Source of the DNA: Polychytrium aggregatum
Lineage: Eukaryota; Chytridiomycota; Chytridiomycetes; Polychytriales
NCBI RefSeq assembly: GCF_025602895.1
Contig: NW_026516222.1
Span: forward strand, 1 to 64,000
Direction of reading: 5' to 3'
DNA: 64,000 bases
This document shows positions 1 through 64,000 of the stretch, piece after piece. Made by a program: the position numbers and the translations under genes. Numbering within the stretch: position 1 is the first letter of the stretch; each line of letters opens with the position of its first letter. Under the pieces are notes generated by a model. It searched no databases. It was not told the DNA's origin and worked only from the letters and a program-made list of their open reading frames with translations.

Positions 1-541
1 ATGCAGCCGAGACAGACTTGTGCTTCATGTGATTGCGCTGGCGAAGCGGAGCACCCTTCGGTGAGTATCCGTAAAGAGGGAAAATGGATTTCCTGATCCC
101 CGTCTCGTCGACAAAAACGAATCGCCGCGGGTCGATGGAGCGGACCTGGTCCCTGAACTGTGCCACTCGCTCATCCAGTCGCTTGGACTTGTAGAGGTGT
201 GTTGCCCTCTTGTGTGAGAGACCTGCTCGGTGGATGGCAGTGTGGCAGAGTGAGAGTGATACTTTCCTCTGGAGGATGGACTCGAGCTTGCATCGCAACA
301 CAGGACCAGTCTGGAACGGGTCCTGTTCAATCAGGGTGCGAATGACTGGACATGCCTGCTCAAAGAAAGTGGATCTGCGAGCTGGGACCCGGGATGGGTC
401 ATCCAGCTTGCATCCTCGGTGCCATCGATGGATGGTGCTCTTGGATACACTGAATATGGAGGCGACCTTACGCAGGCTATGGATGAGGGTGTAGTATCGC
501 AATGCGGCGGTGCGAAAGTCGGATGTGTGGCGAATGGTCAT
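1..541 (-). CDS. Tc1/mariner-family transposase, 5' part (copy 1)
   Basis: The frame is open from the ATG at 541 to the window edge, about 180 codons. The N-terminal half holds helix-turn-helix-like DNA-binding sequence (a serine-rich SVSKSTIHRWHRG segment). The DDE core then begins with RRFVFVDETG, which carries the first catalytic Asp, and continues to YGYSPKG, a combination typical of IS630/Tc1-mariner transposases. No stop or frameshift is seen in the visible part, unlike the second copy, which is internally deleted beyond this point. The differences from copy 2 cluster in one short stretch near residue 40. The C-terminal catalytic residues lie outside the window, so activity cannot be judged. 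Confidence 0.8.
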   Translation of the reverse strand, partial: MTIRHTSDFRTAALRYYTLIHSLRKVASIFSVSKSTIHRWHRGCKLDDPSRVPARRSTFFEQACPVIRTLIEQDPFQTGPVLRCKLESILQRKVSLSLCHTAIHRAGLSHKRATHLYKSKRLDERVAQFRDQVRSIDPRRFVFVDETGIRKSIFPLYGYSPKGAPLRQRNHMKHKSVSAA

Positions 542-625
542 GGCCAGCGCGCGATAACATTGGGTAACAAAATATTCGATGAATGGTCAAAAACCCGGGT
601 GTCCCGTTTTTTATTGGATTGCCTG
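1..625 (-). mobile_element. Tc1/mariner (IS630-like) element, copy 1, cut by window edge
   Basis: This is the reverse complement of the left end of the element at 15328-18500. Bases 625 down to 1 align with 15328 to 15953, with a few substitutions and about one indel. The outer end reads CAGGCAATCC followed by AAAAAACGGGACA and is flanked by a TA dinucleotide at 626-627, the target site used by Tc1/mariner elements. Only the left end and the 5' part of the transposase gene fall inside the window. Whether this copy also carries a Fanzor gene cannot be seen. Confidence 0.9.
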
Positions 626-750
626 TAAACGATGGGCGCAGCCGATCATCAGGCACCCACCAGGCCGACCAAGATTGAAGGGCGACAGGGGTGCGGCTTC
701 GTTCTTGTCCCTGATCTTGCCACACGGAAGCACCACCCCGTCGATCGGCA

Positions 751-1899
751 ATGCTGGCGACGATCTACCGATACCGACGGCAGCTGACGCTCTACGTGTG
801 CGTGGGGCTATGCATCACCATGGTCGTCTCGGTCCTGCTGCATGTGCTAATGCGGTCGGATGAACGGACGGACCGTCGGCCATTCGAGCCCTGGAGTCAA
901 GGCATCGCACCGGACCCGACAACAACGGCAACGACGACAGCACAGCTCAAGCTGCGTGGGATCCATCCAAACCGTACGAGGCCATTCCGTCTTTCGGAGA
1001 GGATTCTGATGCCACTCGGGGGTGACGATCGACGAGGGGGATGATCGACGAGGGGGATGATCGACGAGTGGGATGAAGAGCGAATACGCCAGTCGACGAG
1101 CAGGACAGCATCGCTGATCTCGTTGGTCGGGGCAGCCAAGCGAGAGACTATGCAGGGCTGAGGTGGGCTTTTTCTTTCCCCACCTGCTGTTGCCTGGATG
1201 CATCTTAATCCCTCTGCGCTGCCAGAGGCGCATCTATACCTCTCACAGCAAGCGAGCGAGGACCCAGAGGTCTTGGTCTTCCGATGCCTGGACGGCAAGC
1301 AGACGATTCCTTACGCGGCGCTGAACGACGACTACTGCGATTGCAACGACGGATCGGACGAGCCAGGTAGACGAGCCCGGCGATGCTGTTGCAGACGAGA
1401 AGAGAGGGGGGATGGGGACATGGAGGGACTCAAAGGACCGCTCTGGGAACATGGGGCGGCATTCAAAGAATAGGTTTGGGCACATGGCAGCTGCCTCAGT
1501 CACCGATCGCCCATTTGCTTCTCACTCTGGGGTCACAGGGACATCCGCATGCCTGGATGGAAAGTTTCACTGCCGCGGCTCCGCATCGCAAGTCAACTGG
1601 ATTCCGTCCTCGAGGGTCAATGACGGCATCTGCGGTGCGTGACGATGGTGTTGTTATTGACGGCGACGACGCTGATGTCGTTGTTGCTGCGAAAGAATCG
1701 ACGCTGGCACCATCACTAACGCTTGGCTGGTGATCATGCTCGGTTAATGGCACACATTGCCTGCCGCACCGTCGGCTGGCCGGCACATGCATCGACAATC
1801 AACCGCTGGCTCGGCAGACCCAGAGTGCTGCGACGGATCGGACGAATACAGCTCGGGAGCTCGGTGCCGAAACCGCTGCCGGCGTTTTGTCGACCGCCT
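751..1899 (+). pseudogene. Glucosidase II beta subunit (PRKCSH-like), N-terminal fragment
   Basis: Glucosidase II beta is the ER regulatory subunit that works with the alpha subunit in trimming N-glycans. An opening exon from ATG 751 encodes a hydrophobic type II anchor (about residues 9-32) and the family motif LRGIHPN. The next exons give a cysteine-rich LDL-receptor-A pair: FRCLDGK then NDDYCDCNDGSDEPG (exon ending 1366), TSACLDGKFHC then SSRVNDGIC (1539-1634), and ECCDGSDEY (from 1824). Splices at 1366/1539 and 1634/1824 keep frame. The first splice (about 970 to about 1230) is uncertain. After CRNRC the frame reaches a stop at about 1899, and neither the coiled coil nor the mannose-6-phosphate-receptor homology domain follows before the next gene. 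It is either a truncated gene copy or a gene whose remainder I cannot find. Confidence 0.6.
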
Positions 1900-1999
1900 G
1901 TAGTGAATGCCGAGGAAGGACAGGAGTCTGAGATCCGAATACATCTGCGCTGCTGTCTATCAGAGGGTTGCGTTGTTGGATGGCGCGGGCTGAGCGGCG

Positions 2000-2155
2000 A
2001 TGTCAAAGCGAATGTCAAAGCGAATGTCAAAGCGAATATCAAAGCGATATCACATTTGATATCTATTGTCATCACAATCATCATCAACATCATAATCATC
2101 AACACCATAATCATCAACACCATCTTCACCATCAACACCATCATCACCAACACCG
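2000..2155. repeat. 12-bp tandem repeat followed by CAT/ATC-rich microsatellite
   Basis: Four copies of the 12-mer atgtcaaagcga run from 2000 to 2047, the last with one change. They are followed by about 100 bases of degenerate atc/cat/aac triplets. Open frames across this stretch are low-complexity translations and are not called as genes. Confidence 0.85.
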
Positions 2156-3111
2156 GCACCGCCCGCCCCGGCCCCGCGCGCACATGACCGCCCGAGCCCC
2201 CGCCCGCCGTCCGCATGGCTCCTGTCCGGCTGGTCCCATGCCGTCTCATGCCCGGCGTCCGCCCGCGCGCTCTCCGTCGTCCCCGCCTGCTCGACTCTGT
2301 TCGACTCTGCTCGACTCTGCGCTGCTGCCCCGGTGCATCTCATTGTCTCCGTCTGGGTCCGTCTGGGTCCGTCTGGCTGTCCTCGTCTCTGTTTTCACCT
2401 GTCTGTCCCTCTCCTCCATCCACCCGCGGTCTCTTCTATCGACGCCATCACCCGACCCCTCCCGAGTCGCCCAGGCACATCCTTCTCACCTCACCACCAC
2501 CACGCTTCCTGCGGACCTCGCTGCTTGGTCCTTCCTCAAGCATCGCTCTCTGTTCTCCCAGCATCCCTCGCGAATGTTCTTAAAGCCCCGAGTCCCCGAC
2601 TGCCTCGACCTGTTCTTCTGCTCGACGCCCCTTCGATATCTCCATCTGTACTTTTGTTTTCCAGACCTGCTCTCCGTCCGGGCCCTGGCCATCCACCAGA
2701 TTCCTCTTGGTCTCCTACTGCTCGTCTACCTCATCCCGCTCTGTCTGATCTTTCCGGCCGTGCGCATCCCGCTCCTGCTCTTCAACGTCATTGCCTACGC
2801 CCTCCAGTCCTCCAACTCGACCCAGCCTCCGTTCCGCTTCCCCTGGGAGGCCTCTGATTCCCATCGTCTGTATCTGTGGCTGCCTCGTTGCTCTGCTGCG
2901 CTCCTCAAACCGCATGCACAGGCGCAACTCATAATTCGTCATCGGCCCCGCGCCGCCTCGTGTCCTCATGTCGACTGAGTCCGAGAGGACGCTTTAAAAT
3001 TGGCTCGTGGGGCATGAACCTGCCCTTGGTTTGTCTCGGCCTCTCGTTCCTGCTCCTGTCCCGCAGACGCCGAACTGACCGCTCTCTTGCCGTGCCGTTG
3101 CAGACTCGGAC
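2156..3111 (+). other. Intergenic, pyrimidine-rich leader region
   Basis: The stretch is C/T-rich with many tct/ctc/tcg words and repeated ctcgactctg and gtctgggtcc motifs. No protein-like frame is supported. A splice-like ttgcag at 3098-3103 just before the RBR ligase ATG leaves open a short 5' exon or 5'-UTR intron here. Confidence 0.5.
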
Positions 3112-5532
3112 ATGGACTACATTCTCCGCCGCTGCAGTATCTGCTTCGATGCCAACCTCGACTTTTTCTTGCAAGTAAGTGAGCGTCCCCACCCCCAACA
3201 ACAAACCTCCATACATCATATATGCACCCGGTCTTTGTGGCTCGAGGCAGTATGAATCCACCTCCGATTGTACCCCTCGATTCTCCGGAGACAGCTGGCC
3301 CGAGCTGGCATCCCTCCCACGTACACACATGCCTCTGTATCCTTCAAGGGCTGCGTTCCATGGTCAAGCTCTCCCTCGTCATCTGTGCTTGCATGACTTT
3401 CCATTCGGTCGTTGTGCTTGCGCTGGCTCGGCTGCATTATGGACCGAGGCGATATTTGATAGCGACACGGCTCGTGAAGGCTCATTGCCCCGATAATCAG
3501 CCCAACTGCATTACTGACCTGTGGCTCGGTCTGCTTTCCTTCTGCCTTTCTGCTCCGTGGAATCATATATTGCCACTCGCCATCTGTCGGCGCAGAACTG
3601 CAAGGACCAGTTTTGCAAAAGCTGCTTTCAGCGCTACGTTCACGAAAATGTCAAAAACAGCTGGGGCCTCGTCGTCCAGCCCATCAAGTGCCCTGTCTGC
3701 AGTGATGTGATTCCCAAGAACGAGTGGGAGCGTGTAAGTACCGACGAAACTCTGGCCCCGGCAGCACGAGCAGACTCTTGGCTTTCGGGATGGCTGCTCA
3801 GGAAACCCCACAAATCCATCGCCGTGAATAAGAGGATGCATGAGTCCATTTGGTTTGTGTTGGTTTCTCCCTCATGTTGTTCTGACAGGAAGTCCATATT
3901 CTTGTTCCAATGCACACCCACCATTTTCGTCTGCCGCCACCGGCATCGCCGCCATCGGCTTGGACGACGACCCTGGGGCACTGGCTTGTCGGTATGCCGC
4001 CAACGTCAGTACGTCGATGCCAAACTCGTCCGCCAGTTCGAGCGCAACAACAAGCCCTTCCGTCCGTTCATTCGCCACTGCGACTCGTGCCGCACCGACA
4101 TTTGCTGTGCCGAGAGCCCCGTCTTTTCCCGCCGGGAGCGCAAGCAAGTCTTTGGCGACATGTATGCTCTGCTACAGCGGATCGTGAGCCGCTCGAGCGA
4201 TCGCCAAATCCTCGACAAGTTCCAAACCGACTACAAGCAATCCCTGAGCGCCGGCAATGTCGACCATGTGCTGGTGTACAAGAGCATGATCAAGTCGCTC
4301 AAAGACATTGTCTGTGCCAGGTGAGAACAGCCGCGCGGCCTGTTCAGATATCGCGAGCAATATTGTGTCATCTCTTTCGGCAATAGCGATCCTGACGTCC
4401 AAACTGCCTCTGCCCGCCACTTTCACAACAGATATCGTGGCAACATGGATGCTGTCGAGGCCAGTCCCGAATGGTCCGTGATGGCCCTGTTCTCCCGACG
4501 GTTCACGGCCATCGAAATGCAGGCGAGCCAATGGAACACTCTCCAGTTCCTCCACGTTTCCAACTTTCCCCGGGCCTCATGGTGGGTGACTTATCTGCCC
4601 TCTGACGATTCGCGAGTAAGAGCTACAACGATGGGCTGCGGCGAACTAAACCGATGCGTGACTCGCCTTTGTGTTGCGGTTCTGCAGTGCATCATGCTCC
4701 ACAGAGCTGTGCTTCCTTTGGTATGTATTATCGTGTTGCTGGATTTTGAGACCACACTAGACCAGTGTTTTGCACCGACACATTCTTGCGCGCATGGACC
4801 ACTTGTCTGGTTGTTAACCCATCGCGGCTGCCAGTGGGGAACAATACCATCCGCAAAAGTCTTGCCACGAACACATGCAAGATCTCCTGGCTCACCACGA
4901 GGGCTCCGAAGAAGTACAGGCTAATTTGTCCTGGAAGCTGGAGAACAGGCAAGTAACATGGCTCTTACCGGCAGCTGGCTCTACAGAAGCCATGTGTGTA
5001 TGTCTGCTATGACGACGACAACGAGCTGACGAGCATACTCATTCCTCGTCCACTTATCAGCAAGCGATGTCCATCTTGCTGCATCCTGATTACGCGGGAC
5101 GAAGGATGCAACAAAGTATCGTGCCTCTATTGCGGATACCAGTTCTGCTGGTATGTATCTGTCGCTGCTACGTCCTCTCGTGCTGCGGTGTCGAAACTGC
5201 TCGGTGCTCGTGAGCCGAGTCCACTAATCCATCACAAATGCGCCCGCAGGGTGTGCTGTGGCAAGTTCAACGACGGCGACTGCGGGTTCTACAAATGTAG
5301 CCTGTCCTTGGACGAACCTGATATTCCGCCAGACCTGAGCGACTTTCAGGTGCGCTTGTGTGCCAGTTATGCTGGGTTACTGCTCGACGACGAGGCGCGA
5401 ATGGAGCCGCACACATGGTGCGCGATGCATGATTCCGATCTCTGACTGGTGCTGCTGTTTTCTCGGCCTAACGAACAGACCGAGCTCGGTGTCCCTGATA
5501 TGACCGTCATTGGCGCCAAGCTCAAGCTTTGA
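3112..5532 (+). CDS. RBR-type (RING-IBR-RING) E3 ubiquitin ligase
   Basis: The predicted enzyme takes ubiquitin from an E2 through its first RING and passes it to substrate through a RING2 cysteine. Exons: 3112-3174, 3596-3733, 4010-4320, 4387-4581, 4688-4720, 4835-4948, 5061-5150, 5250-5349, 5479-5532, giving 365 aa. RING1 begins with CSIC at residue 8 and continues across the first intron into NCKDQFCKSCF, then IKCPVC. A middle cysteine/histidine-rich IBR-like part includes CASCSTELCFLCG. RING2 holds CPSCCILITRDEGCNKVSC, where the Cys after EG (about residue 301) aligns with the catalytic Cys of HHARI and parkin. The intron at 4949-5060 starts with GC rather than GT. Start choice: ATG 3112 is the first in frame, but a splice acceptor lies just upstream, so an extra 5' exon is possible. 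Confidence 0.88.
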
Positions 5533-6430
5533 GCAGTCCTGTGGTATTTCCAGCATATCCACTCCGTGGTGCCTCAGCCATTCTGTGTGCTGCTGCTGAA
5601 TCGATATGCACCTCCTCTACCTCAGCCGAGGGGCGAAAGACAACGACATCCATTCCAGTTAGCCGGCTCCGACCTTGCCAATAAGGAGTCCGCTCCACTC
5701 TCGCCAAGCTAATCGCCCCTTTGGAACGAACCGTCGCCACATCTCGATCAATCCCCCGTCGTCTCCCTCAGCCCGATCGACCGTTCCCGCCGCCTTCCCA
5801 ACCACGTTTCTTTTCTGTATGTACTTTGCCCACCAAATCCTTCCCTCCCACGCACCTATCCGCCTGTTCTCAACCACCTCACCGATATTTGATGTTTGCC
5901 GTGCGTGTATACATCTTGTATTTTCGCTTCTTCTATCTTCAAAATATGCGGATATACCCCACCAAAACAAAGCCCATCCGAATGCAGCAGGAATCATGAT
6001 CGCGAAAGGAAGGGGGAGAGGTACAGTGGCGTGAGTCCCTGCCAGAAACCACACCAGCCGACAGAGGACGACTCCGTTCAAGATGGATCGCATTCGACCC
6101 ACCTCCTGAGAGACAGTGCCATCGAGCAGGTTGTCGCAACTGATCGGTCTCTTGAGCCACTTGCGGACAGAATTGCGCTAATCGAGGGGTTATCGATTTC
6201 AGACAAGAGCTTTCAAGGGCTGGTCGGCTCTAGCAGTATATGATGTTGGAAAGGGAGGCAGTGATCAACCAAACGGGCAGCTTGAGGGAGATGAGAGCCG
6301 TCGGCCCTCGCTCTCGCTCTGCTTCATCCGGGTGTCCAGGGAAAGCACCGAGGGTCCAACTTACCATCATGTTGTGATAGTATCGATCTCTCTTTGGCCT
6401 TCTGAGTTTGTAGTGGCCTTCCTGGAACAG
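5533..6430. other. Intergenic region with a short dispersed repeat
   Basis: I see no supported gene. A minus-strand open frame (6102-5659) has one hydrophobic patch and no recognisable domain. It begins in a segment (6035-6085) that recurs at 19774-19823, so the frame is more likely repeat-derived than a gene. Confidence 0.45.
6035..6085 (-). repeat. Dispersed repeat, copy A (about 50 bp)
   Basis: On the minus strand this matches 19774-19823 on the plus strand over about 50 bases, sharing aacggagtcgtcctctgtcg and the gctggtgtgg that follows, with only a few mismatches. Sequence on both sides differs. Family unknown. Confidence 0.7.
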
Positions 6431-6980
6431 TCACTTCATCGGGTAGGCTGGTTGGCGCTGTTCTTTCAGCATGATCAGCTGTCGCCAGTACTCGTCGAGA
6501 TAGAACTGGGAGCCGAGGCTTGCGTCCATCAGGCTGGGCTGGGTGCGGGAATATCTCAGCACCAGCGAGACCATCTTGTCGTTGTGGTCCAGACGATCTT
6601 CCCAGACGGCTCGGTTCTGGAGGGCCAGCTGCTTGAGGCGGTTGGGCAGGGTGATGAGTCCGCATCCAAGATGCATCGCTCCATAGGACGTGTTCCGCAC
6701 CACTCTGAAGAGTCGGGTCAGAGAGTGCATCTGTGCTCGTCTGAGTATCACGGCTTGCTGCTTCGTGAGCACTTCGAGGGTCAGTCCATACTCGAGCATG
6801 GGCCGAACGAAGGTCTTGAACACCCTCGTCACTGTCTTGGCCGAGTATCGGCCCAGACTCATTCCGTGCTTCACCAGCTTGCCGGCGGCACCTCTAGCCT
6901 TGTGGGTGAGGTTCTGGATCTGGCGGTCCATCCTGAAGCCGTTGATGTCGACGATGGGACCATTGGACAAGCTGCTGGAC
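6431..6980 (-). pseudogene. LINE (non-LTR retrotransposon) reverse transcriptase, 5'-truncated C-terminal fragment
   Basis: The minus-strand frame ending at 6431 encodes the connection/thumb end of a LINE reverse transcriptase. It includes QIQNLTHKARGAAGKL, then KTFVRPMLEYGL (the conserved F-x-R-P-x-x-E-Y-G signature), and further downstream LITLPNRLKQLALQNRAVWE. The palm with the YADD box and any endonuclease are absent. The match begins abruptly near 6980, as expected of 5' truncation during target-primed reverse transcription. Upstream sequence in the same frame is low-complexity and not RT-like. Treated as a dead remnant. Confidence 0.8.
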
Positions 6981-7027
6981 CTGCTCAGTTTCGATCGCAC
7001 TCCCGTTCGCACTCGCACCCCTCCCAC

Positions 7028-7577
7028 ACTTGGATCGCTTGCTGCTCATGTACCCGCTCCCCGCACTGCCTTCCGAGCATTCGCACTAGGTGCACACCCC
7101 GCACCAGCACCCACTCCCACACACAGTGTAGTCCCGCCCTTGCAGTCTCTCCCTGCACCCTCATCACAGCGTAGTATAGTGCCAGCACTTGCCACTCCAC
7201 CACCCCGACCTCCCCTCGATCCTGCTGTTCCCTTGTGGGAACTGCTTGAAAATGTGTTCACCCGCTTGGTCTCAGACCTTGTGGGCAGCTGAGGCAGCAC
7301 TAGGCTGCAACAGGAGTAAATAGGCTTGCCTGTGTACTCAACGTGCCGGGGTACCAACCTGTTGGACCTGATGGCTTGTCTTCCTGAATAAAGTTGACAA
7401 TAGTAACAAACACCCCACATGAGTTGAACATGTAGCTGCCCAAGGTGGGCTTCATTACAAGTTCATCATGCAGCACATTCGACGACCCTGTCTCGAAGTC
7501 GCCTGCGCTGTCCTATCGGTACCTGATCCTGATTCTGCATCTTTATCGAGGGTCCCCGAGTCGGCAACATTGGACAT
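7028..7577. other. Intergenic, low-complexity C-rich stretch
   Basis: The part from 7040 to 7230 is rich in ccc/cac words. No conserved protein, RNA gene or terminal repeat could be supported. It separates the LINE remnant from the 3' end of the NLR-like gene. Confidence 0.4.
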
Positions 7578-10500
7578 TCACGATTGTTGTGTGAGCTTTT
7601 CCTCGGTGCGAGTAACTGCATCGACGGCCGCGCGAACAAGGGGATGTTCAGGATTTGCAAGTCCATCACGAAGAATCTCGAGAGATTCGCGGTAATGCCG
7701 AAGTGCTGATTCGAGGTGTCCAGCGGCCTCCTCCGCAGCACCAAGATACCCCAAAGCTAAAGCAACCTGCGGATGCTTTCGGCTGTTAAAGATCTCAATA
7801 CGCATATGCACCAGCTGTTCATAGTATTGAGACGATTCTTCGTGATTCCCTTGAGCACTCGCGACAAGACCGAGGCAGTTCAGAACGACGATGATTTCTC
7901 TGTGGGGTTGACCATTGTGGATTTGGTTGAATGCTTCCAGGGCTTCGCAAAGCAGAGTATGGGCCTGACATAAATCCCTCTGATCATATGCCACTGCACC
8001 CATGTTGGACAGGGTTTGTGCAATGTCCGGATGAATGCGCGTTCCATGAATAGCTATTGATACATCCAAGGACTCACGAAAATATCGCAGCGACTGATCA
8101 AGGTGGCCAATATCTCTGGCAAGAGCACCTAAATTGTTGAGCGACGCTGCCGTGTCTGCGTGGATTCTGGATCCATGGAGTGCCGTCGTGATTTCCAAAT
8201 CCTCTTGAAAGTAGCGAAGAGCTTCTTCAAGATTATTGGTTTCGGCCGCCAAAACACCCATGTTATTGAGGGTTGAGGCAACGTCAGCGTGATTGCGCGT
8301 TCCATATATCTTGATTTTGATGTCGAGAGCTTCCTGGTAGTATCTTTGGGCCGCGTCGAAGCAGCTTAGCTCGCTGGCAGCAGCACCCATATTGTTCAAG
8401 ATTTGTGCTATGTCTGGGTGCAGACGTGTTCCATAGAGTTTGGTCGTCATTTCAAGATCCTCAGCATAACACTTGAGGGCTTGTGCTGGATCGCCTTTGG
8501 AGAGAAGAACATTTCCCAGATTTGTGAGAGACTTGGTGACAGAGGGATGCTCGTGGGTTCCGTACACCTGGGTCTTGATGTCAAGAGATTCGCTCAGATA
8601 GGCAAAGGCAGCATCCAACTGCCCTTGATCGTGAGCCAGCGAACCCATGTTATTTAGGACTCTAGCGACATCAATGTTTAGCCTCGAGCTATGAGCCTCA
8701 GTCGAAATATCCAGAGACTCTTGGAAATACGATAAGGCAAGTTGATGTTGGCCTTGCTGCCTTGTTACTTCGCCAAGGCAATTGAGAACAAACGCGACTG
8801 ATATATGCCGTCGGGTGCTATAAAGCTTGATGTAGATCTCGAGAGAGTCGTTCAAATAGGTCAATGCATCATCAAGTCTTCCCAGGTTTTGAGCGACAGC
8901 CCCGATACGGCTAAGGATTGTAGCAATGTCTTTGTGATCCCGGGTTCCATGGAGGGCGATGGATTTGGATAAAGAGGCTTGATAGGACTCCATTGACTTT
9001 GCAAACATACCCTTACGTTCCTCTCCGGTTGCCCTCCTGAAATCAATTTTGGATTGCAGTTTTTTGGTATAAACTTCTGGGACTGTCCGCTCAGCGTACT
9101 GCTCGAGGTGCGCGGAAAGAGCGAATGCACTCTGGTTTTCTGACTGTGTCAGGTCCAGTAACGCTTCGCCAGTGGCATCTTCGATCCGGTCGTTGATGAG
9201 CTCGTCCTTGCCAACGACCCACTCGTGGGCGACTCGCTGCGTCAGCGAGTGCGTATAGAACTGCTCGTTGGGACCTGGTCGAAGCAATCCACTCTCGCAC
9301 ATCATCGTGACGAGGCGAGCAACTGGATTGATGTGAGGGATCGTTAGCCACCATTCGCCCATTCACGCCCAATACTCGCTATCACATCACCCACGCCACA
9401 TTTAGTGCAAGTTTATCTGCCCACCCTCGCAGTCCCATCGCACAACTCTGTCGCTACTCACCATCGGCCGAGAGTTCCATCTTCTGTGTCATAGCTGTGA
9501 TCAGGTCGAGAGGAATGTCGTCTGGCGCCACCAGACTGAGGGCACCGAACAGCCTGGCTGCCTCGATGCCCTCATCCCCTCGCTTCATCAGCGAGTCCAG
9601 CGACAGATCCACAATCACCTTGAGCGACGACCGCGTGTCGTCATCGCCATCCTGCAGCTCCAATGCTCCTGCAAACGTGGCCTCGAGCACCGACAGGGGA
9701 GTGTCGTAGTTCTCGGCAAACGTCATGAACGTCTGGATGACGAGTGGATATCCGCTGATCTTGGCCACGATGCTGTCCAGTGACTTCTTGGCTTCGTCCG
9801 ACACAAGTCGCTGGACAATCATTGGCGACGACGACATGATGTAGTCGAGCGTGGTTTTGTCGTCCCAGTTGACGAGACGGAGTGGGTCATGTTTGTATCC
9901 AGGGATCTTGGTCTCAAGAGCACTGGCGAATGCACCAGGAGGCAACGAGGCCAGCCGGGTCGTCACCACCACATCGCCGCTGAACCCGGCCGACTTGGAG
10001 TGCTCAAACACAGAGTCGACCACGCTGATGTCGTCGACATTGTCGAGCACCAGGAGATAGCCGTGGGTGTTGGCGAGGAACCTCGAGGCATGCTCCTTGA
10101 TCTCGTCGGGCTTGATGCCGGGGAACATCTCGATGAGGCCATCGATAGCAGTCGACTCGGTCGAGCAGTTGATCCAGAAGACCTGGCGGTACTGCGGCTT
10201 GATGCCGATGGTCTCGGCTTTGATGGCGAGGAGGTCTTCCTTGTTGCTCGCATTCATAATGCCCATCATGAAGAACAGGATCTGGACAGCCAGGACGGAC
10301 TTGCCCATGCCACCCATGCCGGAGATGACGGCGCGACCAGTCAGGGTGAGCTGCTTGAGCAGGGTGTCGAGGTGGGCGGGATCGAATCGGAACTTGGAGT
10401 CGCAAAAGTATTTGCGATAGATGGTCGTAATGAGATCCATGTTGGGTGGGATGGGATGGATGAGGTTGAGGAGGCGGTAGACTCGCTTGTGCATCTGGTC

Positions 10501-11085
10501 GGGACGGAAGCCAAGTGATTGGATGCGTTTGATTCTGTCGAGGGTCTGCTTGAGCGAGGCAAAGGCAGGGTCGTTGGAGAAGTCTACCATTTTTGGTTCA
10601 AAGGGAGTGAAGCCATCGACACCATCCTTGGTTTCCTTGGTGGCGATTCCGAGGGGAAGGACAGGGAGAGAGCGTTTGGCATCCTTGAGATCGAGGGCGG
10701 TGTTGATCTCAAGCAGAACATTGTCATCCTGGCCGGCGAGGGTGTTCTCAATTATGGGTGTAAACGATTCCAGACTGAGGAGCAGGAAGACGGCTTTACA
10801 CTTAGGAAGGGCACTGATAGAGCTGGCTGGAGGATCGCTGGGATTGTTGAGACAGTCGACATCGTGGAAGACGGAAAGGGGTTTGCCATATCGACGGAGG
10901 GCGACCGAGGTGAGCACCTCCTTCAGAGCCTGGACGGTGTCGGCATCAGTCTGGGCACGGTATGAGAGGAACAGATCGTGGTCGGTGCCGTGAGCAGGGC
11001 AGGAATAGAGCTGGTTGCTTGCGACCGTCGGCATCCTCGGAGATTTCCGAGCAGGAAAACGAGGAGAGAGGAGTTCGCCAGGCAA
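7578..11085 (-). CDS. TIR-NB-ARC-TPR protein (NLR-like STAND NTPase)
   Basis: Two exons (11085-9462 and 9322-7578) give 1122 aa, joined by a 139-base GT-AG intron in frame. Residues about 34-150 form a TIR-like domain (DHDLFLSYRAQTDADTV, then DNVLLEINTAL; the Glu near residue 126 is a candidate NADase glutamate). Residues about 230-540 are an NB-ARC NTPase with Walker A GMGGMGKS (256-263), Walker B LLVLDNVDD, a VVTTR sensor and GYPL. The second exon is almost entirely kinesin-light-chain-type TPR units of about 42 residues with the recurring pattern LNNMG, then Y-E-S-L-D-I, then G-T-R-x-H. Such STAND proteins are molecular switches; in plants, animals and bacteria TIR-NB-ARC proteins act in immunity or cell death. 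The role here is inferred from architecture alone. Confidence 0.88.
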
Positions 11086-11295
11086 ACTGGGGGGAACTAC
11101 CTGCTAAAATGGAGATGGATTGCAATGCCCGTCCACCCACCAGGCACAAAATATCCACAGAGCCACGATAGCTTCCATATTGAGCGTGCCATTCCACTCA
11201 GTCATCTTGTATTGTTTGCAATGACGGGCGACATTGCACATTCTCGATTGTTAACCATATGTGCAATCTAAGACGTCGCCACACACGACGACAAG
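11086..11295. other. Short intergenic region upstream of the NLR-like gene
   Basis: This is the 5' flank of the minus-strand TIR-NB-ARC gene. It probably holds that gene's promoter, but I recognise no motif. Confidence 0.4.
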
Positions 11296-11466
11296 ATGAT
11301 CACCCTCATCACTCGCTTTATCCGATCCACGGCGATGAAGGACCAGCCATACCTTCGCAAGTCCTTCTACGAAAGCATCCAATGGAACCTGACCTGCTCC
11401 CGCAAACAGAAGAACCTACGTTCTCGATTGAGTCCATGGCCAAGTGCGGTGTGTGGACTGTCATAG
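11296..11466 (+). CDS. Possible small protein, 56 aa, unrecognised
   Basis: An ATG-started frame of 56 codons has the C/G-ending codon choice of its neighbours and a basic, aromatic N-terminus (MITLITRFIRSTAMKDQPYL). That could suit a mitochondrial presequence. It lies alone between two minus-strand genes. No family is recognised, and a longer spliced form cannot be excluded. Low confidence. Confidence 0.25.
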   Translation: MITLITRFIRSTAMKDQPYLRKSFYESIQWNLTCSRKQKNLRSRLSPWPSAVCGLS

Positions 11467-11633
11467 ATTATGAGGGATTTGGATTCACTTCAGGTTCGAC
11501 AACCGCACAAGGAGAAGCAAAACAATGAGAGGCAGAAAAGAGTGACTCAGGGACCGACAAGTTCGAGTCGCTGAGCCGTACAACATCAAAGCCATCCTTC
11601 CGAACGACGAGAACAGTTGATGGACCATCGCCC

Positions 11634-13184
11634 TCAAAACAGCTTGGTCAGTCCAAAAGTGATTGCAAGGACAATCGTCCATACCATAGTAAGTAGTACA
11701 AAAAATAAGCCAGCGATAGAGAGAGGTACTAACGATAGAGCCAAATACAAGAAACACAGGATATTGAGCAACTCCATGCCGAGCCAGCTTGAGAATCGGC
11801 CAAAGGTGTACTCAAACGTATTGTTGAATACAACGCGGCAGCCCTTCGGTAATCCAGAGATCCTCCAGCTTGTGATTCTCCATCCGAGGTTGAAATAGTC
11901 AGCATATCGACCAAAACAATCAGTCAACCAGGATCGATCGAACATCCTGATGCTGGAATCCAAATGCAGCGTCTTGAGCGAGGGAAGCTTGTGAACCAGT
12001 CCGCGGACTCTCTTTATTTGTGACGAGGCATGAAGAATCTCGAGCCTGGGATACGGGGGAATGCCATCCAGCGACTTTAATTCGTAGCACGCGTGCAGAT
12101 TGAGGACCTTGAGGGAGCTTTGATTCACATGCAGATCGGCCAGGCTCACAAATCGGTTTGGGAGTATGAGGTGATTGAGCCTTGGCATGCTTGGGAGTTG
12201 GCTCAAGATGTTGTGGGGCATGTGGGAGGAGATCACCAACTTGGTGAGAGACGGGAGCTCCTCAGGGATACCCACGATAGTCTCCATGCCGACTGGGATA
12301 TTGAGCTCGAGCAGCATCGGCATCTCAGGCATTCCCTTGAGTGACGTCAGTTGGCTGCATCCACTCAGGTCGAGCGCTATCAGCTTGGGCAACTCGCTCG
12401 GCATGCCTTCCAAGCTGATCAGCGGATCAGCCACTCGTCCAAATAATTTATGCTTGATAGTCAGCCCTTGGATATTTGAGAGCGTCTTGGGCCATCCGGA
12501 CACTTCCAGAAAAGACACGCCCTCGATTGTCAGCCTCTTTTCCCTCGCGCGGTCGATCCCTGCAATGTCGAACGGCAACAGCTTGGAGACATATGCCGTT
12601 CTGTCCGTGATATCGTTGGGTCGAATCGTAAGGCGATTCCGAGAATTGACCCGTATCGACCAGCATATGCCGAAGCTTTGTCTTTCCGCGATCGCGACCA
12701 TCTCCTCGACAGATGGCTGCTCTGATCCGTTTGGTCTTGCTTCCTCGGGGAAGCGGAACTTGGGGTCAGTCACTTGGCAGAATCGTTGCACTCGGTCGAA
12801 CAATTGTCTGTCTCGATAGACTTCGGACCAGAGCTCGTTCTCCTTCTTCAGCATCGATGGGCTGGTTGGCTTGTGCTCATTCTGGCGAAGTGCATAGTAG
12901 AAGAGTCCCTGCAGCACTTTGAGCCGATCGATGGAGGGATCGACACCGTTGAACAGGAATTCAGGTGTGATTTGTAAATAGGCAAGCCACAGTCGTTCCT
13001 GTACCTTGTCGGTGTTGAGGATGGCCCGAGTCTGTTTCGAGACTCGCAGGAGTTTTGCGAGCAAGGATGAGCTCGCAGCGCGAATGAATGCCTCATTTGT
13101 GATCAGGATGGTGAGCAAGTCGAAGCGAGCGAGGTCCTCCTCGACCAGGGATGGCTCTGCTGCTGCTTTGGCTGAAACCGGCAT
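11634..13184 (-). CDS. Leucine-rich-repeat protein with C-terminal membrane segments
   Basis: Single-exon gene, 516 aa from the ATG at 13184. That start was chosen over upstream frame extension because the extra 64 residues look like untranslated sequence. Residues about 20-75 resemble an F-box-like helical stretch (LLAKLLRVSKQTRAIL). From about 230 to 430 there are irregular leucine-rich repeats with units such as LIALDLSGCSQLTSLKGMP and LPSLTKLVISS. The last 60 residues hold two strongly hydrophobic segments (MELLNILCFLYLALSLVPL and the AGLFFVLLTMVWTIVL region), so the protein is probably membrane-anchored. It lies head-to-tail upstream of the TIR-NB-ARC gene on the same strand. Function unknown. 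Confidence 0.7.
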   Translation of the reverse strand: MPVSAKAAAEPSLVEEDLARFDLLTILITNEAFIRAASSSLLAKLLRVSKQTRAILNTDKVQERLWLAYLQITPEFLFNGVDPSIDRLKVLQGLFYYALRQNEHKPTSPSMLKKENELWSEVYRDRQLFDRVQRFCQVTDPKFRFPEEARPNGSEQPSVEEMVAIAERQSFGICWSIRVNSRNRLTIRPNDITDRTAYVSKLLPFDIAGIDRAREKRLTIEGVSFLEVSGWPKTLSNIQGLTIKHKLFGRVADPLISLEGMPSELPKLIALDLSGCSQLTSLKGMPEMPMLLELNIPVGMETIVGIPEELPSLTKLVISSHMPHNILSQLPSMPRLNHLILPNRFVSLADLHVNQSSLKVLNLHACYELKSLDGIPPYPRLEILHASSQIKRVRGLVHKLPSLKTLHLDSSIRMFDRSWLTDCFGRYADYFNLGWRITSWRISGLPKGCRVVFNNTFEYTFGRFSSWLGMELLNILCFLYLALSLVPLSIAGLFFVLLTMVWTIVLAITFGLTKLF

Positions 13185-13702
13185 GGCGGAAGGGGTGATG
13201 GAGTCAGGCCGCGAGTGAGTGGTGGCTGAGGCAGAGCGAAGAGCAGAAACGACGAGAAAGGGGGCGATGTCCGGGGGGTGCTGTTTCCCAACGATGCGAT
13301 CCGCAGGACGCGGGTTGGCGAAAACCGCACCACACAGATCCGATGTTTTGGAGCAGATGACACTCAGCCAGAACAAATGGAATCCCGAACGAGAGACAGA
13401 TCATGGAGAGTTGGCTCGGCGCCATCTTCTTGCCAGCATCAAAGCCCACGCGAACATGCCAGAGTCAAGCGGACCTCGATTGGCCAGAGCATGCTCCAAT
13501 GAGATTTCGCTTGGATGCGTTTCACGGAGTCAGTGTGAGCCTGGATTCGACAATGGTGAGTCGAACTTTGGCCGTTGGCGCAACAGCAACGCGCATCGTG
13601 TTGCACCAAACTACCGCGTCAACGCGCGTCGCCTCGGTGTTGTCCTCGTCATATATCAGGGTTGCTCCTTCCCGATCCCTCGTCACCAAGCGCATATTCA
13701 GC
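13185..13702. other. Intergenic region between the LRR gene and the DDE transposon gene
   Basis: The transposase frame stays open upstream of 13703 to 13403, but that stretch lacks family similarity. The region most likely carries the divergent promoters and the left, unrecognised end of the host transposon. Confidence 0.4.
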
Positions 13703-15327
13703 ATGGGACGAACATCCAAGAACAAGAAGAGGTCTCAAAAGGCCCGAGAGACAGTGCTCCGAAATGCGGCCATCCGGGCCGAGCTGAGGAGAGCCGTTCT
13801 CGCGGGCGCCTGTGGTCTCGACCCGGCTGGCGGTCCTGTCCATGAGCCTCCTTCCTTCCAGGACGAGACCACACCCGATGCTTCCCTGGCCGCACCAAGC
13901 CCTGCTGCGACCAATCTCCAAGATGTCACTTGCGCTCCAGATGAAGATGAAACCTCGAACATTCCGGCCACGAGCTTGGTCCGCGAGGACGCGGACGGGT
14001 GCATATCTTCCTTTCCTGAAACAGTCATTCTCATCGACGATCAGGATCCCCAGCCGAACCAAGCTCCTCGTCAGGCGAAGCAGTCCTCGCTTGCATGGCC
14101 GACCCAGCCCCCGCTCTCCTTAGCCGACGCTCATATTGATCATCGCCGACGACCCTACATCGGCAATTCGGCCAGGAGCCGACGACGTGCCATGGCCGAG
14201 TCTCGCATTCGAGCTCTTCAACACGGCTCCTCCAAAACGATCGACGAATACTTCGGATCACAGTCAAAGAAAGCCGTCCAACCGCCGCGGGCAACCCCAG
14301 CCAGAGTCAGTGCGGTCCAGATTTTGGATATCGACGCTGACCAACAACGCCGCAGAGTCCCCAGCGGCTACGTTCTGGACGTGGACGTTGGTTATCCGGC
14401 CAGCATTTGGGATGGCCAGCTCATTGACTTGGACGACATCCACCAGTCGGCCAAAGAGTGCAGCGGCACGAGCCACTATGCACGGAACGGGCAGCCAGTC
14501 CAAGTCCGCGACAATCAAATGTCAGAACCCGATGGCGACAATGGTGCCAGCGAGGAACCAGCATCCTCTGACGACGAGAGGCCCGAGACCCCTGAACAGC
14601 CGACGCACATGGAAATCGACTCAGCCATCGATCGCCTCGGAAGGGAGATACATGCTCAGGAAACAACCTCCGTTGGAAACAAACCCAGCTTTCGAAAAAT
14701 GGTATTCTACCACGCCATATTGTGCTATCTTCAAGAGAAGCGAAGCAACACTGAGCTGACGGCTGCAAAGATCGGGGTGGAAGTGGCTCGCCGTCTTGCC
14801 ATGGGAAGGTCGTTGCCATACTACAGTCGGATCATAAGGAAAGCAGCGACCGAATATGTGAAGACGGGGTTGATACCCGAGACATATACGTTGCTCCATC
14901 CAAGGGAGATCTCACTGCTGTCAGACAAATCGACAGCACGCAGGTGCTTGAAATATCTGGAGGATGACCAGCAGTGCAGCCCGACGATGTTTGCTCACTT
15001 TGTCAACACTGAAGTACTGCCAACGATCAATGCTGAGAGAAACCTTCGAGCAAATCGAGTCAAACACCGAAACATCACGGCCCGAACAGCCTCGTGCTGG
15101 ATGAGATTCCTTGAATACGTGCGTGTCAGAGACAGGAAAGACGCTCACGTCGACGACCACGAGCACTACGGCGACGTTGGCTATCGCCAGGAATATCTCC
15201 AGAAGATGAAGGCTTATCGCCGGCGAATGGCCCGATACGGCGGCGAGGGTTTCCAAGAGGCACTGGCCCCGAAATGCGAATCACTTTCTCGCATCGTCCT
15301 TGTCACGCACGGCGAGAGTATGTTTTA

Positions 15328-15353
15328 CAGGCAATCCAATAAAAAACGGGACA
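15328..15353 (+). repeat. Left terminal inverted repeat of the Tc1/mariner-Fanzor element
   Basis: The end starts CAGGCAATCCAAT and continues AAAAAACGGGACA. The second block recurs exactly, at the same distance, in the right end read on the other strand. A TA precedes it at 15326-15327. Confidence 0.85.
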
Positions 15354-15411
15354 CCCGGGTTTTTGACCATTCATCGAATATTTTGTTACCCAATGTTATC
15401 GCGCGCTGGCC

Positions 15412-16062
15412 ATGACCATTCGCCACACATCCGACTTTCGCACCGCCGCATTGCGATGCTACGCCCTCATCCATAGCCTGCGTAAGGTCGCCTCCATATT
15501 CAGTGTATCCAAGAGCACCATCCATCGATGGCACCGAGGACACAAGCCAACCGAGTCACCCAGAGTCCCAGCCCGCAGATCCACTTTCTTCGAGCAGGCA
15601 TGTCCAGTCATTCGCACCCTGATTGAACAGGACCCGTTCCAGACTGGTCCTGTGTTGCGATGCAAGCTCGAGTCCATCCTCCAGAGGAAAGTATCACTCT
15701 CACTCTGCCACACTGCCATCCACCGAGCAGGTCTCTCACACAAGAGGGCAACACACCTCTACAAGTCCAAGCGACTGGATGAGCGAGTGGCACAGTTCAG
15801 GGACCAGGTCCGCTCCATCGACCCACGACGATTCGTTTTTGTCGATGAGACGGGGATCAGGAAATCCATTTTTCCTCTTTACGGATACTCACCGAAGGGT
15901 GCTTCGCTTCGCCAGCGCAATCACATGAAGCACAAGTCTGTCTCGGCTGCATTTGCCATCAACCACTCTGGTGTGCTGCATCGAGCGCCGAGGATGGTCA
16001 GTGATCTTCACCCCACCTGCCTCGCCCGACTTCAATCCCATCGAGAACTTCTTTGGGGTTGA
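15412..16062 (+). pseudogene. Tc1/mariner-family transposase, internally deleted
   Basis: The ATG-started frame runs 216 codons. It has the N-terminal helix-turn-helix region and the first catalytic block RRFVFVDETG, then YGYSPKG. After NHSGVLH the expected middle with the second catalytic Asp is missing. The sequence jumps, in another frame, to SPDFNPIENFFGV (about 16023-16060), the block holding the last catalytic residue in this family. The called frame therefore ends in about 28 out-of-frame residues. An internal deletion with frameshift explains this, so the enzyme is not expected to work. The intact part matches copy 1 at the window's left edge. Confidence 0.88.
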
Positions 16063-16354
16063 GTCCCCCCCGATTTGGGGTTGAGCTCCTCCAATTTGGG
16101 GTTTAGTCCCTCCAATCACGCCGCCATTTTCACGCTCACATCCCTGGCTTGAACCTCTCGGCGATTTTTGAACAGGGTCACTTCCCCAACCAGCCCGCAA
16201 AGACGGGCTCCTGCTCTCGGGTATAAATGCCACACCTTCGTCCTGCTGCTTTCTTCCCTCATCTCGCCTTGATCTGATCATCGCGCTATTGTACGATAAA
16301 AAAGTCTCTGCTCTGACCAGTACCACTGGCAGGCATCCAGCATCCTCTGCCCCC
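16063..16354 (+). promoter_or_regulatory. Non-coding gap with a TATA-like box upstream of the Fanzor ORF
   Basis: The gap opens with three near-repeats of an atttgggg-type motif (16072-16115). It contains TATAAAT at 16222-16228, 127 bases before the Fanzor ATG. A core promoter here is inference from position only. Confidence 0.4.
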
Positions 16355-18402
16355 ATGCCTCCGAAGCGCAAGGGTACCGGTGATGGCCAGCCTCGGCCAC
16401 CCAGGCCCAAGAAAGCCAAGTCACAGTCGGAGCCTGTCTCTGGTTCGTCTTCTGACCCCACGCATGCTTGTTTCTCTGTTGCTCCGTCGCTCACCACCAC
16501 TGCTTCTGCAGATCCAATGGATGTCGATCCCACCGAGCCTGGTCCATCTACTTCCTCGAGTACCGGCAAGCGATGTCCCAAGTGCGATGGCACCGATCAC
16601 GAGCGAAGCAACACCAGCAAATGTCCCAAATACCGGCCCCTCAAGAGTTCTGTCGTCCCACTCGTGGATGGAAGGTCATCGGCCCCTCAGTTCAGCTGCT
16701 TCAAGCAGACCATGGATGGCTGTTGTCTCAATCCCGCTCTCCGCGACAAGATCCAGGCCACTGTCGAGGCCATGACCCAGATCCAGTTCGAGGCATCCAG
16801 GCTGCTCAACCTACATATCCTCCGGTGCATCGAGCAGGATCTTCCCGTCCCCGTCATCTCCAAGCCCACCCCTGCTTTCGTTCGCCAATGCTTCAGGATC
16901 GTCCAGGCCGATGCCCTCTCCCCGACAGGGGACAATGAGAAATACAACGAGCATCTGGTCGCTTCCTTTCGCGACTACCAGACCACTCGGCACGCAGACC
17001 TGCCTCCGGCCCCTCGTCTGCCTGATGGTGCTCACAGTCAGCTTCTCACCCTGGCTGTCAATGCCTATGCCACCAACTGCACCACCCACCTCGACCTGGC
17101 ATACTGGCGACTCCTTCGCCGCTTCTGCGCTGCCGTCTTCCCAGCCAACAAGCATAAGCACGAAGCCATCGAGGCCTGTCTCGAGCTCTTCGAGAAACCA
17201 GGGCAGACTCCACCCAAGGCCGATCTCGAGTTCCTCTATCCAGACTTTGGCCACGTCCTGGACGAGTTTCGGTACAGCAACGACCAGGACCGCTTCCGGG
17301 CCCTCCATCGCCTCTCACACCATGTGAGAATCCTCGCCCGAGACAAGATGATCGACAATGTCCACAAGTGGATCGACTGTGACATGCCCGCCCTCCGAGT
17401 CACCGAGCTGCAGCGCCAGGCCAAGCTGGACGAGCTCACTACCCAAGGCATTCCCTCCGACGACAAGAGGTTCACCACGGCCAAGTCTGAGCTCGGCACC
17501 ACCAAGTCCAAGATCAACAAGCTGGCATCCAGGATCAAGTGGTGCCTCAAGCAGCTCGCTCTTGACACTCCTCCGGCCGTGTGCACGATAGTTCCTCTAT
17601 GCACCACCAAGGCCAAGTACATCAAGATCGACACGGTCACTCTCTGGGAGCTCCTGGGTCCAAAGAAGCGCCTTGGACTCACCAGGGACAAGCTCAAGGA
17701 AGAAGGTGAGGACGGTGCCAACAACCAGGATCGTCTCTGGCGCAGTTGCTTCAAGCTGCGTAGTTCCCTCTTCCAAGAGCGGGATATCAATCACAAGCTG
17801 TTCAACTACGAGATCAGCACCGATGGCATTGGATGCACCATCGGTCTCGTCAAGTTTTTGCGTCGAACCGATCGCACCGAGACCATCGAGCCTCCTCCGA
17901 CTGCCGAGCAGCGTATCCAAGCCCACATCGGCGACCCAGACCCCAACCGCACCACTTGGATTGGCATCGATCCTGGAGTCGGCTCCATCTTCACCGCGGT
18001 CATTCCGACCATGTGTGCTGCATCCAAGACAGTCTCATTCTCGAATGGCCACTACCAGCACATGTGTGGCCATTGGAGAATGAGACCACCTCGTCTTGGT
18101 GGCTCGGTGCTTGGATGACCGCCATGAAGATGGAGCCGACTCCAGGATCGATGCCAATCCAAGTGGTGCGGTTGGGGTCTGGGTCGCCGATGTGCTCCAA
18201 GTGCCTGGAGCCAGTTCGGTTGGAAGGACTCGATGCGCCCAGTGTTGCGAATTCCCACTTTGTCAGGAGCCGCAAGAATCCCAGCTGCCGGACAGTGTGG
18301 AATCGCGACGTCAATGCGGCGCGCAACATGATCACAGTGTGCAGGTCGATTGTGGAGATCGGAGAGCGACCGGCGGTCTTCACTCGGAGGCTGCCAAAGT
18401 GA
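16355..18402 (+). pseudogene. Fanzor (eukaryotic TnpB homologue; RNA-guided nuclease family), disrupted
   Basis: Fanzors are RuvC-type nucleases guided by an RNA made from their own transposon. From ATG 16355 the protein starts MPPKRK (nuclear-signal-like). A Pro/Ser-rich stretch and a zinc-knuckle-like CPKCDGTDHERSN-x-SKCP follow. A long helical recognition region leads to WIGIDPGVGSIF, the RuvC-I motif with the first catalytic Asp (about residue 540). The frame then stops at 18118. In a different frame, 18196-18402 encodes a degenerate zinc ribbon (CSKC, then PSC) and WNRDVNAARNM, the RuvC-III motif with the last catalytic Asp. Between them the RuvC-II Glu region is missing and an inverted RuvC-I segment sits in its place. 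One zinc-ribbon Cys also looks lost. Not expected to be active. Confidence 0.9.
17923..18196. repeat. Head-to-head inverted repeat of the Fanzor RuvC-I segment
   Basis: The 80 bases at 17923-18002 reappear inverted at about 18114-18193 with roughly two mismatches. Inner arms around tctcattctc-type sequence are more diverged, with a junction near 18057-18065. Read on the minus strand, the right arm encodes WIGIDPGVGSIFMAV followed by residues that differ from the left arm. It is therefore a related but not identical Fanzor sequence in opposite orientation. It would fold into a long hairpin. Confidence 0.88.
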
Positions 18403-18500
18403 TCTGTTTTATTTCTTGTGGCTTTGCTTGACGCAAGCACAGCACATACTACATGTTCATGGAAACGGCTATATTGTCCCGTTTTTTTCTGAATAAAGTG
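18403..18500 (+). ncRNA. Candidate guide-RNA (omega-like RNA) region at the element's right end
   Basis: These 98 bases lie between the Fanzor stop and the transposon end. In characterised Fanzor and TnpB systems the guide RNA is transcribed from the 3' part of the gene through the transposon end, so that its guide comes from the flank. This placement is inference by analogy. No structure was computed, and the host flank would supply the guide. Confidence 0.35.
18475..18500 (-). repeat. Right terminal inverted repeat of the Tc1/mariner-Fanzor element
   Basis: On the minus strand the end reads CACTTTATTCAGA then AAAAAACGGGACA. It mirrors the left end in spacing and in the second block, and is followed by TA at 18501-18502. 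Confidence 0.82.
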
Positions 18501-19612
18501 TACACGAACAAATCCATCGACGCCTTGTGGCAACGCCAGGGCAAGGGCAAACCGAAGCCAAGGTGCCCGAGACGCCGCCTTATGGTCAGTGCATTTGTTT
18601 GTGAATGTCATGGGCTGCTCAAGATCGACAAAGCCCACGACTCCACCAGAATCGTCCAGCCAGGAAACGGAAGCTGGTGGGCTTGCACGTACTTGGTCGC
18701 CCAAGTGAAGGCAGCGATCCCGATATCCGAGCAGATGCATCCGGACTGCGTGGCACTGTTCCAGTTCGACGGCTCTCCAAACCACAGAGCTTTCGCCGAC
18801 GATGCTCTCAGAGTGGAGAACATGTCACTCTGGGCCGGTGGCGGTGAGAAGCTTCGATCGACGACATTCGGACCGGATCGCATCCCGCAGTCGATGTGCT
18901 TTCCGGATGATTTTGATAATGAAGGAGTGGAGGTAAGGGAGCTGCTCTCGCGGGGGGGGGTTCGTTGACCCGGCCGACCGCATCTGATCAACCATATGTC
19001 CCGCAGGGCTCCTCCGTGAAACTGTGGGCTGGGCAATCCAAAGGTCTGCGCATCGTTCTGGAAGAACGAGGACTGTGGGTCGATGGTCTGAAGCTGACCT
19101 GCAAGACCAACTCGAGGGAACCCGATGGTGCCGAAAGCCGAGCCCACACTCCTTGCTGTGCCAGGCATCTGATGGCTACCCAGCCAGATTTCCAGAAGCA
19201 AGAGCCGTGGATCGATGAGACCATCCACAGCCACGGCCACAAGGTCATCGTTCTCCCAAAGTCTCACTGCGAGCTGAACTTTATCGAGGGTTTCTGGCGC
19301 GATGCCAGGCAATTCACCAAGGACCATGGCCTCAACAGCCTCCTGGATCTCAAAGAGGTGCTCCCACGGGCCCTGAACCAAGCGGGAGATGTCCAACGAG
19401 TCCGGCGGCATGCTCAAGCGTCATGGAAGAACATGCGGGCCTACAGACGAGGAATGGCATTCACTGATGTGATGGCCATCGCAATGGAAGAGCATAGCTC
19501 CCATCGGAAGTCATGCGGAGCTGTCGATGCCGTGCTGGACGAGGACGACACAGCTGATACCGACTCTGAGTGCGAACCGGGCTGTGATGTCGATAGCGAT
19601 TCGGGCTGGTGA

Positions 19613-20378
19613 GGGAAGCGTGGGAGAGTGCAGCACCAAAGTCAAAGTCCCATGCGCACATGGCTCGAGTCGGGTTCAATATACCATTCGGTTTGATTCA
19701 ACTGGGCGGACTCTGTTTCGCACCGGCTGGCGATTCCAAGAGCCACGATCATGATCTGCATCGGCACTTGCGCCATCCAGAACGGAGTCGTCCTCTGTCG
19801 GCTGGTGTGGTCTCTGGCAGGGACCAACACTTCCGGTGCATATGGCGAATCGGCTTTGGAAAGCGAAAAGCAATCGGCCGCAGTGCGCCGCAGGGATTGT
19901 GCTGTCTCCCGCGGGCGGAACTCACCAGCAGCCGAGATGAAAGTGTTGGTCTCTGACTCAGGCCCCGAGTAACCGAGTGATTCACCCAACTGAGTCACCC
20001 GCATGAATCGTCCCCGATACATATATACGTCTGCCCAGGCTCTGCTCCAGCTCCAGCAGCGATCCAGTGTCGATTCTCTCTCCCCCGCCGGCGAGCTGGT
20101 CTGCATCTGCATCTGCATCCGCATCTGCATCCTACCACCAGCCCCTCTGTCCTGCTCTCTTGCTCCCTCTCATGCACTCCGCCGGCGGGGCTCATCGGGC
20201 TTGTTCCAGGGTCCGATTTCCGACCGCCCAGCCGCAACTCATGCTCCTCTCCCAGGCATTTATACCTCCCGCCTTGCAGGCTCCCCCCTCTCCAACCTGA
20301 CTGCTCTCCCGCATCCCATCGTCCTTCGCTCTCTCCATCAGTCAGTCCGGTTTCTTCCTTCCCGATCACTCAACTGAC
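19613..20378. other. Intergenic region downstream of the host transposase gene
   Basis: It contains the second copy of a dispersed repeat (19774-19823) and a GCATCT hexamer run at 20098-20133. It probably includes the right end of the host transposon and the promoter of the next gene. No further gene is supported. Confidence 0.45.
19774..19823 (+). repeat. Dispersed repeat, copy B (about 50 bp)
   Basis: Matches 6035-6085 in inverse orientation with only a few mismatches. It lies 160 bp past the end of the split DDE transposase, so it may belong to a transposon end or a solo fragment. Confidence 0.7.
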
Positions 20379-21452
20379 ATGTCGGCATTTTGGATCTCAC
20401 CCACGATCACTTCCGTCGCGGTGACTCCGTCACCTTCAGTCGCCTCCTCGCTCGTCACCATCCAAAATTCATGGACCCAGGGCTTCCTCGGCACTACTTC
20501 CAATGCCTCAACCGTACGTTGCTATGCTGCTCTATCCCTGTGTCTAATTCACAGGGTCGGCCAAGTCTACTGTCGTTCTGGGGCTCGGCAGACAGCTCCA
20601 TCACCATTTCCATCGAGCTCCGGCAGAATCAATGCCGGGCTTTGGTTTCCGCTTCTTGTGGCCCGATCTCGTCTCCTAACGCCGACCCACTGCACTCTCT
20701 TCCTCAAACAGATCGGGCTTGTCTTTCCTCCAACCCAGAGCGTATCCTGCGCCGATATCACCTGGAGCTTTGACTCGCATCTCGGCATTCTCCAGCATGC
20801 TGGCACTGGCATGTGTCTTTCCACTGCCGTCCTTCCATTCCATATCACCGGCAACATCACCCAAAGCGTCTTCAACCAAATCATTCGGCTATTCTCCATC
20901 AACCAGGCTGCCCAGCGACTGGTTCTTGCAAAGTGCCCTGCCACGATCCCGTCCCTCAGGCTGAGTTGGAGGTTGATCGTTCCGCATGGAGCCGCTCCAC
21001 CGATCAACAAGACCTCGACCAGCGGACCGACCTGCCTCGCCGGATTCGAGGAGGGCGTTTTCAACTATCCCTACTGTAGCGCCCCGCGGTCGCTCTCATA
21101 CCAGAGCGAGATGGTGTGGAAGATTGGCACGGTCATTCCGCCGTGCGTCCCAGCGCCCCCAAAGCCGCTGTCGCTGTCGTCGGTGAACATGGCTCTGGCC
21201 AGCTCGAGCCCGACACGGACACAATCATCAGCCACATCATCAACCACGACAGCATCAATCGCATCATCAGCCACGTCCTCACACATCACATCGCAATCTA
21301 CCACATCGTCAACCACGACAGCATCAACCACATCGTCAACCACTACATCAGCTACTGCAGCGGTGGTCACGCAGTTTGTGGCAATATCCCCAGTCCAGCT
21401 GAACCTCAGACGATCCAAAATGATATCTCTGCCAACACAAGTCCGCGTCTAG
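20379..21452 (+). CDS. Ser/Thr-rich protein, possibly cell-surface, unrecognised
   Basis: Exons 20379-20513, 20555-20644 and 20712-21452 give 321 aa; all three keep frame at GT-AG sites. The first 230 residues are Ser/Thr/Pro-rich with scattered cysteines (VSCADITWSFD, GTGMCLST, GPTCLAGFEEG, NYPYCSA) that could form disulphides. Residues about 230-300 are a nearly pure Ser/Thr stretch typical of O-glycosylated fungal surface proteins. No signal peptide is visible at the chosen ATG, so either secretion is unproven or a 5' exon is missing. The C-terminal 20 residues may be mis-spliced in this model. No family recognised. Confidence 0.55.
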   Translation: MSAFWISPTITSVAVTPSPSVASSLVTIQNSWTQGFLGTTSNASTVRCYAALSLCLIHRVGQVYCRSGARQTAPSPFPSSSGRINAGLWFPLLVARSRLLTPTHCTLFLKQIGLVFPPTQSVSCADITWSFDSHLGILQHAGTGMCLSTAVLPFHITGNITQSVFNQIIRLFSINQAAQRLVLAKCPATIPSLRLSWRLIVPHGAAPPINKTSTSGPTCLAGFEEGVFNYPYCSAPRSLSYQSEMVWKIGTVIPPCVPAPPKPLSLSSVNMALASSSPTRTQSSATSSTTTASIASSATSSHITSQSTTSSTTTASTTSSTTTSATAAVVTQFVAISPVQLNLRRSKMISLPTQVRV

Positions 21453-21796
21453 CCGCACCCGTGTTGAGTTATCAGCACGACTCCATCCCGAAATACAACT
21501 TAATGCTCGGGACGAAATGGCATTGACCAACCTCTTCTGTTCTTGGCAAAACTCGACTGCAATGGCTCCAGAAATACACCCACTTTAGTATTACCACCGA
21601 GACGGACAACAACGCGCTCTCGGTGAACTGCAGGGGGGGGGAAGGGATGAGGGGACTTTTGCCGATGGCTTGGAACGGTTTGATGCGGCGGCCAGGGTGA
21701 ATGGTGTGTGAGTGGATTGAACGAAAGGCAGGGATCGGGCGATGCCAGTACAAACGAGGTAAGTTGGGAAAGAAAAGAAACAACAGATGTGCCCGT
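21453..21796. other. Convergent intergenic region
   Basis: This is the 3' flank shared by the Ser/Thr-rich gene and the minus-strand dehydrogenase. No feature beyond a G-run near 21632-21640 was seen. Confidence 0.4.
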
Positions 21797-24039
21797 CTAG
21801 ATGCCAACGAGCTTGCGGCTCTCCTGAATAAAGTCAGTCTCGAGTCTAGAGTCGAGGATCTGGCCGTCCTTGGGGGTGATGCGGGCAACCTTGCACTCGG
21901 CAAAGTATTCGCCCGTGACCTTGCTCTCGCATTCGTCCGACAGGGCAACATGCAGGGTCGTTTGGGCACCCTCCCAGGGCGACTTGAGGATGCCCACAAC
22001 GTTGAGCACGACCAAGAAAGCCACGAAACGCAAATCGCCAATGCTGCGGCCGAGCTCGGTGCGCACCTACATCATCCGTGCCGCATAGCAACGAGATCGA
22101 GTGTACATGTTAGAAACCGACACCTTCCGTGAGAGAGAAAGACCGAGAGCGAGAGAACCATGGGCGACGTCTTGGAGATCCACACAAGCAAATCACACTT
22201 ACCATGCCGGGGTGCACTGCGTTGACCGTGATCTTGGAGCCACGCAGCTGCTTGGCCAAATGGATCGAGTAGAGGATGTTGGCGAGCTTGCTCTGGCCAT
22301 AGACTTCCATGGGGCCATACTCGCGCTACAAAAGTACAGGAAATGCCGTTAGCAAGAACGGATCGTACGGTGAGCGGCGGACGACAGTCTCCGTGCAGGC
22401 GCATTGGTTCATAGGCAGCAGCAGAAGGCGTGGGAGTGAGAGCAACGATTCGGATGTTGATCGGAAGCCCGCAAGCCGAGCCTCGATGCCGATAAACTTG
22501 AACAGCAGCTCCGTTCCTTCTCTGGCGCCGGCTCATCAGAGGCTGCAGTGCATCTCAACCGAGGAAAACGGCCCCCACCTGGTCATAGTTCAGATCCTTC
22601 GGGATGACATAGCCAAAGCGGTGGGCACGGGAGCTGACGTTGATGATTCTCGCCGATCCATGCTGGCTTGCAGCCTTTCGAACATACTCCAGCAGCAGCT
22701 CGGTGAGGAGGAAGTGGCCTGATTCGCATTGAGTGACGGATCGGTTGCGGGACGACGAAAGGGAGAACACATGGTTGGCAAACAGAGGGCCCTCGACCAT
22801 TGTCGAACAAACACATGAATCGCTTATACGGCGGAATCATGCGCCTGCACGAGCAAACTTACCGAGATGGTTGGTGCCGATCTGCATCTCGTTGCCATCA
22901 ACGGTAAAGGTTTTCTGTGGCAGGGCCATGACGCCGGCATTGTTGATCTGCGAGACACGCAATGAGAACTCTGCGCTGTCCATGGCCGTCAGGCAATCAA
23001 TCCCATCCCATCAACAGTCAAGCCAACCCACCAAGAGATCAATGGGCTTGCCGTGCTTGGCCCAGCGCTCAGCCAGGGATCGAACAGACTTGAGGTTGGC
23101 AAGGTCCAAGGCTCTAGGAAGGGAGACGACGGGTCAGACAACCTATGTACGATGAGTGGCGTTCTCGTCGTGGGCCCGACAGAATACTCTGGTGGCGGCG
23201 GCTCACCGCCGATGCTGGCTCTGTGTCATTGCTGGCTCTGCCGGTCTTTGGCCGTGCTTCAGCAGCGCCCGCCTCGGTGTTGCATGAAGCCACTGGCACT
23301 TCATCCTCTCCCACTCATACTCACTCGGCAAAGATGTTGGAGTTGCCGGATTTTTTGCGGATCGAGCTCACGGCATCGTCGGTCTTCTTGGAGGGCCGGC
23401 AAGCAATGTAGACATGGGCGCCCTGTTTGGCGAGCTGCAGGGCGGTTTCTGATGGAGATTTGTGTGTGGGTTGATATCAGCCAGGCTTGCACGTGAGTTT
23501 GGACCAGGAAACAGGCGACATTATGCAACCAGCGAATGATGGCCACCGAAAGCCATCGGCGGCGGGAATGTGCGTGTTGGCCACGCGAGCGTCCGGTTGC
23601 GTCCTGCTCAATGAAGAAGTAGGTTGTCCGACGTACCATATCCGATGCCTGTGTTGGCCCCAGTCTGTATGCGAGAGCGAGGAAGCGCCGGGGCTGATCA
23701 GCACCGATCGACGATAGCTGCCAAGTACGATCGGCAGCGACGATGGCGGGAGTGGGCCGCGGCCAGATGCGCATCCCACAACTCCAGATGAAGGCAAAGC
23801 CAAACGACAACCGCAGGGCTGCTTACGATGAGGACGATGCGTCCGGTGAGCTTCTTCTTCAGATCGGTCTTGGCGACTCGACCACCGGCCGCCCAAGAGC
23901 GCAGAGCATAGTATCCGAGGGCAACGGCGGCCCCGGCGGTGTAGTAGCCGCCGTATTTCTCGAGGTGGCTGGGCGAGGGAAGGCCAAAGCGGGCCAGGTA
24001 TTCGGTATAGAGGCTGCTGTAGGAGTCGAGGAGGCTCAT
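21797..24039 (-). CDS. Short-chain dehydrogenase/reductase, retinol-dehydrogenase-like (paralogue 1)
   Basis: Classical SDR, NAD(P)-dependent oxidoreductase; substrate unknown. Eight exons: 24039-23827, 23664-23637, 23448-23325, 23113-23032, 22947-22863, 22718-22579, 22325-22203, 22066-21797, giving 354 aa. It has an N-terminal hydrophobic stretch (about residues 33-50) suggesting membrane anchoring, then the Rossmann motif TGANTGIGY, the [10 protein letters not shown] block, the catalytic Ser region [11 protein letters not shown] and the catalytic YGQSK (Tyr-x-x-x-Lys). The closest relatives by eye are RDH11/RDH12-type enzymes. Its paralogue lies at 29011-27620. The dynein light intermediate chain gene, divergently transcribed, separates the two. 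Confidence 0.9.
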
Positions 24040-24715
24040 GGCGGGATCGATAGCGCAGACGGCAGGACTTGAGGGGACGGACAGAGGGAGGAAGAGCGAA
24101 AGACGATGTGGTCAACGAGGACCAATGCGGCTGAGGCGAGCGCGACGGACAGAAATCTGAGCAGGAAGAACCCAGCGCGGCGGAAGAACGGAGCAAACCT
24201 GACAAATGCGGTGCCGTGTCGCTGGAAGAACGGCCTCGGGGCTGGGAGCAACGGGCAGAGCGGGAGCAGCCGGGTGTGCGATTCTGACGGCGATGGGCGG
24301 GGAGGATTATGACGACAGCGATGTGCGAAGAGGGTTATGACGACAGCGACGTGCGGGGATTGCTAATGTGTGTTGTTGTAACGACGACAGAGGCGACGAC
24401 ATTGGCGACGACAGAGCCGATCGATCGATCAGTGCTGCGATACCTGATTGCCTTGTTGCACGATGGCTTCACGGCGACGGCAACCATGCACTGCATTCGC
24501 CGGGTCTGTCGACTGCACTCGGGCATGGCCGACCATTGCCGATATCGAACATGGAATGCTGCCGGATGGGCCAAGCAACGATTTGCATTCGTGGTGGCGC
24601 GCAGGTCTTCCCTGCTTTCAAGCAAATGCCAACCTTGGTTGTTCTTGACTCCAATCGCTCCGTGCAGCCGTCTCCATCCGCCAGTCGATCATCCCGGCCA
24701 CGGCCACACAGCAAC
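24040..24715. promoter_or_regulatory. Divergent promoter region, SDR 1 / dynein-2 LIC
   Basis: The 676 bases lie between two divergent start codons. They contain degenerate gacgacagcg-type repeats (24312-24405). Bidirectional promoter activity is inferred from layout only. Confidence 0.4.
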
Positions 24716-27323
24716 ATGAACGGACACGGCGCCGGTGTCGGCGAGAGCTGCGACTCGATCATCGACGGTGCCTCGCCGCGGGAATCTGTTGTGTCGCAAA
24801 CCCGGCCCAACGGCCGCAAAGACATCTGGATGCTCATGAAAGAGGCCAAGGAGCGAGAGAAGAAGAGCGAAAGTGAGCGTAATACCACCATCATCATCGC
24901 GATATCATGACCACCATCATCATCGCGATATCATTACCACCACCATCGTCGCTGCGGGATCGTGCTTGGGGTTGGATCGTCGGATATCCGCTCGATTCGT
25001 CTAAACCTCAATTGGAAATACCAGACTCGGATGCCGGACTCGAGAGCACCCTCTTTGTGTGCGGCACCAAGAGGGCCGGCAAGACTTCTGTCATCCTGCG
25101 GTTTCTGGATCGCGGTGAGTTTGGAGCGTGGGTCGGCCTCGGCCGTATCGTCAGCACGGAGGGATATCGGTACTTGCTGTCGTTCGCACGGCTCTCGACG
25201 CGAGGCTGCTCTTCACTCCATGATCCCTGTCGTCTGGCTACTTTCCGGCCACTCTGCTGCGTCCTCTTGACCCCCGGCTGCTTCTCACTCCTTGCAGAGG
25301 AGCCTCCGTTGCCGACCGTTGCGCTCGAATACACGTAAGCGACCGAGACGGGTTGCGTGGACGGATGGTGATCATCCAGGACCGGCGGCTCGGCTCTGCT
25401 GCCATCTACTTTCGCAAAGTGCATTCGACAAATGCCGCCAACCGTTGGTATTGACATCGAATATCGATATATGGTCTTGACATCTCGTCTTGGCTGCGTG
25501 GCTCTCGTCGTTGGTGGCCTTCTGAATCGGCCGTGGCTCCCACCACCGAACGCAATCCAGCTTCGGCCGACGAACGCGGGGCGTCAATTCGGTCAAGGAT
25601 ATCACGCACATATGGGAGCTCGCCGGGGGCACCTTCCTGAGCGACCTCGTCGAGATCCCGGTGACGGAAAGCAACGTCCACACCATCACATTTGTAGTCG
25701 TGCTCGATCTCTCGGAGGTGCGTCTGGCTGGCTCGGGCGTATTGGCTCAACAGGCCGGTCATCGGTGCATCTGCTCATACTATTTTCTCTACCGCACCGA
25801 GTCTAGCCCGCGAATCTCTTGGCAACGTTGACGACCCTGTTTACCAAGATTCGAAGTCGAGTCGACTCGATTCTTGGCGGTCTTGAGGAACGCGGATCCA
25901 AGCGACCCAAGGCACTCCGCAGCCATGCGTGGAAAAAGTTTGGCGTCGACCATCCGGACAAGTGAGTGGTATCTCTCGATACCGCTTGCATCGGCGGAGC
26001 GGGTGATCGGGCTGTAGCGATGAAGCTGGGGGGGGGAGCGGGGAACTGAGCTGTGCTGTCAAGCATATGTGAATGCGCTCCGGTTCCGAGAGAGGTACTG
26101 GATTCAAAGAATGCATCTGACCCGTTTGCCCGGCATCGACAGAGACGCTGTCAATCCAAGCCCTGTCCCGATCGTCATCATCGGCAACAAGTACGATCTG
26201 TTCCGGGACACCGAGTCGTAAGTTGCTCGAGCGATGGGCCTCCACGCCGCGACAGTGTGCTTCTGCCACATCTGCCGCCTGTGCTTCTTCCAACTGACCC
26301 TCGTCCGCTACTTCTTTCAACCATTGCTCACACCATTTGCCGCCCCTGTCTCCAGGGAGATGCGCAAGCTCATGTGCAAGACGCTGCGATACATGGCGCA
26401 CATGAACGGGGCCTCGCTGGTGTTTTTGTCCCAGAAGGACGAGGGCTCCATATCCAAGGCAAGCACTAACTCACACTAACTCGCCGTAACCAGAGCACAC
26501 AAAGCAAGTCGGACGACCGAGGCATCGCTGCTCTAACGTCCGCTGCGATTCGATGCTGGCTCTCCAGTGCCGCCAAATCTTGCACCACCACGCCTTCCGC
26601 TCGACTCCTCTTCGAGGACTCAACGTCGACCATAACAAGCCCATCGCTGTCGTCGCTGGCGCCGACTCCTTCTCGCAGATCGGTCTTCCGCCGTCGGAAA
26701 TGTCCAAGGACGTCGTTGGCCGCACCACCGTAGCGGCTCTGGACACATGGAGAAAGGACTATGAGCGCTATTTTGGACCACCAGGTATATCCGCGGCCGG
26801 AAGAGATACTTCTGATTGAGATCGGAGGGAGGATTGCCATCCCAGTCCGCGAGAGTAGCCTTTGGAATTCGGAATTCAAGCATGTCACAAGACCATGCAG
26901 AGTATCGAGACTCATGCCACGGCTTCGAACCATTGATTCGTCCAGTCGAGGAGAACAACAACAACAGCAAGGACGCAGTCGATTTGTCAAAGTATCCAGA
27001 GGAGGCGGTTGACTCCATGCGCCAGCAGAAAGAGTGAGTGCCGCCCGCAGATTCCCGCCACAGCCGGGAATGTAGTTGATGCACGGACTTGATAGCTGAC
27101 AATCCGTTGGCATCATGCTTCGTCTTGCCTCACACGGAACAAAATCTGGAACCCCCACCCACGAATCGGCGTTGGCAGTGAGGAGCTCGAGAAACTGCGT
27201 CTGGCGAATGACCGCAAGGCCAAGGAGCGGGATTTGTTTGCCTTTCTCAGTGGCAACCCGATGGCCAACACTGGCGACAAGAAGAAGCTGGGTTCCAACA
27301 AGTCATACTCTCGCGCAAAGTAA
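24716..27323 (+). CDS. Cytoplasmic dynein 2 light intermediate chain (DYNC2LI1/D2LIC-like)
   Basis: Subunit of the dynein-2 motor that drives retrograde intraflagellar transport. Ten exons (24716-24872, 25025-25114, 25298-25334, 25561-25717, 25807-25961, 26143-26217, 26356-26458, 26568-26784, 26946-27033, 27179-27323) give 407 aa, a little longer than the usual 350. It shows a Ras-like fold: P-loop GTKRAGKTS (66-74), LPTVALEYTFGRR, THIWELAGGTFLSDL, FVVVLDLSEP, VPIVIIGNKYDLF, and PIAVVAGADSFSQIG with the LPPSEM that follows. The intron at 26459-26567 begins with GC. The gene is strong evidence that the organism builds a flagellum. Start: first ATG of an exon whose splice gives ESTLFVCGTK. Confidence 0.92.
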
Positions 27324-27619
27324 GCCAGAGCTGTTGGTGGAGGGCAGCAGTAGGCAGCGGCCTTTCTACGCTCTTATGAAATGACGAGATGCAACTGTGA
27401 CCATAATGCCTTCGCCGCCTTCGTTTCCAGGGCGGCCCAGATGACGGCATGAGCGGCGCGCAATTTATAGCCATTTTACCAGCCAGTTGGTGACGCATGA
27501 GGGTCAAGAAGCACAGAAAATCTGCAGAAGGACTTGGCATAGCTACGGTGGTGGTATCACGGGATGGATGGACGGCGGCCTTCATACTGCTCCGATGGAC
27601 GGGCATGGCTCTGCACGGA

Positions 27620-29011
27620 TCAGAGTCCGACGAGGCGCTTGCTGTTTTCAACCAGCTTGGTCTCGAGCACGAGCTCGTCGCTGATGGCAGCAAACAAGCG
27701 CTGATAGATCAAATAGACACCGGCCTCGCGACAGTCGGCAAAGTACTTTCCGGTTGTGGTCTTGCCTGCGTCCGAGAGCGCCAGGTGCAGGGTCGTTTGA
27801 CAGCCCTCCCAAGGCGTCTTGAAGAAGATTGCAATGACAGGTTCGAGGACAAAGAACAAGAGGCGCAAGATTGCTCTGTTGTATCGGAACAGAGGAGTGC
27901 GCACCTGGATCCGAGTGATGGACGATCCGTCAAAGGCAGTTCATGATGGATAGTGAGCTGCGAGTGTTTCAAGGCAGCAACGCCGTCCCATCCATATCGA
28001 CGGCATCGACACTCACCACGCCAGGATGAGCAGCGTTGACGGTGATGCCCGAGTTATTGAGTCTCTTGGCGAGGTTGCGAGTATAAAGGATATTGGCCAA
28101 TTTGGTGTTGCTGTAGACTTCATGTGGCCCGTATGTGTTCTAGAGTTCCAGCGTCGGTGAAGAGAAGGAAGTAGAGGAAGAGGCGGGGGTGTTGGTTCAG
28201 CAACATAGAGCCCAGCCAACATAGAGCCCAGCCAATATCCAGAGCTGGCATGGCATCGAGTCGATCTACCCTTTCGCTGTTCAGATCGTCGGCATCAAAG
28301 ATGGCCGAGTAGTGGGCGATTGACGAGAGGTTGATGATGCGAGCCGAGCCGCGGGCTTGGACCGCTCGCTCGAGATGCCCAAGCAGCAGTTCGGTCAGCA
28401 AGAAGTGACCTGTGGACATGGGCCGAGTGCCCAAAGTGCCATTACCATCTGTTAGCATCAATGCGGTGGGGTATCGAGCCAAGTCAGGGGCAAGACAGGG
28501 CCGAAATGCACCGCACTGCACTGGTGGACAGCTTGCTTCGGCACACCAATGCTCGCTTACCAAGGTGGTTTGTGGCCATCTGGATCTCGTTGCCATCGAC
28601 CGTGAGGGTGCGCTTGGGCAGAGCCATAACGCCGGCGTTGTTGATGAGGATGTCGATGGGCTCGTTGCGGTTCTTCCAGCGGCTGGCAAAGTCGCGGACG
28701 GCCTGGAGAGAGGCCAGATCCAGATGCTCAAAGTACACCTGGTCGTTCTTGGACTGCTCGCGGATGGTGCTGACGGCGATCTCGCCGGCCTGCTTCTGTC
28801 GGGAGGCGATAAAGACGGTGGCGCCTTGCTTGGCGAGCTGCAGGGCCGTCTCGAAGCCGATGCCAGAGTTGCCGCCGGTGACAATGACATTGAGGCCGGC
28901 CATGTCTCGACTCAGATCCTCCGGGCGAACTTGGCCGCCCTTGGCCCACTGCCTCAGGAGCCAGACGGCGAGGATGGCGACCGGGACAAGAAGCAGCTGC
29001 GTGAGGCTCAT
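27620..29011 (-). CDS. Short-chain dehydrogenase/reductase, retinol-dehydrogenase-like (paralogue 2)
   Basis: Four exons (29011-28561, 28409-28270, 28139-28017, 27904-27620) give 332 aa. There is an N-terminal membrane anchor (about residues 3-20), the cofactor motif TGGNSGIGF, the block [13 protein letters not shown], the Ser-region ARIINLSSIAH and the catalytic YSNTK. The domain order and the SPWEG/TPWEG C-terminal block match paralogue 1. Its exons 2 and 3 (140 and 123 bases) are the same length and phase as exons 6 and 7 of paralogue 1. The first exon is a fusion of what are five exons there. Oxidoreductase with unknown substrate, likely ER- or membrane-bound. Confidence 0.9.
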
Positions 29012-29238
29012 ATCGGCGACGAATGCGGTGGGCAGAAGCAAGGCCAGACGAGGCCAGACCAGACCAGACCAAACGCAATCCGGAGAGGAAAGCAAGAACC
29101 AGCGCCCTGCCGTTTTCTGTCGGCCGTTTGGCGTTCTCGATCCATCGCTTCGCCGATCTGCCTTGCCGATCTGCCTTGCCGATCTGCCTTGCCGATCCCA
29201 CCACTCTGCCGTCGATAGCCCTTCGATTCCACACTGCC

Positions 29239-29559
29239 ATGAGCACGCAGCCGCCCCCTCGCCCTGGCCGTCCTGACCACCGAGCAAGCCAGCAGTCCCT
29301 GGAGACATCGCCGAGCACCATCCTGAGCCAACTCGGCGATCGATCGCGCATGCCTGCCGAGCGAGCGGCTCTGCTTCAGCAGTTGACAAGCGACGACCCC
29401 CGGGTGCGGGCGTTGCTGAGGACCAAGATTGTCGGGTGTCTGTGGCAGCTGCAAGAAGAGGAACGGGTGCTGGTGCATATGCACGCCCTGGTCTCTGGCA
29501 GCTCGGCAGATGCAGAGCCAAGTGCGCTGCCATCGACACCCTCGAGCGACGGGCCGTAG
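29239..29559 (+). CDS. Small helical protein, 106 aa, unrecognised
   Basis: Single exon from ATG 29239. A Pro/Gln/Ser-rich start is followed by a helix-prone core (RAALLQQLTSDDPRVRALL, then VGCLWQLQEEERVLVHMHAL) and a Ser-rich tail. It is divergent from SDR paralogue 2, with 227 bp between the start codons. The codon choice is like real genes here and the frame is clean. No family recognised; it could be a subunit of a larger assembly, but nothing in the sequence says which. Confidence 0.5.
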   Translation: MSTQPPPRPGRPDHRASQQSLETSPSTILSQLGDRSRMPAERAALLQQLTSDDPRVRALLRTKIVGCLWQLQEEERVLVHMHALVSGSSADAEPSALPSTPSSDGP

Positions 29560-29823
29560 CAATCGCTTCGCCGGCCACAGACGATCTGCACCGAACTGTC
29601 TTTGGCGCTGCTGGCGGCCAGGGGACGGATGGGGATGCTCTGTGATGCCAGGATGTCGCCGGCAAGTCCATGCCGAGGGCAATCTGCCAAGGGTGGATGG
29701 CCTGTGCACCGCCCCGGCCTGCCCTTTTCCTTTCGCCTCTGCCGGCACCTCGTCTGCCTGTTGTGTCGTCCCGCTTGTATCAAGATCTCCTCCACCTGCT
29801 CCCCGCATCGCCAGAACACAGCC

Positions 29824-30309
29824 ATGGCTCCAAGCATCGTCAAGCTCACCCCCGAGCAGCTCTCGCTCTTCCGACGAGACTTTGACCTGATGGACCTTGA
29901 CAAGGACGGCAAGATCACCCCGCTCGAGCTCAAGACATTCATGGAAGCCCTCGGCGAGACCAAGGACATCCCCACCGAAGTCGACCGCATCTTCAAGCGC
30001 ATGGACATCAACGAGGACTCGGTCATCGACTTTGACGAGTTCCTGATCGCCTGCCAGCGCAAACTCCGCAAGGACGCTCTGCGGGCCCGCTTTGCCGTCA
30101 TCGACACCGATGCCTCGGGCTATATCTCCTTCGAGGAGGCCAAGGCCTTCTTTGGGTTCAAGCAAGACAACGACCTGAGCGAGGAGGACCAGGAGTTCTT
30201 GAATGCCGTCTTTGAAGTCGCCGACGTCAACCACGACGGCCAGATCAGCTTCTCCGAGTTCTCGCGGCTGGACGAGCAGCTCGAGCAGCTTCTGGAGATC
30301 GAGGCCTGA
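29824..30309 (+). CDS. Four-EF-hand calcium-binding protein (calmodulin-like)
   Basis: Single exon, 161 aa. Four EF-hand loops are visible: DLDKDGKITPLE, DINEDSVIDFDE, DTDASGYISFEE and DVNHDGQISFSE. Loops 1, 3 and 4 have the Asp/Asn/Gly pattern for calcium binding. Loop 2 has Ser in place of the usual Gly at position 6, so it may bind weakly. It is longer than calmodulin (149 aa) and the loops differ in sequence, so it is a calmodulin-like sensor rather than calmodulin itself. Target unknown. The start is the first ATG, with no upstream in-frame alternative of quality. Confidence 0.9.
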   Translation: MAPSIVKLTPEQLSLFRRDFDLMDLDKDGKITPLELKTFMEALGETKDIPTEVDRIFKRMDINEDSVIDFDEFLIACQRKLRKDALRARFAVIDTDASGYISFEEAKAFFGFKQDNDLSEEDQEFLNAVFEVADVNHDGQISFSEFSRLDEQLEQLLEIEA

Positions 30310-31402
30310 ACTCACGGAGCGGGATCCTGAGATTGCCTTGGTTTGGCCTGGCCTGGCTTGGCTCTGCTTGGCTTGGCTTGGCCTGGCTTTGATTTCGTCA
30401 TCTTTCCTTTGGATTTCTGTTCCTTTTGTTGGTCTGGCTCGTCTTGTCTTCCAGTTCGTTAAGTTTCAAACAAAGAACCCGCCAGTGTGCCTGTTGCCCA
30501 TCTGTCTGTCGGTTTGTCTCTCTGCCTGTCTTTCTGTCTGCTTGCCTGTGGAAATGTCGACCAAATATAACATCGATTCGGTATGTGGTGTGCGATTTGT
30601 GTATGTGTGCGATTGATACGAGAAGCAAGATAGACAGGCTGACAAGTTATCATCATGGGGAAGCAGTGGTGGAGAGGGTGTACAGCAATGCCGACTGCCA
30701 AGCAGCGAGATGGACGGGGGTTCGAATGAATGGGGAATGGAGTGGAATGGAATGGATAGCTTTGATCTGAAAACAGCGCATGAGGTCGGCAATGGGGGTC
30801 GGCAGATGAGGAAAGCATGACGGACTCAAATCCAGCCAGCAGCGGCAGAGCGCTCGGCTGGCTGCTATCCGAGTAGAACGGCTTAGATGAAGGCTCATGC
30901 CATCGAGCATGTGTTCACTGCGGAAGAAAGGCGAGAGCGAGAAGGATTAGTTCAGCAATCGAGACAAGCTGAGACAAGCCAAGACAAGTTGAGGCAAGTT
31001 GAGGAATGCTGTCGCAGAAACAAGGGAGGGATCGGCTGTATCGATCAGACTGTCCGCCAGCGCCGCTTTCATACTGTGGCATTCTTGCTCCTCTTATTTT
31101 TCTGCTATTTTACAAGCGCACGTCTCGGCTAAAAAGAGCACGGGTTTGCGATGGGCATCCCCCCGAAATATCGAGCACGATGTCAGAGGGAAGGAGGGAG
31201 GGAAGGAGGGAGGGACATGGGAAACAGGCGGAGGGAGAAGGAGAAGGAGAAGGAGGAGAAGACGGGCATTACCTTTTTTTGATCGAGCGTTGCGGCATGG
31301 GAACAAGTGTAGAGCACAATAAATAGGAGCTGGCACCAAACATACGCACATGCATTGAAGAAGAAGAAGAAAAGGAAAAGGAAAAGGAAAAGGATCTATG
31401 TT
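30310..31402. other. Convergent intergenic region rich in simple repeats
   Basis: It holds a tggcttggcc-type run (30340-30395), a ctgtctgtcg-type pyrimidine run (30490-30550), and agggaggga/agaagg purine runs (31185-31260 and 31358-31393). No gene is supported. Confidence 0.55.
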
Positions 31403-33775
31403 CTACTTTTGAAAGTACGCCCGTCCGTTGTAGTAGGTGGGCGGCAGGTTGTGGATCACTCTGAGCATGTTCTTCTTCTCCTCGTGGGCCGCAGCTGTGG
31501 TGGCACTGGACGTAACGCCGGCGGCGGGAATGTGGGGCAAGGTCATTTGCTCAAAGTTGATGGGAAGGGCGGACTTGAGGAGTTCATAGCAGGCGAGAGT
31601 GACACCGAACTGGGGCGATGATCGCAGGACACGGGCAACGCCGCCCTTGAAGAACGCCTTGGGGCCTTCTTCCCTCATGATCTTGTAGAAGGCATCCATG
31701 ATGCCAGTGTACGTGGTCTCGCCCTTGCGGGCAGCAACCTGCAGGCGGGTCTTGATGACGTCGGCAGGGGTGACGAGGTAGGCGGCGGGCATACCGGCGA
31801 TGGCGCCAGCAGTCAGGAGCTGTTGACGAGTGCCACCGAGGAGGGTTGGGGATGTGCCGATGAGAGACAGTGTCGCAAATGCGGTCAGCATCAAGGCATG
31901 TCAGGGGAAGATACAATGACGAGGATGCTACACAACGACGCACGGGACAGCAGCGAGAACGCAGCCACACATACCTCGCCCGCACTCAGCTTCTTGCCGT
32001 TAACGCCCTCGCCAAAGAGGTCAGTCTTGAGATGGGCATAGGCCGCAAAGTAGATGCCCGAGAACGGGACATCACGCAGCATACAGGCGAGGACACCCTT
32101 GTAAAGACCCAGGAGGCCGAGCTGACGCACGATCTGGACGGCGGAGGGCTTGGGGAGAGCAGCGCCGTCAATGGCGTTCTTGGCGATCTCGCCGGCAACT
32201 GTAAATGACACGTAAGAGGACGAGGCAAGTGTGAGCGAGGGGCTGCGGGTTGCGCTGACGGTATCGCGCGGCCACGGCTCCGGGCCAGACCAATGCCAAT
32301 GCCAATGTCAATGCCAACGGTCCACTGTGACGACTGCGACGGCAAAACCCACCTTGGAGCCGGATCTTGACAATCTCCAACGGGTTGGTGAAGATAACTT
32401 GACTGCCACCGGCCATACAGCCAGCGAGGATCTCGGCCCACAGAGGCAGGGAACCATCGCTGCCGCGGAGCTTGGAGCGAGCCAGATCGTTGACCGTCAG
32501 CTTGATGGCCTTCTCGGGGGCGACGCCGACGAGCTGGGGCGTGAGGCCCGAGTACAGGCCGCGGAAGCCTTCGTTGCGGATGACCTTTTGGAAGCAGTCG
32601 ATGCCGTTCTTGTAGAGAACCTCGCCGACTTGGTTGCGCTGGTTCTGCATGCGGGTCTTGACGAGATCGATGGGATAGACGACGGTGGCGCCAACAGCAC
32701 CGGCGATGGAGCCAAGGGTAAAGTTGTAGGCGCTCTTCAGGACCTCCATCAAAGGGCTGAGGTGTTGCTTGTGCGGCTCGGCAGCAGCAGGGGCAGCAGC
32801 GGTGACAGCAGGCCCAGTGGCCTCATCCCACTTCTCCTCGAACAGACGCTTGAGAGCCGACAGGGTGAGGCGCTCGGGGCGGGGGCCGGAGCCAGAGGAG
32901 GCCAGATGGTACACAATGTCGACCTCCATCGGGGTAAAGCTGGCCTTTGCGCGAACGAGGGTCTCGAGCTCGGGCTTGCTGATACCATCGGGATTGTGGA
33001 TACGGGCAGACTCGAGGGCGGCAGCGACGTGGTCGATCTTCTGGATGGCATTGTAGGTGGCACGCAGGTTGGCGAGCGAGACTTTGCCCTGGTAGAGGGT
33101 GGCGATATCGGCCAGGCGCGAGGCGATATAGGGGTTCATCCGATGATGCAGGCTATTTTGCACGATCGAGAGCAGGGCGTCTTTGGAGATGTAGCCGGTC
33201 TGCTTCTTGTCGTGGAACCTGAATTCCTGGGTCAGGCGCTCCTGCTCATACTCGCCCATGAGCTGCGACAGCTCGTCAAAGGTGAGGGTGTCGGCCTTTG
33301 CCTTGGCCGAGGCAAACTGGAGCTTCATCCACTCTGAGCTCCAGTCGAGAGGAGCCTGCGACGGCGATGCCTTGGTGTGGGCAGTGATGAGCTGCTTGAA
33401 CTGCGACAGCGTGACGACGCCATCGCGGTCGGTATCAAGCAGCCGGAAGGCAAGCTCGTACTCGGAGCCGGGCTTGCTGATCAGATGGCTGAAAGCCAGA
33501 TAGTCGTCGAGGCCGACATGGCCACGGCCGGAACGATCGGCCAGGCGGAACAGGGCGCCGAAGGCGTCGGTGTGGGCCGTGGCAAACTCTGCGCTGGGCG
33601 AGAGCGCGGCGGTGAAGTCGGCAAGCGACATGACCTTGTGATCATGGCACTGGGTCGAGGCAAAGCTGTTAAAGACATTGGTGAATCGCTGCGAGTCCTT
33701 GTAGGGGATCAAGTCGAGGGAGGCGGCCTGCTGGTGGTCGCAATGGAGTTTCGATAACAGGGTGAGGAAGCTCAT
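31403..33775 (-). CDS. AGC1: Mitochondrial aspartate/glutamate carrier (calcium-regulated; Agc1/citrin-like)
   Basis: Inner-membrane carrier exchanging aspartate for glutamate plus a proton; part of the malate-aspartate shuttle. Exons 33775-32353, 32198-31975 and 31819-31403 give 687 aa, close to human citrin (675). The N-terminal half is an EF-hand region (for example [13 protein letters not shown]). The C-terminal half has three mitochondrial-carrier repeats with signatures [20 protein letters not shown] and [10 protein letters not shown]. The frame stays open to an upstream ATG at 33844. I chose 33775 because [10 protein letters not shown] fits the family start better; the first 23 residues are uncertain. 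The divergent neighbour is 1.2 kb away. Confidence 0.93.
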
Positions 33776-35031
33776 GGTGTTGCGATCTGGCAGCGGGAAA
33801 GGCAGCGAGCGGGTGAGTGCTGGTTGCGAGAGCGACGCGATCAAGACGGCTCAAACGGGACAGAGGAAGGCGGATGATGATGATGTCGACGGACGAATTG
33901 GAGGCAGGGGGATCAAAGCGGGGGTCGATCGGAGCAGAAGCGATCGGGATGAAGCAAATGATGCAAGACAGCGAGGCGGATCGAACGAGACGAAACAGCG
34001 GCGGGAAGGAATGCAATAGCCAGCCCAGGACAGTGTGAGAGCGATCCGAGAGCAAAATGCAGGGCGAATCGCAGCAAGTGAATCGGAATGGCTGGGGGAT
34101 TCGGACAGACCGTCAACGGGGGATGGGCGACAGGCAGTAGATAAGAGCAGACGGCTGTGGCAGCGGAAGCAGCAGCAGGGAATGGCAAGGGCAGGGCCAT
34201 GGGCGATGCAAATGTATAAATACGGGCGAGGCGGATAATGCGGGTGGAGGACGAGCCAAACGGATCGGGCTGCACGAGGCGAGCGTGGGAGTGCAAGCAC
34301 GAAGGGCAGACATTGGCGAGAATTTGCACAATGGGGGAAAGCCAGGTGGGCAGCAGAGGCGGCCGGGACTGTACCTCCGGGATGACGAGACAGAAACTGG
34401 ATTTGGGCGAGCGTTGGCGAAGCGAGTCCAGGACCGAGTTCAAGACCGAGTTCACGACCGAGTTCACGACCGAGTTCAAGACCGAGTTCAAGACCGAGTT
34501 CAAGACCAGGCTCGCAATCTAACAACCGACTTGGACGACCAGGCAGAACGCCGTGTGATCCGCGAAAAAAACCGTCGAAAAAACGCAGGTGCGCGGCCAA
34601 TGGGAGCGCGGCGGAGCAGGCGCGCGGACGGATCGGGCGAGCCGAGGCCAGACACAGCCAGAGTGACGCCGACAAGCTGCGCGGAGGTTCAGCGGCGGCA
34701 TTGCCACATGTGGCGCGGTGGCCGCCTGCCTGTGCACACTCTGGCCAGCTGCGGACTGCAGCGCCAGGCGCTCCCGATTTGGCAAGGCGGGCCGCAAGCG
34801 CCACACGCGTGCTCGGTGCGGCCAAATCGGGGACGTCACGCGTGGTGCTGCGCAGCTGTCACCATGCGCAGGCAGGCCGCTGTGTGGCCGGCCACGGGGC
34901 CGGCACGCTGGACGCTGTGGCGCAGGGCAGGTGACACCCACCTGACCACGGGGGCGAGTGCATGTTCAGACACAACGGCCGCCTGATCACGGCGCCTGTC
35001 CTCAAGCCCATCACCCCGCCGATCCGATACC
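33776..35031. other. Intergenic region with a 12-bp tandem repeat and GC-rich stretch
   Basis: No gene is supported. It contains the tandem array at 34431-34509 and a GC-rich, possibly CpG-rich block (34570-34960) before the next gene. Open frames here are low-complexity. Confidence 0.5.
34431..34509. repeat. Tandem array of a 12-bp unit (gaccgagttcaa)
   Basis: Six to seven copies of gaccgagttcaa or gaccgagttcac follow one another without spacers. The units differ by single changes at one or two positions. It is not a CRISPR: there are no spacers, and the setting is eukaryotic intergenic DNA. Confidence 0.85.
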
Positions 35032-36343
35032 ATGTCGTCGCCGTCCGTGTACAAAGAGAAATACGAGAAGCTGCGGGAGCGCTACAACATCATGCTGGAG
35101 GTTGGACCTGGCTTTCTGGGACGAGCACCCGCTGCGGGCACGGAGAAGAGAGGAGAAGCGGCGCTCGTTCTGCCGACGCTCGTTCTGCCGACGCTCGTTC
35201 TGCGAGCGACGGGCAAGTGCCGGATACTCATTGATCGCCCGCATTTGTTTTGCTGCTGCTCCTGCCGCTCCTCCGCCGCCCTCTCGCCAACAGGAGCGCG
35301 CGGATCTCAAGAAAGCGATCCAGTATGCTGAGAAGAAGGCCAAGGCACTGAAGGAAGAGAACGGGTAGGCTGGGCGGTCTATATCGGTCTCGAAGGCGGC
35401 TCCGCGACGAGAACCGCGCCAACGTTGACGATCGGTGCCGATTCTCCCCATCTGGCGCAGACACATGGTCGATCTGATTATCGAGCTGCAGCCCTCGCTG
35501 CTCACATCGTTGTCAGAGTAAGTCTGTTTCAGCATCCGAGCATATGCACCAGCGTGCCACGCCGATACTGCATCATTGCGGCGTCTCCGGATGCGTGGTG
35601 GAGGACGCTTTCCCTCCAACGGCCCATCGTACGTGGCGATGCTGATGAGCCCGATACAAACCATTCACCGACAGCGACGAGTCCGATGTTGCGCTGTCGA
35701 ACGGCCCTTCGAGTGAGGATGAGGAGACCAATCTGAAGCTCGCCCCGGCCTCGACCAAGCGCAAGTATACCAAGAAGACCGTGTCGACTGGCGAGCCGAA
35801 AGGTAATGCAACCGCTCTTCGTCTCCCCCAACTCGGTCAAGGGTTGGTGCCCAGTTGAGCACCACCACCGCGCTCGCTTCGAGTTGCCCTGGTCTGGCGC
35901 TGCCTCGTGGTTCCATCACATCGCTGTGTGCTTGGGTGCCCCCCCATGCATGCGGAACAGGATGCGCTCGCTGACCCACAATGCCACTGCAGCATCGAAA
36001 ACGCCAACCAAGTCGAAGCGAAAGGTGGGCATGCAGAGAACCAGATCGTGGGGGTTGATGTTATCGGCCCCAGGCGGCCAGATGGATGGATCGTCTCCGC
36101 GGCCTCTGCGACTGTCTGCAGCTGTCTGGGGCTCACTGTGCTGACGCATATGCCCGCTGCTTTGGCATGCACGTTCCCTGTGACTGCTCGTCGGCGATGC
36201 AGGTCTCGGAAATGGAAGATGCTCCACCGAGCGTTGATCCGAAAAAGAGCTGCCCGGAGCCATCCCTGATGCCGCCGCTGCCGTCGATCGTGGCGCCAAA
36301 GCCGGCCCTGGTCGAGGGGCTCGCGGCCAGCACAAGCTCCTGA
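35032..36343 (+). CDS. Coiled-coil nuclear protein resembling INO80 subunits Iec3/TFPT
   Basis: Six exons (35032-35100, 35294-35364, 35461-35517, 35675-35802, 35993-36024, 36203-36343) give 165 aa. Residues about 5-65 form a charged coiled coil (VYKEKYEKLRERYNIMLEE, then LKKAIQYAEKKAKALKEENG, then MVDLIIELQPSLL). Its layout resembles the Iec3/INO80F family, where such a helix bundles in the chromatin remodeller. An acidic Ser/Glu patch (SNGPSSEDEET), a basic Lys/Arg patch (KRKYTKKT, KSKRK) and a Pro-rich tail follow. The family match is by eye and moderate. If not Iec3-like, it is an unassigned nuclear coiled-coil protein. Confidence 0.5.
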
Positions 36344-37059
36344 CGTGCGGGACATGGCAGGGGGGGGAGCAGCAGAACACGACGCGTGCTGCCAGCACGG
36401 AAGAATCTGTGGCGCGGCGGAAGCACTGTTCCGTGGCACCACAGACAGACAGACACAGACCGATACAGACAGTTACAAGCACAAACAGACACAGACCGAT
36501 ACAAACACTTGCAGACACAAACAGACACAGCGCGCCGCGGCGTCCAATCAGCAGCATCCACAGCATCACGTGGCAGCGCAGCAGGCGCGCCGGCGGCCAC
36601 GGCGTCGCACAGCGCACGCGCGCCTGTCGCTCGGTGGCACAGAGCGCGTGCGGCGCCTTGTTTCCGCGACGCGCACCCGCAAGGAGAAGCGCTCCCCGTC
36701 TGCTTTCGGCAAGCGAACCCCTCTTGCTTCGTCTCCCGCGACAAGCGCCTGCTGCTCGCTGCGATGACCTGGCGTCCGCAAATAGATCCGTCTGTCCTGC
36801 ATCGCTGCGTCCTTTCTGCTCTGGATCTGTCGCCTGTCCCAACAGCCACTCTCGATCTGCTGCCGTCACCGCTGCCGGTTGGCTCGCTTTCCTCGTCGCT
36901 GGTGCACCCGCTCTGGTCGCTCGGCTATCTCTTCCCCAGCGTCACTTGTTTCTGCCCTTTTCCTCCCAGTGACTCGTGGCTTTGGCACACCGCAACCTCG
37001 CCCTGGGCCTGCTGCAATACACACCGCCCACGCAATACATACCACCTACGCAATTCCCA
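36344..37059. other. Intergenic region with acagacag microsatellite
   Basis: An imperfect acagac/cagata array covers about 36440-36531. The rest is GC-rich with no supported gene. Confidence 0.5.
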
Positions 37060-38802
37060 ATGAAGATCACTGCGGCCGCTCTGCTGGCTCTCTGGGCCAT
37101 CGCTGGCCAGGCCGACGCTCTCTCGGCCACCCTTAGTCCCGGTGTATGTGATTGCCGTGGCTCTGGTATTCTGCCGCACTGCCTCTCCCTCTACCTGGCG
37201 GCCATGCATCCGGCAACATGCTCACTCCGCCACGTCGTGTGCTTTTGACAGGGAGCTTGGACGGTCGGCGGCTCGGGCACGCTCACCATTCAATGGGTAG
37301 ACGGCACCGACATTCAGCCCGGCGCTTCCTTCAACATCGATCTTCTCAGCGGCACCTCAACGGTACGTCTCCTGCTCTGTCTTGGTCCTGGGTTATGCTC
37401 TGTTCCCTGCGCGATGCCGCCTGTGCACACCGCAACCTCGTATCATTCCGGCACCTGGCCCGCTGCCTTTGCTAATCGCCAACTACAATCCAATGCCTGT
37501 CGACACCAGAGCGTCGTGGCCAGCTCCACTGCGCCAGCTGTAGCCGGCTCCCAGACGATTAGTGTCTCAATTCCATCAGGCGTCGGCGCTTCCTCGGCCA
37601 CCGTCAGCCTTTGCGTTTCCGGCACCTGCTTCGTCTCAACCAGCGTCACGATCATAGGCGGTGCTGCTTCTTCAACCACCTCTGCAGCTCCGGCCACCAC
37701 GACCGGCGCAGCCTCGACCTCTTCTGTCGCTTCGTCCGCAGCGTCTTCGTCCTCAGTCGCCCCGGCGTCCTCCTCGACCGACAGCGGTGCTGTCCCCAGT
37801 ACCACCGGCGCAGCCATCACCACCGGTCCCCCGAATGTGGCCACCACATCGTCCTTGGGCACTTCCAGGACCGGCTTGACCTCGGGCACAGCCACTTCGA
37901 CGGCGGTGTCGGGCAACGACCCGTCTAACGGCACCGGCCCCAACCTCGCCGTCTTGATCGGCGGCATCGGTGGTGGTGTGGTGGCCTTGGCTCTGATTGT
38001 GGCGCTCGGCTGCCAGTTCTACCTGCGACAAAAGTACAATGCCAAGAACAAGCGTTCCCACAGCGACGTTCTCCCGCCTCCCTCCAACGCCTGGAAGCCT
38101 GTCGAGGAGAGCCAGAGCTCGTATCCGATGGTGCAGATGAACACCGTGCCCAAGAGCAACGATGGCTACTACGGCTCCGGCCCTGCACAGAACGGATTCA
38201 ATGGCGGAGCCGCTGTCACCCCCAGCTCGCACTCGTACGGCAACAACAACTACTATCAGAGCAACGCCTCGAACGTTCCCGGATACCAGCCGTCGGTCCA
38301 GCCGCCTCTTGGACAGACCAACATGTACAATGACAAGGACCTTGCCCGCGACTTTGCCGACCAGCAGCTGGGGCCCAATGTCAAGGACTCGCCCAAGCGC
38401 TACTCGTCGCTCGCCCGCGCGAACCCCATGGCAAACAAAGAAGTGATGTTCGTGCGAGTTGCCCGCAACAAGTCCAACGAAGACGAGCTGGACTTGGCTG
38501 TCGGCGAAAGGCTCACGGTCCTCGAGCGCTTCCCTGACGGCTGGGGCATGGTGCAGAACGAACGCGGCGAATGCGGCGTCGCCCCCATCAACTTTTTGGA
38601 ATCCCGAGCCGAAGAGCCCCCTCAGCCTCCCCAGAAGACGACCAGGACGGTGTCGTGCGCTCGCATCGCCACGCAGGCAGACGAGCTGGGGATCAGCGTC
38701 GGCGAGGAGATTACCGTGATCGAGGTCTACGACGACGGCTGGGGTCTGGCCATGAACGGCCACGGCGAGCAGGGCATGATCCCGATGAACTTTTTGGCCT
38801 AG
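37060..38802 (+). CDS. Single-pass surface protein with two cytoplasmic SH3 domains
   Basis: Exons 37060-37143, 37252-37362 and 37510-38802 give 495 aa. A signal peptide (MKITAAALLALWAIAGQADA) leads into an ectodomain resembling Kre9/Knh1-type fungal wall proteins (TVGGSGTLTIQWVDGTD, then SQTISVSIPSGVG, and a Cys pair in LCVSGTCF). A Ser/Thr/Ala-rich stalk follows, then one transmembrane helix (about 208-234), a cytoplasmic Asn/Tyr/Ser-rich linker, and two SH3 domains in the last 120 residues (DELDLAVGERLTVLERFPDGW; DELGISVGEEITVIEVYDDGW). The layout recalls yeast Fus1/Sho1-type adaptors that link the cell surface to signalling. The ligand is unknown. Confidence 0.85.
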
Positions 38803-40182
38803 ATGCCGCAAAGACTCGGCGGCGGGTCGGTCGTTCGGTCGTTCGGTCGTTCGGTCGTTCGGTAGTTCGGCGTCTGGATGGCCAGTCCGCCGGGCGTGCT
38901 TTGTTTTATTGCTGCTCTCGTGGCTCGGTGCCGATGGGAACTGTGCTTCTGGTCCGTGTGCTTGCTTTTGCATTGCTTTCGCTTTGATATAGCTTTGTGT
39001 TGTGTTGTATTGTGTTATCTTGTGTTGTGTTGTCGCAGGACTGGCTGGCTTGCGGTCGTGCTGGATTGTCAATACACTGTACAGTTTGCGAAAAGGAAAG
39101 AAAAGGGGATAGGACCAAGGGAATAGGACCAAGGGAATAGGACCAGAGGGAGAAGGCTGGTGGATGCGGGATCTGCATGAGCCCATGTGTCCATGAAGGA
39201 CACGCAACCACGGAACCGGCATGTCAGGACACGATGCCATGCAATCGGAATGATCTGGATGGGCTTGTGAGCGCAGGAGCGGCAGATGCAGCGACCAGAT
39301 CTCAACAGAGGCACCGATGCCCAAGCCAAGCCAGGCAACGCAGAGCCAAGCCAGGCAAGCCTCGATCATCCCGCCCATTCTCCAGTCTCTGGCTCCTCTG
39401 CTCCTTTCTTTTCATCGTCAGGTGTGTCGGGGAGTGAGTGTGACCGGCGACCCCCCGAGTCCGTCAAGCCAGCCAAAGTAGGGCCGGCGAGTCAAGGCGC
39501 AAGGGAAGCCGATCCTCCGTTCAAAAAATGGGGGTCGCTGGAGCCGTGGGCTCCAAAGCGGGCGGGACCCGGCGGCTGGCCGCGCCCGGGAGCCAGCAAC
39601 AGACCGGACACCCAGACGCAGCGCAACCGGCCGAGCCCCAGAAGGACAGCCGGCGTCACCCGGCTGCGTTATTATCCTTACTCATTGATTGCGGCAGAGA
39701 AGAAAGGAGGGGCAGCCGCGCTCGCCGGCAGCATTTATACCCGCCTGCGCGGCGATCTGTGGCTGGCTGCACTGTGGGCATCACGCGTGCGCAGCAGCTG
39801 CGCCGCGGCGCCGAAACAACGGCACTGCCGCCGCTGAACGTGGGCGGGCGTTTTTCAATGTCCGCTGTGCGCCGCGCGCCAGCAAGAGCAGCTTCCCGGG
39901 CTGACTCCAGAGGCGGCTCCAGAGGCGGCTCCAGAGGCGGCTGTTTGTGGAGGCCACCGCGGGTCGGTGCAGTGCCCCCAAGCGGGTGTGGCGGGCGATG
40001 GGCACATCCGCCGTGGTGCGCGACGACCATCTGCAACTCCATCGCTTCCCTCCGTCTCTGCATCGCTTCCCTCCGTCTCTACATCGGGTCTCATTATCCT
40101 CCATCCCATCAATCCTCCAACCCGTCAATCCACCAACCCATCAATCAATCAACCAACCCGTCAATCAATCAACCATCTGTCC
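38803..40182. other. Intergenic region with an 8-bp tandem repeat
   Basis: It contains a tcggtcgt-type 8-bp repeat (38825-38865), ggaataggaccaag repeats (about 39110-39145) and three copies of ggcggctccaga (39910-39945). A caatcaaccaacccgt-type run (40105-40170) lies just upstream of the lipase start. No gene is supported. Confidence 0.5.
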
Positions 40183-42068
40183 ATGGCCGGTCTGTGCTCC
40201 CTTCTGCTCTCGCTTGTATCCCTCATCGCCGTCCGTGGCGCAATCGGGATGCACTTGCACATCCGTGCCGACAACTCTGTGCCCCAGAGCATCGTCAATA
40301 CCATCAGCTCGTATACACCGTTTGCAGGTAGAGCGACCGGACCGGTCCCCTCTGTGGCCCGGCTGCTCCTCCGTTTCACCGTTGTGCACGTTCTTGATCT
40401 TGGACGAAACGCCACCTTGCATCGAATCGCTCGCTCGCTCGTTGTCGGATCAATGTCGCTTCAAACTCACTTGCCTCTCCTTCTCCATCCTTGCAACCAA
40501 CACACCGGTCGGCTTCCGTGTTCCCTACATGCTCCCTCAATCAACTCGATCTTCGGCAGCAATGACCTACTGCTCCAACACGTCTATCGCCGAATGGAAG
40601 TCGGCCTTGCCCAACCCAGTCCGTGTCTCTGACACTCAGCAGTGGTATATCGAGGAAACCGGATCGAGGGGCTACGTCACCTACGACATGGACCACAACC
40701 AGGTCGTCGTCGCCTTTCGCGGGACGACAGAGATCAAGGTCCGTTAGTCCGGAGGGTGCTTCAGGCGGAGGAATGGGCTTGTCAGCGACCACTCCGGGGT
40801 GTGACCTGGGCACACTCGCTCAGTCGATGGGCATCGGAGCGGTGCGCATGAATCCGCACCGCTCAAGCGCCGCCCCTATGCTCCGCCCTATGCTCCGCCG
40901 ATGCGGACTGCGTGGGAATCCGTTTCGTTTCAGTCGACTGCTCCCAGTCGCGCTGCCCCGCACCTGCTCCTCACAGTTCTTGATTCTATTCTATCATTTT
41001 GCGCTGGACTGGGCTCGGTTGGATCATCCTCGCGATCACCCGCACCGGCATATGATGAATGGATCCTGCAATGTCGGGGACCCGATCGCCAATTTGCTCC
41101 ACCCCACCCCGCCCCTTGCCGCAACGACTGCATCTGCCGCAGTCGTGGGTGCTGGACTCTGAATTCGTCCCCGAGTCGATCGGTCAAGATACGAGCGGCA
41201 ATGTCGTCAAGGTCCACGACGGTTTTCTCGTGACCTATCGGTCGTCACAGGCTATAATGATATCCCAGATCACCGATGTTCTCTGCAAGCACCCCGGAGC
41301 TTCTCTTGTGATCGTCGGCCATTCGCTGGGAGCAGGTACGTCCACAGCCGGGCCGACTTGCCAGTAGCGCCCGGATCGGACCACCTTGCTCATGACTGCG
41401 TCGCCTCCATTCCGCTCCATCGCACTCCGCCCCGTCGCCACGGCAATCAGCCCTTGCCACCTTTGTCATCTTGGATGGCTTCGGTGATCCATCCAAGGTC
41501 TCTGCTTCCCAATTCCTCAAGTCGCGCATCGATCCCTCCCACGTCACGGTCTATACTTTCGGATCCCCTCGGGTCGGCAACCTGGCATTCAGAAACCTGG
41601 TCGAGTCGTTCGGGGTCCGATTTTACCGCTCGGTCAACTACAACGACGTCGTGCCTCATCTGGTAAGCTCGTGCGGTTCATGGTCAATCCAACTGAGGAG
41701 CGTCTTGGAATCATTGGCCCATTGACATACTGCCGAGTATATCAATCGCTCAGACGACCGGGACGAGACCGTGGACATCACAGTGTCTCCTCTGACAGTG
41801 GGCAACATGAAACCAGCCCTGCAGTTGCTCATCCGCATGATCTCTCTTGGCCTTCCAGCCCCCAGAATCTCTCCAGTACGTCCATGTGCGAACAGAGTAC
41901 TGGATCAATGCAAACTTTGAGCTCGTCACCTGCAACGACATCACCAACGGCGAAGACACCGATTGCGCCAACTCGCTTAATATCTCGGCCCTCTTGCTTC
42001 AAGGCGACTGGAGCATCCCCCATGACCACTTTTTCAACTTTGACATCACCTCGGGCTTTTGCGTTTGA
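40183..42068 (+). CDS. Secreted class 3 (Rhizomucor-type) triacylglycerol lipase
   Basis: Hydrolyses ester bonds of acylglycerols, likely extracellular. Exons 40183-40327, 40560-40738, 41143-41335, 41451-41662 and 41859-42068 give 312 aa, typical for the family. A signal peptide (MAGLCSLLLSLVSLIAVRGA) starts it. VVVAFRGTTEIKSWVLD carries the AFRGT block, the nucleophile Ser is in GHSLGA, TVYTFGSPRVGNLAF follows, and NDVVPHLPP carries the catalytic Asp. EYWINANFELVTC leads to HDHFFNFDITSGFC, where the first or second His is the catalytic one by comparison with Rhizomucor lipase. All three triad positions look filled. Confidence 0.93.
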
Positions 42069-42714
42069 GCACGTCCGACAGCTGGATCGAGTGCCCCGCC
42101 GCTTATTCACCATCGAAGGGAAGTGAGACCCCCTCGACACTCCCCTTCAAAATCAACATCAAACAGTAACGCCTACGCTTCCATCAAGAGCGTGTGTGTC
42201 TCAAATACCATTCCGGGCACGTAGTTTCTGAATCATCAATTCCAAACGAGCGCATCCAAACCAATACACATCAGTTCTCCCCATTAGCCCTGCAGATTAC
42301 TTGCCCAAACAGCATGGCCATTGGCTGGCAAAAGTGTATATCGAATGCACTGCGTCTGCGCCAAGATACTGCGGGGATGCTTCAGGAGCAGTGCTTGCGA
42401 AGCTTCTAAGGACGCAGCGGAATGGAGTCCTTGGACAACTTGAGCACTTTTAAGAACTGGTTCGTGGCATCGCAGTGGAAGAATCACAGCGAAGCAGTGG
42501 GAATGAGAGAGCTCTGGAAATGTCCCTGAGGAGCGATGGTCAACACTCATGTATCCAGGATCGAGCGACGATGCAACCGCAAGTACGATGAGCTCCTTAA
42601 TCGCGCTCCTGCATCAAGACATCAATGCCAGTCAACGATCATCGCTGGAAATCGATCCGATGTATTGGCGACAACAACGACCGCGCTGCTGGATGATTTC
42701 CCAGGACAGGTGAG
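42069..42714. other. Convergent intergenic region
   Basis: Shared 3' flank of the lipase and the minus-strand membrane-protein gene; AT content is higher than in neighbouring coding DNA. No gene or repeat is supported. Confidence 0.4.
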
Positions 42715-45264
42715 CTATTCCACCGCCGAAAGGCTCTCAAGATCCACATATTGGTTCAGACCCCGGGACTCTTCCAAGGTTGTGCCAACCATCTCAAGCT
42801 CCGGGTCGTCAGACGGCGCTGGCGATTTGGTATCCGGTGCTGTTCCCTGGGTCACTCTGGGTGGTAACCAGCTCTGGCTCTCCGATTGAAGAAGAGTCTC
42901 GCCGTCTTGCGGAACAATCTCAAACCCGCTCTTGGGTAGGGAGAGCTGCAGGCTCGGTGCCATCGGCGGGATCGCAGTCGATGGTATCGGCTGCGTTTTG
43001 TTGGCAGAGGCAATTGAATCTCGCGACAGCGCACCACTGGCCGAGGACGACCCGCTTTTGGAGGCCTGCGATCTGTTCCGCGAGAAGATTCCCGACTTTC
43101 TGGGTTTTTCCGTTACCGCTTGAGGCTGTGACGAGGCCTGGGTTTGACTTGCTTTTGGGGCCACTGCCGTCGTTGTTGCGTTTGGGCTGGCGACCGGAAG
43201 CGGGGAGCCCAAGGGAAGGCCGGCAGTCGCGGATGGCGGAAGCATCGCAGTAATCGGTAGGGATGATGGATCAACGGCTGGAGCAAGAGCGGTTCCTGAG
43301 CCTGGTTTGTCATGCGGTTTGGACCGGTCCTTTGTCTTGCTGTTTCTCGGTCTGGCGTCGATACCTCCAGTCACGGAGCTCTCGGCTGGTGCATCGATGT
43401 TTGGAGGATCGGAAAACAGCTTTGCGCTGCAGTCGGACTGTGGCGATGGACTGAAAGTGCCTGGGGATACCGGCGACGCTGCTGGACCACACACTCCTGC
43501 ACCGACGATGCCAGCAGAATTTGACGACAAACTGCCCGCCGCATTCCCAGGGTGGTCCTTGGTGCTCCCGGGGAGTCCGTTATCTTTGCTGCTGTTGTTG
43601 CTACTGGGGCCATTGTTTCCGCCGGTGCTGTTGCTGCTATGACTGCCTTTGTTTCGGGAGATGAGCACGCCCAGGGCACCGCCAATGTACTGCTTGGCCC
43701 AGCCAACTCGCTGCTTGACAGATCGCTTGGCCATCTGGAGATTGATGCGGTTTGAATTCTTGAGGGCATAGAGCACCAGGCCGTTGCTCACAACCACCAA
43801 GAACAGGAAAAAGTCAAAGGAGCACCACCGGAGCACAAAGCAGTATGTCGTAAGGAGGAGGAGCACAAGTCTCCGCTGGCGGACATGGTTGCGTTCTTTG
43901 ATGACTGGAGCGGCGCAAAGCCAGTGTTGTTGGCGATAGTGGAAGCGGCAAGGTCAGTTGTTGTTGTGCCAGTGTGGGTATTTCGCTCTGCATTATCCGG
44001 GCGACCGAACTGTGGTTTGCCTTGCTCCGGGCGTGGCTGCGATATCGATCGCTCCCGGACTCATACGCCCGCTGCACCACCCCAGCCGCTCTGTTGCAAT
44101 CCATGTCTTCGCTGTGTCTAGGATAATCAGCATCGCTCACTTCCCTTACCGTTCAAACTTGGGCGATCGTCTCCGCTTTCCATCGGAGGAAACGTCAGCA
44201 AGCTCATAAAGTCCTTGACTCGCAGCCACAGGTTGCTCTTTTCGGACATTCCGCCAATCTCCAGCTTCACAAACCAGGACAGAACATGTGCAACCAGATC
44301 CGAGACATATCCTGTTCCGAGCGTTTCGGAAACCCGCTGAGCTGACATTTCAAAGATGGATCCCGACTGCAGATATCCTGAACTGGCTAGCTCTGGCTCC
44401 ATGTGCACGCTGCTGTGCGCTTGGAAGTGGTTGAGCGGGCCGATGGCTTGGTCGTCAGTCGAATCGATGCAGTCGGTTGGCGCTTCACTTGGGAAGGGGC
44501 CGCGGGATTGGAGTTGGCCGTTGGGGCCGACGCCTGCTTCTGCTGAGGCTGCAGACTTGGCGGTCGTTTGTATCGACACGACAATGTCTTCCTCGGCCGT
44601 CTCGTCGTCGGATCCGTCGGGCTCCTCTCCAGAGAACGTCTGTGAGCCCATGACGGCGCGGGGATCCAGGGGTGAAGAGTGAATGCCAGCGGCAGCAAAC
44701 GGGCTGAAGCGAAAGAGCGAGAGGATGCCACCCTGCTACTCTGCCGTCCTGCCGCCTTACCAAATCCTGCACTTTATCGCTGGCGTTGAGACAGTTGTGT
44801 TTAATGTACTTTGCCAGCCGTTTGGACGAAATCTTTCCTTCCAGGCTGCTGATGAGCACGCCATTGAGATAGCTCCATGTCTCCATAATGGCGTCGAGAG
44901 AGTCGTGGGCCGCGACTTGGCGAGAAACATGGTGTTGGTTGCAATTATGTGATGGAATACGGCTCGCCATCTCCGGCATTCTTCATCTGCACCCCGGGTG
45001 CATGTGCGCCAGCGTTGCAGCCGCCAGAGGGGGTTGGACAGAAGGATATCTCGCCCCCCCCCTACTTTCACTATACTCCAAGACCCTGCGTTCATTCGAC
45101 TCACGGATGCCCACCTTTGTATTGTGGAAACCCTTTGGTGACGATGCGGTACGTGGGCTGCGGATGCGAACCCTTGGGCTCGTGGGACTGCAGCATGCAG
45201 TGCGGCGAATCGTGGACGACGGTCCAGGATATGCGGCGGATGTTGCTGACCACCGAAGGCGAGA
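42715..45264 (-). CDS. Unrecognised membrane protein with disordered C-terminus (5' end uncertain)
   Basis: Supported exons: about 45264-45115, 44915-44761, 44639-44150 and 43904-42715, all joined in frame. The first visible exon (MVTAFVSPSVVSNIRRISW, then a HDSPHCMLQSHEP block) has strong coding-type codon use. A splice acceptor just upstream suggests at least one further 5' exon, so the true start is unknown. The second exon is helical (AIMETWSYLNGVLISSLEGK). The third starts in an acidic patch (TFSGEEPDGSDDETAEED). The last begins with two hydrophobic segments (LVLLLLTTYCFVL and FDFFLFLVVVSNGLVLY), followed by a 300-residue Ser/Pro/Asn-rich disordered tail. No family recognised; a membrane-hairpin protein is the most I can say. 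Confidence 0.6.
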
Positions 45265-45910
45265 CGAATGCTGTCACCATTTTGCATCCTTTTTCCAATG
45301 GGGCCCCTGCCAATATCAACGGTAGCTTGGGCCGTGCCTGTTTGCGAGATCCCAAGGTCGATCTGCGACTAAAGTAGCGGCGGCCTTGTAAGTTCGGCAA
45401 AAGGAGAGAGATTGAGAGAGAGGGAGGGAGAGAGAGAGAGAGAGAGATATGTCGCATTCGCTCAGCAACCGAATCGATGATCGTGCTGCCGCAATCTTGG
45501 AATGCGCAATCGGCAAGGAATTCGAGACCAGGGCCTGCCTCCTGATCGAGGGAAACGGCCGTCGAAGACTGGGCGAGGCGGCTCTAAGCACTACTCGCCG
45601 AGACCACTGGAGCAATCCGTGCGCCGCTGCCCCAGCTGCCTCGACCGCATATGCCGATTGCGCTGCCCCAGGGTCTCGATGCTTGAGCCTCGGCCGTGGG
45701 AAAGCACAAATCGGCCACACACACACGCGCGCTGGCGCCCGACGATTTCTGGTTTGGGTCCGCCCTTCCTCGCAGCCGTGATCTGATTTCGTCCAGCCGA
45801 GCCAGAACAAGCACCACCGGCGCCGATCGCTCGACTGTGCTGAATCGCTGCCCGATAGCCCTCTTCTTTCCGCCGCATCCCCGCTACCGCCAGTACCAGC
45901 AGCCAAAGCC
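45265..45910. other. Divergent intergenic region with (GA)n microsatellite
   Basis: A purine run (gagagagattgagagag and on) covers 45402-45448. A plus-strand ATG frame from 45449 (MSHSLSNRIDDRAAAILECA) has decent codon choice but no splice path to a domain. It may be a 5' exon of an unrecognised gene. Confidence 0.4.
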
Positions 45911-46919
45911 ATGTCCAAGAAGACCCAGAAGAAGAAGCCGGCCGCGGCCAAGTCGCCCTCCTCCGCTGCCGTTGCGACGACCTCGGCCGCTGGCGCATCC
46001 GCATCCGCTGCTGCCGTCCAGCAACCTCCTCCTGCTGCCAAGCCTGAATCTGAACCTCCGCAGGCCCAACAGGAGGACGACACTCCCGCTGATGCCGACG
46101 CCGAGGATGCCCCTGAGCAGCCCGAGGCTGGCCAGAAGGGCCAAGCGACCCGGGACATGAAAAACATGTCTGGCGGCTACGTCGACGACGGCCTGGTGTA
46201 TACTAGATCCAACGAGAAGCTGGAGAAGGTCAGGCCCCCTCCGGCGCAGCTCTCGGCCGATGTTTTTGCTTGTGCTCGTGATCCAGAGCGGCTGATCTGG
46301 CAGCCGTTCGATGCAGGGTGCTGACGGCTTTCGTTGTGGATCGGGTGCATGATCTCACTCGCTTTGGCGCTGATGTACCAACAGGCCTACAAACGGCTCG
46401 AGGAGCTCAACAAGAACGAAAAGGCCGAGAAAGCCGTGAGGTATTGTGCGCCCGCGCTGTGCATATCAAACCTGCGATCTCGCACGTCTCGCACATCAGC
46501 TGCAGAACCCATCCGGTGTTGGCAGAGCCACCTTTCTCATTCTCATCCCCTCCCCTACTCACACCTTGCATGCGCAGAGAGAAGGAGCTGGACGCCATCG
46601 CTGTCTCGGCCCAGGACATTGAGCTGATCGTGAGTATTGGCGCTTCTTGATGCCATTCGCCTTGTCGATCCTGATACCCGCTTGATCGGCATCCCATCTA
46701 TTGTTTGCACACGCAAGCTGCCCCAGCACGCTGTCTCGATTGCGACTCGACTCATTTGACCCATTGCACACGGCTCCCAATTGACATGTTGTTTGCCGCA
46801 CTGCCTTTTCCGCCTCCTAGATCCGCGAATTCGAAGTCACCAAGCTCGTCGCCCAGCGAGCGCTGCAGGCCAACAACGGCGATCTGATGGCCACTCTGCG
46901 ATCGCTGATCAGCGTGTAG
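45911..46919 (+). CDS. HYPK-like NatA-associated UBA protein
   Basis: HYPK binds and regulates the ribosome-associated NatA N-terminal acetyltransferase. Exons 45911-46228, 46385-46440, 46578-46629 and 46821-46919 give 174 aa. A basic start (MSKKTQKKK) is followed by an Ala/Pro/Glu-rich tract about 70 residues long. A helical middle follows (AYKRLEELNKNEKAEKAVRR). The C-terminal block EKELDAIAVSAQDIELI plus REFEVTKLVAQRALQANNGD matches the HYPK/NAC-alpha-type UBA domain. Longer than human HYPK (129 aa) because of the N-terminal tract. The splice phases across all three introns fit. Confidence 0.85.
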
Positions 46920-47124
46920 ATTCCTTCAAATATACGACTCTTTCCCCAGCATGCACCCGAACACCTCTCCGATCGAGAGGAGCTGCATCCACGCCGATTC
47001 CTCTGAAGAAAAGCGGGGTCTGCGGTACCGCATAGTGCTTCATGCGAGATATATTGGGATCGGTCGCGATTCCAGGACACAGCGTCGCCGTCGTTTATTG
47101 GCAGTCCAAGTCGGCGCAGCGAGT

Positions 47125-47454
47125 TCAGTTAAAGTACACCCACTGTCCCTCGGGGGCCTTGGTCTCGAGGGGCTCCCACGGGCGCAGGTTCTCCATGATG
47201 TTGACAAGCTTGAGCTCGTCCTCGGCCTGCTGGATGAGCTCCTCGATCTGGCCGGCCTGGATGGTGGTCTCGATCTTGTCAATGTCGTTTTCCTGCTCGA
47301 CGATGGCCAGACGGTGGCGGGCGAGCGACTCGACACTTTGACGGAAGACGGCGCTCTCGGGCTGGCGCTGCACAGCGTGGATGATGCGCTTGTAGAGAGA
47401 AATCAGCTGCGGGCGAGGGTTGGGATGGACAGCCAGGCCGTACAGGCCAGTGGT
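47125..47454 (-). CDS. Complex I subunit NDUFA5 (B13-like), terminal exon
   Basis: Accessory subunit of mitochondrial NADH:ubiquinone oxidoreductase, on the matrix arm. The exon encodes 109 residues plus stop: TTGLYGLAVHPNPRPQL, LISLYKRIIHAVQ, then the helical middle and the C-terminal block LRPWEPLETKAPEGQWVYF. The family total is about 115-140 aa, so only a short first exon is missing. An acceptor (gtctag) is at the exon start. I could not fix the upstream exon: ATG-led candidates on the minus strand near 47660 have the wrong splice phase. The 5' limit here is the acceptor, not a start codon. Confidence 0.85.
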   Translation of the reverse strand, partial: TTGLYGLAVHPNPRPQLISLYKRIIHAVQRQPESAVFRQSVESLARHRLAIVEQENDIDKIETTIQAGQIEELIQQAEDELKLVNIMENLRPWEPLETKAPEGQWVYFN

Positions 47455-47923
47455 CTAGACAGCCAAGATTGGGCACATTGACAAGTTGTGGGCAGCAGGC
47501 CGATCGTAACGGGAAGAGGCGTTGACACGATGTTGGGCGTTGAGGTGTTGACATGACATGGACGAGCAGGGCAAGGCAAGGGCAAGGCAAGGGCAAAAGA
47601 ATCCACACGGTCAGTACGCCGATGCCAGGCTCTGTCTCTGTCGCAAGAACAGCCGTGCAACCGAATGCATCGATAGCTCTACAGTGCCCTTGGTGTGTTG
47701 GCCACGGTGGGCACTCTAGAGACTCCGGCGTGGATGATGACCCGAGCTTGCATCAGGTTTGGATCGGATGGATGCGCTGCAGATACCCAGAGGTCCCAAT
47801 GGCATCAATGCCGATGCAGCGCGACGTTGCTCGTTGAGCGTCCTGTGTCTCCAGATCGCTGAGCCTGGACCACAGTCCCGTCCGCTGATGTCTGAGTCCC
47901 GTCGATTCCAGCGGCCATCTGCA
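47455..47923. other. Upstream flank of NDUFA5, first exon not identified
   Basis: It contains gcaaggcaag-type repeats (47565-47597). The missing short first exon of the minus-strand complex I gene should lie here or just beyond. Confidence 0.4.
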
Positions 47924-48196
47924 TCACAGGCCCCAATCTTGAAGGATCATACGAACGAGATCCGGGCGAGCATCAAATATAGAACCGCACGCTCCATTCA
48001 GCCATTCGTTCCGTTGTGGCGAATCCGATGCCAGGCGGGGGTTGTCGCGGCAGTCCAACAGCCGCATGAGCGTTCTCTCCACCCGCACATTGCCGGATAT
48101 CGCATGCCGCCGGGCGATTGAGTCGAAATCGCCGTCGATGTCGTCGTTGCTGGTGGGGATGCGCGTTCGCCTCAAGGTTGTATCTGCTCCGTCCAT
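47924..48196 (-). CDS. Possible 90-aa open frame, unrecognised
   Basis: The ATG-started frame has C/G-ending codons and no low complexity (for example RHAISGNVRVERTLMRLLD and FDARPDLVRMILQ). The second half faintly resembles one ankyrin-type repeat, but one unit is not enough to assign a family. It may be an exon of a longer gene. Low confidence. Confidence 0.25.
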   Translation of the reverse strand: MDGADTTLRRTRIPTSNDDIDGDFDSIARRHAISGNVRVERTLMRLLDCRDNPRLASDSPQRNEWLNGACGSIFDARPDLVRMILQDWGL

Positions 48197-49312
48197 TCGA
48201 TCTGCTCGATCTACTCGACCTACTCGATCCGCTCTATCTGGTCGCTTCGCGAACCACCCAGCACCCCATCGCGGAACTTACGGTTTTGGTCGAGAAGGCG
48301 GGGGCCTGGCGCAAAACTCGCGAGAAGAACATGATGTGCGGCTGTGTGTCTTGGTGCGGTGGGCTGTTGGAGGGCGGTCAGTCGGTCGTTCGTTCAATCG
48401 GTCGGTCGCTCAGAGAGACAGTGTCCTGGCTGTTCCCGTTGTCGGATTCTTTGGGGGCGAATGCAGCGAGGGCGACGGCGAAGCGAGGGCGACGGCGAAG
48501 CGATGGCGAGCCAAAGGCGGTGCTGGATATCGGCGTCTTGTTGCGACTGTGGCGAAAAGCGAAAAAACCAGAGCCGATCGGCGCAGGACACACTCGAGCC
48601 AGATCGAGCCGGAGAGCTGCTGCGCCACATGTGGTTTGCCCGATTGGAGCCACCGAGGAGCCACCGAGGAGGGAGCGAGGGGGGAACGAGGGGGAAGCGA
48701 GGGGCTTCTCGCTCGCTTTTGGTTGGACGATCCACGAACCAAGTCCACTCCCAGAGACACAAGAGTACGGCTAGCGCTATGTATTTTCTTCAGGACGCAC
48801 TGTATTGTCAAAACCGCTGCTCGGGGGCCGGCAGCATATGATAGGGTTGTGTTTGTGGTGGTTGTGCGGGGCAAAGTGACGACGAGGATGAGCAAATCGA
48901 AATGGATGTGGGTTGGTCGTGCTTTCTCGGAAATTGCTCATGCGGGTAAGCATGTTTTCTTGGAAGCGCATGCACGGGTCCATGGCGGGAATCGGCGCAA
49001 GGATGAGAGCAGGCAAAGGAGAGCGAGTGCAAGGGGAAGAGCGAGAGCCACGGCAAGCGCCGATGCAGTTCATGATATTCTCGACAGAGAGCCAGTCTCG
49101 GAGCAGTGCCATAACGCCAGAGTAGAAAGCGCCGCGGGCAGGATTCAGGGAGCGGGCACGGGAATGAGCGCATTCACGATACCGCCGTGATCCCGGGTCT
49201 TCATCAAAATTAAACAGGAGGACGGTTTCGGCCAGGGTTTGGGGTTCGCATGGTGGTTGCTGCCGTTCATAGAATGTGACCAATTGCAGCGAGCCCGCAC
49301 TGCCTCGTACTG
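48197..49312. other. Intergenic region / 3' flank of the PNUTS-like gene
   Basis: It has gcgacggcgaagcg-type short repeats (48475-48500) and a cggtcagtcg-type run (48375-48415). No coding frame or RNA gene is supported. Confidence 0.45.
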
Positions 49313-52300
49313 TCACCGATATCCTCCGCGCCGCTCGTTGTCTTCGTGGATGTTGTTGCATTTTGCTCCGTACTTGCACTGGTTCTTACTGGGGTTGGGC
49401 GACCAGAACTTGCAGATGGATCGCCGGAATCCGGCTTGGTCGGGTCCCCGCTGCCGCTTGGACCTGCCTGCGCCTGGTCCGTAGTCACTGTCATTCAACT
49501 GGCCCCCGTCGTTGTTGCGGTGGTTGAAGTAGGGCCCGCCGGCCTCTCGTGCGTATCCCCCACGGTTACTCCGGTTGCCTCGCATTGGGTCATCACCGCC
49601 CGCCCGAGGAGGTGACGGTGGCGCGGTGGGGGTTTGCATTGGCGGCCCGGGATAGAGTGGTGGCTGGCGGTGGTGTTGGTACTGCTGTTGCTGTTGTTGC
49701 TGCTGCGGCTGCAGCGACTGCGGCGGTAGCAGCTGTTGGTAGGGCTGCTGGGTGGGAAGCGGTAGCCCGCTCGGAGGCGGCTGTGCTGTCCCGAGCGGAA
49801 GGGCAGAAAACGGAAGCGATATGCCGTTCTGAGTCTGGAGGAGATTGCCAAGCAGTGCCTGGGCCGCCGGTGTCATCAGGAGCGCCTGGACCTGGGCCTG
49901 GGTCGCAGCACTGTTGACAAGAGGTTGCACGGCCGTGAGCCCTTGGATATCTGCGGGCGCCTCATGCATGCCCCCAGCAGCTGGCATCGCCCCAGGTGCC
50001 CCAGGTGCCCCAGGTGCCCCAGGCGCTGGTTCAACAAAGCCTGTGGCGTTTGGCATCTTGAAGCTGGTTGACTGGCTTGGCTGCGGCTCGTCGAACCTAG
50101 CATCGGGTTCGGCTGGTGAATTGGGGATCTCAGACTCATCAAAGTAACTGGCAGACAAGACGGTCTGCTCGCGCTTGGCCTGCTCAATGGCATCGACGCT
50201 CTCAAACGAGCTTGTTGGCGCAACAGTCCGCATGGCTAGGTAGGGGAGAGGAGCGGACGACCAGAAGGATAAGTATGGGAGCACGGCACACAATCTGATC
50301 GCTCCCATGAGCACAGCCAGTATCGCACCACCAGCCGACCCGGCTGGGCAGCCAACCAAGCAGGAACTCACCGCGAATCTCGTATTGCTCTTGCACGACA
50401 GACATCTCCCTGCTGGCGAGATAGGGTTGGGCCATGCGGCCGCAATAGCGCCGACCCTCCGAACGGTCCAAATCGCGGGCGTCTCCGAACTGGTGATCGG
50501 CCTCGGTGCGCTAGTGGCAGAACACAGTCAGTGGGTGGCGTGAATCGTCGAGTAGATCCGGAATTCCGCTGTCATCTGTTGCATGCGTGGAATGGGCGTT
50601 TGCGGACGACATACCTGGTGGGCCTCCTCCTCCCGGCCAGCGTCAAAGTACCGGATCTTTTCGAGCTCATGGTCCGGGGCGAACGACACCTTTTTCTTCT
50701 TCCGCGGCGCTGGATCGCTCATGTTCACGTCAGCCATATCCGAAGGCTCGGAGCTATCCCTCATGGGCTCGTCCGGTGTATCCGCTCTGGATACAGGGAA
50801 GAAGTGTGAGACAAGCGTACATGACTGGGTCACATCCATACGTCTGCGCCAATAGCGAGTCTCGAAGATTCCAGGGTGGGCACTATACATACACTGCCTC
50901 AGCTCTTCGATACGAGGGTATGTCGACGTCCGCCCCGAGAAGCGATAGTGGGCGGCTGGTCGGGGACGATTCGGACATGGGTTCGTCAGGTCCATCAGCG
51001 GGCACTTCCTTCGGAGGTGCACTCTGTATCATGGGCTTGTCGCTTTTCTTGAATTTCGGCAGCGGCAGCGACGGGAACGGTTCCTTTGGGGGCTCTACCG
51101 GCTCGACCTCAGGCCGCCTCTTTGCTGCGGCATCTCCAAGTATCCTGGGCTTCTTGATGGGTGCGGCCTTGGCCGGCAGTTGCGGTGCGCTGGCCGACCT
51201 GACCTTTTTGTCGTCGGTCCCTGGCGCGCGCCGCTTGAGATCGGGTTTGTTCTCGACGACGACCGGCTTTTCTTCTTTCTTCTCGGGCTCGACCACTGGT
51301 GCAAATATAGGAAAATGCGTTGCATTCGATTGATCAGCAGAATGGACACGACGAACAGCTCGGTAGATAAAGGACATTCACGACGATGTCGTCAGCATGC
51401 AAGTTTCTTTACCCAGTAGTTGTCGCCAGTTCTCCATCAGGGCCGATGCGAGTGTCTTGCATTCTGTATCGGGCGAGGAGAATTAGGTCAGTGGGTCGGG
51501 GATTCAGAGTGCGCATCCTTCCTGAGCTGTGGAGAGCAGCGACAGATCCGGTTTACCTTCAGAGAGCGTGTCCATCTTCGTCAGTGACTTGACGATGCGG
51601 CCAAGGTGACACGACTTGAGGCTTTCGAGAGTGATGGGGAGCTTCACGAGGTACTGCAGTATATCCTGCATAAGCTCGGCACAGTCCTCGTCAGAGTCCT
51701 TGATGTCGCGGAGCCAGGTCGAAAACACCTTCAAAGGCGTCAGAGCCTTGACCATGCTGAGCGCCAGAAGAAGAACAAGGGGTGGGAGCGTGAGAGAGTG
51801 CAAAGCAGTCGGCCGCATCTGTTCCACAAAGTACAACCGGTTTGGTAATCTACGGTCAGATGGCGGGCATGCTGCCAAGGAAAGACCCGCGACCGCCGAT
51901 CCTACCTTTCCATTGTCTTTGTCTCGTTAGACATCAGCAGGATCCGCATGACATATGCTCGGTCCACTGGCGCCTTCTGCTCCAGCATCACTCTTGCCAA
52001 CTTGGAGACATCGATCCCATCCGCAATGGTCTGTGCTTGCGTCACAAATGGACCCATGGCCAACTCTACAGGCTTCTTCTCGGGCTGTTGGAAGGGAGGC
52101 ACAGGGACGAAGGCAAGAATTGGTGCATTAGATAAAATCGCATCTTTCCAAACAGCAGCTTGACATGATATCTCGGGGTTGCTTGACAGCTCTTTGTCGA
52201 GTCGAATCACCGAAAATACCCACCACGTCGCTCGCCGGTGTCGAGACACTTGGATGCGGCTCCTGCGAAGTCGACGAGGCTGACGGGCTTTGCGCCGCAA

Positions 52301-54140
52301 CGGGTGCTTCGCCTGAGAGAGCTGCGCCAGTCGCCGCGACCGTGGTTGCTGATGCCATTGCTTCCATTGACTCCGTCGTTGCCGATGCTGCCGCTGAATC
52401 GTTGGGCGAATCCAATGGATCGTCTTGAGGAATCGGTATCGTGACAACTTCCGGTACTGAGACGGTGGCCAGGCTCGATGGGAAAGTTGGCATCGTCACC
52501 TCTGCTTGGGCTAGGAATGATTCGACCAGAGGAAGGGACTGTTCAAAGCTCATAGACGTCGCCATGAGCAGGACCGGGTCTGGATCAATCATTGGCGCTG
52601 AGGTAACACCATTGAGCTGGGTTAACATCGAAGGATAGAGAGTCTGAGGCAGGGAGTGTTCGAACATGGCCGGTGATTCAAGGACCAAGTCAGGATTGAA
52701 GGGGTTGTAGGGCGCAGGAGCCAGAGGAAGGGCAGAGACCCCAGGCTGAGTCAGGTGGGTGGGAAACTGGCCCGCTGCCGGCATTCCATCGACATGGGCG
52801 AGGCTCGCGCCGGATGTGTAAGTCGGATGGGCGGAGCCGCCGTTGGAGTTGATGGTCTCGAGTGATCCGAGATTGTTTGCCTGGAAGTTCCACAACCTTT
52901 GCGAGGATGGATTGTTCATCAACGCATCTGCAACGAGCATCGCGGAGGCGTTGTCCAAGAGTGATATGATGCCGAGGGCGCATTTCAAAGGCGGGAGCCG
53001 CGTGTGTTATCGCAGAGCGACACCGCATCCAAGCGGAGTTGTGGCATGGCCGATTTCCACAGTTCCAAGAGGTTGTTGACACGAATTATTCCGATTTGAC
53101 CCACGAGGCCAATCAGAGCGGTGATAAGCGCAGTAGTTTGATGGTATCGGCGACAACCATTGACACGATCAAGTCGAATGTGTGGCGCGGGGAACCCACA
53201 AGAAAATGAAGAAACGAGAAGCAGATCATCAGTATCAGGCGTCTGTTCGATCTTTCACAATGGTCCAGTGCGGTGGATATGATTGAGATGCCAGATCAGC
53301 GCCGTAAAGATTGATCCAGGACACTTACTCAATGCGCCTAGGGCAGCGCTGTTGGCGGTCAGGTTGCCTGGGAAGACGGTGGGGGTCATCGAATAGGATG
53401 GCTTGACTTCGCCGTTGGTTGAGCCATCTGGTTGGTCCACAAGGAAGACTAAAATCAGCTGGACTGGCCACTGAATCCACGGCACCGATGGCGAAGGAGC
53501 GGCCGTACAAATGAAGGGGATGCATGCATCGGGATGCAGCTTCCTGGCTCAGGGACTCCGATGCTTGATCGGATACTCACCCTTCTTCTTCATCTTGGAT
53601 CGTTGTCGGCTGAACCAGTTGGAAATCTAGCAACCACGGTAAACACAACATGAGCATCGAGTCCGGGCTGTTCGATCGAGGTGCCGCATTGGCTACGAAC
53701 CTGACTATCTTGCAGGTTCAGCTCCTTCGCCAGTCGGGACCTTTCCGACTCGGACAGGTACATGGACTTGTTGAAGCTCGCAAGCAGAGCCGAGTTTTGT
53801 TCCGAAGTAAACAGCTTGGACTTTGGGCGGGCAGGCTGAGCCGCCGCAGCTGCAGCTGCAGTGCGAACAAAGAGCAAATCGGCAGATATGCATGGGCGGC
53901 GAGCCAGGTTGATCCATATCGCGCGTGTGTCGAAGCACAGACCAAACGACGTTCGAATAAATCCATGCCAGGAGGGCGTTGGAGCAGTGGTGCCGTACAG
54001 GAGCCCCCCGGTAAGCCCAGTGCATCGTTCCAGTAAATAAGAGAGTTAGAGTCAGCGTGTGCAGCAAAGGCGGGGAACTCGGTCCCAGAGATCTCCGGGG
54101 ATCGATTGGACAGATCAGCACCCAAGAGCAAGCAACTGGG

Positions 54141-54188
<48 letters not shown>

Positions 54189-54714
54189 GCAGCCAGCAGA
54201 GCATAGCTGCAACACAGAGCACGGCGTCGGCGGCCCTGTTGACGAGGCGACCGGGCTTCGGCTTCGGCTCTGTGTCGGTCCATCAATCGGCAATTGCGGA
54301 GAAGGAGGAAGAACATGCATTACCGGCAGTCTCGGGCAGTAAAGTAAGAGTCGATTCGGGCAGCAAAGACGGTGTTGATGGCGATCCGTGAAACATCAGG
54401 AGCGAAGGGTTCTGTTGCAGCGTGCCCATGGAATAGCCCGAGAATTGAGAGGGATGCATCGCAAGGCTGTCGAAACCAGCGACCTCGGACGGCTGCTGGA
54501 GCCCCAGATCAGCGCCAGCGGAATGATATCCCGGCTGGGACGACAGTGCGGTGCCCATGACGTGAGCAAAGGAGATCGAGGGTGCGGCGGCTGGATGGTC
54601 TACCAGCGACAGCGCCAGCGGCGCTCCGGTCGTTGATTGATTAGCAGCAAGGGAGGCCAGCGTTGCGCTTCGCACGACTTCCTCAGGGATCTCCACGACG
54701 GGATGGTACTCCAT
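49313..54714 (-). CDS. PNUTS / LUMINIDEPENDENS-like PP1 regulatory protein with homeodomain
   Basis: Likely nuclear PP1-targeting scaffold for transcription termination. Twelve exons (54714-54324, 53855-53701, 53626-53581, 53448-53329, 52927-52224, 52084-51906, 51756-51557, 51463-51413, 51295-50893, 50786-50615, 50510-50372, 50235-49313) give 1160 aa. Order: a disordered start, and a homeodomain (about 137-199; KLFTSEQNSALLASFNKS, then ISNWFSRQRSKMKKK across an intron). Next comes a TFIIS N-terminal/LW domain (about 480-610; VKALTPLKVFSTWLRDIK), then KKKKVSFAPDHELEKIRYF (about 780), a PP1-binding RVxF-type motif as in PNUTS. A Gln/Pro-rich region precedes a C-terminal CX10CX5CX3H zinc finger (CKFWSPNPSKNQCKYGAKC). 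Plant LUMINIDEPENDENS combines homeodomain and LW; animal PNUTS combines LW, RVxF and CCCH. Confidence 0.82.
54145..54189. repeat. (ACAG)n tetranucleotide microsatellite in the first intron of the PNUTS-like gene
   Basis: About eleven uninterrupted acag units lie in the intron between exons 1 and 2. In one frame they read as a poly-Thr/Asp/Arg/Gln array, but this is not coding. Confidence 0.9.
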
Positions 54715-55604
54715 TGCTTCTCTCTTTCCGCTGGGAACGGGCAACCTCCCGACACACTCGCGTATGAGAACGGATCTTGAGTTGCTTAAGGATACTATGA
54801 TATCCGAGAACACAAGCCTTGCAGCACCAAGCGCAGGGAGGAGAGAGGGTAGAAGGCGAGGAAAGGTGTTACGCTCTGATATGCGCTTCCCGGGACTGAC
54901 TTGCACAGCCAGGCTCGCCAACACAAGTGCTCTGAAGCAGAGACCACGGCGACGATAGGACGAGGAGAGCCACGAGAGGGAGATAATACGACAAAGAGAA
55001 TGGCCAGACAGCCAGCGATCTCCTGAGGCACAGCGACGGCGCTCCTCAAGCGGCAGAAGCAGCAAGGGCAACGAGCGAGACCGGGGTCGGATATAACAAC
55101 GATCCGGATGAGCAAACACGGAGCACACAGGCAGCCTTGTCCCAGACTTGCCCTCACTTTCTTTTGCACCAAGAGGTGCGTCTGCTTTGCAAATACTGGC
55201 TCCAGGCCCTCCGATCCAGATGATGGCGGGCTGTGCGGTGGGGAGGAGGATCGGAAAGTCGATCTGGGGGGCGAGGGGGAGGGAGCAAGCGCAGGATCAA
55301 ACCCCGCAGTAGAACAACAATGAGGGGGAGTGTGTGGATGTATTACCGCAGAGACGGAGGGAGGGGTGTGTGTCTGGAGCTCGAGGTGGTTGGAGGCGAT
55401 GGAGCAGGGTCAGCGACGGGCAGCAGCCAGTAGGAAATTGCAGAGCGGATATCGCCGGCGACCCGATGTCCAAGCAAGAGCAAGTCGGGCTCGGCAGCTC
55501 CGAAGGCGAGAAGAAAAATGCGCCGTCCAATGGCAGCGACGTGCCGGCTGGATCCGGGCAATCCGGCTCGACCCGGATCGACCCGGATCGGCGCGCAGAT
55601 GAAT
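54715..55604. other. Intergenic region between the PNUTS-like and CNB-protein genes
   Basis: Holds the promoter of one minus-strand gene and the 3' end of the other. It is G-rich near 55240-55330. No gene is supported. Confidence 0.4.
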
Positions 55605-58300
55605 TCATTTTCCTTGGCGGGCGCGTTGCGCACGTGGCGCGGACACTGCCTTCCATGTCGCTGCAGGGTCGACCAGCTTCTCGCGCGCGATCTGGTCCAG
55701 CAACTGCGTCTGGTACTTGCGGAAGCGCTGCAGCTCGGCCCGGCTCTGGAGACGCAGCGGCCGGCGGGGCGGCGACGGTGCAGAGATTCTTAGCCGGTGC
55801 AGCGGGTCTGTGCTCCTGTCACCCCACTGCAGGCTTGCATCGCCATCCAATTGTGTCCAGTCAGAACAGCCGCTTTGGCTGCAGGGGGAGGAGAACATGT
55901 TGCGTACCTTGTATATCTTGATCAGCTCGTTGTTTGTCAGTTGGCTAAAGTCCCAGGTCGTGCGCTGGACGTCCATGCGTGTCCAGTCCGCAAACACCCC
56001 GACCGACGCAATCTCGGCACCCTCGGGATCAGAGGAGTTCGCCCGCACGGTGATGGGGCATCCAGAGTAGTGCCCTGGATTGAGAATCAGATTTTCGTTG
56101 AAATGATCTCCGATCTTGAGATTGCCCAGGAAGATCTCGGCCCTGTCGGGAAGCAAAGGGTGCGGCATGCTTGTCAGCTCGCACGCACAATGCCGCCCAT
56201 CCCACGCCCAGGCACCAGCACCTCAAGCGCTTCGGCTGGTGCAGTGCTTGGTACATACTCATCATTTTCACCGAGCTTGACCTTCCGCAATACATCACAC
56301 ATCCCCCGCTTGACGATGTAGAGCTGATCCTTGACGTCGCCTTCCCTGACGATCGCAGTTTCAGGTGCGCACTTGCGGATCACCATGCGGCTGGCCACTC
56401 GTTTGAGCTGAGTGTCCGTAACGTTGGCAAAAAACGGAACCCGGAGACGCAGGAACTGCAGCTTGTACTTTTGCTCGATCTGATGAGCTGTCCGTGAAAG
56501 GGGGGGGGATGATTGTTCCGATGGGGAACGAAGAATCCGTGAGTCAACGACCGAATATCATTCCGAGTATCGACCTGGTACCTGCCGAAACAGCGGCCTG
56601 GATCGTCGTCGCTCTGCCCAGTTGCCAGGCCGCGAGCATCCAGGCGCTCTCATGCGGGCGACTGGTCCATGCTGCCGATAGAGTCTCGTACCACATAGAA
56701 GGAGTCGCTTATAGTCCGACTTTTCGACCACGGCCAGCGTCGTTGGCTCCTGTGTTTGGATCGTCGCAGCGCGAGGGGCGTCGTTGACCAAGGCACTATC
56801 GCCAAAAGAGTCGCCGGGCCATGCAAAATTGACGACGATCATCGATTCGTCCGCGGATGTTGGATCTTGGTCGCGTCGGATCATGACCCGCACACTGCCT
56901 GAGAGCACGACATACCCTAGTATCGAGTAGGCAAGGAGCAAAGGCGGGACATCAACTGCTTGCTCATGTCTGATCTCGGCTGCTGGAGTCAGGCACACAG
57001 AGCGCCATCACCATCACCACCATCACCATCACCCACATCGGTCTCCAGGCTCGCCTTGGCGAAAGATGATCTGTTCGCCTTCGTGGTCCTCTGCGACCAT
57101 GACCTTGCATATCTCCATCAGCAGAAATTCCGACAGCTTCTTGAACGGAGGCAGCAGCTGTAGTATCTTGTTCAGGAGCTCGAGATCCTCTGCTTTGCGC
57201 TCGAGAATGTCGGTCTTCAAGATCGAAACAATCCGGTCGTAATTCAGCTTGAACTTGAGCGGCAAAGTTCCCACAATGCTGCGCGAGAGTATCGACCGAC
57301 TCAATGTCCGGTCCATTGTCGTGGCGACCTTATCGGGCGACCCGGGCGGCTTGGTCGGCCTTTTGGAGCCAGAATCGATCGGTCGGGATGGTCTCCGGCT
57401 AGTGATTCCTCCTGCGGCAGGGGGCTGCGGGGCGATCGAGTTGCTTCGACTGGCCTTGGTGCGCTTGGGGCTTTTCTTCTTTTTGCGGGCTGGAAAACTC
57501 TGGACTATCTTGGCTTCTGGCACCTCACGTCGCAGGAGCTTGCGCCCGAGGTCGATTCCGTTGGGGTTGTAGAGATGCTGGAGGGCTTCGGCACGGGCTT
57601 CTGCGGTCGGTTCTTCCTTGAACTGGCCCCGACGATGATGCATGTCGAGGATATCCTTGATAAAGCCCTACAACCACACAGATTCAGCACAAAGACCCCA
57701 CCTCCCTGGTATCTGTCATATCGTTCGGCAAAGATACGGCAGCGTACAACCCATGTCCACGCAGCTCTCTGACCTTGTGCAGCTTCTCTAGCGGATCAGT
57801 GCCCTTCGTGTGGGGCACCCGGCCTGGGTGATGAAACCACTTGTTGGTCAGCTGGGACACTCTTTCGAGTTCGGTGGTCCTCGGATCCTGGAGCGAGATC
57901 GAGCTGTAGGTACTCCAGACCATCGATGACGATGCCCGTCGGCGTGAGAACATGCTGCCGTCCAAGTTTGAGGTCCATTCGGTTATGGGTCCGCTTGGGA
58001 CTCCGTGTCGGTAGAACTGATATGCGACCTTGGGAAGCACGCTCTTGTCCTCGCTCACGACGATGCTTGGCCTTGCAGATTGTCATTGCATCCAAAACAG
58101 AGAAGGCGGCGCAGAGTCAGAAGGCCAGGATGCGAAACTCTTGTGGCACGACATGCTGAACGGCACTGGGAGACCCCGATCGCTCATCTGGTGCGAGGAG
58201 GTCGAGAGACTGACTTGGACGACGAGACTGGCCGTCGGACCGAGGAGCCCGCCCCGGCGGCCAGAGGCAGTTCGAGATTGGTCTTGACAGCCAGAGCCAT
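55605..58300 (-). CDS. Protein with two cyclic-nucleotide-binding domains (CNBD2-like)
   Basis: Seven exons (58300-58215, 58071-57702, 57667-57037, 56916-56692, 56487-56259, 56142-55908, 55745-55605) give 638 aa. The first third is basic and low-complexity (ARKKKKSPKRTKASRS). Domain 1 (about 225-390) is a good cNMP fold: FKKLSEFLLMEICKVM, IIFRQGEPGDRWYVVLSGSV and the phosphate-binding cassette PGDSFGDSALVNDAPRAAT. Its usual FGE is FGD, but the Arg of PRAAT is kept. Domain 2 (about 395-545; LQFLRLRVPFFANVTDTQL, TAIVREGDVKDQLYIVKRG, GDHFNEN) lacks the cassette Arg and is degenerate. There are no kinase or channel segments. Human CNBD2 is a sperm-tail protein, so a flagellar role is possible but unproven. 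Confidence 0.8.
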
Positions 58301-59335
58301 TTCGAAGATGGGATCAAGACGAGAGCGCTGTTGACAAGCTCGCGATGCTACAAGTATCCGTCAAGCTCGTCGAGACTCAGCGGTCCCAAGGGAGGTTGCG
58401 GCATCTGAGCCGGCTGTTCCCGCCAGCCATCTGTTTCGGCCAGCCTGCAGATGCGGCAACAATGGGTGTGGCTTCGTGATCGAGATCAAGGAACGGACTT
58501 CAGGGACTACTCGGGCTATGGTCAATGTCCAAGTCTGGTACCGGCCGCGGAGTGCACTCAACGACTGAAATCGGTGCAAAGTCTATTCTGTCTGTAGTTA
58601 TGTCGACCTTGCTCGCTTCAGACGGGAACAGCACACTAACGATGGCCGCAGCTTTGCACCTGCTGGGAATCGATTGCGTAACACCACAGGGCAACGATGG
58701 CGATAAATCGCATGGCGGCTGGCCGTACACGCACTTGCTTGAGGTTTTGTATCAGCCTGGGGCCCGACCGCACAAGAACCAAGTATCCAGGTTTTGCTCT
58801 ACACCGAATATATGTATATTTTCTCTCCAGCCAAAATCAAGTTGCAGCGAGCAGTGATTCATCTCGTTCCAGGCAGCTGTTTTGGCGCCGACTGTATCGG
58901 CATGGACGTTGGCAAGTAGTGTAATTGGAAGAGGCAGTCAAGTCAGGCTATGTGTGGATTGCGAGAACCAAGTGAAAGCAAGCAAAGCGTGTGAAAGGAT
59001 GTGACGGAAATGCAGCGATAGAAAAGGGGGAGTGTAAACAGGGGGGGGGGCCCAGCTCTCCAAACAGAAGCGGAGATCGAGGGCGGGGAATGCAATCCGA
59101 GCGTAAAGGCAGCGAGAGAATGTATGCCATGCCCGATTGCAATGTTGTGTCTATGCATGAGTGTATGTCTATGAGCCGGGCAGCACTCGAGGTGAGGATG
59201 ATGTGGGGATACGGCTGGAGACCCGCAGTGGACCCTTTCATCTCGCCAGCGCCTTGGCTCGTTGTGCGCTGCTTGCCCGAGAACAGGATAATCAGCCCAA
59301 CGACGTAGCATTGCAATCCTCAGGTCAGCCGCTGT
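58301..59335. other. Intergenic region
   Basis: No gene is supported. A run of ten G occurs at 59041-59050. It separates the CNB-protein start from the PP2C 3' end. Confidence 0.4.
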
Positions 59336-61210
59336 TCAGGGACGGTTGAAGGAGATGACGATGTTGGTGGTGTTGTCGTCCATCTGGTTTCGATCCATTC
59401 CGATCAGGCTTTCCTTGGTAATGGCTTCGGATGCTTTCTGGGGGTCTTTGTGGTGATTCTTGATGATGGCGACGGCCTCGGCGATTGTCAGGCCGTCAAA
59501 GACTCCATCGGTGCCAAGGACGAGAAAGTGGTCATGCTGCGATATCTGCGTGCAGATTACTTCGGGCTCGGAGACCACGCCAAGGCGACTGGCAACGGCA
59601 TCGCCCAGAGATCGTGTGACGACCAGACTTGAGGACCCAAAGCACATTGCGTTTCCAGCGATGGGATGTTGACAAATGTTGGCATGTTAGAAATGCGTTG
59701 TGCTCGCCGACTCGCACACGTCTCATTGCCAGGCACTGTGTCGATCCCCGACGACGCTGCTGCTCACATTGACTCGCCAGCAGCCGCACACATTGTACCG
59801 TTCCTGTGCCAGATATCAGTTAAATTGCTTACCCTGGGTACGGCAGTGTTCCTTTGAAAATACGAAGAGGTCCTGTAAAGCAAGGTTGTTCAAGACGCAG
59901 CAGCGGCTCCTGGTCAATTGCGTCCACCACTTGCAAGACCCTCCGGTATCGACCGATATCTAGCGCTGGCGCACGTCTGGCATTTCAAATACAAGCTATT
60001 CCGCCACACTGTGACAGGTTCAAGTGACCGGTGTTGGTGCTGGTGCTGGTGCTGGTGCTGACAGCCGGGCGCACAGCACTGGCCTGCAGACCCGACGGCG
60101 ACATGACCGGCAGCAACGCCGTCGATGGGATGCTACCTTCTTTTTGTTCGTTGATGTAGAGCTGTTCCACTCTGGCCCCTGACGTTGTGACTCGATCCAG
60201 CTCCGGCTTTGTTTCGCAGGTGTGATCGCTGTTGAAGACGCGATGAGATTCGTGTTCAAGTAGGAATCGTTGATCAGACTGGAGGAGCTGGAAGGCCTTT
60301 CGCGAATAGCCGTCGTGACTGGTGATCCCTGCCCATCATGCTCTAATATACCAGCCTGCATCATACCAACACACCCGCCCGTCTCCAGAGCCCAGCATAC
60401 AAAAGCATCGCACGACAGTCGAGTGCGCAATGACTCCACATCAACGGCTGTCCCTGACGTCCCGTCTCTGCTTACGTCGTCAACTGAATGCCCTTCCAGA
60501 CGTTGTCGACGTGCTGGACGAGGATGGCTTTCGAGTCACCGACATGAGCGATGTATATCTTGGCCGTGCTGGTGTCGACGAGGGCGACCAATGCCGTTGT
60601 TCCGGACATGTATGTGTCGATGGCCTGGTTCCCGGTGAGCCTCTCATGGCATTCGGAAAAGATGGACTTGAGTGCCTGGGCGGGGTCCCGCAGAAAGCTT
60701 TCGTACGGGATGGCGCACATGACTTCAGGGAGTACTTTCTTGACAAACGCCGATGACTTGCCTCCTTCGCTTCCTGACGGCGGCCACGGACAACACGAAA
60801 GCAGCGAGCACAGGTAAGCACACAATCGCTCCGGAGCGGACACGGGCAATGAAGTATAGTCATGGACACAGCGTGTAAAGCTCGGTGGCATTCCGGCAAG
60901 CAAGACCAAACGGGAGCAAGCGGGTGAGTCTGGGCATTTCGCCATCGACGGCCAGTGTGGCCACCGGCGCCGCTGGCGATTATCTCGTATGAGCACTCTG
61001 GCCCGGCCTGAAGCAGGAACCGACACACTTGGCAATGAGGCAACAGCCAAAAGTAGCTTCTCTACGACAACCATTACCATGCCCGTCAAAGACGGCAAAG
61101 AGCGCCATATGGGGATAGTTTGGGAACGTGTGGCAGATGAGAAAGTCGTCCTGCTGATAGGGGCGCCTGCCGAGATCGGTGCTGGTTCCGCTGGACAGCG
61201 CCAAAACCAT
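59336..61210 (-). CDS. PP2C-family Ser/Thr protein phosphatase
   Basis: Metal-dependent (Mn/Mg) phosphatase. Exons 61210-61078, 60773-60476, 60228-60137, 59872-59833 and 59627-59336 give 284 aa, a compact PP2C. All hallmark motifs are present: GRRPYQQDDF, ALFAVFDGHG, MSGTTALVAL, HVGDSKAIL, TTDHTCETK, GPLRIFKGTLPYPG-LVVTRSLGD across one intron, VLGTDGVFDGL and MDDNTTNIVI. The metal-binding Asp residues of the DGHG, DGVFD and DDN motifs are all there. The donor at 60137 was chosen because it gives the tight join KEGPLRIFKG; a longer third exon would read through a Ser/Thr repeat and end in a stop. The start is the first ATG in the exon. An extra 5' exon is not excluded. Confidence 0.88.
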
Positions 61211-61964
61211 GGTGATAGTAAGCGCGATGAGATCGAATGTGGATGGGGAGGTGCAGGCACAGTGTCCTTGTGTTGGTGCGGCAGCGTCCAGCGGGAGGGA
61301 TGCAGCAACGGCGGCGACGGCGACGACGATGGTGACGACAACGGAGGTATTCGATGGATGATGGGAAAGCGGGCGACCAAAACGAACGCTCTCGTTCCAG
61401 GCCGAGAGCGAGCCGGAATGCGAGGACCGGCGAGGACCGGCGAGAGCGGGCGAGAGCACTCCCCTGATTGCCGCTGATTGCCCACAACATCCCATCGAAT
61501 CCATCGGCCACAAGTACGGCCACAAGTACAGCCACAAGTACGGCTGCATTCGCCGGGGGTGGGAGTACGGTTTGCACACACAGGCGGGTTGGCCGAGTGC
61601 AGTCCGGGATATCCGAGTGCCGAGGCGGCCATCTCGGGCGGTCGATACTGCTGTGCAGACCGGCACTGACCCGGCGAGAAGAGCGGCATATTCCCAAAGC
61701 ACCAGCGCTGTGGTGGTGGTGGTGGTGGTGGTGGTGGTGGTTGTGCCGCTGCTGCATTGTCGACGACGCTGCAGCGATTGCTGATCCGAGCCGAGCCGAG
61801 CCGAATCGCAGCCCGAGCGTGATCGAAGGCGCTGCGTGCTGTTCGTTTGGTCGATCGGCAGAACAGTCCGGCAGCATCCGGCAATCGCACTCATGCATCT
61901 CTCGCCATGCATTCCCACGCGGCATTCAGTCCGCTGGCATCTCACCACCCATCATGCATCTGCA

Positions 61965-62018
<54 letters not shown>

Positions 62019-62400
62019 CATCGATATCCAAGCGGCCATGTCCACGAGCAGCCGTGTGGCGCGAGTCCCGGTCTCGCCAGCGCCTTCTCGCCGCGCCGAG
62101 CGCCAGTCGCGTGCATCCTCGCCGTCCCCCAGCCTCGCCTCGTCTCGCCGTGGTTCCTGTTTTTCTTTTGCCGTCCTTCGTCGCCTCCTCGTTTCGTCCT
62201 TTGGCTGCTCCACACTGGCTTCTGCGCTCCATCGGCCACTGCAGTTTGCTGCTCGTCCGGGAGCTGGTGCTGCTTCTCCCCCCCCCTCAATCTTCTGGAT
62301 TGCATCTGCTGCCTGTCTAGATCTCGCTCGCCGCTCCTCTGCAATCCGCCCCTCCTTGCCTCGCCCCCTGGCCCGATAGATCCGAGACTCGCTGCCCCCC
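61211..62400. promoter_or_regulatory. Divergent intergenic region, PP2C / TOM70, with microsatellites
   Basis: It includes a (GGT)n run (61710-61742), accggcgagg repeats (about 61425-61445), a four-fold ggccacaagtac repeat (61506-61543) and a (TCTGCG)n run (61959-62020). No supported gene. It is the shared upstream region of two divergent genes. Confidence 0.5.
61959..62020. repeat. (TCTGCG)n hexanucleotide microsatellite
   Basis: About nine near-perfect gcgtct units lie upstream of TOM70, following gcatct variants of the same unit. Confidence 0.88.
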
Positions 62401-64000
62401 ATGTCGTCGGTCGCAAACGAGTCCGCCGCTGCCGTGGCCTCTCACCCCCTCGCCGATGCCCTGCAGAAGCACTGGAAGCCCGTCGTCCTTGTCTCGCTCC
62501 TGCTGCTGGGCTCTGGCGCCTCGTACTACTACCTCACCCGAAAGTCGGGCAAGAAAGGTGGTGCCGGTGCTGCCTCGCGGGATGTTGATGCCGCTGGCGA
62601 TCACTCCACCAGCACCACCACCACTACCACGACCAAGACTACCAAGCGTGTGAAAAAGTCGTCGGCTTCTCCTGCCACCGTCGCCACCGAGACCGCCACG
62701 ACCTCGACCACCACGACCACTACCGATGCCGTTCCCGAATCCAAGCCTGTCTCTAGCTTTGTCCCCGAAAACGTCGATGCTCTTCCCGTCAGCGAACGCA
62801 AGACCCTGGCTGAATCCGCCAAGGGTGCCGGAAACAAGCTCTTTATCGAAAAAAACTACACCGAAGCCATTGATCTGTACTCCCAGGCCATCGCCCTCCA
62901 CCCCACTGCCATCTACTACTCCAACCGCGCTGCTTGCTACTCCAACCTCGGCAAGTTCGAAAAGGTCGTCGAAGACTCGACCGAGTCGATCAAGCTGGAT
63001 CCCGTCTACATCAAGGCCATCAACCGCCGTGCCCAAGCCTACGAAAAGCTCGATGATCTCCGCAGTGCTCTCAAGGACTACACGACCCTGTGCGTCCTCG
63101 AAGAGTTCAAGTCCGAAGCCTCCCTCAACTCCATGGATCGCGTCATGAAGCGCCTTGGCAAGGACCAGGCCGCCGAGATCATGAAGACCCGCAAGTTCCA
63201 GCTGCCCTCCGAGACTTTCATCACCGCCTACATGGACTCCTTCCGCCAGACTAGTGCCCACGCCCAGCGCATCATCGATTTGACTCCGGTCGAAGAGGGC
63301 GATCGTCTGGTCCAGTCCTCCTTCCGACTCATCCTGGAGCGAAAGTACACCGAGGCTTCCGAGGCTGCCTTCAAGGCCTGCGACTCGCCCCTTAGTGACG
63401 CCTTCAAGTATCATGCCTTCAACATCCGCGGCACCTTCAGCTTCCTCAAGGGCGATGTCAATGCCGCCTTTGCTGATTTCGAAGAGGCCATCAAGCTGAA
63501 TCCCAACGACATCGACTCCCTGATCAAGCGCGCTTCCATCTTCATGGAGCGTGGCGACATTGCAAGCACCCTTCAAGAACTGGATAGCGCCGAAAAGATC
63601 AACTCGCAGGAATCCGATCTCTACTACCACCGCGGCCAAGTGCGCTTCCTGACTGAGCAGTTTGCCCCGGCCGTCGAGGACTACAAGAAGTCGATCGCTC
63701 TCGACAGCAACTTTGTTTATGCTCACATCCAGCTCGGCGTCACGCTCTACAAGATGGGCAGCGTCATGGAGGCCATGGCTGTCTTCCGCAAGGCTACCAA
63801 CAAGTTCGAGAACAGTTTCGAAGTCTACAACTACCACGGCGAGATTCTGCTGGATCAGGGCAACTTCACCGATGCCCTGGCTAACTTCAAGAAGGCTTCG
63901 TCGATGCAGCCAAACTCTCCCCTTCCCTACATCAACCAGGCCATTCTCCACCTCTCGAGCACACAGGACATTGCCGAGGCCGAAGCGCTGTGCCGCAAGG
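62401..64000 (+). CDS. TOM70: Mitochondrial import receptor Tom70 (3' part beyond window)
   Basis: Outer-membrane receptor that takes Hsp70/Hsp90-bound carrier precursors and hands them to the TOM pore. The frame is open from ATG 62401 to the window edge (533 codons; the family is about 570-620). One N-terminal membrane anchor lies at residues 25-46 (KPVVLVSLLLLGSGASYYYL), followed by KSGKKGG. A Ser/Thr-rich linker precedes TPR motifs beginning AKGAGNKLFIEKNYTEAIDL and YYSNRAACYSNLGKFEKVVE (the chaperone-clamp TPRs). The AINRRAQAYEKLDDLRSALK unit and several later TPRs follow, including the core binding-pocket region. No introns are seen so far. Confidence 0.95.
   Translation, partial: MSSVANESAAAVASHPLADALQKHWKPVVLVSLLLLGSGASYYYLTRKSGKKGGAGAASRDVDAAGDHSTSTTTTTTTKTTKRVKKSSASPATVATETATTSTTTTTTDAVPESKPVSSFVPENVDALPVSERKTLAESAKGAGNKLFIEKNYTEAIDLYSQAIALHPTAIYYSNRAACYSNLGKFEKVVEDSTESIKLDPVYIKAINRRAQAYEKLDDLRSALKDYTTLCVLEEFKSEASLNSMDRVMKRLGKDQAAEIMKTRKFQLPSETFITAYMDSFRQTSAHAQRIIDLTPVEEGDRLVQSSFRLILERKYTEASEAAFKACDSPLSDAFKYHAFNIRGTFSFLKGDVNAAFADFEEAIKLNPNDIDSLIKRASIFMERGDIASTLQELDSAEKINSQESDLYYHRGQVRFLTEQFAPAVEDYKKSIALDSNFVYAHIQLGVTLYKMGSVMEAMAVFRKATNKFENSFEVYNYHGEILLDQGNFTDALANFKKASSMQPNSPLPYINQAILHLSSTQDIAEAEALCRK

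Follow-up and report, generated by a model that had tools for sequence, protein, structure and literature searches.

A large family of Tc1/mariner elements in the chytrid Polychytrium aggregatum carries a nuclease gene whose assignment to Fanzor1 is supported, and the insertion sites of its copies suggest a role for this nuclease. In the reading considered probable here, the Fanzor protein recognizes TTA together with a guide taken from the right flank and thereby retains the element, which would be an overall explanation of this large mariner family. The window copy itself is ordinary, and the family is a variant of the Fanzor1-in-mariner arrangement already described in PMC3627910; what adds value is that two nuclease halves can be compared on one transposase. 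With hundreds of copies in one genome, and with nearly the same transposase joined to either of two Fanzor halves, the shares of nuclease and transposase in site choice become separable by comparison, and in some copies both genes are unbroken within a single element. If the flank rule tracks the Fanzor, a TAM footprint is left in the genome and the retention model is testable in eukaryotes.

The window, meaning the whole analyzed stretch of 64,000 nucleotides (contig NW_026516222.1, positions 1 to 64,000), contains a Tc1/mariner element at 15326-18502, both TA duplications counted in, an almost exact match to the span 15328..18500 of the initial annotation. The TA-flanked mariner carrying a Fanzor gene that had been described there is borne out by target-site duplications on the left (15326..15327) and right (18501..18502, from the comparison of the TA over elements with both ends) and by inverted repeats. 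The 26-bp left repeat (15328..15353, plus strand) pairs with the right repeat (18475..18500, minus strand) at 19 of 26 positions. Between them lie, on the plus strand, a transposase pseudogene of the Tc1/mariner (DDE_3) type (15412..16062), three GGGGTTGAG-type repeats (16052..16113) in the place occupied by the transposase 3' end in full-length copies, and a Fanzor1 pseudogene in two parts. The first part (16355..18118) comprises 587 codons from its ATG and holds the basic start, the zinc knuckle, the middle part, and RuvC-I; the C-terminal piece (18191..18402, with its stop at 18400-18402) lies in another frame and holds the zinc finger and RuvC-III. A second copy of the element is cut off at the contig start, where only its left 627 bp remain (1..627, minus strand). 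A search of the window against Rfam returned zero families.

The insertion interrupts a transposase-like host gene (13361..15327, plus strand), which resumes at 18503 with its frame intact. With the flanks joined in silico, the frame is open through codon 810, the insertion lying at codon 656; with one base fewer, a stop follows codon 723. The longer frame results when the T in front of the left TA is counted as target; on this evidence, TA is the simplest duplication, with T15325 a base of the target. The alternative, with the T as part of the element, is disfavored by this frame test (810 versus 723 codons), though without proof. Together with the left TA, T15325 forms the TTA at 15325-15327, the predicted TAM.

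Judged by its reading frames, the window copy is dead, with a Fanzor pseudogene and a broken transposase. The RuvC-I and RuvC-III motifs reported in the initial annotation are present (GIDPG at 17963..17977 and NRDVNAA at 18301..18321, both on the plus strand), but their frames differ, so this copy cannot yield a single protein. An inverted 129-bp segment (18066..18194, minus strand) occupies the place of the 442 bp found at 2989-3430 in the intact copy L030, and the missing stretch holds the RuvC-II region and the codon of the catalytic Glu (3412). The N-terminal zinc knuckle and the start resembling a nuclear localization signal were likewise found, as C-x2-C-x4-H-x7-C (from C74 in the intact copy) and MPPKRK...RPKKAK. 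The IS630-type transposase noted earlier does match DDE_3 of Tc1/mariner, but it is a remnant of 216 codons with an internal deletion near 15976-15983; compared with the intact copy, ∼127 bp are gone after L030 position 658, removing part of the DDE domain. The transposase of the family matches the DDE_3 model at 5e-24 and HTH_23 only under the cut-off. Motif positions give the triad D145, D221, and E256, with 34 residues between the last two (DD34E). The DDE_3 triad, the TA target duplication, and the terminal inverted repeats all agree with a Tc1/mariner (IS630) element.

Homology and motif evidence support the nuclease gene of the family as a Fanzor1. The initial annotation had staked this identity on Fanzor/TnpB profiles; PF07282 was matched, by the intact-copy protein at 2.7e-9 (above the curated cut-off) and by the window C-terminal piece at 3.7e-5 (slightly under it), and a family profile reaches SpuFz1. 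This profile, built from eight sequences (five copies, one type II protein, and two distant relatives), matches the solved structures of SpuFz1 (8gkh) at 9e-10, Parasitella Fanzor1 at 6.6e-8, and Guillardia Fanzor1 at 0.025, as well as, at 0.0015, two TranC chains. Over the RuvC half, the family thus shows homology to the solved proteins SpuFz1 and Parasitella Fanzor1. In a single-sequence search, SpuFz1 is again the top solved structure, yet at an E value of 0.36, and the NCBIfam TnpB models match the intact protein far under their cut-offs (guided_TnpB, 5e-6). A whole-protein homology search among 5.8 billion proteins gave nothing at an E value of ≤1e-3, and a search with the RuvC half gave four, namely, two gene models from Polychytrium and two relatives on short contigs. 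The AlphaFold2 model of one relative, P0003, has a mean pLDDT of 36, and no relatives of P0003 were found among the viral contigs searched.

The Fanzor1 fingerprint of Yoon et al. combines the DPG motif with a Glu six residues before the zinc finger (PMC10711439). In the intact copy, the DPG of RuvC-I lies in GIDPG at residue 537 (in the window at 17963), and the alternative catalytic glutamate E715 lies six residues ahead of the zinc finger C722-x2-C725. E715 is invariant in the eight-sequence alignment, aligns with the Glu stretch of SpuFz1, and is missing from the window copy. The pattern used for searching in PMC10711439 is not matched in every detail: the DPG-to-Glu spacing is 173 (there 120 to 160), and the second pair has the form CxxxxC by a count made by eye. 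The element does not fit an IS607 carrier of Fanzor2 with its serine recombinase; the coencoded gene is a DDE_3 transposase, and the target duplications are TA. A methyltransferase function, an idea put forward in PMC3627910, was set aside in view of the nuclease evidence in later papers.

The assembly (64.7 Mb in 418 contigs) was searched with the Fanzor part and both terminal repeats. When up to 3 mismatches are allowed, the genome has 386 left ends and 276 right ends of the element, compared to 0 for the reversed-pattern control. The Fanzor part of the window gave 79 scored matches (433 first-look candidates) of 93 to 100% identity, its own copy included. Seventy loci were analyzed: 59 came from the 79 matches, ten (one full-size element and nine short ones) from the end lists, and one is the contig start; both ends are present in 65, of which 56 are full-size (3,177 to 3,744 bp) and 9 are short (283 to 1,114 bp). 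An unbroken Fanzor of 786 to 790 amino acids is found in 39 of the 56 full-size copies and an unbroken transposase of exactly 310 amino acids in 12, while pN/pS against the consensus of the 56 amounts to 0.30 in Fanzor and 0.22 in transposase codons 1 to 250; since the copies were chosen mainly by Fanzor similarity or score, the Fanzor figure may be inflated. Purifying selection acts on both genes of the family. By the state of its copies, the family is large, recently active, and, unlike the window copy, not dead, and the earlier guess of possibly active relatives beyond the window agrees with the intact relatives in the assembly.

The insertion sites of the family are one-sided. Of the 65 elements with both ends, 64 have TA on the left and 64 have it on the right; T is the base preceding the left TA in 63 of the 65 (C in one, A in one), or in 54 of 56 distinct flanks. 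The background, taken from 2,492 cases in the window, is 13.2% T before TA. Among exact left ends of the TACRGGCRATCC (CAGG/CGGG) form genome-wide, whatever their type, T precedes in 197 and another base in 10. A mirror bias is missing on the right, where A follows the right TA in 7 of 56 flanks, which is the background level; genome-wide, A follows at 40 places among exact right ends and, by our own count, at 17 of ∼100 exact right ends among the matches listed. A transposase that favored TTA in either orientation would make A equally common after the right TA. At position −2, a weak preference is seen (T 23, A 17, G 11, C 5; P = 0.009). These patterns, read by analogy with known Fanzors, point to a predicted TAM of 5'-TTA with the guide beginning past the right TA. 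In the window, the predicted omega-RNA guide would be the right flank at 18503..18520 (plus strand), its length taken from SpuFz1 (PMC10432273).

A second group of elements, here termed type II, carries a different Fanzor on nearly the same transposase. It came to light when the C-terminal part of P0001 was used as the query, a search that gave 150 scored matches (1,102 candidates). In the type II copy L073, the transposase half (1,014 nucleotides) is 96.5% identical to that of L030, with 304 of 310 residues equal, and its Fanzor of 884 amino acids shares 341 of 778 aligned residues (44%) with the window-family Fanzor. The type II right end differs from that of type I and occurs 210 times with up to 2 mismatches. 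Eight left ends are tied to type II, six by the type II right end and two (C2 and C35) by a type II Fanzor piece alone; here the preceding base is T in four, C in two, G in one, and A in one. This T frequency of 4/8 lies below the 54/56 of type I (Fisher P = 0.0015) and the 197/207 of the exact left ends (P = 7e-4), yet still above background (P = 0.014). Another seven left ends have the type II form but are tied to no type, come partly from shared sites (T 4, A 3), and are excluded from the count. Type II is mixed, and its sample is small. A mariner left end was found in 2 of 20 long-frame type II genes, for which 141-bp stretches were probed at the expected distance so that ends at other distances escape. 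Of the remaining 18, four were followed further inward and show another 5' half with a 43- to 53-bp transposase scrap.

The left T could instead be the transposase's own target preference, exerted in one orientation through unequal repeats and with Fanzor uninvolved. The two ends are distinguishable, as their repeats are alike at only 19 of 26 positions, and the T enrichment of type II over background, seen also in the seven untied left ends, means that the transposase may contribute to the T. Against this stand the transposases of the two types, nearly equal in the one pair compared but associated with T frequencies of 4/8 and of 54/56 or 197/207, and the position of the T opposite the guide-encoding end, as is required of a TAM. 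As the whole cause of the T, transposase preference is a serious contender but a doubtful one. It also appears quite improbable that Fanzor is passive cargo of no benefit to the element. Many copies, that of the window included, are broken, and short derivatives exist that lack the Fanzor gene, as passive cargo would allow; however, Fanzor is unbroken in 39 of 56 copies despite being 2.5 times as long as the transposase, which reaches 310 amino acids in 12 of 56, a contrast that sampling by Fanzor score favors, and its pN/pS of 0.30 likewise speaks against this reading. The biological role of Fanzor cleavage is stated to be unknown by Saito et al. (PMC10432273).

Retention by Fanzor, the explanation preferred here, would proceed in several steps. 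The transposase would excise the element and reinsert it at TA. Transcription of the right end would yield an omega-RNA in which the right repeat and TA form part of the scaffold and the right flank serves as guide. Fanzor would then target TTA plus this flank, which are contiguous only in the empty site, whether before insertion or after excision, and its cut would be followed by repair templated by the element-bearing copy. Insertions with TTA on the left would thus be preferentially kept, hence the one-sided T. Short derivatives with no intact genes would rely on proteins supplied in trans, and they would keep the right end for the guide encoded there. More speculatively, repair after Fanzor cutting might cause the rewriting of elements at shared sites. 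The RNA guide, TTA recognition, empty-site cutting, and repair are inferred from Fanzor and TnpB biology. A more far-reaching version can be offered only tentatively and is itself rather unlikely: the Fanzor module, and not the transposase, would decide insertion survival, a swap of Fanzor would have loosened the strict TTA rule, and Fanzor-triggered repair at empty or broken sites would rewrite elements between haplotypes and spread them, making the family a natural RNA-guided copy-back system of a eukaryote.

The right end is where the guide RNA would be encoded. The candidate omega-RNA scaffold (18353..18502, plus strand) covers the ORF end, the 3' region, the right repeat, and TA, and these last 150 nucleotides have a predicted fold with a z score of −3.27, with 0 of 200 shuffles as stable. 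The last 104 nucleotides alone are unremarkable (z score of −1.68, with 12 of 200 shuffles equally good), as is the type II end of 120 nucleotides (z score of −1.69). In the predicted folds, the right repeat is base paired, together with at least the T of TA; terminal repeat and target duplication within the RNA scaffold have been reported for other Fanzor1s (PMC10711439). The copies resemble one another too closely for covariation to be judged. Synonymous divergence at the ORF 3' end is 0.026, compared to 0.014 to 0.024 in other blocks, and since these blocks are as low or lower, the value is no clean sign of an overlapping RNA. All nine short derivatives (283 to 1,114 bp) retain both ends, with a minimum of 168 bp on the right and 99 bp on the left; they fall into four size classes and may trace to as few as four deletions.

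The family resembles SPu-1 with its nuclease SpuFz1 from the chytrid Spizellomyces punctatus, which also has TA duplications, inverted repeats of ∼30 bp, a Fanzor1 with an Asp-Glu-Asp triad, a conserved motif immediately outside the left repeat, and Fanzor-less derivatives (PMC3627910; PMC10432273); SpuFz1 is also the best solved-structure match to the family profile (9e-10). According to Saito et al., a conserved CA stands left of the left repeat in "ghost" as well as full elements, and TAM measurement gave CATA (PMC10432273), in contrast to the TTA predicted here. Moreover, SPu-1 is described with a single ORF (PMC3627910), whereas the Polychytrium element includes a transposase gene, and its copies are more numerous (276 to 386 ends) than the 42 Fanzor and 134 ghost loci reported for S. 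punctatus (PMC3627910; PMC10432273). PUl-1 and PGv-1 likewise combine a Fanzor1 and a Mariner transposase within a single TA-flanked mariner (PMC3627910). Four related mariners have the transposase half in common but different 3' halves; these are described as single copy and ∼78% alike over the common half (PMC3627910), unlike the two Fanzor halves found here in one genome on a transposase half of 96.5% DNA identity. As in the reRNA of the SfAV Fanzor1, repeat and target duplication are predicted to lie within the RNA scaffold; the SfAV RNA was sequenced and its transposon family is given as unknown (PMC10711439), whereas the RNA here is predicted from sequence. The proposed role matches that of TnpB in IS200/IS605, which is to cut sites lacking the element and so favor the copy that carries it, although that system is bacterial and plasmid borne and has a different transposase (PMC11870625). 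A literature search, with most subscription papers outside its scope, found no publication pairing Polychytrium with Fanzor.

Nine pairs of loci have both flanks in common, yet their elements differ. Gaps aside, the flanks show 8 differences in 6,096 positions and the elements 676 in 27,122. The elements of one pair (L020/L028) are 99.6% alike and those of the other eight 95.7 to 98.1%, compared to 94.8 to 96.6% for 25 random pairs of copies. These differences look like conversion between dispersed copies, confined to the element. An assembly artefact in which repeat copies were mixed by long-read correction is possible, though the less likely source: near-identical copies by the hundred favor such mixing, and the contigs are otherwise nearly identical, C113 and C405 being ∼100% alike over 8 kb and hence read as haplotypes. 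However, a pair of 384- and 383-bp derivatives has 8 differences inside while its flanks are alike at 500 of 500 positions, and the elements of another shared-site pair are unequal in length (3,480 versus 1,114). The window element has its partner on contig C405, with 150 identical bases on each side; both share the private 3' rearrangement, but the 5' 2.6 kb differs, with ∼80 columns and a 134-column gap in 15388-17933 and a single difference from there to the end. Clustering is also seen in L015/L025, where 67 of 68 differences are confined to 564-1545.

A second group of Fanzor genes, type II, shows 44% identity to the window family of Tc1/mariner elements. An assembly search for this group returned 1102 first-look candidates, of which 150 were scored, with the longest frames extending up to 1011 aa. 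The N terminus contains two zinc knuckles in tandem in both copies read, L071 (contig C5:143500-148300) and L073 (contig C24:71900-76400). Four further type II Fanzor genes, at loci L094-L097, are connected to a 5' half other than the mariner transposase, a different sequence common to all four, with only 43 to 53 bp of transposase remaining at the junction; this arrangement appears to be a third architecture. The deposited Polychytrium gene model P0001, whose C-terminal part served as the query that revealed the type II genes, shows a Fanzor C-terminal piece joined to an adenylation/reductase enzyme. This fusion is probably an annotation join spanning a transposon remnant, a genuine fused gene being the possible alternative.

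One subfamily lacks the transposase C terminus and carries GGGGTTGAG-type repeats in its place, as seen at window positions 16052-16113 and in 3.63-kb copies. Many of the sampled copies belong to this subfamily despite the loss, and it may therefore move in trans.

The element loci L029 and L051 share a right flank (269/269 aligned bases, 4 gaps) next to left flanks unrelated to each other, a pattern that looks like recombination via the element. The gene interrupted by the window element (13361-15327 and 18503-18968) is transposase-like as well, with 73 to 74% identity at five other places in the genome.
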